Assembly: GCF_002355735.1 (NCBI RefSeq)
Contig: NZ_AP014879.1
Span: forward strand, 2,573,501-2,637,500
Direction of reading: 5' to 3'
From: Sulfuricaulis limicola
Lineage (GTDB): Bacteria; Pseudomonadota; Gammaproteobacteria; Acidiferrobacterales; Sulfurifustaceae
Length of the DNA: 64,000 nt
Shown here: positions 1 to 64,000 of the stretch, one piece after another
Numbering within the stretch: position 1 is the first letter of the stretch
Layout: each line of letters begins with the position of its first letter
Program-made: the position numbers and the translations under genes
The notes under the pieces: model-generated
What the model was told of the DNA's origin: nothing
Database searches by the model: none
Seen by the model: only the letters and a program-made list of their open reading frames with translations

Positions 1-1136
1 AAACCGACTCGACACAGAGCACGCGGCAATACGCCATCGAACAGGTTCCCGATCCGGATCATCCGGGGCAGTTCATTTTCCAGCTGCTGCTTGACGGCCA
101 GCCGGTGCAGCCGTTGGCGGACATGCGCACGCTCATGAATTCGATCCTCCAGGATCTCGGGCAGATCCCGGAAGACTATCTGGTGGCGGCGGGCGCGGGC
201 GGCTATCGCCGGCAGGCCGACGAAAAACGCCCGGAAGACGTGTGGAAGGGGACCTACCACGAGGAAGGCGCGTTCCTGTACAACGAGTGGGACCACCGGC
301 GTAATCATTACCGCAAGCACTGGTGCGTGCTGCGCGAACTCGACGTCCACCCCGCCCCGGAGCCGTTCGTGGCGCGCACGCTGGCCAAGTACCGCGGGGT
401 GCTGCCACAGCTGCGCAAGACCTTCGAGGCGCTGCGCGGCGAAAACAAGCTGCTCAAGAAACAGATCAACGGCGACGATGTCGATTTCGACGCGCTGGTG
501 GAGGCCCGCGCCGACATGCAAAGCGGCATGGAGCTGTCGGAACGGTTGTTCACCAAGCTGCACAAGTTCGAGCGCGACATCGCCGTGATGTTCATGGTCG
601 ACATGAGCGGCTCGACCAAGGGCTGGATCAACGACGCCGAACGCGAGTCGCTGGTGCTGTTGTGCGAGGCGCTGGAAATCCTCGGCGACCGCTACGCCAT
701 CTACGGCTTTTCCGGCATGACGCGCAAGCGCTGCGAGCTGTATCGCATCAAGCGCTTCGATGAGCCTTACAGCGACGACGTACGAAGCCGCATCGCCGGC
801 ATCCAGCCGCAGGATTACACACGCATGGGCGTGACCATCCGTCATCTCACCAAACTGCTGAACGATATCGAGGCGCGCACCAAGCTGCTGATCACGCTCT
901 CCGACGGCAAGCCCGACGACTACGACGGCTACCGCGGCGAGTACGGCATCGAGGACACGCGCATGAGCCTGATCGAGGCCAAGCGCGCCGGTATTCACCC
1001 GTTCTGCATCACGATTGATGAAGCTGCCCGCGATTACCTGCCACACATGTACGGCGCCGTGAACTGGACGCTGGTGGACGACGTGCGCAAATTGCCGCTG
1101 AAAGTATCGGATATATACCGGCGGTTGACGCTCTAA
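1..1136 (+). CDS. NorD/CbbO-like VWA-domain protein (5' truncated)
   Basis: The reading frame is open from the window edge (first full codon at 3), so only the C-terminal part, about 378 residues, is present. It ends in a von Willebrand A domain with a metal-ion-dependent adhesion site: DMSGS (the DxSxS motif), a later Thr in TRMGVT and Asp in TLSDGKPDD. The stretch YNEWDHRRNHYRKHWC is typical of the linker before the VWA domain in NorD (nitric oxide reductase activation) and CbbO (Rubisco activase partner) proteins. Family members work with a MoxR-type AAA+ ATPase (NorQ or CbbQ) that remodels a target enzyme. That partner and the target lie outside the window, so I cannot choose between NorD and CbbO. 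The family is well supported; the specific role is inference. Confidence 0.82.
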   Translation, partial: TDSTQSTRQYAIEQVPDPDHPGQFIFQLLLDGQPVQPLADMRTLMNSILQDLGQIPEDYLVAAGAGGYRRQADEKRPEDVWKGTYHEEGAFLYNEWDHRRNHYRKHWCVLRELDVHPAPEPFVARTLAKYRGVLPQLRKTFEALRGENKLLKKQINGDDVDFDALVEARADMQSGMELSERLFTKLHKFERDIAVMFMVDMSGSTKGWINDAERESLVLLCEALEILGDRYAIYGFSGMTRKRCELYRIKRFDEPYSDDVRSRIAGIQPQDYTRMGVTIRHLTKLLNDIEARTKLLITLSDGKPDDYDGYRGEYGIEDTRMSLIEAKRAGIHPFCITIDEAARDYLPHMYGAVNWTLVDDVRKLPLKVSDIYRRLTL

Positions 1137-1258
1137 TCCCCTGCCTTTGGACACGAGACGGCGGATGGTAGGATGGCCTTATTCTGCTCGGGCCCAAACC
1201 CACCCAACTGAAATAAAAACGGGTTCTTTTTTCACCCTTTGCCACGGGCACCGCCGAC

Positions 1259-1981
1259 ATGCTCAGACCGGACAAAAAAACGATCCTGCTGATCCTGCTG
1301 GCGGTCGCGGTCATGGGCGGCATGGTTTACGCCCTGTACGCCACCGGTCTGATGGATCTGCTCACCAGCAAAAACCGGTTGCTCCAGTTCATCCGGGAAA
1401 ACCGCTTCCACGCCGCGACCATTTTCATCGGGATGCAGGTCATTCAGGTCGTTGCCGCGCCGTTGCCCGGCGAGGTCACCGGTTTCGTCGGCGGCATCCT
1501 GTTCGGGCCGGTATGGGGCGTGGTCTATTCCACCATCGGGCTGACCATCGGCTCGTGGATCGCCTTCATGCTGGCGCGGCTGCTGGGACGGCCGATCGTG
1601 GAGCGCATCGCCAGCCGCGAAACCATCGAACGCTACGACTACGTGATGAAGCACAAGGGGCTGCTGCTGGCGTTCCTGATGTTTCTCATCCCCGGCTTTC
1701 CCAAGGACATCCTGTGCTACATCCTCGGCCTCGGCCACATGCGCCTGCGCGATTTCCTGATCATCTCGGCGACCGGCCGGCTGCTCGGCACCGTGCTGCT
1801 CACCATGGGCGGGACCTTCTTCCGCGATGCGCGTTATGGGGCGCTCTTCACCGTCATCGGGCTGAGTCTCATCATCATCCTGCTGGTGATGATCTATCGC
1901 GAGCGGATTGAACGCCGCCTGCAGCGTATTACGGGGGTAATGCACAAGGACGACAAGGAAAAAACGCCGCCGGAACGGTAA
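1259..1981 (+). CDS. TVP38/TMEM64 (DedA-like) membrane protein
   Basis: 240-residue integral membrane protein. The N-terminus has one hydrophobic helix (roughly residues 7-28), followed by the VTT/SNARE-associated core, recognisable from APLPGEVTGFVGG, FGPVWG and the conserved IPGFPKDILCY region. Family members (TVP38/TMEM64, DedA) are inner-membrane proteins linked to envelope homeostasis and lipid movement, without an assigned reaction in most bacteria. The C-terminus is a short charged cytoplasmic tail. It stands alone between the VWA gene and the PfkB kinase gene and gives no operon clue. Ordinary codon use and GC content suggest a resident gene. Confidence 0.85.
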   Translation: MLRPDKKTILLILLAVAVMGGMVYALYATGLMDLLTSKNRLLQFIRENRFHAATIFIGMQVIQVVAAPLPGEVTGFVGGILFGPVWGVVYSTIGLTIGSWIAFMLARLLGRPIVERIASRETIERYDYVMKHKGLLLAFLMFLIPGFPKDILCYILGLGHMRLRDFLIISATGRLLGTVLLTMGGTFFRDARYGALFTVIGLSLIIILLVMIYRERIERRLQRITGVMHKDDKEKTPPER

Positions 1982-2048
1982 CCCCGGCGCCAAAAGAGCG
2001 GGTATACTCGCGCCACCGTTCACCCCCGACAACAACGAGTCACCTCTT

Positions 2049-3020
2049 ATGACGACACCAGCGAGCGGCACGAGCAAGGCTACCGATGCGCCAGCGCTGA
2101 TCTGCGGTTCCTTCGCCTACGACACCATCATGGTCTTCCAGGACCAGTTCAAGAATCACATCCTGCCGGACAAGGTGCACATCCTGAACGTCTCGTTCCA
2201 GGTGCCGCAGATGCGCCGCGAATACGGTGGCTGCGCCGGCAACATCGCTTACAGCCTCAAGCTTCTCGGCGGCGAGCCACTGCCGATGGGCACCGTGGGC
2301 AAGGATTTCGGCCCGTACGCCGAATGGATGGACAAGCATGGCATCCGCCGCCGTCATATCAAGGTCTGCGAGGACACCTACACCGCCCAGGCCTTCATCA
2401 CCACCGACATGGACGACAACCAGATCACCGCGTTTCATCCGGGCGCCATGAACCGCTCGCACGAAACCCGCGTGACGGACGCCCAGGGCGTCAAGCTCGG
2501 GATCGTCTCGCCCGACGGGCGCGAGGGCATGATCCAGCACGCGCGCCAGTTCGCCGAGGCCGGCATCCCCTTCATCTTCGATCCCGGCCAAGGCATGCCG
2601 CTGTTCAACGGCGACGACCTGCTGGGTTTCCTGGAACAGGCCACCTGGGTCACGCTCAACGACTACGAGGCCGAGCTGATGCAGGAGCGCACTGAAAAGC
2701 GCCTGAGCGAACTGGCCAGCCACGTGAAGGCGATCATCGTCACGCTGGGGGCGCGCGGCTCCTGTATCTATACCGACGGCAAAGTGATCGAAATCCCGGC
2801 CGTCAACGCCGCCGCGGTCAACGACCCGACCGGCTGCGGCGACGCCTACCGCGCCGGGCTGCTTTATGGCCTGTCACGTGACATGGACTGGGAAACCACC
2901 GGCCGCATCGCCGCCCTGCTGGGCGCCGTCAAGATCGAGCGTCACGGCACCCAGAACCACTTCTTCAGCCGCGATCAGTTCGCGTCCCGCTTCAAGGAAA
3001 GTTTCGGGTATAGTCTGTAG
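2049..3020 (+). CDS. PfkB-family carbohydrate/nucleoside kinase
   Basis: 323-residue ribokinase-fold kinase. The N-terminal substrate half contains the glycine pair of YGGCAGNIAYSL, and the C-terminal catalytic signature is NDPTGCGDAYRAG, where the Asp of GCGD is the catalytic base and the glycines form the anion hole. The Cys in place of the usual Ala (GAGD) is a tolerated variant. Sequences of this type in Proteobacteria are usually annotated as adenosine kinase-like or generic sugar kinase; the substrate cannot be read from sequence. The ATG at 2049 gives an N-terminus at the usual distance from the first strand. The next gene begins 45 bp downstream and is probably co-transcribed. Confidence 0.85.
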   Translation: MTTPASGTSKATDAPALICGSFAYDTIMVFQDQFKNHILPDKVHILNVSFQVPQMRREYGGCAGNIAYSLKLLGGEPLPMGTVGKDFGPYAEWMDKHGIRRRHIKVCEDTYTAQAFITTDMDDNQITAFHPGAMNRSHETRVTDAQGVKLGIVSPDGREGMIQHARQFAEAGIPFIFDPGQGMPLFNGDDLLGFLEQATWVTLNDYEAELMQERTEKRLSELASHVKAIIVTLGARGSCIYTDGKVIEIPAVNAAAVNDPTGCGDAYRAGLLYGLSRDMDWETTGRIAALLGAVKIERHGTQNHFFSRDQFASRFKESFGYSL

Positions 3021-3065
3021 CGATTTTCCGGCGTTCCCGCGCTGGAGCTGTCGACGCAAGGAGGG

Positions 3066-4646
3066 ATGGCCTTGGTGGACACCGGACTGCCACCCCTGAT
3101 CCAGGCGCTGATGCACCCTGCCTGCTATGGCCACCCGGTGCGGGACATCCGCCTGGTCGAGACCCATATTTCCTGGGTGCTGCTGACCGGTCCCTTCGCC
3201 TACAAAATCAAGAAGCCGGTCAACCTGGGTTTCCTCGATTTCAGCAGCCTCGAAAAACGCCGCTTTTTCTGCGAAGAGGAGCTGCGCCTGAACCGGCGGC
3301 TGGCGCCGTCGCTGTATCTCGAAGTCGTCTCCATCAGCGGTTCGCCTGAATCACCCTTGCTCTCCGGCAACGGCGCGGCCATCGAGTACGCGGTCAAGAT
3401 GGTCCAGTTCCCCGAGGCGGCGCGGCTCGACCGGATGCTGGCGCGCGGCGAGCTGGGTCCGCCGCACATCGATCTGCTGGCGCGGGAACTGGCCGAATTT
3501 CACGGCCGCGTCGCCGTGGCCGGCAACGACCAGCCCTTCGGCGATCCGGATCACGTCTACGAACCGGTGCGGCAGAATTTCATCCAGATCCGCTCGCGTA
3601 TCGAGGCCGGGGACGAGACCCTGCTGCAACGACTGGAAAGCTGGAGCGAGCTGAATTTCAACGAACTGCGCCAGACATTCGAGGCCCGCAAGCGCGGGGG
3701 CTTCATCCGCGAGTGTCATGGCGATGCGCATCTGGCCAACATGGTGTGGCTCGAGGAACGCGCCATGCTCTTCGACTGTCTCGAATTCAGCGACAACCTG
3801 CGCTGGATCGACGTCATGAGCGAGCTGGCCTTCCTTGTCATGGACCTCGATGATCGCGGGCGTCCCGGGCTCGCGCGGCGCGCATTGAACGCTTACCTCG
3901 AACACACCGGCGATTACGCCGGCCTGGCCGTGTTCCGCTTCTACCAGGTTTATCGCGCACTGGTGCGCGCCAAGGTGGCGTGCATACGCCTGTGCCAGAG
4001 CGGCCTGAGCGATACGGAAAAAAACCGCGGGCGCGGGGAATACCGGGGCTACGCGAATCTCGCCGGGCGCTACACGCAGCCGCCGCCACCCGCGCTCATC
4101 ATCACCCATGGTTTGTCCGGCAGTGGCAAGACCTGGCTGTCGCAACAGCTGCTGGAAGCGCTCGGCGCCGTGCGCGTGCGCAGCGACATCGAGCGCAAGC
4201 GCTTGCACGGGCTCGCGCCCGGCGCGCGCAGCGGCTCCGGCATTGCCAGCGGGATTTATGCCCCGGATGCCAGCCGACGCACCTACGCGCATCTGGCGGA
4301 ACTCGCCGCCACGATCCTGCGCGCGGGACACAGCGTCATCGTCGACGCTGCCTGTCTCAAACGCGAACAGCGTGATTCGCTGCGCAGCGTAGCGCAACAA
4401 GGGCGCATGCCTTGCGTGATTCTCGATATCCGCACGCCGGAAACCATCCTGCGCCAGCGCCTGCGGCAGCGCGCCGCACAACAGCACGAGGTTTCCGAGG
4501 CCGGGTTGACGGTGCTGGATCATCAGCTGGCCACCCGGGAACCGCTCGCGGACACTGAACAGTGTCATGTCCTGAGCGTGGATGGCGCGGCACCGGACAT
4601 GCCGTACCTGGAGCGACAATTACGCGAACGGCTGGTTTCCATCTGA
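3066..4646 (+). CDS. Bifunctional APH-like / P-loop kinase fusion protein
   Basis: About 526 residues in two parts. The N-terminal two thirds resemble the aminoglycoside phosphotransferase fold, with the catalytic loop HGDAHLANMVW (HxDxxxxN) and a following metal-binding Asp in WIDVMSEL. The C-terminal part is a small-molecule P-loop kinase with Walker A GLSGSGKT near residue 347. Fusions of this type are widespread in Proteobacteria and their substrate is unknown; nothing here suggests antibiotic resistance. The start is uncertain: AAGGAGG at 3058-3064 sits almost on the ATG at 3066, whereas the in-frame TTG at 3072 and GTG at 3075 have normal spacings of 7 and 10 nt. Translation probably begins at one of those, shortening the protein by 2-3 residues. 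Confidence 0.85.
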   Translation: MALVDTGLPPLIQALMHPACYGHPVRDIRLVETHISWVLLTGPFAYKIKKPVNLGFLDFSSLEKRRFFCEEELRLNRRLAPSLYLEVVSISGSPESPLLSGNGAAIEYAVKMVQFPEAARLDRMLARGELGPPHIDLLARELAEFHGRVAVAGNDQPFGDPDHVYEPVRQNFIQIRSRIEAGDETLLQRLESWSELNFNELRQTFEARKRGGFIRECHGDAHLANMVWLEERAMLFDCLEFSDNLRWIDVMSELAFLVMDLDDRGRPGLARRALNAYLEHTGDYAGLAVFRFYQVYRALVRAKVACIRLCQSGLSDTEKNRGRGEYRGYANLAGRYTQPPPPALIITHGLSGSGKTWLSQQLLEALGAVRVRSDIERKRLHGLAPGARSGSGIASGIYAPDASRRTYAHLAELAATILRAGHSVIVDAACLKREQRDSLRSVAQQGRMPCVILDIRTPETILRQRLRQRAAQQHEVSEAGLTVLDHQLATREPLADTEQCHVLSVDGAAPDMPYLERQLRERLVSI

Positions 4647-4675
4647 GCCGGCGCTGGCGCGATCCCCGCGGTTTT

Positions 4676-4706
4676 TGTTAACCGGCGGAATTGCTGCCGG
4701 TTAACA
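4676..4706. repeat. Perfect 11-bp inverted repeat
   Basis: TGTTAACCGGC at 4676-4686 is mirrored exactly at 4696-4706 around a 9-nt loop. It lies just after the APH/P-loop gene. No U-tract follows on either strand, so it is not a classical intrinsic terminator. It may stabilise the 3' end of the upstream transcript or serve as a protein-binding site. Confidence 0.5.
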
Positions 4707-4803
4707 GGAGCGGGGCAAGCCGCGTCCGGGGGATTGGGATGAACATATATTAAGGTAAAACCCCCGACGTCGTTTGCGACCTTGTCATAAATTTTTTACA
4801 AGC

Positions 4804-4852
4804 TTGACACCAACCACCTTATGAGACTAAAACTACAACATGTAGTGGTTGG
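4804..4852 (+). promoter_or_regulatory. Putative nrdJ promoter with overlapping palindromes
   Basis: TTGACA at 4804-4809 matches a sigma-70 -35 box; the -10 is weak (ACTAAA/TAAAAC near 4827-4834). Two palindromes overlap it: CCAACCAC at 4810-4817 pairs with GTGGTTGG at 4845-4852, and CTACA...TGTAG occupies 4833-4845. NrdR boxes are 16-bp AT-centred palindromes placed this way over ribonucleotide reductase promoters, and the CTACA/TGTAG site is a degenerate candidate. The rest of the 4647-4934 gap shows nothing else I can assign. The location is suggestive; the assignment is inference. Confidence 0.4.
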
Positions 4853-4934
4853 CCACGGTCAGAGGCCCATTACCTAGTATTCACTAAAAAAACAGCACGG
4901 CGTGTGCCCCACAGGCACCGGAGGACAGGAATCC

Positions 4935-7085
4935 ATGAAGGTCGTCCAATTACAGGCAGAAGACCCGGTTGTCTCCGAGAAACGCGCGGATCTGGGGGCG
5001 GAAATCCCCGTACAACCCGCTTCCCTCGACATCTGGGACAAAAAATACCGCCTTAAAAGCAAGACCGGCGAGGTCATCGACCAGGACATCGCCGGGACCT
5101 ACGCCCGCGTGGCCCGGGCCTTGGCCGACGTCGAGGAAATCCCGGAAAAACGCGAGGAATGGTTCGAGCGCTTCTTCTGGGCCTTGCAAAACGGGGCGAT
5201 CCCGGCCGGGCGCATCATTTCCAACGCCGGCGCCCTGGAGCACAAACCCGCCACCAGCACCATTAATTGCACGGTTTCCCGGGCGGTCCCGGACTCCATG
5301 GACGGCATCCTGTCCTCCGTCCACGAGGCCGGCCTGACCCTGAAGGCTGGCTGCGGCATCGGTTACGAGTTCTCTACCCTCCGCCCCAAAGGGGCGTTTG
5401 TGAGCGGGGCCGGGGCTTATACCTCCGGCCCCCTCTCTTTTATGGATATCTTCGATGCCATGTGCTTCACCGTCTCGTCCGCCGGCGGCCGGCGCGGGGC
5501 GCAGATGGGCACCTTCGACATCGCCCACCCGGACATCATGGATTTCATCAAGGCCAAGCGCGAGGACGGACGGCTGCGCCAATTCAACCTGTCATGCCTG
5601 ATCACCGACGAATTCATGCAGGCGGTGAAAAAGAACGGCTCCTGGGACCTGCTATTCCCGGTCAGCCGCCACGAATACGAAGACCCCGAGGCGCGCATCC
5701 TGTGGCGCTACTGGCCGGTGACCGAGGGCTATATCACCAACAACCTCGGCCAGGTGGCCTGCAAGGTGTACAAGACCCTGCCGGCGCGCCGGCTGTGGGA
5801 CCTGATCATGGCCTCGACCTACGATTACGCCGAGCCCGGGTTCATCCTGATCGACAAGATCAACGAGATGAACAACAACTGGTTCTGCGAGAACATCCGT
5901 GCCACCAACCCCTGCGGCGAGCAACCCCTGCCGCAATACGGCTCCTGCCTGCTGGGTTCGGTCAACCTGACCAAGTTCGTGGAAGAGCCCTTCACCGACG
6001 CGGCGCGCTTCAACTGGGACAAGTACCGCGAGGTGGTGGCCACCTTCACCCGCATGCTGGACAACGTGGTCGAGATCAACGGCCTGCCGCTGGCGCAGCA
6101 GCGCCACGAGATCCACCACAAACGCCGCCACGGCATGGGCTTCCTGGGCCTCGGTTCCACGCTCACCATGCTGCGCATGAAATATGGCTCGCCCGAATCG
6201 CTCGAATTCACCGAGCGCGTGGCGCGCGAGATGGCCGAGGTCGGCTGGGAGGTGGGCATCGCGCTGGCCGAGGAAAAGGGCCCGGCTCCGATCATGGAGG
6301 AGGAATTCAGCGTCACCGAGGAGATGCTGATCCGGCGCCCGGAGATGCGCCGTGATGGCTACACCGTCGGCGACCGGGTCAAGGGCAAGGTGCTGCTGGC
6401 CCGCTACAGCCGCTACATGCAGCAGTTCGATGCCGCACTGATCGAGCGCATCGCCGAGAAGGGGGCGCGCTTCACGCACCACACCTCGATCGCTCCCACG
6501 GGCACGATCTCACTGTCGCTGGCCAACAACGCCAGCAACGGCATCGAGCCGTCGTTCGCCCACAAGTACAGCCGCAACGTGCTGCGCGAAGGCAAGAAGA
6601 GCAAGGAAAAGGTCGAGGTGTTCTCGCATGAGCTGCTCGCCTACCGCATCCTGGTGAACCCCGACGCCGACCCGGATGCCACCGACGGCAAGAACCGGCT
6701 GCCGGACTACTTCATCACCGCCGACCACATCAAGCCGCGCGAGCACGTGGACGTGCAGGCGGCGGCGCAGAAATGGGTGGATTCCTCCATTTCCAAGACC
6801 GCCAATGTCCCCACCGACTTCCCGTACGAGGACTTCAAGGACATTTATTTATACGCCTACGAGAAGGGCCTGAAAGGCTGCACCACCTTCCGCTTCAACC
6901 CCGAGGCGTTCCAGGGCGTGCTGGTGAAGGACAAGGACCTCGAGAACACCACCTACCGCTTCCAGCTGGAGAACGGCGAGGTCATCGAGGTCAAGGGCAA
7001 CGAGGAAATCGAATACGACGGCGAGGTCCATAACGCCGCCAACCTGTATGACGCCCTCAAAGAGGGCTACTACGGGCGTTTTTAA
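4935..7085 (+). CDS. nrdJ: Adenosylcobalamin-dependent (class II) ribonucleotide reductase, catalytic part
   Basis: About 716 residues. The protein reduces ribonucleotides to deoxyribonucleotides using a 5'-deoxyadenosyl radical from B12, so it works with or without oxygen. Visible hallmarks are the N-terminal redox Cys in INCTVSRA, the specificity region CGIGYEFS, the active-site NPCGEQ (Asn, Cys, Glu) followed by GSCLLGSVNL, and the phosphate-binding SIAPTGTISL. I place the start at the ATG at 4935, preceded by GGAGG at 4920-4924; the frame is open further upstream to 4902. The C-terminal TSCPD domain and redox cysteines of single-chain NrdJ are absent and encoded by the next gene, as in the split nrdJa/nrdJb arrangement of pseudomonads. 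Confidence 0.93.
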   Translation: MKVVQLQAEDPVVSEKRADLGAEIPVQPASLDIWDKKYRLKSKTGEVIDQDIAGTYARVARALADVEEIPEKREEWFERFFWALQNGAIPAGRIISNAGALEHKPATSTINCTVSRAVPDSMDGILSSVHEAGLTLKAGCGIGYEFSTLRPKGAFVSGAGAYTSGPLSFMDIFDAMCFTVSSAGGRRGAQMGTFDIAHPDIMDFIKAKREDGRLRQFNLSCLITDEFMQAVKKNGSWDLLFPVSRHEYEDPEARILWRYWPVTEGYITNNLGQVACKVYKTLPARRLWDLIMASTYDYAEPGFILIDKINEMNNNWFCENIRATNPCGEQPLPQYGSCLLGSVNLTKFVEEPFTDAARFNWDKYREVVATFTRMLDNVVEINGLPLAQQRHEIHHKRRHGMGFLGLGSTLTMLRMKYGSPESLEFTERVAREMAEVGWEVGIALAEEKGPAPIMEEEFSVTEEMLIRRPEMRRDGYTVGDRVKGKVLLARYSRYMQQFDAALIERIAEKGARFTHHTSIAPTGTISLSLANNASNGIEPSFAHKYSRNVLREGKKSKEKVEVFSHELLAYRILVNPDADPDATDGKNRLPDYFITADHIKPREHVDVQAAAQKWVDSSISKTANVPTDFPYEDFKDIYLYAYEKGLKGCTTFRFNPEAFQGVLVKDKDLENTTYRFQLENGEVIEVKGNEEIEYDGEVHNAANLYDALKEGYYGRF

Positions 7086-7171
7086 CCGCATACCGTAGAC
7101 CGTGGGTCGCGAACGCGTAACCAATCGCTGACGTCTCACGGTTCACGAAACATGACTTACGGAGTTTGAAC

Positions 7172-7843
7172 ATGGCCATCAAGATCAACGAAAAAATCAC
7201 CGCGTACGAGGTCGTCAAGGAAGAGCCCAAGCGCGTCGAGAACAACGTCGTGCACATGCACGAGAAGCTCGAACGGCCCGAGGTGCTGGTCGGTTCCACC
7301 TACAAGATCAAGACCCCCCTCACGGAGCACGCCCTGTACGTCACCATCAACGACATCGTGCTCAACCCGGACACGCCGCACGAGAAGCGCCGGCCCTTCG
7401 AGATCTTCATCAACTCCAAGAACATGGATCACTTCCAGTGGGTGGTGGCCCTGACCCGGGTCATCTCGGCGGTGTTCCGCAAGGGGGGTGATGTCACCTT
7501 CCTGGTGGAAGAGCTGCATTCGGTATTCGACCCGCGCGGCGGCTATTTCAAGAAGGGCAAGTACACCCCCTCGCTGGTTGCCGACCTGGGCGACGTCATC
7601 GAGCGCCACATGAAACTGATCGGCCTGATCCAGACCGAGGAACCGGACGCGGCGCGCCAGCAGCTGATCGCCGAGAAGCGCGCCGAGCTGAAAAAGCGCG
7701 CCGCGGCAACGGAAACCGCCGCTGCCGATCCCTGCGACTTTCCCGCTGACGCACAGCTCTGCATCAAGTGTTCCACCAAGGCCGTCATCAAGATGGATGG
7801 ATGCATGACCTGTCTCAACTGCGGCGACTCGAAGTGCGGATGA
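7172..7843 (+). CDS. Class II ribonucleotide reductase C-terminal subunit (TSCPD domain, NrdJb-like)
   Basis: 223 residues. The middle holds a TSCPD domain (GGDVTFLVEELHSVFDP, then GGYFKKGKY), and the C-terminus carries a cysteine cluster, CIKCST then CMTCLNCGDSKCG. In single-chain NrdJ these cysteines shuttle electrons from thioredoxin to the active site, so this protein probably completes the reductase made by the preceding gene. The start at 7172 has GGAG seven bases upstream. The 86-nt gap to nrdJ has no terminator, consistent with one transcript. The splitting is known in Pseudomonas; assignment as the partner rests on adjacency and domain content. Confidence 0.85.
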   Translation: MAIKINEKITAYEVVKEEPKRVENNVVHMHEKLERPEVLVGSTYKIKTPLTEHALYVTINDIVLNPDTPHEKRRPFEIFINSKNMDHFQWVVALTRVISAVFRKGGDVTFLVEELHSVFDPRGGYFKKGKYTPSLVADLGDVIERHMKLIGLIQTEEPDAARQQLIAEKRAELKKRAAATETAAADPCDFPADAQLCIKCSTKAVIKMDGCMTCLNCGDSKCG

Positions 7844-8225
7844 TGTTCGTTGCAATGAACGAGCGAGACGAGAAGGCATCATCGTTGCGCAAAAAATCAG
7901 GACAAAGTGTTTGCAATTTTTTTTCCGTTGCTTTAATGTCTTGACACATCAGGTCACTGTGCTAGACATGAAGTGAACTTTGTATACGGATGTCACTGCC
8001 CGGATGACGGGATGCCGCGGAAGCAGATGAGCAAGATCGCGGCGCCGGGCGGAACCAGGATCAACCAAGAGTTAATGGATCGATTGCGAAGCTCGACAAC
8101 TGGTAGCAAAGATATCAGCACCCCCCTGCAGCAGTGTCTGGCTGCCAGGTCCTGTTCTTCCCGCTCTCCCCGCATACCCTTGTCCGCCGGTCATTCCCGG
8201 CGCACATCACTGTCCCGAATCCATG
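7844..8225. other. Gap after the reductase pair; possible small transcript
   Basis: About 380 bp without a supportable protein gene. TTGACA at 7941-7946 with TAGACA 16 bp downstream (7963-7968) is a possible but weak sigma-70 promoter. The next strong terminator is at 8226, so a transcript of about 280 nt could arise here. A 113-codon open frame spans 7973-8314 but crosses the terminator, has no recognisable domain and no good ribosome-binding site, so I do not call it. Confidence 0.35.
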
Positions 8226-8251
8226 AAAAGACGGCTGCGCGCCGTCTTTTT
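8226..8251 (+). terminator. Intrinsic terminator
   Basis: AAAAGACGGC at 8226-8235, a 5-nt loop, and GCCGTCTTTT at 8241-8250 followed by one more T form a 10-bp stem with a built-in U-tract. It ends transcription entering from the reductase side or from the putative small transcript and isolates the microgene downstream. Confidence 0.8.
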
Positions 8252-8336
8252 CCATTGGCAACGCGCAGTACCGTCGGGGGGTTTTGGCCCCTGACTTCCC
8301 TGCAAGTCCCTTAACCACAATCCAAAGGAGCTCATC

Positions 8337-8387
8337 ATGGCTAAGAAAAAAGCAGCCAAGAAAAAAGCAGCTAAGAAAAAGAAATAA
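8337..8387 (+). CDS. 16-residue Lys/Ala microprotein
   Basis: ATG at 8337 is preceded by AAGGAG (GGAG at 8327-8330, six bases upstream) and opens 16 codons ending in TAA. The peptide consists of one Met, five Ala and ten Lys in an AAKKK repeat, so it is extremely basic, like a piece of a histone H1 tail. The unit sits between two good intrinsic terminators (8226-8251 and 8486-8534), as expected for its own short transcript. Codons alternate AAG/AAA and GCA/GCC/GCT, not a simple nucleotide repeat. The function is unknown; nucleic-acid or polyanion binding is a guess. A non-coding role of the transcript is the main alternative. Confidence 0.55.
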   Translation: MAKKKAAKKKAAKKKK

Positions 8388-8485
8388 CGCGAGAGGCGAG
8401 GGGAGTTCGGATCGTAGCGCGTTCCGCGCCAAGCGCGGGGAGCAGTCGCTGCTTCGGATAACCTTACCGCCTTCGTTAGCGATAG

Positions 8486-8534
8486 CCGGTAACACCCGCC
8501 GCGGTTGAGGTTGGCGAGGTGTTACCGGTTTTTT
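8486..8534 (+). terminator. Intrinsic terminator
   Basis: CCGGTAACACC at 8486-8496 pairs with GGTGTTACCGG at 8518-8528 and is followed by six T residues (8529-8534). The enclosed 21 nt can form extra GC pairs. It ends the transcript carrying the microgene. On the other strand it lies beyond the end of murU, where it may also help. Confidence 0.85.
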
Positions 8535-8645
8535 ATTGCCCGTCTGACTGCCCGGTTGCCCGCGTCAGCGACGTCCCCATCCGGGTATTTTCGCCGCAAA
8601 GGCCCTTCCTGCCTACCCTGAATATTTTTATTTGAAAACAGCTGG

Positions 8646-10321
<1,676 letters not shown>

Positions 10322-10462
10322 GGGTGGTCAGTAAATAAAACCCGCACGTGCGGGAAAACGCCTTGATGGGGCCGACATAGTATGCAATTTTATGCCCGCC
10401 ATCGAAAATATCGCCCTGCTTCGTTCGTCTGGACATAATAAAACAATGCCATCCCGGTTCCC
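10322..10462. promoter_or_regulatory. Divergent amgK / lptD regulatory region
   Basis: This 141-bp interval must hold promoters for both directions. CATAAT at about 10433-10438, about 25 bp before the lptD start, resembles a -10 box for lptD. I could not identify a convincing -35 partner or a clear sigma-E promoter, although lptD is sigma-E-controlled in E. coli. Confidence 0.35.
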
Positions 10463-12715
10463 ATGCCTCGTTGCCGCCTGATTCGCGCCGCCCTGTGCCT
10501 GATTGTTGTCACGGGCGCGGGCTTGGCTTCGACGGTGCGGGCCGGAGACACGGCACCCTGCCCGGAGCGCCCGCCACGGCTACCCGCCGCGGCGCGGCCT
10601 GGCATCGCGGTGACGGAAAATCCGCCGGCGGAGCTGTACGCCCGGGAACTGCGCCTGACAGGCGAAGGTGTCAGTGAATTCACCGGCGACGTGGAGCTGC
10701 GGCGCGACGGCCAGTCCCTCAGCGCCGACTACCTGCGTCACGACAAGGGCAGCAGCATGATCGACGCCACCGGCAACGTCACGTTCAAGGACACCTCCGG
10801 CCTGAGCTACCAGACCCAGGACACGCACATCAATCTGGGTTCGCGCACCGGTTACAGCGGCGCCGGCAGTTTTCGCTTTGAAGACGGTAGCGCCCGCGGT
10901 GACGCCGAGCGCATCGACTTCGAAGGCCCGGAATTCACGCGTTTCACGCGGGTGCGTTACACCACCTGCGCGCCGGGCCAGGACGACTGGTTTCTCAAGA
11001 TGAAGGAGCTCGAGCTCGACACCGAAGAGGACATCGGTACCGCCCACCACACCTCCATCAACTTTTATGGCGTGCCGGTGTTTTATCTGCCCTATCTCAG
11101 TTTTCCGATTTCCGATGAGCGCAAATCCGGCTTTCTGATACCGCGCCTGGGTCACGCCAGCAATCGGGGCCTCGAAATTGACACGCCCTACTATATCAAT
11201 CTCGCCCCCGATTACGATGACACCCTGACGCCCCAATACATGTCCAGGCGCGGACTGATGCTGCAAAACGAATTCCGTTATCTCACCCCGCGCTCTCATG
11301 GCACGCTGCAACTGGAGACCCTGCAAAACGACAGGCTCGCCAATGGCGACGACCGCGCGGCGGGCATCTACCAGCACACGACGGCCTTCAGTCCCCGGTG
11401 GTCCGGTTACGTGGATGTGCGCGGCGTGTCGGACAAACAGTATTTCGACGACTTCCGCGACGATCTGGGCGTCACCAGCCAGACCCATCTGCCGCAGAAC
11501 GCCGAGCTGGCTTATCACGGCCCGGTATGGAATTTCAGCGCCCGTGCCGCCGACTACCAAACCATCGACCGTTCCATCGTGCCCGCGGATCGTCCCTACG
11601 CACGGTTGCCCGAGTTCAATCTTTCACTTAACCGTCCGGTCGAATCCAATCGTCTCAATTATTCTTTCGAAAGCGAACTGGTGAGCTTCGAGCGCGACGC
11701 CAGTCTTACCGGCGAGCGCCTGAATCTGAGCCCGTCGGTGAGCCTCCCGTTATCCAACAGCTACGCCTTTCTGACTCCGATGATCGGGCTGCGACACATC
11801 GCCTACCGTCTCTCCAGCGTGCCGGATGCCACCCCGGCGCTGACGCGCGGCGTATTCAGTCTCGACAGCGGGCTCATCTTCGAGCGCGACTCGCGCTGGA
11901 GCGAACGCCTGTTCACGCAGACATTCGAGCCGCGCCTGTACTACCTCTACGTCCCCGGCAAAAACCAGGACGCCCTGCCGAACTTCGACACCGGCGTGCC
12001 CGACTTCAGTTTCTACAACCTGTTCCGTGACAACCGTTTCGTCGGTGGCGACCGCATCGGGGACGCCAACCAGATCACCGTCGCCGCCACCACGCGTTTC
12101 ATCGATCAGCAGGACGGCGTCGAGCGGGCGCGCGCCAGCCTGGGACGGATTTATTACCTCGCCGACAGGGAGGTCAACCTGCCGGCGGCCACCAGCGGCA
12201 CCGATGCCTCGGACATCGTGGCCGAATTCACGGCGACGCTCGCCAGCCACTGGCATGTGCGCAGCAGCGCCCAATGGAATCGCGAGGACAACTACACCCA
12301 GAAATACGGCTATTACCTGCAATACAATCCGGCGAAAGACCGCATCGTGAATCTCGGCCGGCGCTACTCACGCGGCGAACTGGAACAGACCGACATCTCC
12401 GCGGAATGGCCCTTCGCCGCGCGCTGGACCTTCCGTGGCCGCTCGCTTTACTCCCAGGAAAGCAACCGCAACCTGGAGAGCTATGCCGGCGTGCAATACA
12501 ACGCGTGTTGCTGGGCACTGCGCCTGATGGCAAGGCGTCGACTGGAGGTGGATGCGCTGAACAGCAATACCGCCACCGAACAATTTTCCATCATGGTTCA
12601 ACTTGAGCTGACCGGCCTCTCGCGACTCGGGCATATGCCGGGCAGCCCGCTGAGCGAAAGCGTGTTTTCCTTCGCGTCGCCGATGGCCGCTCCTCGGGCT
12701 TCCGGCGCGCCCTAG
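10463..12715 (+). CDS. lptD: LPS-assembly outer-membrane protein LptD
   Basis: 750 residues. A signal peptide occupies residues 1-27 (ending VRAG). An OstA/LptA-like N-terminal domain follows (LSADYLRHD, then DATGNVTFKDTSGLSYQT), then a long C-terminal beta-barrel. LptD with LptE inserts lipopolysaccharide into the outer leaflet. The Cys-Cys pair of the barrel end (YNACCWALR) matches the conserved cysteines that form disulfides to the N-terminal domain, and GQDDWF and YLPYLSFPISDERKSGF are family-typical. It heads the conserved lptD-surA-pdxA-rsmA series. Confidence 0.96.
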   Translation: MPRCRLIRAALCLIVVTGAGLASTVRAGDTAPCPERPPRLPAAARPGIAVTENPPAELYARELRLTGEGVSEFTGDVELRRDGQSLSADYLRHDKGSSMIDATGNVTFKDTSGLSYQTQDTHINLGSRTGYSGAGSFRFEDGSARGDAERIDFEGPEFTRFTRVRYTTCAPGQDDWFLKMKELELDTEEDIGTAHHTSINFYGVPVFYLPYLSFPISDERKSGFLIPRLGHASNRGLEIDTPYYINLAPDYDDTLTPQYMSRRGLMLQNEFRYLTPRSHGTLQLETLQNDRLANGDDRAAGIYQHTTAFSPRWSGYVDVRGVSDKQYFDDFRDDLGVTSQTHLPQNAELAYHGPVWNFSARAADYQTIDRSIVPADRPYARLPEFNLSLNRPVESNRLNYSFESELVSFERDASLTGERLNLSPSVSLPLSNSYAFLTPMIGLRHIAYRLSSVPDATPALTRGVFSLDSGLIFERDSRWSERLFTQTFEPRLYYLYVPGKNQDALPNFDTGVPDFSFYNLFRDNRFVGGDRIGDANQITVAATTRFIDQQDGVERARASLGRIYYLADREVNLPAATSGTDASDIVAEFTATLASHWHVRSSAQWNREDNYTQKYGYYLQYNPAKDRIVNLGRRYSRGELEQTDISAEWPFAARWTFRGRSLYSQESNRNLESYAGVQYNACCWALRLMARRRLEVDALNSNTATEQFSIMVQLELTGLSRLGHMPGSPLSESVFSFASPMAAPRASGAP

Positions 12716-12826
12716 TGCGTCCCCGGCTTCGTCAGTGGCGCGCCCCGGCACCCTGGATCGTGTTATCCTAGCGCGCTCGAACTCCGGCGCCTGCGCGCTG
12801 TCCACGGAATACCCGGATACAAAATC

Positions 12827-14152
12827 ATGCATGCCTTCCTCAAATCCGCCGCGCTCGGCATGGCGCTGACAGTCCTGATGCTGTCGCTGCCATCCGCCCT
12901 GGCGACGGCCGCGGCGCAGCGCGTCAGCGACATCGATCGCATCGTGGTGGTCGTCAACGACGATGTCATCACCGAGAGCGAACTCATCCAGCGGCTGCGC
13001 GAGACCCGCAAGCAGCTGGAGATGGAGAAAATCAGCGCGCCGCCGGATGCGGCGCTGCGCAAACAGCTGCTCGAACGGATGGTGCTGGAGCGTTTGCAGC
13101 TGCAACTCGCCGCCCAGAGCGGCATCCGCATCAGCGAATCCGACGTGGACCGGGCCTTTGAAACCGTGGCGCTGCGCAACAAGCTGGGCGTCGAGGAATT
13201 CCGCAAGGTCCTGGCGCAGAAGGGCATGGACGTCGCGGCTTACCGCAACCAGCTGCGCGACCAGATGACCATCCAGCAGTTGCTCGAACGCGAGATCAGC
13301 AACCGCATCACCGTCACCGACAACGAGGTCGAGAATTTCCTGGAAAATCCCCAGAGCCGCGCCGACATGGACGTGACCTATCAGTTGTCGCATATCCTGA
13401 TCGGCATTCCCGAAGCGGCCTCGCCCGAGGCGATCCAGGCGGCCCGGAAACGCGCCGAGGATATTCACCGCCAGCTCGCCGGGGGCGCCAATTTCGAGCA
13501 GACCGCCGTGAGCCAGTCCCAGGGCGCGGACGCCCTCAAGGGCGGCAATCTCGGCTGGAAGAAGGCGGGCGAGCTCCCGGAACTGTTCCTGGCCACGATC
13601 AAAAACATGGCGGTTGGCAGCGTCAGCGAGATCCTGCGCAGCCCCAACGGTTTCCATATTCTCAAACTGAACGGCAAGCGCGGCGGCGACCAGGCGGAGG
13701 CCGTGACCCAGACCCACGTGCGCCACATCCTGCTGAAACCGAGCGAAATCCAGTCGCTGGACGATGCCCGCCAGAAATTATCGGGGCTGCGCGAACGTAT
13801 CGAGAACGGCGAGGACTTCGCCGCGCTGGCGCGCGCGCATTCCGACGACACCGGTTCCGCCGCCAACGGCGGCGATCTGGGCTGGGCCAATCCCGGCCAG
13901 ATGGTTCCGGAGTTCGAGAAGGCCATGAACGCGCTCCAGCCGAACCAGTTGAGCCAGCCCGTGAAAACCCCTTTCGGCCTGCATCTCATCCAGGTGCTCG
14001 GCCGGCGCAGCCACGACGTGACCCAGGAACGCGAGTTCGCCGCGGCGCGCCAGCAGATCCATGCGCGCAAGGCGGACGAACGCTACGAACAATGGGCGCG
14101 CCAGCTGCGCAACGAGGCCTTCGTCGAGTATCTGCTGGAAGAAGTCAATTAG
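12827..14152 (+). CDS. surA: Periplasmic chaperone / peptidyl-prolyl isomerase SurA
   Basis: 441 residues with a signal peptide ending near residue 26 (ALATAAA). The N-terminal chaperone module begins with DRIVVVVNDDVITESEL. Two parvulin domains follow: the first around residues 185-285 (QLSHILIGIP, then GGNLGWKKAGELPELF) and the second around 297-397 (THVRHILLKPS, then GGDLGWANPGQMVPEF). SurA escorts unfolded outer-membrane proteins, including LptD encoded just upstream, to the BAM complex. The 111-bp gap to lptD lacks an obvious terminator. Confidence 0.96.
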   Translation: MHAFLKSAALGMALTVLMLSLPSALATAAAQRVSDIDRIVVVVNDDVITESELIQRLRETRKQLEMEKISAPPDAALRKQLLERMVLERLQLQLAAQSGIRISESDVDRAFETVALRNKLGVEEFRKVLAQKGMDVAAYRNQLRDQMTIQQLLEREISNRITVTDNEVENFLENPQSRADMDVTYQLSHILIGIPEAASPEAIQAARKRAEDIHRQLAGGANFEQTAVSQSQGADALKGGNLGWKKAGELPELFLATIKNMAVGSVSEILRSPNGFHILKLNGKRGGDQAEAVTQTHVRHILLKPSEIQSLDDARQKLSGLRERIENGEDFAALARAHSDDTGSAANGGDLGWANPGQMVPEFEKAMNALQPNQLSQPVKTPFGLHLIQVLGRRSHDVTQEREFAAARQQIHARKADERYEQWARQLRNEAFVEYLLEEVN

Positions 14153-14154
14153 CG

Positions 14155-14254
14155 CACCGCAAAGGCGCAAAGAGCGCAAAGGAATTAAGAGGAAGAGTTA
14201 AAAAAGCTTTTTCCAGCAATTCTTTTTCTTTGCGTCCTTCGCGTCTTTGCGGTG
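14155..14254. repeat. Inverted tandem-word element, CGCAAAG type
   Basis: The left arm (14155-14181) reads CACCGCAAAG, GCGCAAAGA, GCGCAAAG: imperfect tandem repeats of an 8-11-bp word. The right arm (14228-14254) is its inverted copy, ending GCGTCTTTGCGGTG. The AT-rich middle is about 45 bp. It can fold as one long hairpin between surA and pdxA. Its right end covers the GTG at 14252, an argument for starting pdxA later. Confidence 0.75.
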
Positions 14255-14266
14255 AAATCCTCAGTT

Positions 14267-15238
14267 ATGTCTATCCCCGTCATTGCCCTCACCCCCGGCG
14301 AACCCGCCGGCGTCGGACCCGACCTGGCGATCCAGCTCGCGCAGCGGCCGCCGGCCTGCGCGCTGGTGCTGATCGCCGATCCCGCGTTGCTGGCGGAGCG
14401 TGCACAGCAGCTGCATCTGCCATTTGCCGCGGGTGAATGGAAAGGCCGCAAGTCCGCCGGTCAGGGCGTGTACGTGCTGCCGGTCCAAACCGCACGGCCC
14501 GTCAGCGCCGGACGGCTCGACACGGCCAATGCGCCCTATGTCATCGAGACACTAAAATCCGCAGTCGCCGGCTGCACGAGCGGCGAATTCGACGCGCTGG
14601 TCACCGGACCGGTGCACAAGGGCAGCATCAACGATGCTGGCATTGCCTTCACGGGACACACCGAAATCCTGGCGAAACTGAGCGGTGCGGTGCAGCCAGT
14701 GATGATGCTGGCGGCCCCCGGCCTGCGCGTGGCGCTTGCCACCATCCATCTACCACTGTCCGCCGTGCCACGCGCCATCACACGCGAACGCCTCACGGCG
14801 GTGATTGAGGTGCTGCACGCCGACCTCAAGCACAAATTCGGCATTGCCGATCCGGTCATTCTCGTTTGCGGACTCAACCCGCACGCCGGGGAATCCGGCC
14901 ATCTCGGGCGCGAGGAAATCGAGGTGATCGAACCGGTGATCAAATCCCTTGCCGCCCGGGGCCTGCGCCTGCGCGGCCCGGTGCCGGCCGACACCGCGTT
15001 CATTCCCTCCCAGTTGCAGGGCGTGGACGCGGTGCTGGCCATGTATCACGACCAGGGCCTGCCGGTGCTGAAGCATCATGACTTCGCGCACGCCGTGAAC
15101 GTCACGCTGGGCCTGCCGTTCGTGCGCACCTCGGTGGATCACGGCACGGCGCTGGAACTCGCCGGAACCGGGCGCGCCGACCTCTCCAGCCTGGTCGCCG
15201 CGATCGAAATGGCTATAAAACTTGTAAAGAAAAAATAG
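14267..15238 (+). CDS. pdxA: 4-hydroxythreonine-4-phosphate dehydrogenase
   Basis: 323 residues from the ATG at 14267; an in-frame GTG at 14252 lies inside a repeat element and is less likely. The enzyme oxidises 4-phosphohydroxy-L-threonine in the DXP-dependent route to pyridoxal phosphate. Hallmarks are [12 protein letters not shown] at the N-terminus, [14 protein letters not shown] with FTGHTE, and the metal-binding histidines around [15 protein letters not shown]. Its place after surA and before rsmA matches the E. coli order. Confidence 0.95.
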
Positions 15239-15322
15239 ACAGGATTCACGGGACTAACAGGATTTTGAAAAACAAACTAATGTGACTTCTGTTCTAATCC
15301 TGTAAATCCTGTTAATCCTGTC
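15238..15322. repeat. Inverted tandem-word element, ACAGGATT type
   Basis: The left arm GACAGGATTCAC then AACAGGATT (15238-15265) faces a right arm AATCCTGTAAATCCTGTTAATCCTGTC (15296-15322) made of three tandem 9-10-bp words. The centre is AT-rich. The terminal words are the same as in the larger elements at 38712-38971 and 43197-43535, so this is probably a minimal member of that family. It lies between pdxA and rsmA. Confidence 0.75.
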
Positions 15323-15331
15323 CATTCTCTT

Positions 15332-16114
15332 ATGCTTCATCCAAAAAAACGTTTCGGCCAGCATTTCCTGCATGACCGCAACGTCATCGGCCGCATCGTC
15401 GCGACGCTGGCGCCGCGGCCCGGGGATCACATCGTCGAGATCGGCCCGGGCAAGGGCGCGCTCACGCGCGAGCTGGCCGCGCACCTGCCCCATTTCGATG
15501 CCGTGGAACTCGACCGCGACCTGCTGGCGCATTTGCATGCGACCATTCCCGCCGGCAAGCTCACGCTGCACGGCGCCGATGCGCTGAAATACGATTTCTG
15601 CCAGCTCATGCAGCAAGACCGCAAGCTGCGCCTCGTCGGCAACCTGCCCTACAACATCTCCACGCCCCTGCTGTTCCACCTGCTGGACCAGGCCGGCTGC
15701 ATCCAGGACATGCTGTTCATGCTGCAAAAGGAAGTGGTGCAGCGCCTGGCCGCCGCGCCCGGCGGCAAGGATTACGGCCGGCTGTCGGTGATGATCCAGT
15801 ATCGCTGCGCGGTGGAAAAACTGTTCGATGTCGCGCCCGGCTCCTTCACACCGCCGCCGAAGGTGGATTCAAGCGTGGTGCGCCTGGTCCCCCATGCAAA
15901 ACCGCCCGTGGCCGTCAACGACGAGGCCCAGTTCGCCAAGGTGGTGCGCGCCGCCTTCGCCAGTCGCCGCAAGACCCTGCGTAACAACATGAAGGGCTTG
16001 CTCAGCGCCGAGGACATGACAGCGCTGGGCATTGATCCCACCCGGCGCGCCGAAACGCTCACGCTCATGGAGTTTGCCGCGCTGAGCAATGAAATTTCCC
16101 TACTGTCGGCTTGA
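15332..16114 (+). CDS. rsmA: 16S rRNA dimethyladenosine transferase
   Basis: 260 residues, full family length. RsmA (KsgA) dimethylates two adjacent adenosines in the 3'-terminal hairpin of 16S rRNA. Hallmarks are the N-terminal KKRFGQHFLHD, SAM-binding IVEIGPGKGALT, the acidic residue of VELDRDL, and the catalytic NLPYNIS. The C-terminal domain ends at a TGA at 16112. It closes the lptD-surA-pdxA-rsmA series; apaG and apaH, which follow in E. coli, are absent. Confidence 0.96.
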   Translation: MLHPKKRFGQHFLHDRNVIGRIVATLAPRPGDHIVEIGPGKGALTRELAAHLPHFDAVELDRDLLAHLHATIPAGKLTLHGADALKYDFCQLMQQDRKLRLVGNLPYNISTPLLFHLLDQAGCIQDMLFMLQKEVVQRLAAAPGGKDYGRLSVMIQYRCAVEKLFDVAPGSFTPPPKVDSSVVRLVPHAKPPVAVNDEAQFAKVVRAAFASRRKTLRNNMKGLLSAEDMTALGIDPTRRAETLTLMEFAALSNEISLLSA

Positions 16115-16354
16115 TGGCGTATGTCGTGTTTGTATTTTTGATTCAGGTCGCGATAAAAAATACTAACTCATTGAAAAAATATATATATTAAAATCATACG
16201 ATACCGCTATACAGTTACCGTTATAGACTACTTGTCGCTTTGTAAGCGGCGCTCAGGCCATCCAGTTGGTTTTAGTTAGGCATATATCTGCGATACGTGC
16301 AATTTCTTGGATTCGAAACTCTTATTCAATAAATAAATTAAGGAGGAGACGAGC

Positions 16355-17047
16355 ATGCTTACAAATAAATCCTTATCAAGATCGTTTATTTTTCTGTTAG
16401 GACTGTTGGCGGTGCCGTGCGCCAAAGCTGCGCCCGTAACATTTGGATTTACTGGGTTCGTCTATGAAGTTATTGATCCACTGTTGGCGAACCGCTTCTC
16501 GGAGAATCAAGCTGTTTCAGGCTCATACACGTTTGAGTCAACCGCCCTGGCTACTTACCCTAATATATCCAACCCTAACGTTGTGGATTACCCCGGATTG
16601 TTAAATATCTCTCTGACGATTGGGGATTACACCGCAACGTACAACCCCTCGTCATTTCCGGGGATGATTAGAATTGTCAACGACCTCACTGGTTGGGGTG
16701 ATTCATACGAGGTATGGGCGGGTATGAGCGGTGCCAGTATTGGAGGAATTCCGCCCAGTTTTTTTGTCACTGCCATGAATGATTGGACCGGAATGGCGCT
16801 GTCATCGTTGGCACTGCCCGTAGACGCCTCACAATTGGCATCCTTTGACAATCAACAATTCCAGTTAATATTTACGGAGTACGTCGATCCGCTCACCATG
16901 ATTGATCATGTCCTTGATGGCGAGATTACCTCGATAACAACAAGCGTTGTTCCGCTTCCCGGTGCTCTGCTGTTGTTCGTGTCGGGCTTATTCGTATCGT
17001 TTGGTTCATTTGGTTTTTTGAAGAAACGACGCAGGCATCAAGCCTAA
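16355..17047 (+). CDS. Secreted protein with VPLPA/PEP-CTERM-type sorting tail
   Basis: 230 residues. An N-terminal signal peptide (about 1-25, ending AKA) leads a beta-rich body without recognised domain. The C-terminus has the tripartite form of an exosortase substrate: VVPLPGALLLF, a hydrophobic segment of about 18 residues, then the basic KKRRRH. This matches the VPLPA-CTERM variant of PEP-CTERM signals, which are processed by an exosortase and linked to exopolysaccharide producers. No exosortase gene lies in this window. The gene and its 240-bp upstream region are clearly more AT-rich than the neighbours, suggesting later acquisition. The start has AAGGAGGAG upstream. The function of the body is unknown. 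Confidence 0.75.
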   Translation: MLTNKSLSRSFIFLLGLLAVPCAKAAPVTFGFTGFVYEVIDPLLANRFSENQAVSGSYTFESTALATYPNISNPNVVDYPGLLNISLTIGDYTATYNPSSFPGMIRIVNDLTGWGDSYEVWAGMSGASIGGIPPSFFVTAMNDWTGMALSSLALPVDASQLASFDNQQFQLIFTEYVDPLTMIDHVLDGEITSITTSVVPLPGALLLFVSGLFVSFGSFGFLKKRRRHQA

Positions 17048-17061
17048 CCTGCTGCTCGGAC

Positions 17062-17108
17062 TAAAACGGGACGGAGGGATTAAACTTTAATCCCTCCGTC
17101 CCGTTTTA
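17062..17108. terminator. Bidirectional terminator (47-bp palindrome)
   Basis: TAAAACGGGACGGAGGGATTAAA at 17062-17084 is repeated exactly inverted at 17086-17108, with a single central C. A and T tracts at the ends give a U-tract on both strands. It separates the convergent CTERM gene and plsC. Its last three bases are the plsC stop codon, so the stop is inside the terminator stem. Confidence 0.85.
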
Positions 17109-17816
17109 GGACCTCTCCAACTCCACCATCCTGCCCTCGATCCACTCCTCCACCTGCTTGATGATCTCCTCGGCCTTGCGGCCGCGCGGGTTGATCGTGG
17201 GGCCGATGACCACGCGCACGGTGCCGGGCTTTTTCAGGAAGCCGCGACGCAACCAGAACGAGCCGGCGTTGTGCGCCACCGGCACCACCGGGTAGCCGGT
17301 CTCGGCGGCAAGGATGGCGCCGCCCATGGCGTAGCGCTTGCGCGTCCCCGGCGCCACGCGCGTGCCCTCCGGGAACACCACCACCCAGATGCCGGATTGC
17401 AGGCGCTCGCGCCCCTGCGTGACCACCGCCTCCACCGCCTTGCGCCCGGCGCCGCGGTCAATGGCGATGGGGCGCGTCAGCGCCAGCGCCCAGCCGAACA
17501 GCGGGATCCACATCAGCTCGCGCTTGAGCACCCAGGTCTGGGCCGGAAAGATCTGCTGGAACGCGATGGTCTCCCACGCCGACTGGTGCTTGGACAGGAG
17601 AATCGCCGCGCCCGGCGGCAGGTGTTCGAGGCCTTCCACGCGGTAATCGAGGCGGCACAGGGTTTTCAGCAGGAACACCTGGAACCGCGCCCACTGACTG
17701 ATGAGGCGGTAGCGCAGCGGGTAGGGCAGTAGCGCGGTCGGCAGCATCAGCGGCGCGTAGATCAGCACCGAAACGAACATCACCAGGTTGAACAGCAGGG
17801 AGCGGAGGGCGATCAA
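17106..17816 (-). CDS. plsC: 1-acyl-sn-glycerol-3-phosphate acyltransferase-like protein
   Basis: About 236 residues. I start at the TTG at 17816, one base after the gmhB stop; the frame is open further upstream but that part only shadows gmhB. An N-terminal membrane segment (about residues 5-25) is followed by the acyltransferase motif LSKHQSAWET (the HxxxxD-type site, here with Glu-Thr after Trp and no Asp) and the phosphate-binding VFPEGTRVAPG. PlsC-type enzymes transfer an acyl chain to lysophosphatidate at the inner membrane; some paralogues act on other lipids. It is the last gene of the glyQ-glyS-mazG-gmhB-plsC run. Confidence 0.88.
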   Translation of the reverse strand: MIALRSLLFNLVMFVSVLIYAPLMLPTALLPYPLRYRLISQWARFQVFLLKTLCRLDYRVEGLEHLPPGAAILLSKHQSAWETIAFQQIFPAQTWVLKRELMWIPLFGWALALTRPIAIDRGAGRKAVEAVVTQGRERLQSGIWVVVFPEGTRVAPGTRKRYAMGGAILAAETGYPVVPVAHNAGSFWLRRGFLKKPGTVRVVIGPTINPRGRKAEEIIKQVEEWIEGRMVELERS

Positions 17817-17817
17817 G

Positions 17818-18369
17818 TCAGTTCGCGGGCAGTTTGCCGGTGAGAAAGGCGTCGGTGAACGCGGCCAGGTCGTCGAACACCGGAACGTCCGTGAGCGCCT
17901 TGCTCTTCTTGAGGGTGCGCTTGCCCTTGCCGGTGCGCACCAGCACCGGTCGTGCCGAGACCAGGCGCGCCGCCGCCACGTCACGCTCGCTGTCGCCAAC
18001 GGCGTACACGCCGTTCAGGTTCACCTTGAGACGTTCGGCGATCTCCTCGAACAGGCCCGGCTGCGGCTTGCGGCAGCCGCAGTTGTCCTCAGGCTTGTGC
18101 GGACAGAAGAAAATCGCGTCAATCTCGCCGCCCTTGGCGCGCACCGCCTCGAGCATGCGCGCGTGGATGCGCCCGAGCGTATTCATGTCGAACAGCCCCC
18201 GGCCGACGCCGGACTGGTTGGTGGCGAGGATGACCTTGTAGCCCTCGCGATGCAGGCGCGCGATGGCCTCGAGGCTGCCCGGGATCGGCACCCATTCCTC
18301 GGGCGACTTGATGTAGTCGTCCGAGTCGTGGTTGATGACGCCGTCGCGGTCGAGGATGACGAGCTTCAT
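17818..18369 (-). CDS. gmhB: D-glycero-beta-D-manno-heptose 1,7-bisphosphate 7-phosphatase
   Basis: 183-residue HAD-superfamily phosphatase with the nucleophile motif ILDRDGVIN, the motif II region LATNQSGVGRG, and the zinc-binding loop CPHKPEDNCGCRKPQPG. GmhB makes heptose-1-phosphate for ADP-heptose and the LPS inner core. It begins 2 bp after the MazG-like gene and is followed at once by plsC, so the three are probably co-translated. Linkage with glyQS and plsC is common in gammaproteobacteria. Confidence 0.93.
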   Translation of the reverse strand: MKLVILDRDGVINHDSDDYIKSPEEWVPIPGSLEAIARLHREGYKVILATNQSGVGRGLFDMNTLGRIHARMLEAVRAKGGEIDAIFFCPHKPEDNCGCRKPQPGLFEEIAERLKVNLNGVYAVGDSERDVAAARLVSARPVLVRTGKGKRTLKKSKALTDVPVFDDLAAFTDAFLTGKLPAN

Positions 18370-18371
18370 AA

Positions 18372-18707
18372 CTATTCTTTGAACTCCGACACCCGGATGC
18401 GGCCGTTGATCATGCGCGATTTACGGCTCTGCACCTTTTGCATCTTGTCCCAGAACGCCTGTTTGAGGTCGAAATCCGCGGCGATGGCGGTGCCGAGCAG
18501 CAGAATCAACAGGTCGGCGCATTCCTCGGCCAGATGCTCCTTCGATTTGCCCTTGGTCACGCAGGCGGAGATCTCTCCCAGTTCTTCCGTCATGAGCGCC
18601 ACGCGATAGGCCAGTTCTTCGCCGCCGGTTTCGCGGAAACGGTGCTTGTCGTGAAAGGCCTGCACCGTGGCGAGCATGTCCTGGTAGGAATCCCTGTTCA
18701 TCGACAT
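18372..18707 (-). CDS. MazG-like nucleotide pyrophosphohydrolase
   Basis: 111 residues, a single all-alpha MazG/dUTPase-type domain. The metal-binding acidic motifs are EELGE (about residues 41-45) and EECADLL (about 60-66). Small proteins of this type hydrolyse non-canonical or excess NTPs to NMP and pyrophosphate; the substrate is not readable here. The start has GAGG a few bases upstream. Its insertion between glyS and gmhB, 4 bp after glyS and 2 bp before gmhB, indicates an operon. Confidence 0.82.
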   Translation of the reverse strand: MSMNRDSYQDMLATVQAFHDKHRFRETGGEELAYRVALMTEELGEISACVTKGKSKEHLAEECADLLILLLGTAIAADFDLKQAFWDKMQKVQSRKSRMINGRIRVSEFKE

Positions 18708-18711
18708 ATCC

Positions 18712-20790
18712 TCAACTTTGCAGGCGCGAGATGTCCGCGACGTTCAGAAACAGGTTGCCGAGCCGATTGAGCAACGCGAGGCGATTATCGCGCACGGCGG
18801 CATCGTCCACCATCACCATGACCTTGTCGAAAAACTCGTCCACCGCCGGACGCAACCCTGCCAGGTGCTTCATGGCCCCGGCGTAATTGCCGGCCTTGAA
18901 CAGCGGCGCCACCTGCGCCTCCAGTGTCTGCACCGCCTCGGCCAACTGGCGTTCCGCCGGCTCGGCCAGTTTTCCCGCGTCCACCTTGTCGGAGGGCGTC
19001 CCGCCGGCCTGACGCAGGATGTTGCGGATGCGCTTGTTGGCCGCGGCCAGCGCCTGGCCCTCGGGCAGGGCGCGGAACTCCTTGAGCGCCTGCAGGCGCG
19101 GCAGCACCTGGTCCAGGCGCGCCGGGTTGAGCGACACCACGGCGTCGATCTCGTCCGCTTCGAAACCCTTTTCCTTCAGATAAGGCTTCAGTCGCTCGAG
19201 CATGAAGCCATGCAGGTCCTGCACCACGCTGTCGGCAATGACGCCGCTGGGAAACTGGCTGCGGGCACTGGTCAGCAGGTCTTTCACATCGAGCGCCAGG
19301 GATTTTTCCACCAGGATGCGCACCACGCCCAGGGCCGCGCGGCGCAGGCCGAAGGGGTCTTTCTCGCCGGTCGGCACCAGACCGATGCCGTAGATGCCGA
19401 CCAGGGTGTCGAGCTTGTCCGCCAGCGCCACGCATACCGCAATCGGCTGCCGTGGCAACTCACCGCCCGCGGTGCGCGGCCAGTAATGCTGCTCGACCGC
19501 GTCCGCCACCACCGTCGGCTCGTGGTCGTACTTGGCGTAGTAGCGCCCCATGATGCCCTGCAACTCCGGGAACTCGCCCACCATCTCGGTGAGCAGGTCG
19601 GCCTTGCACAACTGCGCCGCACGCTCGGCGTGCGCCCGGTCGGCCTTGAGCAACTGCGCGATCCGGCCGGCGAGTTTTTCCAGCCGCTGCACGCGTTCGA
19701 GCTGGCTGCCGAGCTTGTTGTGATAGACGACATTGGCCAGCCGCGGCAGGCGGTCGGCGAGCCGCTGCTTGCGGTCCTGGTCGTAGAAGAAGCGCGCATC
19801 CGACAGCCGTGCGCGCAGCACGCGCTCGTTGCCGTGAATGATCTCTTTCGGATTGGCGGCCTGCATGTTGCTCACGAACAGGAACCGTGGCAGCAGCTTC
19901 CCTTCCTTATCGGCGAGCGGGAAATATTTCTGGTGCTGCTGCATGCTGATGATGAGACATTCCTTCGGGACCTCGAGAAAGGCCGGGTCGAAACCGCCCA
20001 CCAGCATCACCGGATATTCGACCAGGCTGGTCACCTCGCCCACGAGTTCGTCGCTCTTGCCCAGATTCCAGCTGGCGTCGAGCTTTTTCGCGGCGGTCTC
20101 CAGCGCCTTGGTGATAATTTCGCGGCGTGCGTCGAAGGCGGCGATGACCTTGCCCGACTGCTTCAGGATTTTTTCGTAATCCCTGGCCTGTTTGATCGTG
20201 ATCGGACCCTTGCTGAGAAAGCGGTGCCCGCGGGTCTTGTTGCCGCTCTTCAGGCCCAGCACCGTGCCCGGCACCAGCTTGTTGCCGTACAGCAGGATCA
20301 CGCCGTGCACCGGGCGCACGAACTGCGCCTCGCCCGCGCCCCAGCGCATGAGCTTGGGGATTGGCAGTTTCTTGAGCGCGGCCTCGACGATACCTGCCAG
20401 ATGCTGCTTCAGGGCCTCGCCCTTCTGTCTGGAGCGGTAAACGAAATATTCACCCTTGTCGCCGGCGCGCTTTTCCAGTTTCGCCAGCTCCACGCCGCAG
20501 GATTTGGCGAAGCCGATCAGCGCCGGTGTCGGGCGGCCATTGGCATCGAGCGCGGTCGCCACTGCCGGTCCCTTGCGCTCGACCATGCGGTCCAATTGTT
20601 TATCAAGCACACGTGGGACAATCACTGCTAAGCGCCGTGGCGTGGAAAACTCCTCAAAATCGTTATGATCGATAAAATCTTTATCCTTGAGATAGTCGGT
20701 AATCGCGACGGCAAACGCGATCGATAATCGCTTGAGCGCCCTGGGTGGCAGCTCTTCCGTCAGCAATTCCACCAGCAGCGGCGCCGTCAT
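18712..20790 (-). CDS. glyS: Glycine--tRNA ligase beta subunit
   Basis: 692 residues from the ATG at 20790, which overlaps the glyQ stop by four bases; upstream codons in this frame only shadow glyQ. The beginning [18 protein letters not shown] is the canonical GlyS N-terminus. GlyS pairs with GlyQ in the alpha2-beta2 bacterial glycyl-tRNA synthetase and provides tRNA recognition through its C-terminal DALR-like anticodon domain. A 637-codon open frame on the other strand (18718-20631) is a shadow of its codon bias. Confidence 0.96.
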
Positions 20791-21692
20791 GCTTTCGCCT
20801 TTTTCTGCTTGAGCAGCGGGAAGCCGAGGCGCTCGCGCGAGTCGTGGTAGCTCTGCGCCACCAGGCGCGCCAGCGTGCGCACGCGGCCGATGTAGGCGGC
20901 GCGCTCGGTGGTGGAGATCGCGCCGCGCGCGTCGAGCAGGTTGAAGGCATGCGAGCACTTCATGACCATCTCGAAGCCGGGCAGCGGCAGATTCGACTCC
21001 ATCAGCCGTTTGGCCTCGGACTCGTAATCGTTGAACTGCTGGAACAACCAATTGACGTTGGAGTGTTCGAAATTGTATTTCGACTGCTCGACCTCGTTCT
21101 GGTGATACACGTCGCCGTAGTTCGTGCCTTTCGTCCACACCAGATCGAAGACATTCTCGACCCCTTGCAGGTACATCGCGAGACGCTCGAGGCCGTAGGT
21201 GATTTCGCCCAGCACCGGCTTGCAGGGGAGCGAACCGACCTCCTGGAAATAGGTGAACTGCGTGACCTCCATGCCGTCGAGCCACACTTCCCAGCCGAGA
21301 CCCCAGGCGCCGAGCGTGGGCGATTCCCAGTCGTCCTCGACGAAGCGGATGTCGTGCTTTTTCGTGTCGATGCCGATCTCGCGCAGCGAGTCGAGATAGA
21401 GGTCCTGGATGTCATCCGGCGTGGGCTTGAGCACCACCTGGAACTGGTAGTAATGCTGCAGGCGGTTGGGGTTCTCGCCATAGCGGCCATCCTTGGGACG
21501 GCGCGACGGCTGCACGTAGGCGGCCTTCCACGGCTCGGGGCCGAGCGCGCGCAGGAAGGTGGCGGTATGGAACGTGCCCGCGCCCATCTCCATGTCGTAC
21601 GGCTGCAAGACGACGCAGCCCTGGCGCGCCCAGTAGCGGGACAGCGTGAAGATCAGTTCCTGGAAGGTCACGGGTGGTTTTATGCGGGACAT
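20787..21692 (-). CDS. glyQ: Glycine--tRNA ligase alpha subunit
   Basis: 301 residues from the ATG at 21692. The frame stays open to 21740, but family members start close to this Met. The class II aminoacyl-tRNA synthetase core is evident in [43 protein letters not shown] and [18 protein letters not shown]. It activates glycine and requires GlyS for transfer to tRNA. It is the first gene of the run that continues to plsC; its promoter should lie in the short gap before 21749 or upstream of mtgA. Confidence 0.96.
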
Positions 21693-21748
21693 CCGGCTTG
21701 TTTGGCCGGCGATTATACCCCGCCCCGCTGCCCGGTACACCGCGCGCT

Positions 21749-22723
21749 TCAGAGGGAATGCGGCCGGATCGAGCGCTCTTCCACCGGCGGGTACGCGCGG
21801 TCGCCGTCCGCCGGCGGCGGTTCATCACCGGCATCCGGCGGCGGCACCTCGCCGCTTTCCGCCGGGGGCGGCCCGGCCGGCCACAGTTCATGTTCGCCGT
21901 CCCGCGGTGTTTCGGTTCCATCGTCCGGCGGCGGCAGGAACAGGTCGAAGGGACGTTCGCGCACCGTCTCGGCGGCATCGCCCGGATAACGCTCGAGCAG
22001 CGCCAGAAGTTTTTTCGAGCGCCGTTCGAACTGGCGTGTGTGTGTGGCGGGATTGTTCTTCACCGGGCTCGGCAGCGTGGCCACCAGTTCCGCCGCCTGC
22101 GCCGGCGACAATTGCGCCGGGCCGATTCCCCAGTAGGCCTCCGACGCCGCCTGCACGCCGTAAATCCCGCGCCCGAACTCCACCACGTTCAGGTAGATTT
22201 CAAGAATGCGGCGCTTGCTGAGACTGCGCTCCATGCCCCAGGTCAGGATCAGTTCATGCCACTTGCGCAACGGATTGCGCGACGGTGTCAGAAACAGGTT
22301 TTTCACTGTCTGCTGCGAGATGGTGCTGCCGCCGAAAACGAAACGGCCTTCCCGGAGGTTGTAATCCATCGCCTCCTTGAAAGCGATGAGATCGAAACCG
22401 CTGTGCTCATAGAAGCGGCTGTCCTCGGCCAGGATCACCGCGCGCTGCAGATGCTTGGGGAAATTCGAGAACGCCACCGGCTGCCAGCGCAGTCTTGGCC
22501 AGTTCCTGTTGTCGGCCCGCTGTTTTTCATACTCGTGCATGAAGGCCGACTTCGGTACCGGCCCGTTGGCGATCTTGTTCCAGTCCGGCCAGGTGAGCCC
22601 GAGGTAAACCAGATCGAGAATCAGCAACAACAGAAGAATGCGGAACGTCCAGCGCATCACGCGCGCGGAGCGCCGCACCAAAGCCTTGAAGCCGCGCTTG
22701 CCGCGACGCCGTTTCCAGAACAT
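21749..22723 (-). CDS. mtgA: Monofunctional peptidoglycan glycosyltransferase with long acidic Pro-rich tail
   Basis: 324 residues from the ATG at 22723; an ATT-initiated extension to 22750 is possible but unlikely. A membrane anchor (about residues 27-47) precedes the GT51 transglycosylase domain, with the catalytic Glu in [11 protein letters not shown] and the family motifs GGSTISQQ and [14 protein letters not shown]. MtgA polymerises glycan strands from lipid II without a transpeptidase domain. The usual length is about 230-240 residues. Here about 85 extra C-terminal residues are rich in Pro, Asp and Glu ([21 protein letters not shown]) and probably disordered in the periplasm. Confidence 0.92.
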
Positions 22724-22983
22724 GCCGGGGTGATTTATCCGTGACCGCAATGCCGCCTGTTAACGTAGCCCTACTCCACTTCGCTCCGTTCGTCTCGCCG
22801 TAATATTAGCATCACGGCCGCCCCGACTCCGACAGGGAATGCGCCGCCCGTCCGCTCCGGACGGATCAGGCAATGAATCAACAATAGACAGGGGCGCAGG
22901 ATTTGGTTACTGTGCCGCGCGTGTTTCAGGTCGCGCCTGGATCACCACGGAGGAGAGATCCGGCCCACGCAAGCCGGTATCAT
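22724..22983. other. Leader or small-RNA region upstream of the PP-loop gene
   Basis: No protein gene is supportable here. The stretch ends in a strong intrinsic terminator at 22984, over 110 bp before the PP-loop start. It could be an independent small RNA or a 5' leader with a transcription-attenuating element. I see GGAGAGATCC and GCCGG motifs before the terminator, but no match I trust to a known riboswitch consensus. Confidence 0.3.
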
Positions 22984-23012
22984 AAAATGGGCCCGCAAGG
23001 GCCCGTTTTTTT
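22984..23012 (+). terminator. Intrinsic terminator (attenuator candidate)
   Basis: GGGCCC at 22989-22994, a GCAA tetraloop and GGGCCC at 22999-23004, with flanking A residues pairing into a seven-T tract (23006-23012). It stands alone in the mtgA/PP-loop gap. Confidence 0.8.
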
Positions 23013-23130
23013 GCCCCGGCGATGCCCGCCCGCCAGCGCTTTAACCGCGGCGGCTCCCGTGTCCCAAGGCGTGCCGGAATCCATGGTTTGGGCTAGTATG
23101 TGCTCCCCCGGAATTTTTAACGGTACCCCC

Positions 23131-24219
23131 ATGTCATTTCCTGCCTCGCCCATTGCCAGCCCCCGTGCCGCCGCACCCGGCGCGGCGCGCAAGGCCGTGG
23201 CGCTGATCTCGGGCGGGCTGGATTCCATGCTCGCCGCCAAGGTCATGCTGGAACAGGGCATCCACGTCGAGGGCATCAACTTCTACACCGGCTTCTGCGT
23301 CGAGGGGCACACGCACGCGATCCGCAACCACGAGCACGCTAAACCGAAACGCAACAACGCGCTGTGGACCGCGGAACAGCTCGGCATCAAACTGCACATC
23401 ATCGAGGTCATCGAGGAGTACAAGGACGTCGTGATCAATCCGAAGCACGGCTACGGCGCCAACCTCAACCCCTGCCTCGACTGCAAGGGCTTCATGGTGC
23501 GCAAGGCGCGCGAGTGGATGGAAAAAAACGGCTTCGATTTCATCATCACCGGCGAGGTGCTCGGTCAGCGTCCGATGTCGCAGCGCCGTGACACCATGCC
23601 GGTGGTGGCGCGCGAGTCCGGCGCCTTCGACCGGCTGCTGCGGCCGCTGTGCGCCAAACTCCTGCCCGAGACCCTGCCCGAGCGCGAGGGCTGGGTGGAC
23701 CGGAGCAAGCTGCTGGACTTCAACGGCCGCAGCCGCAAGCCGCAGATTCGGCTCGCCGCCCAATATGGCTTCACGGATTATGCCCAGCCGGCCGGCGGCT
23801 GCTGCTTTCTCACCAACGAGCAGTATTCGCACAAGCTCACCGACCTGTGGACCACGCGCGGCACCAAGCAATACGAGATCGACGACATCATGCTGCTCAA
23901 GGTCGGCCGGCACCTGCGCCCACGTCCGAATTTCAAGCTGATTGTCGGGCGCGACGATGGCGAGAACAATTTTCTCAACGGCTACCGCAAGCGCTTCACG
24001 CATCTCCACGCCACCAGCCACCAGGGCCCGCTGGTGCTGATTGACGGAGCCGTCAGCGAGGATGATCTCGAACTCGCGGCGCGCCTGACGGCGCGCTTCG
24101 GCAAGGGCCGCGAAGCCGAGACGGTGACCCTGACCGTGACCGATGCCGCGGGCAACAGCCGCGAACTCCAGGTCGTGCCGATCGCGGCCAACGACATCCC
24201 GCCCGAGTGGTACCTGTAG
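23131..24219 (+). CDS. ThiI/MnmA-like PP-loop ATPase, putative RNA-thiolation enzyme
   Basis: About 362 residues from the ATG at 23131. No strong ribosome-binding site is visible, and the frame is open upstream with other Met codons, for example at 23083. The adenylation PP-loop is ALISGGLDSMLA near residue 30. Two cysteine motifs follow, NPCLDCKGF and AGGCCFLT, with TGEVLGQRPMSQ between; such cysteines usually take part in sulfur transfer. The C-terminal third (LLKVGRHLRP, RKRFTHLHA) resembles an NFACT-R/DUF814-type RNA-associated module. Relatives are often labelled tRNA thiouridine synthase. A TusA-like sulfur carrier gene begins 16 bp downstream, which supports sulfur transfer to RNA or another acceptor. 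The exact product is unknown. Confidence 0.7.
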   Translation: MSFPASPIASPRAAAPGAARKAVALISGGLDSMLAAKVMLEQGIHVEGINFYTGFCVEGHTHAIRNHEHAKPKRNNALWTAEQLGIKLHIIEVIEEYKDVVINPKHGYGANLNPCLDCKGFMVRKAREWMEKNGFDFIITGEVLGQRPMSQRRDTMPVVARESGAFDRLLRPLCAKLLPETLPEREGWVDRSKLLDFNGRSRKPQIRLAAQYGFTDYAQPAGGCCFLTNEQYSHKLTDLWTTRGTKQYEIDDIMLLKVGRHLRPRPNFKLIVGRDDGENNFLNGYRKRFTHLHATSHQGPLVLIDGAVSEDDLELAARLTARFGKGREAETVTLTVTDAAGNSRELQVVPIAANDIPPEWYL

Positions 24220-24235
24220 CGATATCTTCACGAAC

Positions 24236-24463
24236 ATGAGCCATTTCGTGCTGGACGCACGCTACCTGCTCTGCCCCATGCCGGTGATCCGCACCCAGAA
24301 CCGGATCGCGGAATTGCAGCCGGGCGACACCCTGGAAGTGCAGGCCACCGATCCGGGGGCGCTGCACGATATCCCCGCCTGGTGCCGGGTGCACGGTCAT
24401 GAAATATTGGAAACGCGCCGTGACGGTAACGATATCGTCATTACCGTACGCGTGATCTCATGA
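24236..24463 (+). CDS. TusA-family sulfur carrier protein
   Basis: 75 residues, the normal TusA length. The sulfur-accepting cysteine is in LLCPMPVIRTQNRI, matching the CPxP motif; the remainder gives the two-layer alpha/beta fold. TusA proteins accept persulfide sulfur and pass it on, to TusBCD for tRNA 2-thiouridine in E. coli or within dissimilatory sulfur oxidation in chemolithotrophs. Its position 16 bp after a PP-loop enzyme and overlapping the CDF gene by four bases suggests it feeds that enzyme. This is inference from context. Confidence 0.85.
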   Translation: MSHFVLDARYLLCPMPVIRTQNRIAELQPGDTLEVQATDPGALHDIPAWCRVHGHEILETRRDGNDIVITVRVIS

Positions 24464-25629
24464 GCGCCACTGGCGAACACAGCCATTTCGACGCCTCCAG
24501 CCCCGAGCGTTACCGCGCCAGCCTGCGCGTGGCGCTGGTCAACATTACCGCCAATTTCCTGCTGACCACGGCCCAGGTCATCATCGGCTTCCTCGGGCAT
24601 TCGCAGGCGCTGGTGGCCGATGGCATGCATACCCTGTCCGACACGCTCGCCGACCTGCTCGTCATTTTCGCCCTCAAACATGGGCGCAAGGGCGCCGACC
24701 AGGAGCACCCTTACGGGCATGAGCGCATCGAAACCGCGGTCACCATGATCCTCGGCATCGTCCTGATCGGCGTCGCCATCGGCATCGGTGTGCGCGCCGG
24801 CATGAAACTTATGACTGTCAGCGCGATTGTGACACCCAGCGCGCTGACCCTGTGGACCGCCCTGGGCACCCTCGCGGCCAAGGAGGCCATGTACCGCTAC
24901 ACCATCGCCATCGCCAACCGCTTCGGCTCGAACATGCTGCGCGCCAGCGCCTGGCACCATCGTTCAGATGCCCTGTCCTCGCTCATCGTGGCGGCCGGTA
25001 TTGGCGGCAGCCTGATCGGCTTTGCCTACTTCGATGCCATCGCCGCCATCGTGATTGCCGTGATGATCATCAAGGTCGGCGCACAGCTCAGCTGGCAATC
25101 GTTGCGCGAGCTGGTGGACACCGGGCTGGGCACGGATGATCTCGATTCCATCCGCCAGACCATACTCTCGGTCAGCGGGGTCAAGGCGCTGCACCTGTTG
25201 CGCACGCGGCGCGTGGGCGGGCAGGCACTGGCGGACGTGCACATCATCGTGGATGATCGGGTGAGCGTGTCCGAGGGGCATCAGATCAGCGAGGCGGTGC
25301 GCGCCAAGCTCGTCAAGGAAATCGACCCAGTGACGGATGTCATGGTGCACATCGACACCGAAGAGGACGTGGAAGGTCCGAGCTGTGAAGGCCTGCCGCT
25401 GCGCGACGAGGTGCAGAAGCGCCTGGACGATTACTTTCGTGCCATCCCCGAGGCGCGCTGCATCGAACATGTCACGCTGCATTACCTGGATGGGCGCATC
25501 GATATCGAACTGCTGTTGCCGCTGTCAGTCGCGGCCGATGCTGCCGCGGCCCAGGCACTGGCCTCGCGTTTCGCCGAGGCTACTCAGCACGACAAGCAGA
25601 TTCGCACCGTAAGTGTGCGATACCACTGA
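24460..25629 (+). CDS. Cation diffusion facilitator (CDF) transporter
   Basis: 389 residues. CDF membrane domain of about six helices, with the metal-site motif HTLSDTLADL in TM2 (HxxxD) and HHRSDALSSL in TM5 (HxxxD), followed by a longer cytoplasmic C-terminal domain from about residue 210. The HxxxD/HxxxD pattern fits Zn- or Fe-type efflux, but metal choice is not decided by sequence alone. The start ATG overlaps the TusA stop by four bases, so it belongs to the PP-loop/TusA transcription unit. Confidence 0.9.
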   Translation: MSATGEHSHFDASSPERYRASLRVALVNITANFLLTTAQVIIGFLGHSQALVADGMHTLSDTLADLLVIFALKHGRKGADQEHPYGHERIETAVTMILGIVLIGVAIGIGVRAGMKLMTVSAIVTPSALTLWTALGTLAAKEAMYRYTIAIANRFGSNMLRASAWHHRSDALSSLIVAAGIGGSLIGFAYFDAIAAIVIAVMIIKVGAQLSWQSLRELVDTGLGTDDLDSIRQTILSVSGVKALHLLRTRRVGGQALADVHIIVDDRVSVSEGHQISEAVRAKLVKEIDPVTDVMVHIDTEEDVEGPSCEGLPLRDEVQKRLDDYFRAIPEARCIEHVTLHYLDGRIDIELLLPLSVAADAAAAQALASRFAEATQHDKQIRTVSVRYH

Positions 25630-25645
25630 CTAAAGCGTAATAATC

Positions 25646-25660
25646 GCACTATATTGGTGC
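25646..25660. promoter_or_regulatory. NtrC-type binding site 1 upstream of glnA
   Basis: GCAC-N7-GGTGC (25646-25660) matches the NtrC half-site pattern. It lies about 120-135 bp before the predicted sigma-54 start point, the usual distance for an upstream activator site. Confidence 0.65.
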
Positions 25661-25675
25661 ATCTAGTTAAAATTA

Positions 25676-25692
25676 TGCACCGTTTTAGTGCA
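25676..25692. promoter_or_regulatory. NtrC-type binding site 2 upstream of glnA
   Basis: TGCACCGTTTTAGTGCA is a near-perfect palindrome, three turns downstream of site 1. Paired NtrC sites of this spacing allow cooperative octamer formation at glnA in enteric bacteria. Confidence 0.75.
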
Positions 25693-25753
25693 TAAAATGG
25701 CATTTTTAATGGAGACTGTTAATTAACTAATTGATTTTAATTATAGATTTTAA

Positions 25754-25769
25754 TGGCACAAATCGTGCA
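25754..25769 (+). promoter_or_regulatory. Sigma-54 promoter of glnA
   Basis: TGGCAC-N5-GTGCA (25754-25769) has the invariant GG at 25755-25756 and GC at 25767-25768, ten bases apart. The start point would be near 25780, about 50 bp before the glnA ATG. With the two NtrC palindromes upstream this is a standard nitrogen-regulated promoter. Confidence 0.88.
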
Positions 25770-25831
25770 AAAATACGAGCTCAATTTTTAGCTGTGCTCG
25801 CAGCACACTTACCTTTCCCAGGAGGAAACCC

Positions 25832-27244
25832 ATGTCGTCCGGCGCAGATGTTCTCAAACTGATCAAAGACCAGAAGGTCAAGTTCGTTGACTTTCGCTTC
25901 ACCGACACCAAAGGCAAGGAACAACACGTTTCGGTTCCGGCGCACACGATCGAGACCGACACCTTCGAGCACGGCAAGATGTTCGACGGCTCCTCGATCT
26001 CCGGCTGGAAGGGCATCCAGGAATCCGACATGATCCTGATGCCGGCCGCCGACACCGCGGTCATGGACCCGTTCATGGAGGAACCGACCCTCATCCTGCG
26101 CTGCGACGTGGTCGAGCCCTCCACCATGCAGGGCTACGAGCGCTGCCCGCGTTCGCTCGCCAAGCGTGCCGAAGCCTACCTCAAGAGCACCGGCGTGGCC
26201 GACACCGCCTTCTTCGGTCCCGAGGCCGAATTCTTCATTTTCGACGACATCCGCTGGGGCGCCGACATCAGCGGCTGCTTCGTGAAAATCGATTCCGAGG
26301 AAGCCTCCTGGAACACCGAAAAGGTGTATGAAGGCGGCAACCTCGGCCATCGCCCGACGGTCAAGGGCGGTTACTTCCCGGTCCCGCCGGTCGATTCGCA
26401 GCAGGACATCCGCTCGGCCATGTGTCTCGCCATGGAAGAAATGGGACTTTCCATCGAGACCCATCACCACGAAGTGGCGACCGCCGGCCAGAACGAAATC
26501 GGCATGCTGTTCAATACCCTGGTGAAAAAGGCCGACGAGCTCCAGATCTACAAATACTGCGTGCATAACGTGGCGCACAGCTACGGCAAGACTGCGACCT
26601 TCATGCCCAAGCCCATCGTCGGCGACAACGGTTCCGGCATGCACGTGCATCAGTCGCTCGCCAAAGACGGCAAGAACCTGTTCTCCGGCAACGAGTACGG
26701 CGGGCTGTCGCAAACCGCGCTGTATTACATCGGCGGCATCATCAAGCACGCACGCGCGCTCAACGCCATCACCAACCCGCTCACCAACAGCTACAAGCGC
26801 CTGGTGCCGGGCTTCGAAGCCCCGGTGATGCTGGCCTACTCGGCGCGCAACCGTTCGGCCTCGATTCGCATTCCGTACGTGCCGAACCCGAAAGGCCGGC
26901 GCATCGAGGTACGCTTCCCGGACGCCGGCAGCAATCCCTATCTCGCCTTTGCCGCCATGATGATGGCGGGTCTGGACGGCATCATGAACAAGACCCATCC
27001 GGGCGAGGCCATGGACAAGGACCTGTACGACCTGCCGGCGGAAGAGGCCAAGAAGATCCCGACTGTGTGCCATGCGCTCGACCAGGCGCTCGAGGCGCTC
27101 GACAAGGATCGCGCCTTCCTCAAGGCCGGCGGCGTGTTCACCGACGATGTGATCGATGCCTATATCGATCTCAAGATGCAGGACGTCACGCGCTTCCGCA
27201 TGACCACGCATCCTATTGAGTTCGACATGTATTACAGCGTCTAA
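25832..27244 (+). CDS. glnA: Glutamine synthetase, type I
   Basis: 470 residues, the usual dodecameric GlnA length. The enzyme makes glutamine from glutamate, ammonia and ATP. Visible motifs are [34 protein letters not shown], the ATP-site region SNSYKRL-like [14 protein letters not shown], and the C-terminal adenylylation loop with the target Tyr in [10 protein letters not shown], indicating control by GlnE. A good AGGAGG lies before the ATG. The promoter region has a sigma-54 box and two NtrC sites, so expression should rise under nitrogen limitation. Confidence 0.97.
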
Positions 27245-27271
27245 GGGGCGCCGGTCTGTGAGGTAAACCCG

Positions 27272-27303
27272 CAATCGCCCCCGCACTGGGGGCGATTGTT
27301 TTT
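27272..27303 (+). terminator. Intrinsic terminator after glnA
   Basis: CAATCGCCCCC at 27272-27282 pairs with GGGGGCGATTG at 27288-27298, followed by a T tract to 27303. It separates glnA from ntrBC, so ntrBC probably also needs its own promoter. Confidence 0.88.
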
Positions 27304-27325
27304 GGGGGCCGGAGATGGATATATC

Positions 27326-27350
27326 ATCATGCACCATTTTGGTGCATGAT
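27326..27350. promoter_or_regulatory. Perfect NtrC palindrome upstream of ntrB
   Basis: ATCATGCACC at 27326-27335 and GGTGCATGAT at 27341-27350 form a perfect 10-bp inverted repeat with a 5-bp spacer, matching the NtrC consensus better than the glnA sites. Its position about 55 bp before the ntrB start is that of the autoregulatory operator at enteric glnL. Confidence 0.85.
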
Positions 27351-27404
27351 AGATCCTGCAATCAGGGATATTTGCAAGTCGTTTATTTATAAGGATTTAG
27401 AGTC

Positions 27405-28511
27405 GTGAAACATGTTGCCTCAGCCCAGCCAGCGCCTCACAGGTGGCCCATGCATACAGGATCGTCCCCGCGGATTCTCGACAACCTGACGACGGCGGTG
27501 CTGACCTTCGACGCCGATCTGCGTCTGACCAGCATCAACCCGGCCGGCGAGATGCTGTTCGAGATCAGCGCCAAGAAAGCCGTGGGACAGAGGCTGGCGG
27601 AACTGCTGCCGCATGCCCGCCTGGCCACCAGGACGCTGAACCAGACCCTGGAAAGCCGTCACCCCATCACCGCCCGCGGCGTGCCACTGAAACTGCCGGG
27701 CCATCGAATCATTACCGTGGATTGCACGGTGACGCCGCTGACCGACGCCGGTGCGGACGGGGCGCTGCTGGTGGAACTCACGCAGGTGGACCGGCTGCTG
27801 CGCCTGGCGCGCGACGAAAGCATGCTGGAACGCCAGGCGGCCAACCGCGCGGTGATGCGCGGGCTGGCGCACGAGATCAAAAACCCGCTCGGCGGACTGC
27901 GCGGCGCGGCACAGCTGCTGGAACGCGAGCTGCCGGACAAATCACTCCGGGAATACACCCGCATCATCATCCACGAGGCCGATCGCCTGCGTAACCTGGT
28001 GGACCGCATGATGGGGCCGCACAAGCCGCTGAAGAAGCAGCCGGTCAATATCCATGAAATCCTGGAACACGTGCGCAAGCTGATGCTGGTGGAGGTACCG
28101 GTCGGGCTCACTCTCGAGCGCGACTACGATCCGAGCCTGCCCGAATTTGACGGCGAGCCCGAGCAGCTGACCCAGGCAGTGCTCAATATCGTGCGCAACT
28201 CGGCCGAGGCCATCCAGCACCAGGGAACGATCCGCCTGCGCACCGGCATCGAGCGCAGCTTCACCATCGGCCAGAAGCGTCACCGTTTGGTGCTGCGCGC
28301 CGACATCGAGGACAGCGGCCCGGGCATCCCCGAGGAAATCCAGGAACACATTTTTTACCCCATGGTCACGGCCAAGCCCGGCGGTACCGGCCTCGGGCTT
28401 TCCATCGCCCAGGACATCATCGCCAAGCATGGCGGGCTGATCGAATGCCGCAGCCGGCCGGGACATACCGTGTTCAGTATTTATCTGCCGCTGGAGAACG
28501 GACATGGCTAG
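27405..28511 (+). CDS. glnL: Nitrogen regulation sensor histidine kinase NtrB
   Basis: 368 residues from the GTG at 27405; an ATG at 27450 is the alternative. A PAS domain (LDNLTTAVLTFDADLRL, about residues 25-130) precedes HisKA with the phosphorylated His in LAHEIKNPLGG, then a HATPase_c with DSGPGIPEEIQ and GGTGLGLSIAQ. There is no membrane segment, as expected for cytoplasmic NtrB, which is controlled by PII protein. It overlaps ntrC by eight bases. Confidence 0.95.
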   Translation: MKHVASAQPAPHRWPMHTGSSPRILDNLTTAVLTFDADLRLTSINPAGEMLFEISAKKAVGQRLAELLPHARLATRTLNQTLESRHPITARGVPLKLPGHRIITVDCTVTPLTDAGADGALLVELTQVDRLLRLARDESMLERQAANRAVMRGLAHEIKNPLGGLRGAAQLLERELPDKSLREYTRIIIHEADRLRNLVDRMMGPHKPLKKQPVNIHEILEHVRKLMLVEVPVGLTLERDYDPSLPEFDGEPEQLTQAVLNIVRNSAEAIQHQGTIRLRTGIERSFTIGQKRHRLVLRADIEDSGPGIPEEIQEHIFYPMVTAKPGGTGLGLSIAQDIIAKHGGLIECRSRPGHTVFSIYLPLENGHG

Positions 28512-29898
28512 ACAGGATATTGTTTGGGTCATCGACGATGACCGCTCGATCCGCTGGGTGCTGGAAAAGGCCCTGACCCAGGCGGACATGGCGGTGAAGA
28601 CCTTCGACTCGGCGAATGACATCGCCGACCTGCTCGAACGCCAGCGGCCGGATGTGGTGATCTCCGACATCCGCATGCCCGGTATCAGCGGGCTCGAATT
28701 GCTCAAGACCATCCACGCCAAGGCGCCGGAGATTCCGGTCATCATCATCACTGCCCACACCGACCTCGAAAGCGCGGTCGCCTCCTACCGCGGCGGCGCG
28801 TTCGAGTACCTGCCCAAGCCGTTCGACGTGGACGAGGCCGTGCGCCTCACGCGTCGCGCCATCGAGCACCGGCGGCGGCAAAAGGTGGAGGCGCCGGTCA
28901 GCGAGGAAACACCGGAAATCATCGGCTCGGCGGCGTCGATGCAGGAGGTGTTCCGCGCCATCGGGCGGCTGTCGGGCTCTCATCTGAGTGTGCTCATCAA
29001 CGGCGAATCCGGCACCGGCAAGGAACTGGTGGCGCGCGCCCTGCACAATCACAGCCCGCGCGCCGACAAGGTTTTTGTCGCGCTCAACATCGCCGCGATT
29101 CCGAGCGAGCTGCTCGAATCCGAGCTGTTTGGCCACGAGAAAGGCGCCTTCACCGGCGCCACCCACCAGCGCAAGGGCCGTTTCGAGCAAGCCAATGAAG
29201 GCACGCTGTTCCTGGACGAGATCGGTGACATGCCGCCGGGCCTGCAAACACGCCTGCTGCGCGTGTTGCAGGACGGCAAGTTCTACCGCGTGGGCGGGCA
29301 CGAGCAGGTGGAGACCAACGTGCGCATCATCGCCGCCACCAACCAGGACCTGGAAAGCCGCGTCAAGGACGGCAAATTCCGCGAGGACCTGTTCCACCGG
29401 TTGAACGTGATCCGCATCCATCTGCCACCGTTGCGCGAGCGGCGCGAGGACATCCCGACGCTGGCGGGTTACTTCCTGAAGAAGTCCGCGACCGAACTCG
29501 GCGTGGAGGCGAAACAGCTGGCGCCGGCGGCGGAGGAATTTCTGAGCCGTCTGCCCTGGCCGGGCAACGTGCGACAACTGGAGAACACCTGCCGCTGGCT
29601 GACCGTCATGGCCCCGGGCCAGACCGTACGCGTCGAGGACCTGCCGCCGGAACTGCTGGCGGCCGACACCGGAAGCGCGCATGGCGCGGACTGGGAAGAC
29701 CAGCTCAAGAACACCGTGGAACAGCGCCTGGCGCGCGGCGAGGACGAGATCTTCAAGGGCATCAACGACAGCTTCGAGCGCATCCTGATCGAAGCCGCGC
29801 TCAAGCACGCCGGCGGACGCAAGCAGGACGCGGCCAAGAAGCTGGGCTGGGGGCGCAATACCCTCACGCGCAAGCTCAAGGACCTCGATTTAACTTAA
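28504..29898 (+). CDS. glnG: Nitrogen regulation response regulator NtrC
   Basis: 464 residues in three parts: a receiver with the phospho-acceptor Asp in VVISDIRMPG, a sigma-54-activating AAA+ domain with Walker [10 protein letters not shown] and the sigma-54 contact loop KGAFTGA, and a Fis-type helix-turn-helix at the end (KQDAAKKLGWGRNTLTRKL). NtrC activates the glnA promoter described above and probably its own gene through the palindrome at 27326. High similarity of all motifs to enteric NtrC makes the assignment secure. Confidence 0.96.
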   Translation: MARQDIVWVIDDDRSIRWVLEKALTQADMAVKTFDSANDIADLLERQRPDVVISDIRMPGISGLELLKTIHAKAPEIPVIIITAHTDLESAVASYRGGAFEYLPKPFDVDEAVRLTRRAIEHRRRQKVEAPVSEETPEIIGSAASMQEVFRAIGRLSGSHLSVLINGESGTGKELVARALHNHSPRADKVFVALNIAAIPSELLESELFGHEKGAFTGATHQRKGRFEQANEGTLFLDEIGDMPPGLQTRLLRVLQDGKFYRVGGHEQVETNVRIIAATNQDLESRVKDGKFREDLFHRLNVIRIHLPPLRERREDIPTLAGYFLKKSATELGVEAKQLAPAAEEFLSRLPWPGNVRQLENTCRWLTVMAPGQTVRVEDLPPELLAADTGSAHGADWEDQLKNTVEQRLARGEDEIFKGINDSFERILIEAALKHAGGRKQDAAKKLGWGRNTLTRKLKDLDLT

Positions 29899-29906
29899 AA
29901 GAGATT

Positions 29907-30045
29907 AACCGCCAAGACGCCAAGAGCGCCAAGTTTTGTTGATTGCGGCCCAGGGTGCAACAAAACTCGTTGCACCCGTTCGGCGGCACGAAGGTTCACT
30001 GAACCTTCGTGAAAACCCCGCCTCACCCTTGGCGTCTTGGCGGTT
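29907..30045. repeat. Inverted tandem-word element, GCCAAGA type, with inner hairpins
   Basis: The left arm (29907-29933) carries the tandem words CCGCCAAGAC, GCCAAGAG and GCCAAG; the right arm CTTGGCGTCTTGGCGGTT (30028-30045) is the inverted copy. Between them are two further hairpins: GGGTGCAAC with its complement GTTGCACCC, and GAAGGTTCACTGAACCTTC. It fills the gap between the convergent ntrC and sulfotransferase genes. Confidence 0.75.
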
Positions 30046-30056
30046 CAAAATCATAA

Positions 30057-31088
30057 TCAGGCGATGGCGCGCATCGACGGCGGCGCCATCTGGCCGCGTT
30101 CACGGATCTCCTGGATCAAACCCGCTTGGCGATCGCGACGCTTGAGGTCATCGGCGCTGGTACGCTGCAACACCTCGTCCTTGAGCCGCCGGTTTTCCGC
30201 GTCGAACCGGCGGATCTCCTCCTCGGTGAAAGCCGGCTTGCTGCCCTCCGGAACGTACATGCACTCGTAACCGAGGGCGTTCAGCACATCGCCTGCGACG
30301 GACTCGAAGATGCGAATGTCTTCCTGGTTCGCATCGCGCAGGAACTTGCGGGTGTTGTCAGCCATGATCGGCCTGGCCACGTTGCCCCACAGGTCGCTCG
30401 ACTCGGCCGCGCGCTTGGCCTCGTCGGATTTGTAGAACTCCAGCATCTTCTTGTTGAAACGCACGCCCAGGAACTTGCACAGCAGACGCATGGTGTGCTC
30501 CGGTTCGCTGGTCAGCGACTCGTAGCTGATGCTGATGAATCGGCCTGGGCCGATGCGCTCGCGCATACCGAGCGCCAGCTGCTGGGCCGCGGCCCATTCC
30601 TTCGCGATGTGATAGAAGTGTTTCTCGCCCACCACGGCCTTGCGGAACGAGCAGGCCACGTCGCGCCCGTCGCGATACAGATAGATGTAGCGCGGGCTGC
30701 GAAAGTGCTCTTCGATCTGCGGCAGATACTGGATGTTGGCCATGCTCTTGCAGCACCAGCTGCGCGCCTCCCAGGCCCTGGCCATCGCGTCATATACCGC
30801 CTCGTACACGGCCATGAGCGTGTGGCGGCGGCAGCGCAGCTGGATGTCGAGACGATTGAGCGTCACGCCTTCCCACGGCACCGGGTTGAGCTCGACCAGG
30901 CGGCACACGTCATCCACCAGTTGCGCGAAATTCCCGCGTTGCTCCAGGTCACCATAGTTCGGCACCAGCGGCATCAGGCGTTGCAGGATATGCGGCGGAT
31001 GCGGCGCGGCAATGCGGGGCAGTTCGTTCAGCATCAGGCGCAGCAGGTTCGAGCCCGAGCGCTGGGTTCCGATCATGAAGATGTTCAT
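30057..31088 (-). CDS. Sulfotransferase-family protein
   Basis: About 343 residues. I start at the ATG at 31088, which has AGGAG eight bases upstream; a GTG three codons earlier is inside that site. The N-terminal phosphosulfate-binding loop is FMIGTQRSGSNLLRLML, and the second PAPS-binding region is IYLYRDGRDVACSF. Family members move sulfate from PAPS to sugars, lipids or small molecules; the acceptor is unknown. The C-terminal about 60 residues are charged and helical. There are no adjacent polysaccharide or PAPS genes. Confidence 0.82.
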   Translation of the reverse strand: MNIFMIGTQRSGSNLLRLMLNELPRIAAPHPPHILQRLMPLVPNYGDLEQRGNFAQLVDDVCRLVELNPVPWEGVTLNRLDIQLRCRRHTLMAVYEAVYDAMARAWEARSWCCKSMANIQYLPQIEEHFRSPRYIYLYRDGRDVACSFRKAVVGEKHFYHIAKEWAAAQQLALGMRERIGPGRFISISYESLTSEPEHTMRLLCKFLGVRFNKKMLEFYKSDEAKRAAESSDLWGNVARPIMADNTRKFLRDANQEDIRIFESVAGDVLNALGYECMYVPEGSKPAFTEEEIRRFDAENRRLKDEVLQRTSADDLKRRDRQAGLIQEIRERGQMAPPSMRAIA

Positions 31089-31155
31089 GGCAATCACTCC
31101 TGAATCACTGTTGAATCATGCGCGCCAACGTGGCGCGCCTCCCTACTTGATCTGC

Positions 31156-32370
31156 TTAATACAGCCACCAGCCCGCCGCGCCAGCGACAGGAATAATCCA
31201 CACCGCGTCCACGCGAAAACGTATCAGCGCATACAACGCGACCGCGAAAATCGCGATCGAATACCACACCGGCGCCGCGGTCCGCCCCACCACCACGGCG
31301 GCCGCGAAGATCATGCCGATCACCGCCGGACGCACGCCGCGCAGCGCCGCCTGAATCGCGCTGGCGCGTTGCAGCCGCTCGAAGGCATTGGAGGCCAGAA
31401 CCATGAGCACCGCCGGTGGCGCAAAAATGGCGGTGGTGGCGACCGTCGCGCCGGCCAGTCCCGCGACCTTGAGCCCGATGAAGGCCGCGCTCACCAGAAT
31501 CGGGCCGGGCGTGATCTGCCCGAGCGCGATGCCGTCAACGAATTCCTGCGAGGTGACCCATTTCTGGTTGGTCACGACGATTTCCTGGATCATCGGAATG
31601 AACACGTAACCGCCGCCGAAGAGCATGACACTCATACCGGCGAACACGGCGCCCAGCTTCATCAGAATGGCGGGGTCGATGCTCCACCACGGTATCTGCA
31701 CCAGCGGCGCGGTGCTTAACAGCAGGGCATTGGCGTTGAGCTGGGTTCCCGGGATGGCCGGTTTTTTATCCGGCGGCGGCTGCGAGGGCGAGCCATGGTC
31801 GGTCCGGAACAGCAGCCAGCCGATCACGCCGGCACCGAGAATGATTCCGAGCGTGCTGTAGAACCCGCCGATGCCAAGCAGCGCGGCGAAAGCGGCAATA
31901 GCGATGGCCTCCTCGCGCAAACCCACGAGGGACTTGCGGCTCATGTTCCAGGCAGCCGCCACGATCACGGCCGTCACCGCCGGAATGAAACCCATGAACA
32001 GCTTGCTCACCGCCGGGATCTGGCCCCAGCGGAAATAGGCGGCCGACAGGGCCACCACCAGTACGAAGGCCGGCAGGATCGCGGCCACGGCTGCCACCAG
32101 CGCGCCCAGGCGGCCGCGCAGGCGGTAACCCACGTAGGTGCAGACATTGACCGCGACCGGGCCGGGCAGCATGGAGGCGAGCGAAATACCGTCGAGCATG
32201 GCCTGATGCGTGAGCAGTTTCTTGCGCTCCACCACCACGTTCTCGACCACCGAGATCATGGCCATGAAGCCGCCGAAACTGGTGCAGGCGATGCGAAAAA
32301 AAATCCAGAACAGCGAGGACAGGGAAAGTTCCGGGGCGGAGGAATCAGAATGCGGAGGCGTGACTGGCAT
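31156..32370 (-). CDS. chrA: Chromate transporter, two-domain ChrA type
   Basis: About 404 residues from the ATG at 32370; the open frame extends upstream without support. It has two homologous CHR halves: the first with FRIACTSFGGFMAMI and SMLPGPVAVNVCTYVG, the second with GMSVMLFGGGYVFIPMI and GQITPGPILVSAAFIG. The repeated FGG and PGP motifs are diagnostic. ChrA exports chromate, probably as an anion antiporter; many homologues have no proven chromate role and may move sulfate-like oxyanions. It sits between a sulfotransferase and two oxyanion-binding-type proteins. Confidence 0.92.
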   Translation of the reverse strand: MPVTPPHSDSSAPELSLSSLFWIFFRIACTSFGGFMAMISVVENVVVERKKLLTHQAMLDGISLASMLPGPVAVNVCTYVGYRLRGRLGALVAAVAAILPAFVLVVALSAAYFRWGQIPAVSKLFMGFIPAVTAVIVAAAWNMSRKSLVGLREEAIAIAAFAALLGIGGFYSTLGIILGAGVIGWLLFRTDHGSPSQPPPDKKPAIPGTQLNANALLLSTAPLVQIPWWSIDPAILMKLGAVFAGMSVMLFGGGYVFIPMIQEIVVTNQKWVTSQEFVDGIALGQITPGPILVSAAFIGLKVAGLAGATVATTAIFAPPAVLMVLASNAFERLQRASAIQAALRGVRPAVIGMIFAAAVVVGRTAAPVWYSIAIFAVALYALIRFRVDAVWIIPVAGAAGWWLY

Positions 32371-32658
32371 TAACTTCCCTATCGCGAACAAAATCAAACT
32401 TATGGTGCGCGCATTATGGCGGCGGCATTTCCCGAGCGACAAGGTTAAGTTAAGCCGTGGTCTTGGCGGCTGCACGACCGCTCGCGCAAGCATTCCGGCC
32501 GCCTGTCGGCCCACGGCTCACGGCAAAAAATAGTCACTGGAATTGGTGAAAACCCACGCTAGGCTCTGTCTCCTATAAGAGCGCGGCTGTCCCGGCTTTT
32601 GGAGCAGACGAGAAGCGTTCAAACATTCGGGGAAGTGGGTGCAACAAGGAGAGTTGTC

Positions 32659-33597
32659 ATGAGTATCAAGTCCACCGTGATAGTTTCACTGGTTGCGATT
32701 TCGGTCGTTTTCTCGCCTGTATTGGCCGCTGATTCATCCGGTGATAAACCGGCGCCGATGCAGGCCATCGCCGCCGCCATCAAGAAAGTCGTATTCACCC
32801 CCACGGCTCCCGCGCCCGCGAAAAACTCCCTCCCGGAACGCATCGTCGAGGAGCAGGAGGCGCTGGTATTCACCGCGCCGCCGCGCGAAACGCCTGAGGC
32901 CGGCATCGAGATTTATCAGCCCGTGGCGGACTACCTGAGCCAGGCCATCGGCAAGAAGGTGCGCTACAAGCATCCCGGCACCTGGGGCGTGTACCGCACC
33001 GAAATGCTCAAGGGCAGCTACGACATTATTTTCGACGGCCCGCACTTCAACAGCTACCGTCTGGAGAAGCTGAGCCACAACATCCTGGTCAAGATTCCCG
33101 AGCGCCACGAATTCGCGGTCATCGTGCGCAAGGACAAACCATTCCAGAATTTGTCGCAGATGGCGGGCCGCAGCTTCTGCACCCACGCGCCGCCAAATCT
33201 CGGAACGCTGGTGCTGCTCAGCCAGTTCGACAACCCGTCGCGCCAGCCCGTCATCATCAGCACCAACGGCTGGGAGAACATCTATAACGGCGTGGCCTCC
33301 GGCAAATGCGCCGGCGGCGTGCTGCCCATGGCGAATCTGAAGAAGGTCGACAAGGCCAACATTGCCAAGGTGATCTTCAAGACCGCGGCCATGCCGAACC
33401 AGGCGTTCTCCGCCGGCCCGCGCGTGTCGCTGGAAGACCAGATGAAACTCGCGCAGGCGCTGGCGTCGCCGGATGCCGCCGTGCCGACGGAAAAATTGCG
33501 CACCGCCTACAAGGTCGGCGACGGCTTCGCCCTCGCCAACAACCAGGAGTACCAGGGCCTGGCGGTCTATCTTCGCAACGAATGGGGCTACTACTGA
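32659..33597 (+). CDS. PhnD-like phosphonate/oxyanion-binding periplasmic protein, copy 1
   Basis: About 312 residues from the ATG at 32659, which has AAGGAGAG nearby. A signal peptide (about 1-24) and a linker precede a periplasmic binding protein domain beginning ALVFTAPPRETPEAG, with YQPVADYLSQ, IIFDGPHFNSYR, and PPNLGTLVLLSQFDNPSRQP. This is the PhnD/phosphate-phosphite-phosphonate substrate-binding family. No permease or ATPase gene is near, so it may serve a remote transporter or a sensor. The next gene is a paralogue with the same landmarks. Confidence 0.82.
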   Translation: MSIKSTVIVSLVAISVVFSPVLAADSSGDKPAPMQAIAAAIKKVVFTPTAPAPAKNSLPERIVEEQEALVFTAPPRETPEAGIEIYQPVADYLSQAIGKKVRYKHPGTWGVYRTEMLKGSYDIIFDGPHFNSYRLEKLSHNILVKIPERHEFAVIVRKDKPFQNLSQMAGRSFCTHAPPNLGTLVLLSQFDNPSRQPVIISTNGWENIYNGVASGKCAGGVLPMANLKKVDKANIAKVIFKTAAMPNQAFSAGPRVSLEDQMKLAQALASPDAAVPTEKLRTAYKVGDGFALANNQEYQGLAVYLRNEWGYY

Positions 33598-33661
33598 GAC
33601 GCGTCCGCGCCGCCGGTAAACCCGATCTGGATACATCATTTCGTTTGATCAAGGAGGTCTC

Positions 33662-34615
33662 GTGTCAGGATTCAGGCAAACCATCATAAACGCCGCCGTC
33701 GCGGTTTCCTTAAGTGCGCTGGTGTCCGCCACCGGCGCCAACGCCGCGGACCCGGTGCCCGGCGCGCGCAAGACCTCGTTCGCGCCGCCGGAAGCAACAG
33801 TCAATCTCAACAAGCCGTCGCTCGAAGGCGTGGCGCGCGGCCTGCCGGCCGGCGCCGACAACGTGCTGGTGTTCAGCGCGCCGCCGCGTGAAACCGAAGA
33901 AGAGGCCCTGCGCACCTACCAGCCGATCGCCGAGTACCTCTCGCGCATCATCAACAAGCCGATCGTGTACCGCTATTCGAAGGACTGGCTCACCTACCAG
34001 ACGGAGATGCAGCGCGGCAGCTACGACCTGGTGTTCGATGGCCCGCACTTCAACAGCTGGCGCATCTCGCATCTGCGGCACAACTCGCTGGTGAAGGTCG
34101 CCGGCGAACACGCCTTCGTCGTGGTGGTGCGGAAAGACAACGCGCGCGTTACCGAGCTCAGGCAACTCGCCGGGCAGAGAATCTGCAGCATGGACCCGCC
34201 CAACCTGGGCACGCTCGCGGTGCTCGAACAGTTCGACAACCCGGCGCGCCAGCCGCTGATCATGAACAGCGTCGGCTGGACCAAGGCCTACGAGGGCGTG
34301 GCGTTCGAGAAGAAGTGCGCCGCCGCCATCGTGCCGGTGGCGAACCTGATGAAATTCTCCAACTACGCGAACGTCGTGCGCGCGGTGTACACCACCAAGT
34401 CGCTGCCGAACCAGGCGTTCTCGGCCGGTCCGCGCATCACCAGCCAGGACCAGGCGCTGATCGCCGCGGCGCTGCTGTCCAAGGATGGATCGCCCGTCGT
34501 CGCCCGGCTGGTATCGGCCTACGGCACCGACAACAAGGGCCTGGCCTATGCCAGCAAGGATGAATACGCCGGGTTCGATGCCTACCTGAAGAACAGCTGG
34601 GGCTACGCGCGCTGA
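33662..34615 (+). CDS. PhnD-like phosphonate/oxyanion-binding periplasmic protein, copy 2
   Basis: 317 residues from the GTG at 33662, preceded by AAGGAGG. A signal peptide ends near residue 28 (GANAADP). The landmarks match copy 1: VFSAPPRETEEEA, YQPIAEYLSRI, LVFDGPHFNSWR, PPNLGTLAVLEQFDNPARQP. The two clearly arose by tandem duplication and have diverged substantially, so they may bind different ligands. The 3' end overlaps the convergent methyltransferase gene by 13 bp. No transporter partner genes are present. Confidence 0.82.
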   Translation: MSGFRQTIINAAVAVSLSALVSATGANAADPVPGARKTSFAPPEATVNLNKPSLEGVARGLPAGADNVLVFSAPPRETEEEALRTYQPIAEYLSRIINKPIVYRYSKDWLTYQTEMQRGSYDLVFDGPHFNSWRISHLRHNSLVKVAGEHAFVVVVRKDNARVTELRQLAGQRICSMDPPNLGTLAVLEQFDNPARQPLIMNSVGWTKAYEGVAFEKKCAAAIVPVANLMKFSNYANVVRAVYTTKSLPNQAFSAGPRITSQDQALIAAALLSKDGSPVVARLVSAYGTDNKGLAYASKDEYAGFDAYLKNSWGYAR

Positions 34616-35223
34616 GGCGCGCCGGGACATTTCACAACCAACCGTACCACCGCGGCCGTGCCGCGGTGGTACGGTCCTTCATTCAGGCCGGTCAGTATTT
34701 CTTCCAGCCGTAAAATCTCGCCTTCCCTGAACTCCTGCCGCAACATGTCGGCGGTATAGAGCATTTCCTTCACCGGTGGGCCACCGGTTTTGTATTCCAG
34801 CTGCTTCGGCGTGAACGCCTCCATGATCAGGATGCCACCGGGCTTGAGCGTCCGGAACATTTGCCGGTGCAGGCGTGCGCGGAATTCGGGCGTGAAATGA
34901 ATGAAGATGGCCACGACGAGGTCGAATTCATGCTCGGGCCATTTCCAGGTCGTGAGATCGGCCAGCTCCGTGCGAATCGCCACCCCACGACTTTTGGCCA
35001 GCTCCCGCGCCTTGCGCAGCCCCACCTCCGAGCCGTCCACCGACAGCACCTCCAGTCCCTGCTGCGCCAGCCACACCCCGTTGCGCCCCTCGCCGTCGGC
35101 CACGGCGAGCGCCTTCATGCCGGGTTTCAAATACTGTTTCTGGGAAACGAGAAAGGAATTGGGCTCGGTGCCATAGGCGAAGCCGGGCTCGGCGTAACGG
35201 GCGTTCCAGAAATCGTGGGTCAT
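34603..35223 (-). CDS. Class I SAM-dependent methyltransferase
   Basis: About 206 residues from the ATG at 35223. The N-terminal DFWNARYAEPGFAYGTEPN is typical of TehB-like/UbiE-like small methyltransferases. The SAM pocket is ALAVADGEGRNGVWLA with the acidic VLSVDGSEVGL, and the later motif is LKPGGILIMEAF. Related proteins are tied to tellurite or thiol metabolism, but the substrate cannot be inferred. The last 13 bp overlap the end of the convergent PhnD-like gene. Confidence 0.82.
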   Translation of the reverse strand: MTHDFWNARYAEPGFAYGTEPNSFLVSQKQYLKPGMKALAVADGEGRNGVWLAQQGLEVLSVDGSEVGLRKARELAKSRGVAIRTELADLTTWKWPEHEFDLVVAIFIHFTPEFRARLHRQMFRTLKPGGILIMEAFTPKQLEYKTGGPPVKEMLYTADMLRQEFREGEILRLEEILTGLNEGPYHRGTAAVVRLVVKCPGAPQRA

Positions 35224-35253
35224 GGCATTTACCAACCGTACACGATCAAACGA

Positions 35254-35585
35254 CTAATAAAGCTCGATACAGGCGGAGTCACGATTTGCATGGAATTCCA
35301 GCAAATCGGAATGATGTCGTCGCAGGATGTCTTGAATGTAATCTGTGACTGTGTTGCCACATCTTATCCAGATCACTTTCGGCGGGTAGCCGTGAATCAG
35401 TCCGCGCTCGTTGAAATCCGAGTCCTGACTGACTATCACGAAACCGTTTTTCCTGGCGTATTGCCAGATTGTTTCGTCGTCGGCGGTTTCCATGCCCAGC
35501 AGACGCACGTGCGACGACCCCGGATAGAGATCCTCCAGGGCCGCCACCAGACGGAAGGAAAGTTCTGGTCGAAAAGAAGCTTCAA
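35254..35585 (-). pseudogene. DUF5615 PIN-like toxin, frameshifted
   Basis: From TTG at 35585, overlapping the DUF433 stop as TTGA, the frame reads LKLLFDQN, the canonical DUF5615 N-terminus, then runs into an unrelated frame. The continuation LSFRLVAALEDLYPGSS is found in another frame. Adding one C after the Asn codon (at 35561/35562) would restore a protein of about 110 residues through ALY/QDSDF to the stop at 35254. The acidic residues for Mut7-C/PIN-like nucleases are visible (VSQDSDFNERG). The downstream frame alone can start at GTG 35547, lacking the first catalytic Asp. It may be a dead toxin, a sequencing error or a recoded gene. Confidence 0.72.
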
Positions 35586-35806
35586 GCCTGTTTGTAGGTA
35601 AGCTGATGTTCGCGGTCAGCCGCGAACATCAAACAGGCCTGGATGTCTTCGGAAGTCAATTCAGGGTAATCGCGCAGGATTTGTTCCTGCGTCATGCCGG
35701 AGGCCAGCCAGCCCAGCACGTCATAAACACTGATGCGCATATGACGGATGCAGGGCTTGCCGCCGCGCTTGCCGGGTTCAATCGTGATGATATCGCGGTA
35801 ATCCAT
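35582..35806 (-). CDS. DUF433 antitoxin-like protein
   Basis: 74 residues. The DUF433 winged-helix-like domain is recognisable from KPCIRHMRISVYDVLGWLA and ILRDYPELTSEDIQACL. DUF433 proteins act as antitoxins for DUF5615 PIN-like toxins encoded just downstream, and often repress their own promoter. Here the stop overlaps a TTG start of the partner by four bases, showing the original coupled pair, although the partner is frameshifted. Confidence 0.85.
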   Translation of the reverse strand: MDYRDIITIEPGKRGGKPCIRHMRISVYDVLGWLASGMTQEQILRDYPELTSEDIQACLMFAADREHQLTYKQA

Positions 35807-35837
35807 AGTGAAAACCTATGCCTGTTCCACCCGGAAA

Positions 35838-36305
35838 TCAAGCATCCGCGGGCTTCACAGGCTGGTGACCCTGCAGCCGCTGCGCCAGCGCCTTGACCTC
35901 CAGCGGCTTGTCCACGCCGCGGAATGTCACCTCGATGCCGCTGCCGCCAGCGCTGGAGAACTCCACGTCCCCCACGCCCACGATCCGCCCCACCAGCGAC
36001 TGGTTCACGTTGATATTGCGCAGGTCCTGGATACGGATGGATTTCACCTTGCGCGCGATCAACCCCTCGCGGCTCTCGATGGTCTCGTTGTCGATCTTGT
36101 AGGCCCAGGAATAACGCCGGTAAATCACCACGGCGATGAGATAAACGAACACCCCCACGATCACCACCTGCACCACCCGCAGGTTCTCGGGCGAGAAATA
36201 CTGATTGCCCTTGAGGAGGGCCAGAATGAACACAACCGGCATCAGGATCATGACGCCGATCTGCCACCACTGGTTCAGCCACGCCGGACGCGCAATATAG
36301 TTCAT
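35838..36305 (-). CDS. Membrane protein with bacterial PH domain (YdbS-like)
   Basis: About 155 residues from the ATG at 36305, which has GGAG nine bases upstream; an ATG at 36377 would add 24 residues but has no ribosome-binding site. Two hydrophobic segments (about residues 15-33 and 48-66) precede a bacterial pleckstrin-homology domain with YKIDNETIESREGLIARKV-type strands and VGVGDVEFSSAG. The function of this family is unknown. It lies alone between the DUF433 gene and a lipoprotein gene. Confidence 0.75.
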   Translation of the reverse strand: MNYIARPAWLNQWWQIGVMILMPVVFILALLKGNQYFSPENLRVVQVVIVGVFVYLIAVVIYRRYSWAYKIDNETIESREGLIARKVKSIRIQDLRNINVNQSLVGRIVGVGDVEFSSAGGSGIEVTFRGVDKPLEVKALAQRLQGHQPVKPADA

Positions 36306-36389
36306 GGTTTCATTCTCCGGGGTTTTCCCCTGGGGTTGTTGGTGGTCACGGGAAGCGAGGTATTTGTAGTCTTTCATGAAAAATATTGA

Positions 36390-37064
36390 TTAATTAGCCC
36401 CCTGCGGAGCCTCTTTGCTTTTCATTTGCAGTACTTTCATTTTTTCATCCAGCTTTTTCTTCATAAGATCAGTTCTTTGATTTGTCGTATCAGCTTGATC
36501 AGCATACGGCCGTAGGCAGGATTCAGTGCTCCTGGGGACAGGACTTTTTGCCAAATAACCAATAACAAGCTCCAGGAAGAATTTTCCCATAGTATCGGCA
36601 GGGTCGGTTTTGCCTCGCACGCACACATACGATAGTGGCGAAATTGCCACGTGTATGTTTTTTTCAGATGAGGATGTTCTGCTCAGATGAAACTTCCAGG
36701 ACGTGCGGATTTCACCCGACTCCACAGCCGATGATCGCGAAACAATGTCGGTCCGAATTACATTTTCATTCGCTGTTTGAAAAAATTCGACCAAGGGAAA
36801 GTATTTCCATTCTATTTGCTTGTCGGCCTTACCCGCATAGGCCTCCAGTTGTTCACGATTCTCAGGTGCAATCCCGTTTTCGACGTAATACCCCTCAAAC
36901 AGGGCCATAAGCTTAATAGCCGGCATTACAACGCCATCCAAAAATTCCTGATGAGTCAAATATACGGGTGTTAACGTGCGTTGCGCATCTGAAGTTGCGC
37001 ATCCGGTAAATAGCGCTGTTGCAACAATAAGCGCCTTTACATATCTATTTGATGGCACCTTCAT
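36390..37064 (-). CDS. Putative lipoprotein of unknown function
   Basis: 224 residues. A short signal peptide ends in the lipobox LFTGCATS, so Cys22 would be lipidated. The segment TLTPVYLTHQEFLDGVVMPAIKLMALF onward has some likeness to pilin-like minor proteins (a hydrophobic helix, then EQLEAYAGK), but I do not recognise a family. The C-terminus is a Lys/Met-rich helix. The gene is AT-richer than its surroundings and its codon use differs, which suggests acquisition. Expression and role are unknown. Confidence 0.65.
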   Translation of the reverse strand: MKVPSNRYVKALIVATALFTGCATSDAQRTLTPVYLTHQEFLDGVVMPAIKLMALFEGYYVENGIAPENREQLEAYAGKADKQIEWKYFPLVEFFQTANENVIRTDIVSRSSAVESGEIRTSWKFHLSRTSSSEKNIHVAISPLSYVCVRGKTDPADTMGKFFLELVIGYLAKSPVPRSTESCLRPYADQADTTNQRTDLMKKKLDEKMKVLQMKSKEAPQGAN

Positions 37065-37478
37065 GAGTGGCGCATCATAATTCTTGATTTTAGAAATAGC
37101 ATGTTTGTGCTATCCGCCCCCCTGAGTCAAGTTAAGCCCCGAATGGTTTTGCTAACCTCCCCGTAGCGCGCGCCGAGTACCGCAGCCCCACCGGGAGTAG
37201 TTAAGCGAGACCGTGTTCGAGCCCGAGGCGCGTTTCCCAGCGCCCGGCGAGTTGGTCGAGCGCCCGGTGGGGCGAGGAACGAAGGAAGCTTTCGCGCGCT
37301 CCGGGGTGTGTTTCTTTTGGTTACTTTTCTTTGCACAAGCAAAGAAAAGTAACCTGCCGTGGGTCAGCCACCCACAAGTAGCTTTTGAGTCGCGCGCAAA
37401 GCGCGCGAACCATTCAAGACCTGGATTCCCGCTTTCGCGGGAATGACGAGAGCTCGTGCGCGGAACGCGCACCCAAAC
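37065..37478. repeat. Repeat-containing gap with long hairpin and GGGAATGAC tail (copy 1)
   Basis: About 410 bp without a real gene. It contains the 16-bp inverted repeat GGTTACTTTTCTTTGC / GCAAAGAAAAGTAACC at 37319-37354. After it come GAGTCGCGCGCAAAGCGCGCG and the tail CTGGATTCCCGC...CGGGAATGAC (37421-37447). The same blocks in the same order recur at 47683-47815. A GC-rich variable stretch precedes the hairpin. Short open frames here translate the repeat and are not genes. Confidence 0.75.
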
Positions 37479-38696
37479 TTAATGCAAAGCTCGCCTCGCG
37501 AGCTTCGGCAAATCCCCTTCCAATCCCGAAGCCCTTCGCATGATCAAATTCTTGATCGGCGTCGCCGCATTGGTGAGATCCAGCCCCCAATTCCGCAACT
37601 GACTCACCACCGGCAGCTCATTGCCAAATAAATATTTAAATCCACCGGTTATGGAAACCATGGCCAAGTTGTCGCCCTTGCGCCAGCGCTCGTAGCGCCG
37701 CAGCACGGCATGGGCGCCGATGTCTTTTTGTTTCGCGGCCGCGTCCAGCAGCACCTCGGCCAGCGTGGCGGCGTCGAGAAATCCCAGGTTCACGCCCTGT
37801 CCGGCGAGCGGATGCACCGTATGCGCGGCATCGCCGACCAGGGCCAGGTGCGGCGCGGTGTAGGCTCTGGCGTGCGATAAGGCGAGCGGGAATCCCGCGC
37901 GCGGTCCGAGCGTCTGGATTTTCCCCAGGGAATCGCCGAAAACCTGCTGCAATTCGGCGATAAAGGCCGCGTCATCGAGCGCCAGCAATTGATCGGCATG
38001 GGCGGTGTCAGCCGACCACACGATGGAACAGGTATGTGGCTCATCGAGCGGCAGGAAGGCGAGCGGGCCGGTGGTCAGGAACACCTGACGCGCCGTTGCC
38101 TCATGCGGCTTTTCGGTCGTGGTCGTGGCCACGATGCCCTTCTGGTGCAGATTAAGCGCCTGGGTTTCGATGCCGGCCGCGCGTCGCACCCCGGAATCGG
38201 CCCCGTCGGCGCCGACCAGCAGTTTCGCCTGCAGGCTGCGGCCATCTTTCAGCGTCACCACCGCACCGTTGTCCGCCAGGGTGATATCGACGATCTCGAC
38301 CGGGCACAGATGATGGACATTGGTGAACTGGTGCAGGCGCTCGATCAGCGCCGTCTGGATCACGCTGTTCTCGACGATATATGTCAGCGCCGGCTCGCCG
38401 ATCTCGGCGGCGTTGAAATGAATCGCGCCGCTGCCCGCGCCGCCCGACACCCGCATCTCCCGCACCGGCGAAACGCGCCGCCGGGCCATGCCCTCCCACG
38501 CGCCGAGATTTTCGAACAGGGCGCGCGAGGCCAGCGTGAGCGCGCTGACGCGCTGGTCGTAGCCTTTTTCCGGCGGACGCATGGCGGGCGAGCGATCCAG
38601 CAGCACGACCTTGAACGCCGAATTTCCCAGCGCGCAGGCGAGCGCCGCGCCGACCATGCCGCCGCCAACGATTACGATGTCATAAGAAGATTTCAT
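37479..38696 (-). CDS. ubiI: UbiI/VisC-type ubiquinone biosynthesis flavin hydroxylase
   Basis: 405 residues. FAD-binding N-terminal DIVIVGGGMVGAALACAL, the middle motif LLVGADGADSGVR, and the second FAD motif LALVGDAAHTVHPLAGQGVNLG identify the UbiH/UbiI/UbiF aromatic hydroxylase group. The order ubiI-ubiH-pepP matches E. coli, which is my reason for calling this copy UbiI (C5 hydroxylation of the quinone ring); sequence alone separates the paralogues poorly. The gap to ubiH holds a 260-bp repeat element, so transcription may or may not be continuous. Confidence 0.85.
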   Translation of the reverse strand: MKSSYDIVIVGGGMVGAALACALGNSAFKVVLLDRSPAMRPPEKGYDQRVSALTLASRALFENLGAWEGMARRRVSPVREMRVSGGAGSGAIHFNAAEIGEPALTYIVENSVIQTALIERLHQFTNVHHLCPVEIVDITLADNGAVVTLKDGRSLQAKLLVGADGADSGVRRAAGIETQALNLHQKGIVATTTTEKPHEATARQVFLTTGPLAFLPLDEPHTCSIVWSADTAHADQLLALDDAAFIAELQQVFGDSLGKIQTLGPRAGFPLALSHARAYTAPHLALVGDAAHTVHPLAGQGVNLGFLDAATLAEVLLDAAAKQKDIGAHAVLRRYERWRKGDNLAMVSITGGFKYLFGNELPVVSQLRNWGLDLTNAATPIKNLIMRRASGLEGDLPKLARRALH

Positions 38697-38711
38697 TTAA
38701 GAATTCGAATA

Positions 38712-38971
38712 GACAGGATTAAGCAGGGCGAGCCGGAAACAGACGAAGACACTTAACGTGTCTTCGTCCCGGCGAGCGCCCCGCCACGGATGGCGGGGCC
38801 GAGTGTATCGAAGCCTCCATGGTTACGCCAAGGACGGCGGGCACGCCCTCCCTGACGTCGCGACACAGACTTCGATAAACCCCGGCCCGCACCTCCCTGT
38901 GCGGGCGCTCAGCGGCGCCGATGTACGTTAAGTACATCGGCGACTGCTCCGCTTCGCCCTGTAAATCCTGT
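38712..38971. repeat. Large inverted-repeat element between ubiH and ubiI (copy 1)
   Basis: Bounded by GACAGGATTAAGCAGGGCGA on the left and the inverted TCGCCCTGTAAATCCTGT on the right. Inside are strong hairpins: GAAGACACTTAACGTGTCTTC, CCCCGCCA...TGGCGGGG, and CCGATGTACGTTAAGTACATCGG. An inverted, longer copy with the same hairpins lies at 43197-43535. The ends match the short element at 15238. Confidence 0.82.
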
Positions 38972-38976
38972 GAAAT

Positions 38977-40197
38977 TCAAAGCGGCAGGCCGCGCGCGAG
39001 GCGCGGGAGCCGTCCGGACAATCCGCTGGTGACGCGCACGAAACCGCGCTTCACGCCGGGCATCAGGTCCACCGCCAGCAGCCCGGCGTTGCGCAGGAAC
39101 GTGAGCGGGAAGGCGTTGTTGGAAAAAACCCGGATCAGGCCGTTGGTGAAACCGGCCGTGACCTGGTTGTCGCGCTGGCGCCAGCTGGCATAACGGCGCA
39201 GCACCGCGAGGCTGCCGATGTCCTCGCCGGCGCGCACGGCGTCCGCGAGGATTTCCGCGATGGATGCCACGTCGCGCAGGCCGAGATTGAAGCCCTGCCC
39301 GGCCACCGGATGCACCGTGTGCGCGGCGTTGCCGATGAGCGCCAGGCGTTCGCGCACCTGTTCTTTCACCCGCGTGAGCGCGAGCGGGTAGGCGGCGCGC
39401 TTGCCGGGGCGCGTGAAGGTTCCGAGCCGGTCGCCGAAACGATCCTGCAAGCGGTTCAAAAATTCCGCATCGCTCCAGCCGAGAATGGTCGGCACCTCGG
39501 CCTCTTTCGCGCTCCATACCACCGCGCATTCATTTTTGCGTAGGGGCAGCAGGGCCAGAGGGCCGGTGTCGGTGAAGCGCTCATAGGCGGTGTTGCCGTG
39601 GGGTTCACTCGCCGTGACCGTGGTCACGACCGCGCTCTGGCAATATTCGGTGCGCTCCGCCTCGATGCCGAGGGCCGCGCGCACCGCGGAATGCGCGCCG
39701 TCGGCGGCGATGACCAGGCGCGCCGTGAGCGTCTTGCTGGTGTTGTCGTGGCGCACCGTTACCGACGCCGCGGCCGGATCGAGCCTGATTTCCTGCATTT
39801 CCGCCGGGCACAGCCACTCGATGTTTTTCGACGCCTGCATGGTCTTCAGCAGCACGACCCCGAGCGCGCGATTGGCTACGACATAGCCCAATGCCGGCAG
39901 CCCGGCCTCGGCGGCGGACAGGCGGGTCACGCCGAAATGGCCGCGGTCGGAAATGTGGATACGTTCGATGGGCGTGGCCTCCGGCGCCACCTCGTTCCAG
40001 ACACCCATGCCTTCGAATATCTTTTTCGAACCCCAGGCCAGCGCCAGCGTGCGGTCGTCATAGCTCGGCTGGGCGGAGGCCGCGAGCGGCACCGCCTCGA
40101 TCACGCCGATGCGCAGGGTGCTGGCGCGCAAGGCACAAGCCAGGCTGGCGCCAACCAGCCCGCCGCCGATGATCAAAATATCGAAATCGGTTTTCAT
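38977..40197 (-). CDS. ubiH: 2-octaprenyl-6-methoxyphenol hydroxylase UbiH
   Basis: 406 residues, paralogous to the next gene. FAD motifs are DILIIGGGLVGASLACAL, LVIAADGAHSAVR and LALIGNAAHTVHPVAGQGFNLG. UbiH hydroxylates C1 of the ubiquinone precursor ring. Asn replaces the usual Asp in the GDAAH motif (GNAAH), a variation also seen in E. coli UbiH. It follows pepP on the same strand with a 98-bp gap that is filled by a repeat. Confidence 0.9.
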   Translation of the reverse strand: MKTDFDILIIGGGLVGASLACALRASTLRIGVIEAVPLAASAQPSYDDRTLALAWGSKKIFEGMGVWNEVAPEATPIERIHISDRGHFGVTRLSAAEAGLPALGYVVANRALGVVLLKTMQASKNIEWLCPAEMQEIRLDPAAASVTVRHDNTSKTLTARLVIAADGAHSAVRAALGIEAERTEYCQSAVVTTVTASEPHGNTAYERFTDTGPLALLPLRKNECAVVWSAKEAEVPTILGWSDAEFLNRLQDRFGDRLGTFTRPGKRAAYPLALTRVKEQVRERLALIGNAAHTVHPVAGQGFNLGLRDVASIAEILADAVRAGEDIGSLAVLRRYASWRQRDNQVTAGFTNGLIRVFSNNAFPLTFLRNAGLLAVDLMPGVKRGFVRVTSGLSGRLPRLARGLPL

Positions 40198-40208
40198 ATG
40201 ATTACTTG

Positions 40209-40284
40209 GCCACAGAGTTCACAGAGGGCACAGAGATAAAAAAAACTATTTCCAATTCTCTGTGTACTCTGTGTTCTCTGTGGC
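40209..40284. repeat. Inverted tandem-word element, CACAGAG type
   Basis: The left arm GCCACAGAGTTCACAGAGG then GCACAGAG (40209-40235) faces the inverted right arm CTCTGTGTACTCTGTGTTCTCTGTGGC (40257-40283). Each arm is three imperfect tandem 8-11-bp words. It fills the pepP-ubiH gap. Confidence 0.75.
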
Positions 40285-40294
40285 AAAAATAATA

Positions 40295-41596
40295 TTAATG
40301 CTTCATCAGCGCTTCGATCTCGGCGATCGTCTTGGGCGCGTCGCGCGACAGCACCTCGTTGCCGTCGCGCGTGACCAGCACGTCGTCCTCGATGCGCACG
40401 CCGATGTTGCGGAAACCCTCCGGGATGTCCTGAGCCGCGGCGATGTACAGGCCGGGCTCGACGGTGAGCACCATACCGGGCTCGAGCAGGCGCCAGGTGT
40501 CGTCCAGCTTGTAGTCGCCGACGTCGTGCACGTCCATGCCGAGCCAGTGGCCGGTGCGGTGCATATAGAAGCGCTTGTAGTCGCCGTTCTCGATATGCCC
40601 GTCCACCGCGCCGTTGAGCAGGCCCAGGTCCCTGAGCCCCTGGGTCAGCACGCGCACCGCGTTCTCGTGCGGGTCGTTCCAGTGCTTGCCGGGTTTGACC
40701 TGCTCGATCGCCGCCGATTGCGCGGCCAGCACCAGTTCGTAGATTGCGCGCTGCTCGCCGCTGTAGCGGCCGCTGACGGGGAAGGTGCGCGTGACGTCGG
40801 CGGCGTAGCCGTCGATCTCGGCGCCGGCGTCGATCAGCAGCAGGTCGCCGGGCTTCAGTTCGGCGTTGTTTTCGGTGTAATGCAGGATGCAGCCGTTGGC
40901 GCCGCCGCCGACGATCGGCGGGTAGGCCGGGAACGGGCTGCCGCCCTTCTTGAACTCGTATAGCAGCTCGGCCTCGATCTCGTATTCCATCATTCCCGGC
41001 TTGCACGTCTGCATTGCGCGCCGGTGCGCGTTAGCCGAGATTTTCGCGGCACGCTTCATCAGCCGGATCTCCTCCGGCCCCTTGAACAGGCGCATCTCGT
41101 GCAGGATGTGATCGAGCGTGACGAACTCGCCGGGCGCGTGCACGCCGTTGCGGCTCTTGGCGCGCACTTCATTCACCCAGTTCATCAGATGCGCGTCGAA
41201 ATCCGGATCGCGCCCCATGCTGTAGAACACCTTGTCACGGTTCTCCAGCAGGCCGGGCAGAATTTCATCTATATCGTCGATGGGAAAGGCGTCGTCGGCG
41301 CCGTAGATTTCGCGCGCACCCTCGAGGCCGGCGCGCCGCCCTTCCCAGATTTCCTTTTCCGGATTGCGCTCACGGCAGAACAGGATGTACTCACCGTGTT
41401 CGCGCCCCGGCACCAGCACCATCACCGCCTCAGGCTCGGGAAAATGGGTGAGGTAATAGAAATCGCTGTCGGCACGGTACGGGTAATGCACATCGCGGTT
41501 GCGCACGCGCACCGGCGCCGTCGGCAGGATGGCCACGCCGCCGCCCATGTGGCTCATCAGCGTCTCGCGCCGCTTCTGGAAAATTTTCATGTCCAT
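40295..41596 (-). CDS. pepP: Xaa-Pro aminopeptidase
   Basis: 433 residues. An N-terminal creatinase-like domain (YPYRADSDFYYLTHF) is followed by the pita-bread metallopeptidase with metal ligands in LIDAGAEIDGYAADVTRTFP (two Asp), HRTGHWLGMDVHD (His), TVEPGLYI (Glu) and a last Glu in GVRIEDDVLV. PepP removes N-terminal residues before proline. The start may be the second Met (41590). Linkage to ubiH and ygfB follows the E. coli pattern. Confidence 0.95.
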   Translation of the reverse strand: MDMKIFQKRRETLMSHMGGGVAILPTAPVRVRNRDVHYPYRADSDFYYLTHFPEPEAVMVLVPGREHGEYILFCRERNPEKEIWEGRRAGLEGAREIYGADDAFPIDDIDEILPGLLENRDKVFYSMGRDPDFDAHLMNWVNEVRAKSRNGVHAPGEFVTLDHILHEMRLFKGPEEIRLMKRAAKISANAHRRAMQTCKPGMMEYEIEAELLYEFKKGGSPFPAYPPIVGGGANGCILHYTENNAELKPGDLLLIDAGAEIDGYAADVTRTFPVSGRYSGEQRAIYELVLAAQSAAIEQVKPGKHWNDPHENAVRVLTQGLRDLGLLNGAVDGHIENGDYKRFYMHRTGHWLGMDVHDVGDYKLDDTWRLLEPGMVLTVEPGLYIAAAQDIPEGFRNIGVRIEDDVLVTRDGNEVLSRDAPKTIAEIEALMKH

Positions 41597-41806
41597 GGCG
41601 GCATTATGCCAAAATCAGGGGCGCTGCGTCGGACGCTGGTGACAAGGCGGCGGGTTGTTATAATCCCCGGCCGGACCGATGTCCCCGGCGGCATATCCGA
41701 CGGCCGGTCATCCGCCGGGGATCAGACAGGCGGGACCCATGTCCAAACACGGCCGGAACAGATATAAGCTAACCGCCTCTTACCCATGCCTCAGGAGACA
41801 CAACTA

Positions 41807-42214
41807 ATGGATAAAATTCGCCGCCTCACCAAACCCGTCAGCCATCTGGTCGTCCTCGGTTTGCTGGCACTCAGCCTGCACCTGCCCGCCGCCAACGCCG
41901 CCATGGTCGGCACCGAAACGGTGGTCAACGCGGCCCAGGCGCAACAGAACCGCGAGCGCGTCTTGAGCACGCTGAACCGCGCCGACGTGCAGCAGCAACT
42001 CGTGGCCCGCGGTGTCGATCCGGCGCAGGTACAGGCGCGTCTCGACAGCCTGACGGACGAGGAAGTCCAGACGCTGGCCGCCAAGATGGATCAGCTGCCG
42101 GCCGGCGGTGACGCCCTCGGCTTGCTGGTATTCATCTTCGTCCTGCTGCTGATCACGGACATTCTGGGATTCACCAACGTTTATCCCTTCGTCAAGCATC
42201 CGCAGCGCCGCTAG
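41807..42214 (+). CDS. PA2779-family membrane protein
   Basis: 135 residues from the ATG at 41807, with AGGAG nine bases upstream. A signal peptide (1-31, ending AANAAM) leads to a charged helical region (NRERVLSTLNRADVQQQLVARGVDP), then a C-terminal membrane segment (about 105-122) and a short basic tail. The pattern matches the uncharacterised PA2779 family of Pseudomonas, which is normally encoded beside a PA2778-type C39-like peptidase, as here. The pair is inserted between pepP and ygfB, genes that are adjacent in E. coli. Confidence 0.8.
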   Translation: MDKIRRLTKPVSHLVVLGLLALSLHLPAANAAMVGTETVVNAAQAQQNRERVLSTLNRADVQQQLVARGVDPAQVQARLDSLTDEEVQTLAAKMDQLPAGGDALGLLVFIFVLLLITDILGFTNVYPFVKHPQRR

Positions 42215-42226
42215 TCGTCGTTGGAG

Positions 42227-43198
42227 ATGGCTCGCGTGAGTCGTACCCAGACCGCCCGGTTTTTCACGGGCGGTTTTTTCATTCTGACGGCTCTGCTTGT
42301 ATCGGGCTGCGCCTCACTGCACACGGACCGGATACTCGCCACCGCCGGGGCGCTGCCGGAACCGGTCGAATTGACCGCGGTTCCGTTTTTCCCGCAGGAG
42401 GAATACCAGTGCGGCCCGGCGGCGCTGGCAACGGTGCTCAACTGGAGCGGCGTCAGCATCACGCCCGCGGAACTCGCACCGCAGATGTACCTGCCCGAGC
42501 GCCGCGGCAGCCTGCAACTGGAACTGCTCGGCACCGCGCGCCGCCACGGGCGCGTTCCCTACGTGTTGCAGCCGCAGCTGGAAACGCTGCTGGCCGAGGT
42601 ATCGTCCGGCAACCCGGTGCTGGTGCTGCAAAACCTGAGCCTGCCGTGGTACCCGAAATGGCATTACGCCGTGGTGGTCGGATTCGACCTGAAGCGTGAC
42701 CGCGTGATACTGCGCTCCGGGCCGATTGAGCGCCACGAGACGCCGTTCAAGGTCTTCGAGCGTACTTGGCGCCGCTCGAATTACTGGGCGCTGGTGGTGC
42801 TGTCGCCCGACCGCCTGCCGTTCACCGCCGAGGAGATTCCCTACGTGCAGGCGGTCGCGCCGCTCGAGCGCCTGTCACGCTGGCCGGAAACGGCGACGGC
42901 CTATGCCACGGCGCTCACGCGCTGGCCGAAGAGCCTCGCGGCGCGCATGGGTCTCGGCAACAGCCGCTACGCGCTGGGCGACCTGCGCGGCGCGGAGGAA
43001 GCCTTCCGGCGGGCGACGCAGGATCATCCCGATGCCGGCGCGACGTTCAACAATCTGGCGCAGACGCTTGCAGATCAGGGCCGCCTGCCGGAGGCGCAGG
43101 CCGCGGCACAGCGCGCGGTGGAACTCGGCGGACCGCAACACAAAACCTTCCGTGAAACTTTGAAGCAAATAGAGACAAAAATCGAAAACAAAAATTGA
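42227..43198 (+). CDS. PA2778-family C39-like cysteine peptidase with TPR tail (lipoprotein)
   Basis: About 323 residues from the ATG at 42227; GTG 42236 and TTG 42221 are alternatives. The signal sequence ends in the lipobox LLVSGCAS. The papain-like C39 core has the catalytic Cys in EEYQCGPAALATVLNW and His in KWHYAVVVGFD. The C-terminus contains tetratricopeptide helices (GNSRYALGDLRGAEEAFRRA, then NNLAQTLADQGRLPEAQ). It is probably exported and tethered to the envelope, working with the PA2779-type protein 12 bp upstream; the substrate is unknown. A terminator-like hairpin lies inside its first codons. Confidence 0.82.
   Translation: MARVSRTQTARFFTGGFFILTALLVSGCASLHTDRILATAGALPEPVELTAVPFFPQEEYQCGPAALATVLNWSGVSITPAELAPQMYLPERRGSLQLELLGTARRHGRVPYVLQPQLETLLAEVSSGNPVLVLQNLSLPWYPKWHYAVVVGFDLKRDRVILRSGPIERHETPFKVFERTWRRSNYWALVVLSPDRLPFTAEEIPYVQAVAPLERLSRWPETATAYATALTRWPKSLAARMGLGNSRYALGDLRGAEEAFRRATQDHPDAGATFNNLAQTLADQGRLPEAQAAAQRAVELGGPQHKTFRETLKQIETKIENKN
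42251..42279 (+). terminator. Terminator-like hairpin inside the PA2778-type signal-peptide codons
   Basis: ACCGCCCG at 42251-42258 pairs with CGGGCGGT at 42267-42274 and is followed by a run of Ts to 42279. By rule it is an intrinsic terminator, but it lies within codons about 9-18 of the downstream gene. It could partly end PA2779 transcription and set the ratio of the two products. Confidence 0.6.
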
Positions 43199-43535
43199 CA
43201 GGATTCACAGGGCGAAGCGGGGTTGTCGCCGATGTACTTAACGTACATCGGCGCCGCTGAGCGCCCGCACAGGGGTGAGTCGCGACAGCGACGAACGCCC
43301 GGCCAGGGATGGCCGGGCTGGACTTCGAGCGAAGCATGGAATGCGCAGCGAGAAGTGCGGGCCGGGGTAAAACGAAGCCTCTGTCGCGACGCCAGGGAAG
43401 GCGCGCATGCCGTCCTTGGCGTGGCCATGAAGGCTTCGATACACACGGCCCCGCCATCCGTGGCGGGGCGCTCGCCGGGACGAAGACACGTTAAGTGTCT
43501 TCGTCTGTTTCCGGCTCGCCCTGCTTAATCCTGTC
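43197..43535. repeat. Large inverted-repeat element (copy 2)
   Basis: Runs from GACAGGATTCACAGGGCGAAGCG to CGCCCTGCTTAATCCTGTC. The hairpins seen in the 38712 copy recur in reverse order: CCGATGTACTTAACGTACATCGG near the left end and GAAGACACGTTAAGTGTCTTC near the right. It is about 80 bp longer than copy 1. It fills the whole gap between the C39-type gene and ygfB; its first two bases are the stop region of the former. Confidence 0.82.
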
Positions 43536-43544
43536 TATTGTTTT

Positions 43545-44090
43545 TTAATGCTTCGCCACCGGCGGCTGCAATTCCTCGAACACCAGCTGCACCCCCACCC
43601 GCAGGTATTCCACGATCTCCGTCAGCGCCCGCGCCTCCTCTTCACCGGCCCCGGAGGCGTCCAGATCGGCCTCGGAAATGCTCGTGATGTCGCGGATGAT
43701 CTCGCCGGCGTCGCCGGGCAGGGTCTGCCCCTGCTTCACGCCGCCGGCGTGCAGCCCCAGCAGGTAGCCGCGGCACCAGTCGGACAGGCCCTCGATCTGC
43801 CCGGCCAGGCCGTGTTCGTCGTCCGGCAGCAGCAGGGCAAAATCGCACTCCATCCCGTTCAAATGGGCATGGGTCGCGCGGTGCAGTGACGTGAGCACTT
43901 GCGCCAGGGGCGGCGGCATCGGCACGTCACGGCCCAGCACCAGCTCCTGCCAGGCCACGCGCGCGCCCTGGGGCGCGCACAACACGCCGGCGATGATGCC
44001 GTGCACTTCGGCAGGGCTGGTCGTCACGCCGGCCTCGTGCAGCAGCCGCGCGGCGTCGTCATAGGCGGGAAAGTCGGGTGTGTTTTCCAC
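43545..44090 (-). CDS. ygfB: YgfB / UPF0149 family protein
   Basis: 181 residues. The family signatures are the N-terminal SPAEVHGIIAGVLCAP, the central LSDWCRGYLLGLHAGG and the C-terminal EARALTEIVEYLRVGVQLVFEEL. YgfB is a cytoplasmic dimer of all-alpha fold; in Pseudomonas it modulates a regulator of a peptidoglycan-recycling amidase, otherwise its role is open. It is divergent from the zapB-like and zapA genes, the standard gammaproteobacterial layout. Confidence 0.92.
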   Translation of the reverse strand: MENTPDFPAYDDAARLLHEAGVTTSPAEVHGIIAGVLCAPQGARVAWQELVLGRDVPMPPPLAQVLTSLHRATHAHLNGMECDFALLLPDDEHGLAGQIEGLSDWCRGYLLGLHAGGVKQGQTLPGDAGEIIRDITSISEADLDASGAGEEEARALTEIVEYLRVGVQLVFEELQPPVAKH

Positions 44091-44203
44091 GGCGGGGTCG
44101 GGACGCGCGCAGCGGTCGGCGGTGAGGGGAAGAAAAGTTTACACCCCTCCGTCGGCGACCGGAAGCGTTGACCCGTACCGGCGCCGGTCATATAGTGTGC
44201 GAC

Positions 44204-44431
44204 ATGGCAAGCGATGATTCCCGTCTGGACAGCACGGACCTCAAGATTCTCGAGAGCCGCATCGACGAACTCATCGAGACCTGCCGGCGCCTGAAAAACG
44301 AAAACCAGGCGCTCAAGTCGGACCAGGACAGTCTCAGCGAGCAGCACGCGCGCCTGATGGAAAAAACCCGTCACGCCCGCGCACGCATCGAAACCATGAT
44401 CGACCGCCTCAAGGCGCTGGAGCGCAGCTGA
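44204..44431 (+). CDS. Small coiled-coil protein, TIGR02449/ZapB-like
   Basis: 75 residues from the ATG at 44204; the frame is open upstream but without a ribosome-binding site. Nearly the whole chain is a coiled coil (LKILESRIDELIETCRRLKNENQ, in shorter heptads). It precedes zapA by one base, as the TIGR02449 family does in many gammaproteobacteria. A role in Z-ring organisation beside ZapA is likely but inferred from context. Confidence 0.82.
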   Translation: MASDDSRLDSTDLKILESRIDELIETCRRLKNENQALKSDQDSLSEQHARLMEKTRHARARIETMIDRLKALERS

Positions 44432-44432
44432 C

Positions 44433-44744
44433 GTGAAGGAAAACCGCGACGGCGTGACCGTCACCATCCTCGGCAAGGAATTCATGGTGGCCTGTCCCGA
44501 GGACGAACGCGCGGCGCTGGTCGCCGCCGCCGGCTATCTCGACAAGAAAATGCGCGAGATCCAGTCCACCGGCAAGGTCATCGGCACCGAGCGTACCGCC
44601 GTCATGGCGGCGCTCAATATCGCGCACGAACTTCTCGATCTGCGCCAGCGTGGCGGCATGGCCGTTGATACAGTGCAGAAAATCAAATTCCTCCAGACCA
44701 AGATCGACGCCGCCCTGCGCTGGGATGCACAAACCCGCCAATAG
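44433..44744 (+). CDS. zapA: Cell division protein ZapA
   Basis: 103 residues from the GTG at 44433, one base after the coiled-coil gene. The N-terminal domain VTILGKEFMVACPEDERAALVAAAGYLD and the central coiled coil with ERTAVMAALNIAHELLDL are diagnostic. ZapA binds and crosslinks FtsZ filaments. It lies directly before the 6S RNA gene, as in E. coli. Confidence 0.93.
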   Translation: MKENRDGVTVTILGKEFMVACPEDERAALVAAAGYLDKKMREIQSTGKVIGTERTAVMAALNIAHELLDLRQRGGMAVDTVQKIKFLQTKIDAALRWDAQTRQ

Positions 44745-44760
44745 GTATATAGTTGAAGTG

Positions 44761-44947
44761 CGCCCCCTGCGGTGCGCGTGATTGCTCCAGTTATCCTCTG
44801 AACCTATAAGTGCTTTTAACGGGAGCCGGATTGTAGATGCCGTTGTGCAAGCCCGCCTCGTAGCGGGAAGCCTGAAGCATCTCTGAGGCACCCAACTTGG
44901 ACCTCACGGTTCAAGGCTACGGGGCAACACGGCATCTGCGGAGGGCG
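44761..44947 (+). ncRNA. ssrS: 6S RNA
   Basis: The position between zapA and the 5-formyltetrahydrofolate cyclo-ligase gene is the conserved 6S locus. The ends pair (CGCCCCCTGCGG with CTGCGGAGGGCG), giving a closing stem for a rod of about 187 nt. The 3' half has GAAGCCTGAAGC and the ACTTGGACC...GGTTCAAGG block like E. coli 6S. A -10-like TATATA is at 44746-44751. 6S RNA traps sigma-70 RNA polymerase in stationary phase. Ends are estimated by pairing. Confidence 0.85.
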
Positions 44948-44963
44948 TCTTTATTTTTCCGCA

Positions 44964-45566
44964 TTGAATATCTCCGTGCCCACAGACAAATCCGACCTGC
45001 GCCAGAAACTGCGCGCCCGCCGCCGCGCCCTGTCCGCCGATGAGCAGCACCAGGCCGCCCGCCGTCTCGCGGTGAACCTGGCCGGCACGCGCCTGTTTCT
45101 CACCAGCCGTCGCGTCGCCTGCTATCTGCCGAACGACGGCGAGATCGACACCGGACCGGTGATCGAGCACATCCGTCACCTGCGCAAGACCTGCTACCTG
45201 CCGGTGCTGTCGCGCCTGTCGCACGACCGCCTGTGGTTTGCCGAGGCCGGGCCCAAAACGAAGCTGACTCCCAACCGCTTCGGCATCCCCGAACCGGTGG
45301 TGAAATCGCGCGATCTGGTGCGCGCGCAGGAACTCGACCTGATCCTCATGCCCCTGGTCGGCTTCGACGACCAGGGCAACCGGCTGGGCATGGGCGGCGG
45401 CTTTTACGACCGCAGCCTGGAATTCCTGCGCCACCGGAACCATTGGCGCAAGCCACATTTGCTCGGAATCGCGTATGATTTCCAGCGCGTCAACGGATTG
45501 ACGGCCGATCCCTGGGACGTCCCGTTGCAAGGCGTCATCACGGACCAGGCGGTCTATCTTTATTAG
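44964..45566 (+). CDS. fau: 5-formyltetrahydrofolate cyclo-ligase
   Basis: About 200 residues; start at TTG 44964 or, equally plausible, GTG 44976. The N-terminal [15 protein letters not shown], the substrate motif VACYLPNDGEIDTGPV, LILMPLVGFDDQGNRLG and the ATP loop MGGGFYDRSLEF identify the family. The enzyme converts 5-formyl-THF to 5,10-methenyl-THF with ATP. Co-transcription with 6S RNA is usual in gammaproteobacteria. Confidence 0.93.
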   Translation: MNISVPTDKSDLRQKLRARRRALSADEQHQAARRLAVNLAGTRLFLTSRRVACYLPNDGEIDTGPVIEHIRHLRKTCYLPVLSRLSHDRLWFAEAGPKTKLTPNRFGIPEPVVKSRDLVRAQELDLILMPLVGFDDQGNRLGMGGGFYDRSLEFLRHRNHWRKPHLLGIAYDFQRVNGLTADPWDVPLQGVITDQAVYLY

Positions 45567-45598
45567 AGTTCTCCGATTTATCCGGAAAGGTAAGCATC

Positions 45599-46411
45599 AT
45601 GAATCTGCTCTTCATCGGCGACGTGGTCGGTCAACCCGGACGGCGCGCCATCACCGATCAACTGCCCGGTTTGCGTCAGCGCTTCAAGCTCGACCTCGTC
45701 GTAGCCAACGCCGAGAACATCGCCGACGGCGCCGGCATCACCAAAAAAACCGCCAACGAACTGTTCGCCGCGGGCGTGGACGTGCTGTCCAACGGCAACC
45801 ACGCCTGGGACAAGAAAGAAGCGCTCGAATACATCACCACCGAACCGCGCCTGCTGCGCCCGCACAATTATCCCGACGGCACGCCCGGCACCGGCTGGCA
45901 TGTGGCCACGACCCACGCGGGCCACAAGGTCGGCATCCTGAACCTCATGGGCAACGTCTTCATGCATCCACACCTGGCCTGCCCGTTCGCCGCCGCCGAC
46001 AAGGCGCTCGCGGCGAAACCGGATGACATTAAAATGGTATTGGTGGACCTGCACGCGGAAGTGACGAGCGAGAAAATGGCCATGGGCTGGTATCTCGACG
46101 GACGCGTAAGCGCGGTGGTGGGCACGCACACGCATGTGCCGACCGCCGACGAGCGCGTGTTTCCGAAGGGCACGGGTTACATCACCGATGTCGGCATGAC
46201 CGGCTGCTACGATTCCGTGATCGGCATGGACACGCAGAAATCGCTCAAGCGTTTCGTGCACAAGCTGCCGGAGCGCTTCGAAGTGGCAGAAGGCATCGGC
46301 ACCATTTGCGGCGTGCTGCTCGACCTCGACGAAAGCACCGGCCTGTGCCGCCACATCACGCGCCTGCGGGTATCCGAATCCGTCGCCCAGACCGCGGTCA
46401 AGGTCGCTTGA
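45599..46411 (+). CDS. YmdB-type metallophosphoesterase (TIGR00282)
   Basis: 270 residues. The di-metal site is shown by FIGDVVGQPGR, VVANAENIADGAGI, LSNGNHAWDKKE, VDLHAEVTSEK, and VVGTHTHVPTADER. In Bacillus the homologue hydrolyses 2',3'-cyclic nucleotides and influences biofilm decisions; a role here is inferred only from homology. It starts 33 bp after the cyclo-ligase stop with GGAAAGG upstream and is probably in the same transcript. Confidence 0.9.
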   Translation: MNLLFIGDVVGQPGRRAITDQLPGLRQRFKLDLVVANAENIADGAGITKKTANELFAAGVDVLSNGNHAWDKKEALEYITTEPRLLRPHNYPDGTPGTGWHVATTHAGHKVGILNLMGNVFMHPHLACPFAAADKALAAKPDDIKMVLVDLHAEVTSEKMAMGWYLDGRVSAVVGTHTHVPTADERVFPKGTGYITDVGMTGCYDSVIGMDTQKSLKRFVHKLPERFEVAEGIGTICGVLLDLDESTGLCRHITRLRVSESVAQTAVKVA

Positions 46412-46430
46412 CCGACAACTCAGCCGCGCC

Positions 46431-46901
46431 GTGAATTACTGGCTGATGAAATCCGAGCCGGACGCGTTCAGCATCACCGACCTCAAATCGCGCCCGAAGA
46501 GATCCGAGCACTGGGACGGCGTGCGCAATTACCAGGCGCGCAATTTCATGCGCGCCATGAAAAAGGGCGACCTCGCGTTTTTTTACCATTCGAGCTGCGA
46601 GACGCCGGGCGTCTATGGCATCATCGAGGTCGCGCGCGCGGCCTATCCCGACCACACCGCCTGGGACCCGGAAAACCGTCATTACGACCCGAAAAGCACC
46701 CCGGAACGGCCCCTGTGGTTCATGGTGGACGTGCGCTTCAAGCGTGAACTCGAAAAGCCCGTGACGCTCACCGCGATCAAAATGCAGTCGTCATTGAAAC
46801 AGATGCGGCTGGTGCAGCGCGGCAGCCGCCTGTCGGTGATGCCGGTCACGGCGAAGGAATGGAACACGATACTGAAACTGGCCGAGGAGAAATTCCCATG
46901 A
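46431..46901 (+). CDS. EVE-domain protein
   Basis: 156 residues from the GTG at 46431. The EVE (PUA-like) fold is recognised from [28 protein letters not shown] and [25 protein letters not shown] domains bind modified bases in nucleic acids, with an aromatic cage; stand-alone versions like this are common and their target is unknown. The stop overlaps the cyclophilin ATG by four bases. Confidence 0.93.
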
Positions 46902-47482
46902 AAAAACTGTTTGCCCTGTTTGCGCTTTTCCTGTTCACCGCCGCCGGACTGCCGGCCGCGGCCAAGGGGCCGGCGGACAATCCGCGCCTGCGCATGACCA
47001 CCAGCCTGGGCGTGGTCGAACTCGAACTGGACGCCCAGCGCGCGCCGGGGACGGTGCGGAATTTCATGAACTATGTCGAACGCGGCTACTACAACGGCAT
47101 GATCTTCCACCGCGTGATCCCGGGCTTCATGATCCAGGGCGGCGGCTTCGCGCCCGGCATGCGCGAAAAAACCACCGGCGTGCCGGTCAAAAACGAGGCC
47201 GACAACGGCCTGAAAAATCTCGCCGGCACCATTGCCATGGCGCGCACCTCCGACCCGCAATCCGCGGCGGCGCAGTTCTTCATCAACACCGTGGACAACC
47301 CTGCGCTCGACCACCGCGACAAAACCGACCGCGGCTGGGGTTACGCCGTGTTCGGCAAGGTCACCAAGGGCATGGACGTGGTGAAGAAAATTGAGTCAGT
47401 CGCGACCCACACGGTCGGGCCATTTCAAGACGTACCGGTGAAGGACGTGATTATCCAGAAGGTGGAGTCGATCAAAAAGTAG
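46898..47482 (+). CDS. Periplasmic cyclophilin-type peptidyl-prolyl isomerase
   Basis: 194 residues from the ATG at 46898. A signal peptide (1-22, ending LPAAAK) indicates export. The isomerase core has [15 protein letters not shown], the region [17 protein letters not shown], and [15 protein letters not shown]. Folding of periplasmic proteins is the likely role, as for PpiA. The ATG overlaps the EVE-gene stop, so the two are coupled. Confidence 0.93.
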
Positions 47483-47822
47483 CCGTCATCCCCGCGAAAG
47501 CTGGGATCCAGGCTGTAAATAACAAAGCCGCCCTCCGGGCGGCTTTGCATTTGTGTCGCCTGCGGCGACGCATACTTGTGGGTGCCTGACCCACGGCAGG
47601 GTTTTGCTCTGCTCCCGTATGGCGCGCCCGAGCATCGCAGCCGGTCCCGGGGTATTCGCGCCATCCGGGCGTGCTTTCTCTTGGTAACTTCTCTTTGCAC
47701 GAGCAAAGAGAAGTTACCCGCCCGCGGTGCGGAAACCGCAATTATGCTTTTTGAGTCGCGCGCAAGGCGCGCGAACCATTAAATAACTGGATTCCGGCTT
47801 TCTCCGGAATGACAGACACAAA
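47483..47822. repeat. Repeat-containing gap with long hairpin and GGAATGAC tail (copy 2)
   Basis: About 340 bp without a gene. It starts with CCGTCATCCCCGCGAAAGC, an inverted partner of the end block CTGGATTCCGGC...CCGGAATGAC (47787-47813), so the element is flanked by inverted termini. Inside are GGTAACTTCTCTTTGC / GCAAAGAGAAGTTACC at 47683-47718 and GAGTCGCGCGCAAGGCGCGCG. The same hairpin, spacer and tail occur at 37319-37447; compensating base changes keep the stem paired. Confidence 0.78.
47523..47551 (+). terminator. Probable terminator within the repeat
   Basis: CAAAGCCGCCC at 47523-47533 pairs with GGGCGGCTTTG at 47537-47547. Only a weak T-rich tail follows (CATTTG). It is placed to end the cyclophilin transcript. 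Confidence 0.5.
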
Positions 47823-49337
47823 TCAACTCAAAAACAACTTATACGCCGGATTCCCTGTCTCCTCGGCATATTCGTAGCCAAGGGCGTCGAGGAATTTCTG
47901 GAACGCCTTCTTGTCCCCGGGCGGGACCTGCATGCCGACCAGCACGCGGCCGAAGTCGGCGCCGTGGGAGCGGTAGTGAAAGAGTGAGATATTCCAGCGC
48001 CCGCCCGTCTTGTCGAGGAAGTTCATCAAGGCCCCGGGGCGTTCCGGGAATTCGAAGCGGTAGAGGATTTCATTGACGGCATTGGGCGCGCGGCCGCCGA
48101 CGAGGTGGCGGATGTGCAGCTTGGCCATTTCGTTGTCGGTCATGTCGAGTGTGGCGTAGCCGTGTTTGCGCAGCGCGCCCATGAGCTGGCGCGCGTCCGC
48201 GGTGCCCGGCGGCACCTGCACGCCGACGAAGATATGCGCGTTCTTCGGGTCGTCGAAGCGGTAATTAAACTCGGTGACATTGTGATCGCCGAGGATGGTG
48301 CAGAATTTTTTGAGGGCGCCGGGACGCTCAGGAATGGTGACGGCGAAGATCGCCTCGCGCCGCTCGCCGATCTCGGCGCGCTCGGCCACGTGCCGCAGCC
48401 GGTCGAAGTTGACATTGGCGCCGGAGGCGATGGCGACGAGGTTTTTGTTCTTGAGCCGCTTCTGCCCGGCGTAGCGCTTCAGGCCGGCGTAGGCGAGCGC
48501 GCCGGCGGGTTCGAGGATCATGCGACGGTCCTCGAAAATATCCTTGATGGCGGCGCAGATCTCGTCGTTGCTGACGATCACCATTTCATCCACGAACTGT
48601 TTGGCGAGCCGGAAGGTTTCCTTGCCCACCTGGCGCACCGCCACGCCATCAGCAAAGATGCCGACGTGATCCAGCAGGACGCGTTTGCCGGCCTTGAGCG
48701 ACAGGTCCATGGCGTCGGCGTCTTCCGGCTCGACGCCGATGATTTTCACCTCGGGGCGCAACTGCTTGATGTACACCGCGATGCCCGCGATCAGCCCGCC
48801 GCCGCCGACGGGGACGAACACGGCCTCCAGCGGTCCCGTATGCTGCTTCAGGATTTCCATGCCGATGGTGCCCTGACCCGCGATCACCTCCGGATCGTCG
48901 TAGGGATGCACGAAGGTCAGCTTGCGTTGCGTTGCGATCTCGCGCGCATGCGCATAGGCGGCGTCGTAGTTGTCGCCGTGCAGTACCACCTTACCGCCAA
49001 GATTGCTCACGGCATCGATCTTGATGCGCGGGGTGGTGCGCGGCATGACGATGATGGCCTTGGTGCCCAGCTTCGCGGCCGCCAGCGCCACGCCCTGCGC
49101 GTGATTACCGGCCGAGGCCGCCACCACGCCCTTTTTCAACTCCGCCTTGGGCAGGCCCGCCATCTTGTTGTAGGCCCCGCGGCACTTGAAGGAAAACACC
49201 GGCTGCTCGTCCTCGCGCTTGAGCCACACCCGGTTGCCGGTGCGACGCGACAGGATGGGAGCGAGCTCCAAGGGGGTTTCGTGCGCGACGTCGTACACGC
49301 GCGCATTGACGATAGTCTTGAGGTATTTCTGGGGCAT
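47823..49337 (-). CDS. ilvA: Threonine ammonia-lyase, biosynthetic
   Basis: 504 residues. The PLP-binding Lys is in [11 protein letters not shown], and the phosphate-cup glycines in [11 protein letters not shown]. From about residue 330 two ACT-like regulatory domains follow ([15 protein letters not shown] and [14 protein letters not shown]), the isoleucine feedback site of full-length IlvA. It makes 2-oxobutanoate for isoleucine synthesis. The gene is divergent from rpiA with about 80 bp between starts, a common gammaproteobacterial arrangement. Confidence 0.95.
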
Positions 49338-49419
49338 TTTTGTAATTTACCAGATCGGCCGCTTCATTATCACACGGTTTATAGGTATTCTGGCGCCCTT
49401 TCAGGCAAACGGAAAAGTC

Positions 49420-50076
49420 ATGACTGCGGATGAAAAGAAAAAGGCCGTCGCCCTGGCGGCACTGGAATACGTCGAATCCGGCTGGGTGATCGGTGTCGGC
49501 ACCGGCTCCACCGCCAATCACTTCATCGACGGGCTGGCGAAGATCAAGGGCAAGCTCGACGGCGCGGTGGCCAGCTCCAACGCCACCGCCGACCGGCTCA
49601 AGAAAGTCGGCATCCCGGTGCTCGATCTCAACTCCACCGGCGACCTGCCGCTGTACGTGGACGGCGCCGACGAGGCGACCAAACACCTGCACCTGATCAA
49701 GGGCGGCGGCGGCGCGCTCACGCGCGAGAAGATCGTGGCCGCGGCCAGCGCCAAATTCGTCTGCATCGCCGACGACTCAAAGCTCGTCGACGTGCTCGGC
49801 CGGTTCCCGCTGCCGGTCGAGGTCATCCCGATGGCGCGCAGCCTGGTGGCGCGCCGGATCGTGGAACTCGGGGGCCAGCCGGTGCTGCGCGAGAATTTCA
49901 AGACCGACAACGGCAACATCATCCTCGACGTGCACAACCTGAAGATCATGAACCCGGTGGAACTGGAAGAAAAACTCGACCATCTCGCCGGCGTGGTCAC
50001 CAACGGTCTGTTCGCGCGCCGCCCGGCGGACGTCTTACTGTTAGCCTCGGATCAGGGTGTGCGCAAACTCACGTAG
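49420..50076 (+). CDS. rpiA: Ribose-5-phosphate isomerase A
   Basis: 218 residues from the ATG at 49420; the frame is open upstream only as an ilvA shadow. The motifs [21 protein letters not shown] (catalytic Asp-Glu), and [14 protein letters not shown] are diagnostic. RpiA interconverts ribose-5-phosphate and ribulose-5-phosphate in the pentose phosphate and Calvin cycles. It stands alone, divergent from ilvA. Confidence 0.96.
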
Positions 50077-50133
50077 GTGTTGTTGGGGTTTGGCACTGTG
50101 CGCTTCACCCCAACCTACATTAAGCGAGTGGTT

Positions 50134-52836
50134 TCAGCGGTACAGCACGCCGCGGCGCACCAGCCATTTCTCGATCTCGACCCCGATAAAGACCAGGGTG
50201 GACATCGCCAGGCAGAAGGCGAGTTCGTTGAGCGTCAGCGCCTCGGTCTTGAAGACCGGGTTGAGCCAGGGCACGTAGATCGTCGCCAGCTGCAGCCCGA
50301 AGGTGAACAGCACCGCGCCGATCAGTGGCCGGTTGGAAAACACCCCCTGCACGAACAGCGAGTCGGTCTCGGAGCGGATCGCCAGCACGTGGCCGAGCTG
50401 CGACAGCGTCAGCACCGTGAATACCATGGTCTGCCAGTGGCCATGACCGGTGTGGATCGCCCACGCCTGGGTGAACAGCGAGGCCGCGCCCATGAGCACG
50501 CCGACCCACACGATGTGCTGCCACATGCCGTGCGCGAAGATGCTCTCGTTCGGCGGACGCGGCGGGCGCTGCATGACACCGCGTTCCTCTTTTTCGGCCG
50601 CCAGCGCCAGGCCCGGCAGGCCGTCGGTGACAAGATTGATCCACAGGATATGGATCGGCAGCAGCGGGATCGGCAGGCCCAGGAACGGCGCCAGGAAAAT
50701 GGTCCAGATCTCGCCGGAGTTGCTGGTCATGGTGTACTTGATGAACTTGCGAATGTTGTCAAAGATGCGCCGGCCCTCGCGCACCGCGCGCACGATGGTG
50801 GCGAAGTTGTCGTCCAGCAGGATCATGTGCCCGGCTTCCTTGGCGACATCGGTGCCGGTGATGCCCATGGCCACGCCGATGTCGGCGCGCTTGAGCGCCG
50901 GCGCGTCGTTCACGCCGTCACCGGTCATGGCCACAAATTCGCCGCGGTCCTGCAACGCCTTGACGATCTTGATCTTCTGCTCCGGCGCCACGCGCGCGTA
51001 CACGCGCACGCGCTCGACATGCTGCTCGAATTGCGCCATGTCGAGGCGCGCCAACTGCCGCCCCGTAAGCACCTCCGCATCCTGTTCGATAATTCCGAGA
51101 CGCGTGGCGATGTTGCGCGCCGTGGCCGGATGGTCGCCGGTGATCATCACCGGCGTGATGCCGGCGCTGCGGCACAGCCGCACCGCCTCGCGCGCCTCGG
51201 GGCGCGGCGGGTCCAGCAGGCCGACCAGCCCGAGGAAAGTGAGTTTCGTCTCCACGTTTTCAGTGTCGGCCGGCTCCGGCAGCGCGGACCAGCGACGCAC
51301 GGCCACCGCCAGCACCCGCAGGCCGTCGGCGGCCATGCGTTCGACCAGCGCCTCCACCGCGCCACGATCCAGCGCCTCCGCCCCGGCGGCGCCCAGGCGG
51401 TCGTGACACAGCGGCAGCACCTGCTCCGGCGCGCCCTTGGTGAAGGCAATCACCGCCTCCCCTTCCTTTGCACCCTCTCCCCTTACCCTCTCCCGCTCGC
51501 GCGGGAGAGGGGGAGCTGGAAGAGCTTCCCTATGCAAGGTGGTCATGCGCGCGCGCTCGGAATCGAAGGCAATCTCCGCCACCCGCGGTTGCGACTTGCT
51601 CAATACTGCCTTGTCGGCGCCAGCCTGGCGCGCGGCCAGGTACAACGCCACCTCGGTGGGATCGCCGATGAGCTCCTCTCCCGTCGTCGGTCGCGCGTCG
51701 TTGCTGAGCGCCAGCGCGGTCAGGAGGGTGCGCCACGGTTCCCGTGCCGCGGCATCGGCCGGCAGTGATTGCAGCATCTGGTCATCGGCGTAAACCTGCT
51801 CCACGCGCATGCGGTTCTCGGTGAGCGTGCCCGTTTTGTCGGAACAGATGAAGGTCACGGAGCCGAGCGTCTCGACCGCCGGCAGCTTGCGGATCAGCGC
51901 GTTCTGGCTGACCAGCTTGCGCGCGCCGAGCGCGAGCGACACCGTCACCACCGCCGGCAGGGCCTCGGGTATGGCGGCCACTGCCAGCGAGATGGCTGTG
52001 AGCAGCATCAGCATCACCGGCTCGCCGCGCAGCAGGCCGGTAACGAACAGGATGGCACAGATCACCAGCACCGCGACCGCGAGGTTGGCACCGAAGCGGG
52101 CCAGGCGCTTTTGCAGCGGCGTCTTGACCTCGCCTTCCGCGCGCAGCAGCGCCGCGATGCGGCCGAGTTCGGTCTCCATGCCGGTGGCCACCACCACGCC
52201 GCGGCCGCGGCCGTAGGTCACGAGCGTGCCCTTGAACGCCAGGTTGCGCCGGTCGCCGAGCGGCAGGTCCGGTTCGCGCAGGGCGCGCTCGAGCTTTTCC
52301 ACCGGCTGGGATTCGCCGGTGAGCGCCGCCTCCTCGATCCGCAGCTGCACCGCCTCGGTCAGGCGCAGATCGGCCGGCACGGCGTTGCCGGCCTCGATGC
52401 GCACCACGTCGCCGGGCACGAGTTCGGCGGCCGGCACCATGCGCGATTGGCCGCCGCGCACCACGTGCGCGGTCAGCGCCGCCATCTGCTTGAGCGCGGC
52501 GATGGCGCGCTCGGCGCGGTATTCCTGCACGAAACCGATGACGGCGTTCAGCACCACGATGGCCACGATCACCAGCGTGTCCGTCAGGTCGCCGATCAGC
52601 CCCGACACGATGGCGGCGGCGATCAGCACCAGGATCATGAAGTCGGTGAATTGCCCGAGGAACATCGCCAGCGGCCCGCGGCGCCGGCCTTCGCGGATCT
52701 CGTTGGCACCATATTGTTCGAGGCGCGCCCGTGCATTTTCCGCACTCAAGCCCGCGCGCGCGTCGGTATCCAGATGCCGGGCGACCTCCTCCGCTGGCAG
52801 CGAATGCCAGGCGGGCGGGTTTGTATCGGCCATCAT
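50134..52836 (-). CDS. P2A-type (Ca2+-type) cation-transporting ATPase with REP-derived insertion
   Basis: 900 residues. Phosphorylation site CSDKTGTLT with Asp333; actuator [10 protein letters not shown] (about 173-182); hinge MTGDGVND near 638-645. Residues equivalent to SERCA calcium ligands are present: Glu291 in IPEALP (M4), Asn706 and Glu709 in TSNSGE (M5), Asn734, Thr737 and Asp738 in INLVTDGLP (M6). It should therefore move Ca2+ or a similar divalent ion; the M8 Glu was not checked. Residues about 439-461 of the nucleotide domain ([14 protein letters not shown]) come from a REP-like palindrome absorbed in frame. The start is 6 bp after the response-regulator stop, so it is the last gene of the kinase/regulator operon. 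Confidence 0.92.
51462..51520. repeat. REP-like palindrome within the ATPase coding region
   Basis: CCCTCTCCCGC at 51486-51496, TCGC, then GCGGGAGAGGG at 51501-51511, preceded by a further CCCTCTCCCC copy. This is the well-known type of dispersed palindrome that encodes [11 protein letters not shown]-like peptides when translated. It interrupts the nucleotide-binding domain between [14 protein letters not shown] and [11 protein letters not shown] without breaking the frame. Confidence 0.85.
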
Positions 52837-52842
52837 GGCGGT

Positions 52843-54234
52843 TCAGTGAATAATGCGGTTGATCTGAATATTAAGCTTCTTGATGCGGTGCCACAGGCTG
52901 CGCTCCGAAATGCCCAGCTTCTTCGCCGCGTGCGCCTGCACGCCTTTGGTTTGCGCCAGCGCTTCGAGGATCGCGCCACGCTCGACTTCTTCCAGCCAGT
53001 GATCCAGATTTTTCCGGCCCATTCGGGCGAGCGCGGATTTTTCGCCAGTGGCCACTCCGGAAGGCGTCGCGATCGCCGCCGGCAAATCCCCGACGTCGAT
53101 GGTTTTGCCCTGGCATGACAGCAGCGAGCGTTCCACGGTGTTGCGCAGCTCGCGGATGTTGCCGGGCCAGTCATAACCTTCCAGCGCCTCCAGCGCCGCC
53201 GGGGTGAAGGCCGTGATCTTCTTGTCGGTCTCGGCGGCCAGTTCATGCAGGAAGGTCTGGGCCAGCAGCGGGATATCCTCGCGCCGGTGGCGCAGCGGCG
53301 GCACGACAATGCTGTAGACATCGAGGCGATACAGCAGGTCCTCGCGGAACTGGCCCTCCTGTACCAGCGCCTTCAGGTCGCGGTTGGTAGCGGCGATGAA
53401 GCGCACATCCACGGCGCGCACCTGGTTCGATCCGACCGGGGAGTATTCACGCTCCTGCAGCACGCGCAGCAGCTTTGCCTGCAATCCCGCATCGAGATCG
53501 CCGATCTCATCCAGAAACAGCGTTCCGCCCTGCGCCTGCTCGACCCGGCCGGCACGGTTCTGGGTCGCGCCGGTGAACGCGCCCTTGACGTAGCCGAACA
53601 GCTCGGACTCCATGAGATCGCGCGGGATGGCGGAACAGTTGAGCGCGACCCACGGCCGCTCGCGCCGCGGCGACAACTCGTGGATGGTGCGCGCCACCAG
53701 TTCCTTGCCGGTGCCGGATTCGCCGGTGATCAGCACGCCGGTCTTGTACGGCGCCACGCGTTGGATCTCCTCGAGCAATTGCCGCGCCGCGCGGCCTTCG
53801 CCGGCCAGGCGCTTGGCGCCGCGCGACTCGCTGACCTCGGCCTTGAGCTGGGCGTTTTCCCGCAGAATGTCGCGCAGCTTGATGGCGTTGTGCACCGCGA
53901 TCTCGAGCTGCTCCGGCTCGAACGGCTTGGTGAGGTAATCGGCCGCGCCATCGTGAATGCTCTTGACCGCGGAGCGGATCGTGCCATGCGCCGTAATTAT
54001 TATGACCGGCACGTCCGGACGTGACTGGCGGCAGCGCACGACGAATTCCTCGCCGCCCATGCCAGGCATGCGCAGATCGGTCAGCACCACGTCGAGGTTC
54101 GGGTTCTGCACCTGCGCCAGCGCCGCCTCGCCGCTGTCGGCCACGAGCACTTCGTGGCCGGCGCTTTCCAAAACCATGCGCATCACCGTCTGCATGTTCT
54201 GCTCGTCATCGACCACCAACACGGTTCGTTTCAT
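52843..54234 (-). CDS. Sigma-54-dependent NtrC-family response regulator
   Basis: 463 residues: receiver with phospho-acceptor Asp53 ([10 protein letters not shown]) and Lys103 (LTKPF); AAA+ activator domain with Walker A GESGTGKE (171-178) and the sigma-54 loop GAFTGA (218-223); C-terminal Fis-type helix-turn-helix ([19 protein letters not shown]). When phosphorylated it should activate a sigma-54 promoter. A consensus -24/-12 promoter lies only 1.9 kb away at 56093, divergent from the partner kinase. It overlaps the kinase gene by four bases and precedes the ATPase by 6 bp. Confidence 0.93.
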
Positions 54235-55982
54235 GGCGCTATCTCCATTGCTTCATATACCGGAAACCGCATGACAAACCGGGCGCCGTTGCCCTCGGGA
54301 GGCCGGGCCTCGAGCCGGCCGCCGTTGGCCTCGACCAGGGTATGGGCGATGGTGAGGCCGAGACCGGTGCCCTGCTCCTTGGTGGTGAAGAACGGCTCGA
54401 ACAGGCGCGGCATGATCTCGGGCGGGACGCCCGGCCCGTTGTCCTCGACCGACAGATACACGCTCCCGTTTTCCACGCCGGAACTAAGCCAGAATTTTCC
54501 CTCTTTTCCCTTCATCGCCTGCAGGGCGTTGGTCAGGATGTTGCTCCAGGCCTGCTGCAGCAGACCGGCATCGGCCTGGATTTTGGCGTCCTGGTGGCGC
54601 AAGGCCTTGCGCACCGTGATCGCAGGCATGCCGGCCAGCGCCAGCTCGAGGGCGCGCTCCAGCGGCTGAGCCGGATCGATGACCGCGAACGCCGGCTGGC
54701 GGTGGCGCGACAGCTGCAGGAAGTCCTGCACCAGGGTGGCGACGCGCAGGCTTTCCTCGCGGATCATGCGCGTCAGCTCGGCCTTCTTCTCCGGGGCGTA
54801 ATCCGGCTTGTCGAGCAGAGCCGCCGAGGTGTTGATGATGCCGATGGGATTGCGGATCTCGTGCGCCAGCGACGCCGACAGTTCACCCATGGCGGTAAGC
54901 TTGTCTTTCTGGAAGCGCTGCGCCTGTTCGTCGCGCGCTTCGCGCAGACGCGCGGCCATGGCGTTGAAGGCCTTGGCCAGGTCACCGAATTCGTCATTCG
55001 AGCTGACGGGCACGCTGGCGCTGAAGTTCTGGCCCGCGAGCTGCATCACACCGTTGCGCAGATATTCCAGCGGCCGCACCACCAGGCGCGAAAGCAGCAG
55101 GCCGGCCAGGCCGCCGATGATCACACCGAGAAGGGAAATCGACAGGAACAGCGTGACGCGGTTGGTGAGCACTTCCTGCACGCCGCGGCGCTCCAGCCCG
55201 CTGAACATGATCGCCTCGACCCGCCCCGTCGGGTCCACGATGGGCGTATACAAACCGCGAAACTGGCCGTTCTCGGCCTCCAGGCTGTAATACGGTTTCT
55301 TGTCCTTCTCCAGCCGCGCCAGCGTCGAAGCCGGCAGATGTTTGAGTGCGATGGTCTGGCCGGGTGTTGAAAACAGGTCGTAGTAATTCTTGCCCTCGCG
55401 ATAATACAGACGCGCCTTCAGGCCGGTGAGCTGCGCCAGTTCGTCGGTAAAGTCCTGCCCCAGCAAACTGCCGAGCACGAGGTAATACCGCGGTTTGCCC
55501 TGACGCGGGATCGGCGTGATGCCGACCGCCGCCAGCATGGTTTTGTTTTTGCGCGTCACCTTGAGCACGGCCTCGGTCTGGCCGCGTTCCCACAGGGTTT
55601 TCACCTCCATCGGGAGCGAGGAGTACAGCAGTTTCTTTTCCGGGCTGTACAGCTGAATCAGGTCGATGCCGAGCTTCTGCGAGATTTGCTGTACCGGCAG
55701 CGGAATCGCCTCCGCGGGATCACGCTCGAGCCTGCCGACGTAAGCCGGGTCGTCTGCCAGCACGCGTCCCAGGATGACGGCATCGTTCTGGTAAGCTTCG
55801 AGCCAGTTCTGGTTGGCGCGCGCGGCGTCGACGATCCATTGCTGCAGGCGTTTCTCGAAACTGATCGACACCCACTCGGCCGCCAGCCAGCCGGCCACCA
55901 GCATCGGCACAATCACGATCACGGAGATGACCAGCAGCACCTTGCGCTGCAGGCGGCCAAGCTTGAATCCACGAAATGACAT
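54231..55982 (-). CDS. Membrane sensor histidine kinase, partner of the sigma-54 regulator
   Basis: About 583 residues from the ATG at 55982; the upstream open codons lack support. An N-terminal membrane helix (about 12-34), a periplasmic sensor region of roughly 250 residues (cache-like in layout), a second helix near 285-305, then HAMP (RLVVRPLEYLRNGV), HisKA with SLAHEIRNPIGI, and HATPase_c with VEDNGPGVPPEI and GTGLGLTIAH. It should autophosphorylate and pass phosphate to the regulator encoded downstream with a four-base overlap. The signal is unknown; the cotranscribed Ca2+-type ATPase suggests a link to cation or envelope state. Confidence 0.93.
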   Translation of the reverse strand: MSFRGFKLGRLQRKVLLVISVIVIVPMLVAGWLAAEWVSISFEKRLQQWIVDAARANQNWLEAYQNDAVILGRVLADDPAYVGRLERDPAEAIPLPVQQISQKLGIDLIQLYSPEKKLLYSSLPMEVKTLWERGQTEAVLKVTRKNKTMLAAVGITPIPRQGKPRYYLVLGSLLGQDFTDELAQLTGLKARLYYREGKNYYDLFSTPGQTIALKHLPASTLARLEKDKKPYYSLEAENGQFRGLYTPIVDPTGRVEAIMFSGLERRGVQEVLTNRVTLFLSISLLGVIIGGLAGLLLSRLVVRPLEYLRNGVMQLAGQNFSASVPVSSNDEFGDLAKAFNAMAARLREARDEQAQRFQKDKLTAMGELSASLAHEIRNPIGIINTSAALLDKPDYAPEKKAELTRMIREESLRVATLVQDFLQLSRHRQPAFAVIDPAQPLERALELALAGMPAITVRKALRHQDAKIQADAGLLQQAWSNILTNALQAMKGKEGKFWLSSGVENGSVYLSVEDNGPGVPPEIMPRLFEPFFTTKEQGTGLGLTIAHTLVEANGGRLEARPPEGNGARFVMRFPVYEAMEIAP

Positions 55983-56003
55983 GGGTTTCTCGAAATTTCC
56001 CAG

Positions 56004-56030
56004 GCTACAAATTTTGATGTTTGCTACAAA
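56004..56030. promoter_or_regulatory. Candidate activator-binding direct repeats
   Basis: GCTACAAA occurs at 56004-56011 and again at 56023-56030, 19 bp apart, about two helical turns. They lie roughly 90-115 bp before the predicted start of the sigma-54 promoter at 56093, the usual distance for an enhancer site. They also lie just upstream of the kinase gene, so they could serve autoregulation. Inference from position only. Confidence 0.45.
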
Positions 56031-56092
56031 AATCAAGCATAGCGCAGCGTGGGGATTATATATATCTATTTGATTTTAATAATAAAAAATCA

Positions 56093-56108
56093 TGGCACAG
56101 CGATTGCT
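56093..56108 (+). promoter_or_regulatory. Consensus sigma-54 promoter of the Lys-rich secreted-protein gene
   Basis: TGGCAC-N5-TTGCT matches the -24/-12 consensus at every conserved base, with GG at 56094-56095 and GC at 56106-56107. Transcription should start near 56119, about 76 bp before the ATG at 56195. The flanks are AT-rich. The adjacent divergent operon encodes a sigma-54 activator, its likely partner. Confidence 0.88.
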
Positions 56109-56194
56109 CTAGGGGATGGCAATGATGGCACTGATTCATTCGGGCCATCAGACATCCAACGCGTTGTTTTATTCTTTTTAAGGAGTCTTACGAT

Positions 56195-56461
56195 ATGAAA
56201 AAGTCACTGATCAGCCTGTTTGCCCTGGCATTCGCCATGATGTTCGGCATGGTGCACGTCGCCAGCGCGATGAAGCATGAAGCCCCGGCCGGCGCTGCCG
56301 CGGCGGAAGCCAAGAAAGAGGCGAAGCAGGAGAAGAAAGAGAAGAAGATGAAGAAGAAAGCCGCCAAGAAGGAAGAGAAGAAAGAAGAGATGAAGGGCGC
56401 GGCCCCGGCAACGCCGGCCACCCCGGCCGCTCCTGCGACCCCGGCCGCTCCTGCCAAGTAA
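56195..56461 (+). CDS. Small secreted Lys/Glu/Ala-rich protein under sigma-54 control
   Basis: 88 residues. A clear signal peptide (1-25, ending VHVASA) leaves a mature chain of about 63 residues. That chain has three zones: an Ala-rich start, a highly charged middle with alternating Lys and Glu (about residues 39-66, e.g. KKEEKKEEMKG), and a PATPA repeat tail. There is no fold motif, so it is probably extended or helical and disordered. AAGGAG lies 13 bp before the ATG. An intrinsic terminator follows at 56487, so it is a single-gene transcript from the sigma-54 promoter. It has some likeness in composition to acid-shock-type periplasmic proteins, but I do not assign it. A function in the envelope is inferred from export and from regulation. 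Confidence 0.8.
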   Translation: MKKSLISLFALAFAMMFGMVHVASAMKHEAPAGAAAAEAKKEAKQEKKEKKMKKKAAKKEEKKEEMKGAAPATPATPAAPATPAAPAK

Positions 56462-56486
56462 CAGCGTTTAGTTTTTGAGCTGCACC

Positions 56487-56515
56487 AAAGCGCCCCGAAA
56501 GGGGCGCTTTGCTTT
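56487..56515 (+). terminator. Intrinsic terminator after the Lys-rich secreted-protein gene
   Basis: AAAGCGCCCC at 56487-56496, GAAA loop, GGGGCGCTTT at 56501-56510, then GCTTTG. The A/T ends make it usable on both strands, matching the convergent gene that ends at 56524. Confidence 0.85.
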
Positions 56516-56523
56516 GTAAGCCG

Positions 56524-57054
56524 CTACTTCTTCTTGGGCGCGACTTTTTTCTTCGCCGGTTTGGCGGCGGTTTTCTTCCCGGCCTTTTTCGCCGGGCTTT
56601 TCCCGGCCGCCGGGGCCTTGGCGCTGCGTACGCGCTCGATCAGCCCGCGCAAATAGTCCATATACTTCTGTGTATTCGCCACCGCGGTTTTGGCGGCGTC
56701 GATGCCGGACTCGCCCGGCTTGAGCTGGCGGTAGGCCATCTCGATTACGTCCTCATCCAGGCCGGCAAAACGTCCCGCCGCCGGACCGGCCAGGCGACAC
56801 ACTTCCTTCACGCTGGCCTTGGCCCGCAGGTTGATTTCGTGCAACTGTTTGGCACGGCTCGGCCCGACCCAGCTCACGATGGTCCATTGACCACCCGGTG
56901 CCCCGGGCTTGTCGAGGAAGTCCTGCCATACCTTGCTCGCGGCCTGGCAATCCTTGGTGACGCCTTCAAGGCGGGCCAGCACGTCGGCGCGCTGCTTGCC
57001 GCGGTCGGCTTTCCAGCGCGCTACCAGGTCAATCGCTCGGTCCAAACTATCCAT
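56524..57054 (-). CDS. Protein of unknown function with histone-H1-like Lys/Ala tail
   Basis: 176 residues from the ATG at 57054, which has GGAG seven bases upstream; the frame is open to 57336 without support. Residues 1-135 are helical and contain no domain I recognise (MDSLDRAIDLVARWKADRGKQ-type start, WTIVSWVGPSRAKQLHEI). The last about 40 residues are Lys/Ala/Pro repeats (AKKAGKKTAAKPAKKK) like eukaryotic H1 tails or AlgP. DNA or RNA binding by the tail is likely; the role is unknown. It is convergent with the Lys-rich secreted-protein gene. Confidence 0.75.
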   Translation of the reverse strand: MDSLDRAIDLVARWKADRGKQRADVLARLEGVTKDCQAASKVWQDFLDKPGAPGGQWTIVSWVGPSRAKQLHEINLRAKASVKEVCRLAGPAAGRFAGLDEDVIEMAYRQLKPGESGIDAAKTAVANTQKYMDYLRGLIERVRSAKAPAAGKSPAKKAGKKTAAKPAKKKVAPKKK

Positions 57055-57263
57055 TGAGTATCTCCGTTTCCTTGGTCTTGAGGGGCGCGGTACATCCCGC
57101 GGTTCAGCTTGTTTATTTATTTTGGGACAAGGGATGGGGACTGACAAGGTAAACGCAAACAAAATAAATCGGCTTTTTTGCCGGATTTTTGACTGATTCC
57201 AGGCTGGCGGCCGGCGGCGGCCGGCGCCGGAAGGACGGCGCGGCACGCGCCGGAATTCACAAC

Positions 57264-58148
57264 CTATTTCGCCAGCCTGGCCTCGGACAGCAGGCGCTGC
57301 CCGGCAAAGCGGATGGTCATAATCCCGGCCAGACACACCAGCGCGGTGCCGCCGAAGGACAGCAGGTCCGGGATCTCACCCCAGAACATCCAGCCGATGG
57401 CGGCGGCGAACACCACGGTGGCATAGGTGAACGGACCGACCTGGGCCGCCGGTGCGTGGGAATAGGCGCGCGTCAGCAGCAATTGCGCCAGGCTCGCCAG
57501 CGCGCCCATCAAGATGAGCAGGGTCCACAAAGCGGGGTCGGGCGTCTGCCAGCGCCAGGCGAGCGGCACCGCGGACACCGCCGTGCACACGAGGCTGAAG
57601 TAAAACACAATGCGCAAGGTCGGCTCCGTGTGCGTGAGGCGCCGGATGCTGACCATCGCCAGCGCCGCAAACAGACCCGAGGCCACGCCGATGAGCGAAA
57701 CCGGCGTGAACAGGTCGAGGCCCGGTTTCAGGATCAGCAGGATGCCGATGAAACCGGTGATGATCGCGGCCCATATCTTGCGCGGGATTTTTTCGCCCAG
57801 CCAGGCGGCGGCAATGAACGGCACGAACAGCGGCGTGGAGTAATTGAGCAGCGTGGCCTCGGCCAGCGGCAGGTGCGCGATGGCGTAGAAATAACAGTAC
57901 ATCGCCGCCACCCCGGCGAGCCCGCGCCACAGATGCCCGCGCAGGTTTTTGGTTTTCAGGTGGCCGACGCCGCGATGCAAGACCCATGGCAACAGCGCCA
58001 GCAGACCCATGACGCTGCGGAAGAACACCACCATCTCGTTCGGCAGATGCGCGGACATGTACTTGACCAGCGCGCCCATGACGGAGAACAGCAGACCCGA
58101 GGCGAGCATCAACAGCGCGCCGCGCCGGAGGTTGTCCGCGTGCGCCAC
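57264..58148 (-). CDS. EamA-family (DMT superfamily) transporter
   Basis: 294 residues, ten predicted membrane helices in two EamA repeats (first LLMLASGLLFSVMGALVKY, second TLLILMGALASLAQLLLTRAYS). Drug/metabolite transporters of this group export small metabolites or amino-acid derivatives; the substrate is not readable. It begins 3 bp after the DUF523-DUF1722 gene stop and is probably co-transcribed with it. Confidence 0.88.
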   Translation of the reverse strand: MAHADNLRRGALLMLASGLLFSVMGALVKYMSAHLPNEMVVFFRSVMGLLALLPWVLHRGVGHLKTKNLRGHLWRGLAGVAAMYCYFYAIAHLPLAEATLLNYSTPLFVPFIAAAWLGEKIPRKIWAAIITGFIGILLILKPGLDLFTPVSLIGVASGLFAALAMVSIRRLTHTEPTLRIVFYFSLVCTAVSAVPLAWRWQTPDPALWTLLILMGALASLAQLLLTRAYSHAPAAQVGPFTYATVVFAAAIGWMFWGEIPDLLSFGGTALVCLAGIMTIRFAGQRLLSEARLAK

Positions 58149-58151
58149 CGG

Positions 58152-59120
58152 TCAGGGACCGCCGCGCAGCAGTAGTTCGCGCGGATCGGGATTCAGGTAG
58201 GTCTGGCCGGCAATGTACGGATCGGGATGGCGCCGGAAGTGATGCTTGAGCAGGGTCAGCGGCGCGGCGAACGGCGCCTCGCCCCGGCGGTAGGCGTGGA
58301 TCATCCCGAGCAGTTCGGCCTTGTCCCCGGCGTCGAGATGTTTTTTCAGATAACCCATCAGGTGCATCAGCACATTGGCGTGGCGTGCCGGTGTCGCCAG
58401 GCGCTGGAACGCCTGCATCAGATGCAACAGATAGTCGCGTCCCGACTCCTTCAGATTCTTCCGGCCGGCCTGCGCCACCAGCCGTCCGAGCGCGCGGTAG
58501 GCCTCGACGTCATGCGCCATGAGCGCCAGCTTGTGGCGCGTGTGAAATTCCACCAGCCGCCCGGCGCTCAGCCCCTGCGCCGCGAGTTCCTGCCAGCGCC
58601 GGTAGACGAACACGCGCTCGATGAAATTCTCCCGCAGGCGCGGATCGCTGAGCCGGCCCTCCTCCTCCGCCGGCAACCAGGGTTGGCCGGAGAGAAACGC
58701 GTCGGCGTATATTCCCCGGCCGCTCTTGGCCGGCACCCCGGCATGCTGATACACCTTGACGCGCTCCATGCCACAACTCGGCGAGCGGCTCTTGAACACA
58801 TAACCGCTCAGGTCGTCGAGCTTGCGCGCCTGCTGTTTGCCGTAGGCGGCGAGCTTGTCCGTGACATCGATCGAGGCGTCCTTCACGCCGACGGCGCGCG
58901 GTGCGGAGGCAGCGCCCACCAGCCGGATCGGCGGTCGCGGTATGCCCAGGCCGATGGCGACCTCGGGGCAGACCGGAACCCATTCGAAAAACTGCCCGAG
59001 CGTGCCGCTCAGAAAACTGTCGAGCTTGTGATTGCCGTCGAAACGCACCTTCTGTCCCAGCAGGCAACTGCTGATGCCAAGATGTATTTTGTCGCTGTGA
59101 ACTTCCGTGGTTTTGGTCAC
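58152..59120 (-). CDS. DUF523-DUF1722 fusion protein (YbgA-like)
   Basis: 322 residues. The N-terminal DUF523 part carries LGISSCLLGQKVRFDGNHK, PVCPEVAIGLGIPRPPIRL and the Cys-containing KSRSPSCGMERV. The C-terminal DUF1722 (YbgA) part is from about residue 185 (EFHTRHKLALMAHDVEAYRALG). Such fusions are common in Proteobacteria, often near photolyase or stress genes; cysteines in DUF523 suggest a metal or Fe-S site. No reaction is established in this context. Confidence 0.9.
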   Translation of the reverse strand: MTKTTEVHSDKIHLGISSCLLGQKVRFDGNHKLDSFLSGTLGQFFEWVPVCPEVAIGLGIPRPPIRLVGAASAPRAVGVKDASIDVTDKLAAYGKQQARKLDDLSGYVFKSRSPSCGMERVKVYQHAGVPAKSGRGIYADAFLSGQPWLPAEEEGRLSDPRLRENFIERVFVYRRWQELAAQGLSAGRLVEFHTRHKLALMAHDVEAYRALGRLVAQAGRKNLKESGRDYLLHLMQAFQRLATPARHANVLMHLMGYLKKHLDAGDKAELLGMIHAYRRGEAPFAAPLTLLKHHFRRHPDPYIAGQTYLNPDPRELLLRGGP

Positions 59121-59248
59121 CAGTCTCCGTCCTCCGCCTGAACCTGGCCGTCATTCTAAATCAGCCGGTGAGTTTCCGACGGTACATCCTGCAAAAATGC
59201 ACCACTTGGCGCGCTACGCGGTCATGCCGGGGTGCTAAAGTTGCGCTT

Positions 59249-59995
59249 ATGCTCATCCCGCAACTGGTGGCGCACCGCGGCTACCCCCGGCATTACCCGG
59301 AAAACACCCTGATCGGGCTCGAAGCCGCCATTGCCGCGGGGGCGCGCTTCGTCGAAGTGGACGTGCAGCTTTCGCGCGACCGCGTGCCGGTGCTGTTCCA
59401 CGATCGCGACCTGAAGCGCCTGTGCGGTGTGCACGGAAAGGTCCATGACCTCCACTACGAGGAACTGTGGCACCTGCGCGTCGCCGAGCGCGAGCGTTTC
59501 GGCGAGCGATTCAAGGACGTGCACATCACCCGTCTGGCCGAGCTGGGCCATCTTCTGATACGCCATCCGGAGGTAACCGCCTTCATCGAACTCAAGCGCT
59601 CGAGCCTCGAGCGCTTTGGCGTCGAGAGCCTGCTGACACTGGTGCGGCGCTCGCTGAAGCCGGCGCTCGATCAATGCGTGCTGATTTCCTATTCGCTCGA
59701 GGCGCTGGTGGCGGCGCGCCAACAGGGCTGGCCCCGGCTCGGCGTCGTCATCGATCACTGGTACGAACGCGGGCAGGAACTCATTGATGAAATCCGTCCG
59801 GCATTTCTTTTTTGCGATGTCGACGGCCTGCCACGCGACGGCCATCTTGGCATCGATGGCATGAAGCTCGTGGTGTTCGAGGTCGCGGACGCCCCGCTGG
59901 CGCTGGCGCTGGCCGCGCGCGGTGTCGATTTCATCGAAACCTTCGCCGTCGGCGAGATGCTCCAGGAATTTTCCCGTCTCGCGCCGTCCGGATGA
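59249..59995 (+). CDS. Glycerophosphodiester phosphodiesterase
   Basis: 248 residues from the ATG at 59249. The GDPD active site is shown by VAHRGYPRHYPENTLIG (catalytic His and Glu), EVDVQLSRDRVPVLFHD (metal Glu/Asp and second His), and AFIELKRSS. No signal peptide, so a cytoplasmic UgpQ-type enzyme that releases glycerol-3-phosphate. The next gene, a GlpD-like dehydrogenase, overlaps it by four bases, joining hydrolysis and oxidation in one step. Confidence 0.92.
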   Translation: MLIPQLVAHRGYPRHYPENTLIGLEAAIAAGARFVEVDVQLSRDRVPVLFHDRDLKRLCGVHGKVHDLHYEELWHLRVAERERFGERFKDVHITRLAELGHLLIRHPEVTAFIELKRSSLERFGVESLLTLVRRSLKPALDQCVLISYSLEALVAARQQGWPRLGVVIDHWYERGQELIDEIRPAFLFCDVDGLPRDGHLGIDGMKLVVFEVADAPLALALAARGVDFIETFAVGEMLQEFSRLAPSG

Positions 59996-61161
59996 CCACA
60001 CCAACCTACGATGTCGTCATCATCGGCGGCGGCATTCATGGCGTCGGCGTGGCCCAGGCCGCGGCCGCCGCGGGCCATTCGGCGCTGCTGCTGGAACGGC
60101 AGGAACTCGCCCATGGCACCTCCAGCCGCTCCAGCAAGCTCATCCACGGCGGCCTGCGCTATCTCGAAAGCGCGCAGTTCGGGCTGGTGCGCGAATCGCT
60201 GCGCGAGCGCGAAATCCTCCTGCGCAACGCGCCCGGCCTGGTGCGGCGCGTGCCGTTTTACATCCCGGTTTATTCCTTCACCCGCCGCCCGCCGTGGATG
60301 ATCCGCGCCGGGCTGTCGCTGTATGCCCTGCTCGGCGGACTTTCCCGCGACGCGCGCTTCGAATCCGTGCCGCGCGCGCGCTGGGACAGCCTCGACGGGC
60401 TCGACACCCGCGGGTTGCGCGCGGTGTTCCGCTACGAAGACGCCCAGACCGACGATGCCCGGCTGACCCGGGCGGTGATGCGCTCGGCGCAGGCGCTGGG
60501 CGCGGAACTGCGCTGCCCGGCGAATTTTCTGTCGGCGATACGCAGCGGGAACGGCTACCAGGTGCAATATCTCGATCGCGACGGGGAGCAAACCTGTGGC
60601 GCGCGGACGCTGGTGAACGCCGCCGGCCCGTGGGCCAATGCCGTGCTCGACCGCATCACGCCGCGCCCGCCGACGCTGACCGTGGAGCTCATTCAGGGCG
60701 CGCATGTCCTGATCGAGGGCGAGACCCGTTACGGCATCTATTATGTCGAGGCCCCGAGCGACGGGCGCGCCGTGTTCGTCATGCCATGGAAAGGACAAAC
60801 CCTGGTGGGCACCACGGAAACCGCCTTCAGCGGAGACCCCGGAAGCGTGCGGGCGCTGCCGCAGGAAATTTCCTACCTGCAGGAAACGCTGCAACACTAT
60901 TTTCCTCATCACCGCGGGCGGCTGCTGGACAGTTTTGCCGGCCTGCGCGTGCTGCCGCAAGGGCCCGGCACGGTGTTCCATCGCTCGCGCGAGACCGTGC
61001 TGCACCCGGATGACGCGGAAGCGGTGCGCCTCGTCACCGTCTATGGCGGCAAACTCACCGGCTACCGCGCCACCGCTGCGAAAGTCATGCGGCAGTTGCG
61101 GAAAGCACTGCCGGGGCGCGTGACGGTCGCGGACACCGCGAAACTGGGACTCTCCCCGTGA
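59992..61161 (+). CDS. glpD: FAD-dependent glycerol-3-phosphate dehydrogenase, short form
   Basis: 389 residues from the ATG at 59992, overlapping the phosphodiesterase stop. FAD motif VVIIGGGIHGVGVAQAA, then GTSSRSSKLIHGGLRYLE, and the C-terminal LVTVYGGKLTGYRATA. The enzyme oxidises glycerol-3-phosphate to DHAP and feeds electrons to quinone. E. coli GlpD has about 500 residues; the C-terminal helical cap domain is missing here. The FAD-binding core is intact, so a short active form is more likely than a truncated relic. Confidence 0.88.
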   Translation: MTTPTYDVVIIGGGIHGVGVAQAAAAAGHSALLLERQELAHGTSSRSSKLIHGGLRYLESAQFGLVRESLREREILLRNAPGLVRRVPFYIPVYSFTRRPPWMIRAGLSLYALLGGLSRDARFESVPRARWDSLDGLDTRGLRAVFRYEDAQTDDARLTRAVMRSAQALGAELRCPANFLSAIRSGNGYQVQYLDRDGEQTCGARTLVNAAGPWANAVLDRITPRPPTLTVELIQGAHVLIEGETRYGIYYVEAPSDGRAVFVMPWKGQTLVGTTETAFSGDPGSVRALPQEISYLQETLQHYFPHHRGRLLDSFAGLRVLPQGPGTVFHRSRETVLHPDDAEAVRLVTVYGGKLTGYRATAAKVMRQLRKALPGRVTVADTAKLGLSP

Positions 61162-61352
61162 CACAATGCCGCGGTCATCGCGCCTGAAACCAGTCATCGG
61201 CGGCTGGCAAACCGCGTCGGCTTTGCGCGCAAAGTCCTTGGCGTAAAAGCCTTTTTGGTTTCGGGAAAATCAGCGGCTTGCCAGACACGCACTTCTTCCA
61301 CAGAATGCGCAAAAACATTAGAACATCAGGTCAGACGGAGGGGGCGGTATCA

Positions 61353-61706
61353 ATGAATATCTTCGTGGGGAATCTCTCCGCGGCCGTCACGGCGGACGAC
61401 CTGCGCCGGCTGTTCGCCGGCTACGGCACCACCATCAACGCCATCATCATGCGCGACACCGATACCGGCCTGCCGCTCGGCTACGGCCATGTGTACGTGG
61501 TGCCGGAGCAGGCCGCCTACGAGGCCATCATCAACCTCGACAAGCAAGAGCTGAAAGGCAGCCCCATCATCGTGCGCGAATGCCTGTACCGCACGCGCCA
61601 GGAACGGCGCCTGCGCCGCTTCCTGTGGCGCGGCAACGAGCGGCGGGTGGCGGAATCGCGCCGTCACAACGGCTACGATCAAACCTCCCGACAACGTACC
61701 GGTTGA
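61353..61706 (+). CDS. RNA-binding protein with single RRM
   Basis: About 117 residues from the ATG at 61353. The RRM has RNP2 NIFVGNLS at the N-terminus and RNP1-like GYGHVYVV near residue 50. The usual third aromatic of RNP1 is partly changed (GHVYV instead of GFGFV). The last about 35 residues are strongly basic (RTRQERRLRRF, RRHNGYDQTSRQRTG). Small bacterial RRM proteins bind RNA and are often cold- or stress-regulated; targets are unknown. Confidence 0.88.
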   Translation: MNIFVGNLSAAVTADDLRRLFAGYGTTINAIIMRDTDTGLPLGYGHVYVVPEQAAYEAIINLDKQELKGSPIIVRECLYRTRQERRLRRFLWRGNERRVAESRRHNGYDQTSRQRTG

Positions 61707-61712
61707 ACCGGT

Positions 61713-62837
61713 TCAGCCGGCGATTCGCTCAATCGTCCAGTAAACTCCGGTCGCAGCGATCAGCGCCGACAACGGCAACACCAGGCGCGCCCGGTACCAG
61801 CTTTTCGTTTTCCACCACAGGCCGATCAGCAGCCAGGCCAGGGTGATCACGGTGAGCTGGCCGAGCTCCACACCCAGGTTGAACGTCAACAATGCCGTCA
61901 GAAATTCCGAGCGCGGCAGGCCGATCTCGTGCAACACGCCGGCGAAGCCGAGTCCGTGCAGCAGCCCGAAACCGAAGACCACGAAGGCGCGCCACGGTTT
62001 CAGTTCCGACGTGACCAGGTTTTCGATCGCCACGTAGGCGATCGAGGCCGCGATCAGCGGTTCCACGATCGCCGGCGAAAGCGAGACGATGCCGTAGATA
62101 CTCAGGCCGAGCGTAAGGGTGTGCGCCAGCGTGAACGCGGTCACCTGCACCAGCAGCGGCTTCCAGCGCGTGCTCAGCAGGAACAGCCCGAGCACGAACA
62201 GGATGTGATCGAGACCCTTGGGCAGGATATGGGTGAAGCCGAGCACGGTGTATTGCGCGGCGACTTCCAGTCGGGTTTTCTGTTGCAGGCCGACGCCCAG
62301 AATGTAGGGCTCGCTCCTGGCGCCGTTCTTCAGCCACAGCGCCACCGGATCTCCGCCCGATGCGGCCGGCAGCCGCACGATGCTCTCGCCGAAATCCGCC
62401 GCATAGCCCCAGCGGAAGACGCGCGCACCCGCCGGAACGGCGCCGCACAGATGCAACAGCGTCAGCCGCGCGCGCGCCGTGTCGCCGACCTCCGGCACCG
62501 TGATCGAACACAAGGCCGGTGGCAGGCGCGCCTCGTCGAAACGGATTTCAATCCCTTCGAAATATCGCGGCAGGAACTCGCGGATTTTTCCTTCGAGCAC
62601 CGCGGGCGGCAAGTCGCGCAGCTGGTTGTACGTCTGCGCGTTGGGCGATTCATCGGTGTCCTTGTGCTGCGGGCTCACGCCTGCGATCACCGCCTCCATG
62701 TTGGCGCTGAGTTCGATGTCGTAGCGCTCGGCGCTGAAACTCACGGTCGCGATCGCGGGACGGATTTCGTGGGCGCGCGCGCCATTGGCAACGACCAGCA
62801 GCAACAAGGCCATCAATAAAATGGGTAATCGGGACAT
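61713..62837 (-). CDS. HupE/UreJ-family membrane protein with exported N-terminal domain
   Basis: About 374 residues from the ATG at 62837. A signal peptide (1-21, ending GARA) precedes an extracytoplasmic domain of roughly 160 residues (HEIRPAIATVSF start). Six or so C-terminal helices follow with the HupE/UreJ signature FTHILPKGLDHILFVLGLFLLS and FAGVLHEIGLP. HupE/UreJ proteins are secondary nickel or cobalt permeases. The His-rich start of the mature protein fits metal binding. Divergent from a DUF4198 gene, it may form a metal-handling unit with it. Confidence 0.83.
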   Translation of the reverse strand: MSRLPILLMALLLLVVANGARAHEIRPAIATVSFSAERYDIELSANMEAVIAGVSPQHKDTDESPNAQTYNQLRDLPPAVLEGKIREFLPRYFEGIEIRFDEARLPPALCSITVPEVGDTARARLTLLHLCGAVPAGARVFRWGYAADFGESIVRLPAASGGDPVALWLKNGARSEPYILGVGLQQKTRLEVAAQYTVLGFTHILPKGLDHILFVLGLFLLSTRWKPLLVQVTAFTLAHTLTLGLSIYGIVSLSPAIVEPLIAASIAYVAIENLVTSELKPWRAFVVFGFGLLHGLGFAGVLHEIGLPRSEFLTALLTFNLGVELGQLTVITLAWLLIGLWWKTKSWYRARLVLPLSALIAATGVYWTIERIAG

Positions 62838-62947
62838 GCTTTGTGTTTTCCGGTTTGCGACGAAACGGGTATCGGAGCTTATGTTATGCTGCTGGTCGAC
62901 GCTGCTACATGGACCTGCCTGTGACGACAAAATTCCGCGCGCAGTTT

Positions 62948-63733
62948 ATGCGAAATTCACGCTACCTGCTCATTGCCGCATTACTGGCTGTCGCCTGGCC
63001 GGCCGTGGCCCACGACTTCTGGATCGAACCGCAGGCGTTCCGCCCCAAACCCGGAACGGCGGTGGGACTGCGCCTGTTCGTGGGCCAGGAATTCAAGGGT
63101 GACTCCGTGCCCTATTTCCCGCAGAAATTCGAGCGCTATGTCGTCGCCGGTCCGGCCGGCACGCAGCCCATCCCCGGCGTGCTGGGCGATGAACCCGCCG
63201 GCACGGTAACGCCGGCGGCGCCCGGGTTATATGTCATCGGGCTGCACACCAAACCGGACTCGGTCAGCTTCGATACCTCCGAAGAATTCGAAAAATATCT
63301 GCTCAAGGAAGGGCTCGAACGCAACCTGGCCTTGCATCGACAGCACCGGAAACCCGGAAGGAAAATCGAGGAGACTTATTTCCGCTGCGCCAAGTCGCTC
63401 ATCGCGGCGGGAGCGGTCGGGGATGACGCGGACCACGTCCTCGGCTTTCCGCTCGAACTCATTGCCGAAACCAGTCCCTACCGCGCACGCACGCTGCGCC
63501 TGCGGCTGCTGTATCAGGGCAAACCGCTTTCCGGCGCGCTGGTGGTCGCGTTCAACAAGGCCGAACCGCTCGCCAAACTCAAGGCACGCACCGACGACAA
63601 CGGGCGCGTGGAATTTTCCCTGCCGCATTCCGGCGTCTGGCTGGTGACGTCGGTGCACATGATTCCGGCGTCCTTCTTTTCCGGTCATGACTGGGAAAGC
63701 CTGTGGGCCTCGCTGACCTTTGAACGACCGTAA
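62948..63733 (+). CDS. DUF4198 exported protein
   Basis: About 261 residues from the ATG at 62948; an ATG at 62909 is the alternative. Signal peptide ends WPAVA, and the mature protein starts with HDFWIEPQAFRPKPG, the DUF4198 signature with an N-terminal His that often binds metal. The end has a CarboxypepD-like beta-sandwich (LSGALVVAFNKAEP region). DUF4198/NikM-like proteins accompany nickel or cobalt uptake or TonB systems. Context with a HupE/UreJ gene supports metal handling. Confidence 0.85.
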   Translation: MRNSRYLLIAALLAVAWPAVAHDFWIEPQAFRPKPGTAVGLRLFVGQEFKGDSVPYFPQKFERYVVAGPAGTQPIPGVLGDEPAGTVTPAAPGLYVIGLHTKPDSVSFDTSEEFEKYLLKEGLERNLALHRQHRKPGRKIEETYFRCAKSLIAAGAVGDDADHVLGFPLELIAETSPYRARTLRLRLLYQGKPLSGALVVAFNKAEPLAKLKARTDDNGRVEFSLPHSGVWLVTSVHMIPASFFSGHDWESLWASLTFERP

Positions 63734-63743
63734 GGGGTTTCAC

Positions 63744-64000
63744 ATGAACCCGATGAAATTCCTGTTTTCAATATTTCTGATTGCCGGCGGTTTTCAGGCC
63801 GCGCATGCCGCCGAGTGGATCGGCCCGGATGAAAAGGTGGCGGGAAAATACAATGTGAAACAGCTGGAACAATTACTGGAACTGAACAAACCGGCCCTGA
63901 ATGAAAACATCAAGGTTGTGCCGCTATCACGCAACGCGCGCGCGTCGAACGTATTGGTGCAGGTGCGCGACCGTGAGCCGCTGCATCGGCATATCGACAG
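63744..64000 (+). CDS. Exported protein, possibly cupin-like (3' truncated)
   Basis: ATG at 63744 follows the DUF4198 stop by 10 bp. The first 86 or so residues are visible. A signal peptide (1-24, ending AHA) leads to AEWIGPDEKV and then VRDREPLHRHIDS at the window edge. The PLHRH stretch resembles the first metal-binding histidines of a cupin, but too little is present to be sure. Same direction and spacing make an operon with the DUF4198 gene likely. Confidence 0.6.
   Translation, partial: MNPMKFLFSIFLIAGGFQAAHAAEWIGPDEKVAGKYNVKQLEQLLELNKPALNENIKVVPLSRNARASNVLVQVRDREPLHRHID

Follow-up and report, generated by a model that had tools for sequence, protein, structure and literature searches.

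A 16-codon Lys/Ala gene convergent with murU in Sulfuricaulis limicola, a putative miniature of the H1-tail-like proteins conserved across Acidiferrobacterales

Can an open reading frame of 16 codons, made up almost entirely of lysine and alanine, be a gene, and what would its product do? This question is raised by a locus in the 64-kb stretch of the S. limicola genome analysed here (hereafter the window). The usual length limits of gene finders exceed an ORF this short. Among the Lys/Arg-rich ORFs of 10-60 codons preceded by a Shine-Dalgarno sequence, it was the sole one found in the window. Its start pattern gave one match in the S. limicola genome (2,864,672 bases, one contig), and the reversed control gave none. 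The features of the locus are as follows.

7172-7843, + strand: upstream gene, an anchor outside the unit; it matches the C-terminal part of vitamin B12-dependent ribonucleotide reductase models, below their cut-offs
7910-7968, + strand: two overlapping sigma-70-like promoters (conserved block in the alignment of 31 upstream regions)
8076-8091, + strand: leader motif TGGATCGATTGCGAAG (CGATTGCG in 24 of the 31 aligned rows)
about 8226-8252, + strand: T1, terminator-like hairpin with a T-run (-16.2 kcal/mol for 8220-8260)
8274-8294, + strand: second leader hairpin, GGGG/CCCC type (-15.6 kcal/mol for 8266-8300)
8305-8336, + strand: conserved unpaired leader end of the TCCCTTAACCACAATCCAAAGGAGCTCATC type, bearing the Shine-Dalgarno sequence AAAGGAG at 8324-8330 (upstream alignment)
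8337-8387, + strand: 16-codon Lys/Ala gene, MAKKKAAKKKAAKKKK (ORF reading)
about 8485-8535, + strand: T2, terminator of the gene, CCGGTAACACC...GGTGTTACCGG followed by TTTTTT (-31.0 kcal/mol)
8646-9332, - strand: murU, convergent neighbour (NCBIfam NF045761, above cut-off)

The first-pass annotation had proposed a 16-codon Lys/Ala ORF with a good Shine-Dalgarno sequence and its own downstream terminator, and both parts were borne out: AAAGGAG lies six bases before the start, and T2 folds with the energy listed above. The peptide consists of 10 Lys, 5 Ala and 1 Met, written with six AAA, four AAG, two GCT, two GCA and one GCC codons. Lys/Ala stretches also occur at two other places of the window (derived from genome coordinates), namely at about 56354-56371 (+), in a small Lys/Glu/Ala-rich protein bearing a signal peptide, and at about 56572-56589 (-), as the tail of a larger protein.

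To follow the ORF in relatives, the upstream gene was used as an anchor, which could be located in 17 of the 20 genomes available for the window's family. At all 17 loci, the Lys/Ala ORF is 14-21 codons long (examples are MAAKKKAKKKAPKKK, MAKKKAKKAAKKKK and MAAKKKAKKAKKKAAKKKK), and all length changes are whole codons. Comparison of all pairs within the family gave 318, 260 and 785 differences at codon positions 1, 2 and 3, the repeats leaving the codon alignment unsure toward the N-terminal side. The uncorrected pN/pS for all pairs of related sequences of this family, a ratio that carries no probability, was 0.136/0.671 = 0.20. In the last nine codons, the differences by position were 12, 12 and 212 in 13 of the 17 rows, which were selected by their C-terminal peptide and are thus biased to few amino-acid changes. 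The same anchor gave 18 matches in a set of 30 genomes (three of them from the window's family), one match being a contig-end fragment. Of the remaining 17 loci, 16 showed a Lys-rich ORF at first reading and L067 did so later; the ORF of L067 leaves its contig with an odd tail, possibly through a sequence error.

Frameshifting indels in relatives, which the first-pass annotation had named as evidence against the peptide, were found in none of the 33 complete ORFs of the 34 loci, the 34th being L067. Asp and Glu are absent from all 33, the repeat starts at residue 2 or 3, and Pro occurs in four ORFs, once in each. Given the whole-codon length differences, the bias by codon position and the pN/pS of 0.20, we consider it nearly certain that the ORF is a real protein-coding gene under coding selection. 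The earlier proposal that the peptide rather than the nucleotide repeat is selected is strongly supported by these features and by the presence of the ORF at all 17 anchored family loci. Charge and composition are kept (high Lys, much Ala, no acidic residues), and the exact sequence, order and length are free.

The gene is found well beyond the window's family. The upstream anchor had no match in the eight genomes searched of family f2, which has 18, and the f2 loci were anchored on murU instead (22 of 23 genomes matched, some through weak paralogues). A Lys/Ala/Ser/Thr-rich ORF was present at all 18 f2 loci, with 83-99 residues in 17 of them and 49 in one. The ORFs have 18-26 residues in family f7, 21-30 in f5, 79-93 in f6, and 98 and at least 101 in f4. 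The length at one locus across the order ranges from 14 to 99 residues, varying by repeat number, and the long relatives resemble H1 tails, for example (AKKK)n of 98 residues.

Altogether, 54 loci of the order Acidiferrobacterales were read; 52 of them have a Lys/Ala-rich ORF at this position, and the contig ends there in the other two (L104 and L112 of family f1, both without the ORF and with the contig stopping less than 200 nt from murU). Apart from these contig ends, no orthologue is missing; it should be noted that the search demanded Lys-rich ORFs, so that a gene without this Lys content would appear as missing. Counted by genomes, the gene is present in 52 of 57, and G004, G005, G006, G038 and G050 yielded no judgeable locus. 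murU was located at 52 of the 54 loci and is convergent with the Lys/Ala ORF at all 50 loci having both, at a distance of about 120-715 nt. A single small gene, encoded on the strand of murU, intervenes in both L046 and L079. amgK adjoins murU in the window, L021, L023 and L079, and lptD is present in the window and L079; among these three neighbours the profile check covered murU only, and the other two names were read from translations.

Based on these results, the 16-codon gene reads as no orphan but as the smallest form of a histone-H1-tail-like family, which is represented at this locus by versions of 79-99 residues in three other families of the order. A MurU tree built to follow the direction of the length change (40 of 52 matches used, 12 short or stop-bearing ones dropped) has no resolution at the deep forks and is compatible with one or several origins of the short forms inside the order. 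Separately from the murU-side gene, long proteins with Lys/Ala-repeat tails (open frames of 310-380 residues) were seen in L019, L020, L026 and L045, from other families of the order, upstream of a gene read as hemB.

We conclude that this is a real, conserved gene whose general kind is known but whose size is extreme: an ORF below common gene-finder lengths is nonetheless kept across an order, and the H1-like Lys/Ala class extends down to about 15 residues. Our literature search found no report of this Lys/Ala gene, and papers beyond the scope of the search may exist. With one locus, a fixed context and a natural length series, the question of how much polycation is enough becomes testable.

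How is so short a gene expressed? Promoter 1 consists of TTGCAA (7911-7916) and TAATGT (7934-7939), and promoter 2 of TTGACA (7941-7946) and TAGACA (7963-7968), the -10 boxes of both being our reading. The second promoter pattern was matched in 30 of 33 loci. All 18 f2 loci have TTTGCA 233-299 nt ahead of the ORF, followed 34-35 nt later by TTGAC at 16 of them. The promoters persist in f2 next to a different upstream gene, which makes it most likely that they serve the Lys/Ala gene. In the window, the promoters precede the ORF by about 370-430 nt, and the leader length derived from sequence is roughly 200-370 nt. A generic scan of the window listed neither these promoters nor T1 nor T2.

The first-pass annotation had described the gene as isolated between two terminators. 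Both hairpins exist and enclose no further gene, but the promoters sit upstream of T1, and the description is misleading in this respect. With the promoters placed there, T1 probably belongs to the leader of the Lys/Ala gene instead of marking the border of its transcript. Downstream of T1, the second hairpin is trailed by a T-run in some relatives. In 27 of 31 rows, the leader end contains a string of the TAACC type, in a stretch of the type CTAACCACAACC-AGGAG, and a G-rich arm with a T-run was found 3' of the ORF in 30 of 33 loci by a lax pattern. A search for antiterminator pairing with the T1 arm was negative (z < -1.65 in five of 25 loci, mean z -0.39, with a crude two-base-block shuffle).

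The T1 pattern is present in 26 of the 33 loci of f1 and f4-f7 and in none of the 18 f2 leaders, although by eye L105 of f2 carries another terminator-like hairpin; the leader motif is likewise absent upstream of the ORF at all 18 f2 loci. As f2 lacks both, we read the leader of the non-f2 families as an attenuated or sRNA-bearing addition. To look for the motif outside the order, 369 genomes of the class were searched; it matched in five, of which two belong to the family and three have unrelated ORFs. Of 26 stretches with the motif in genome_contigs, 14 belong to the Lys/Ala gene family, at least 13 of these in records (named or Proteobacteria) of the order's kind, and the other 12 are other Lys-rich or unrelated ORFs.

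A possible small RNA at 7970-8252 (+) is suggested by the conserved promoters, the motif TGGATCGATTGCGAAG and T1. Rfam at the gathering score gave no known RNA family at the Lys/Ala gene stretch; at a permissive threshold, the best candidate was Plasmid_R1162 with an E-value of 4.6, which we took as chance. Elsewhere in the window, a 6S RNA is located at 44761-44948 (+) (Rfam RF00013, 104.7 bits), followed by genes read as ygfA, another gene, an EVE-type gene and a peptidyl-prolyl isomerase.

We suggest that the product is probably a nucleic-acid-binding polycation, the short end of an H1-tail-like family at a fixed locus convergent with murU. Transcription would start from the promoters at 7910-7968, and many transcripts would end at T1. 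A fraction that reads through or is processed would then be translated into the ten-lysine peptide, which, like H1 tails and AlgP-type repeats, would bind DNA or RNA through its charge. Rather than a folded protein, such a peptide would be a counter-ion for RNA or DNA, similar to polyamines but encoded by a gene. The combination of a kept charge with free order and length suits charge-driven binding to a polyanion, and a passage of PMC9239181 describes binding of DNA in vitro by AlgP KPAA-repeat peptides. One point against this explanation is that T1 and the second hairpin separate promoter from ORF, an unusual arrangement if the protein is to be highly expressed. It is also possible that the 16-residue form may be too short for what the long ones do. 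A more detailed version, which we put forward tentatively, is a free-standing H1-like polycation of 14-21 codons in whole families, with conserved tandem promoters, a long attenuated leader and a terminator, condensing RNA or DNA at a dose set by read-through of T1. If true, few of the known conserved genes that stand alone would be as small as this one, and the natural series of 14 to 99 residues could be used to ask how short a working H1-like tail can be.

Other explanations should be weighed against this proposal. The unit may be mainly a regulatory RNA (promoters, motif, T1), the peptide acting on that RNA or being its by-product. This dual function fits the conserved parts of the leader, namely the promoter, the mid motif (24 of 31 rows) and T1, as for a small RNA, and small basic proteins of the CcaF1/DUF1127 kind are described as RNA-binding and linked to small RNAs in PMC10253847. 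Compared with column shuffles, the consensus fold was clearly better for eight genus-level leaders (-65.3 versus -28.0, sd 5.3), and for the ORF-bearing part it reached -94.6 versus -44.5 (sd 4.3), terminators included in both; for five f7 leaders, however, the gain was only modest (-58.1 versus -50.1, sd 3.9). The absence of an Rfam match and the coding selection on the ORF also speak against it. Moreover, f2 keeps the ORF and promoters and lacks the T1 pattern and motif at 18 of 18 loci, which indicates that the RNA part is dispensable and the ORF is not, and we regard a dual-function RNA as rather unlikely. An untranslated chance ORF within a conserved RNA is extremely unlikely in view of the third-position bias, the whole-codon length changes and a Lys/Ala content that persists while the length grows sixfold. 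Ten Lys codons between a Shine-Dalgarno sequence and a terminator could also suggest a lysine leader peptide controlling a downstream gene by attenuation. This was rejected mainly by gene orientation: murU, the next gene, is on the opposite strand in all 50 loci placed, and no same-strand gene lies close downstream of T2, the next + strand gene of the window beginning near 10463. As relatives also reach 99 residues, such a leader has next to no probability.

Two further proposals concern the partner of the peptide. Ribosomal or ribosome-associated micro-peptides are exemplified by eL41 in eukaryotes and bTHX in bacteria, and size, charge and one fixed locus are compatible with such a role. A range of 14 to 99 residues with a free repeat number is ill-suited to filling one pocket, and we consider this role very improbable. 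The first-pass annotation had also listed polyphosphate among the suggested ligands. AlgP provides the precedent for a peptide that binds polyphosphate as a partner of its granules: part of PMC9239181 reports its H1-like tail and its association with polyphosphate granules. PPK1 was found in five of the eight genomes of the order tested, two of them in the window's family, and the absence of polyphosphate kinases is thus patchy in the order. By Pfam profile search, neither PPK1 nor PPK2 was found in the complete genome of S. limicola (G000), in G014 or in G045, which all bear the gene, and other polyphosphate routes are possible there. The gene persists where the kinases were not found, which separates the Lys/Ala protein from polyphosphate, disfavours this ligand and makes an AlgP-like granule partner improbable. 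The candidate ligands left are DNA, rRNA and mRNA.

A polycation that binds nucleic acids is the reading we prefer, and the next question is to which known proteins it is related. Up to an E-value of 10, no Pfam family matched four orthologues of 26-98 residues (three long, one of 26), a search in which low-complexity matches may be lost to the HMMER filters; the peptide of the window, with its 16 residues, is too short to be scanned. NCBIfam gave no model for three orthologues. Because neither collection matches the long relatives, the H1-like label describes composition. By composition, the gene would fall in the broad class of H1-tail-like bacterial proteins: Lys and Ala dominate without acidic residues in 33 of 33 ORFs, and the length of 14-99 residues varies by repeat number.

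By testable features, the gene reads as neither AlgP, PhaF nor Hc2. With the C-terminal tails of AlgP and PhaF of Pseudomonas (KPAA repeats, H1-like), it shares Lys/Ala-rich repeats, high charge and free repeat number. In AlgP, however, a helical N-terminal part is combined with a tail of 154 residues and a repeat that contains Pro, whereas the Lys/Ala gene lacks the N-terminal part, has hardly any Pro and encodes 14-99 residues beside murU. Membership in AlgP/PhaF was rejected, as the repeat starts at residue 2 or 3 and Pro is found in only four of 33 ORFs; nor does working with polyphosphate kinases in the AlgP manner fit the three genomes without PPK1 or PPK2. Hc2/HctB of Chlamydia and the H1-like proteins of Bordetella and relatives likewise have Lys-rich repeats and a length that varies by repeat number, as stated in a portion of PMC2848022. 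Hc2/HctB has 165-237 residues in Chlamydia and a 36-residue element that was not seen in the Lys/Ala orthologues, and the Pfam histone-H1-like models for Hc1/Hc2 matched none of the four orthologues. The CcaF1/DUF1127 proteins, in the part of the literature consulted, are also very small, basic and tied to small RNAs, but DUF1127 is a defined domain, without a match in the three long and one 26-residue orthologues.

Comparable starts (MAxKKxxxKK after a Shine-Dalgarno sequence) were found in 35 of 229 Gammaproteobacteria genomes, at 43 places, of which 30 were read. Of these loci, 28 encode 65-510 residues, several with an extra domain, and only the window and L156 fall under 60 residues. Long proteins with a composition of this sort are thus common in the class. 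In L156, which belongs to another gammaproteobacterial family, a 22-codon Lys/Ala ORF, MAAKKKAAKKKVAKKKVAAKKK, lies at 1513-1581 with its own promoter-like and terminator-like sequences, flanked by genes read as an EVE-type gene and rpiA. Since this short form sits in another family and at another locus, miniature Lys/Ala forms may have arisen more than once.
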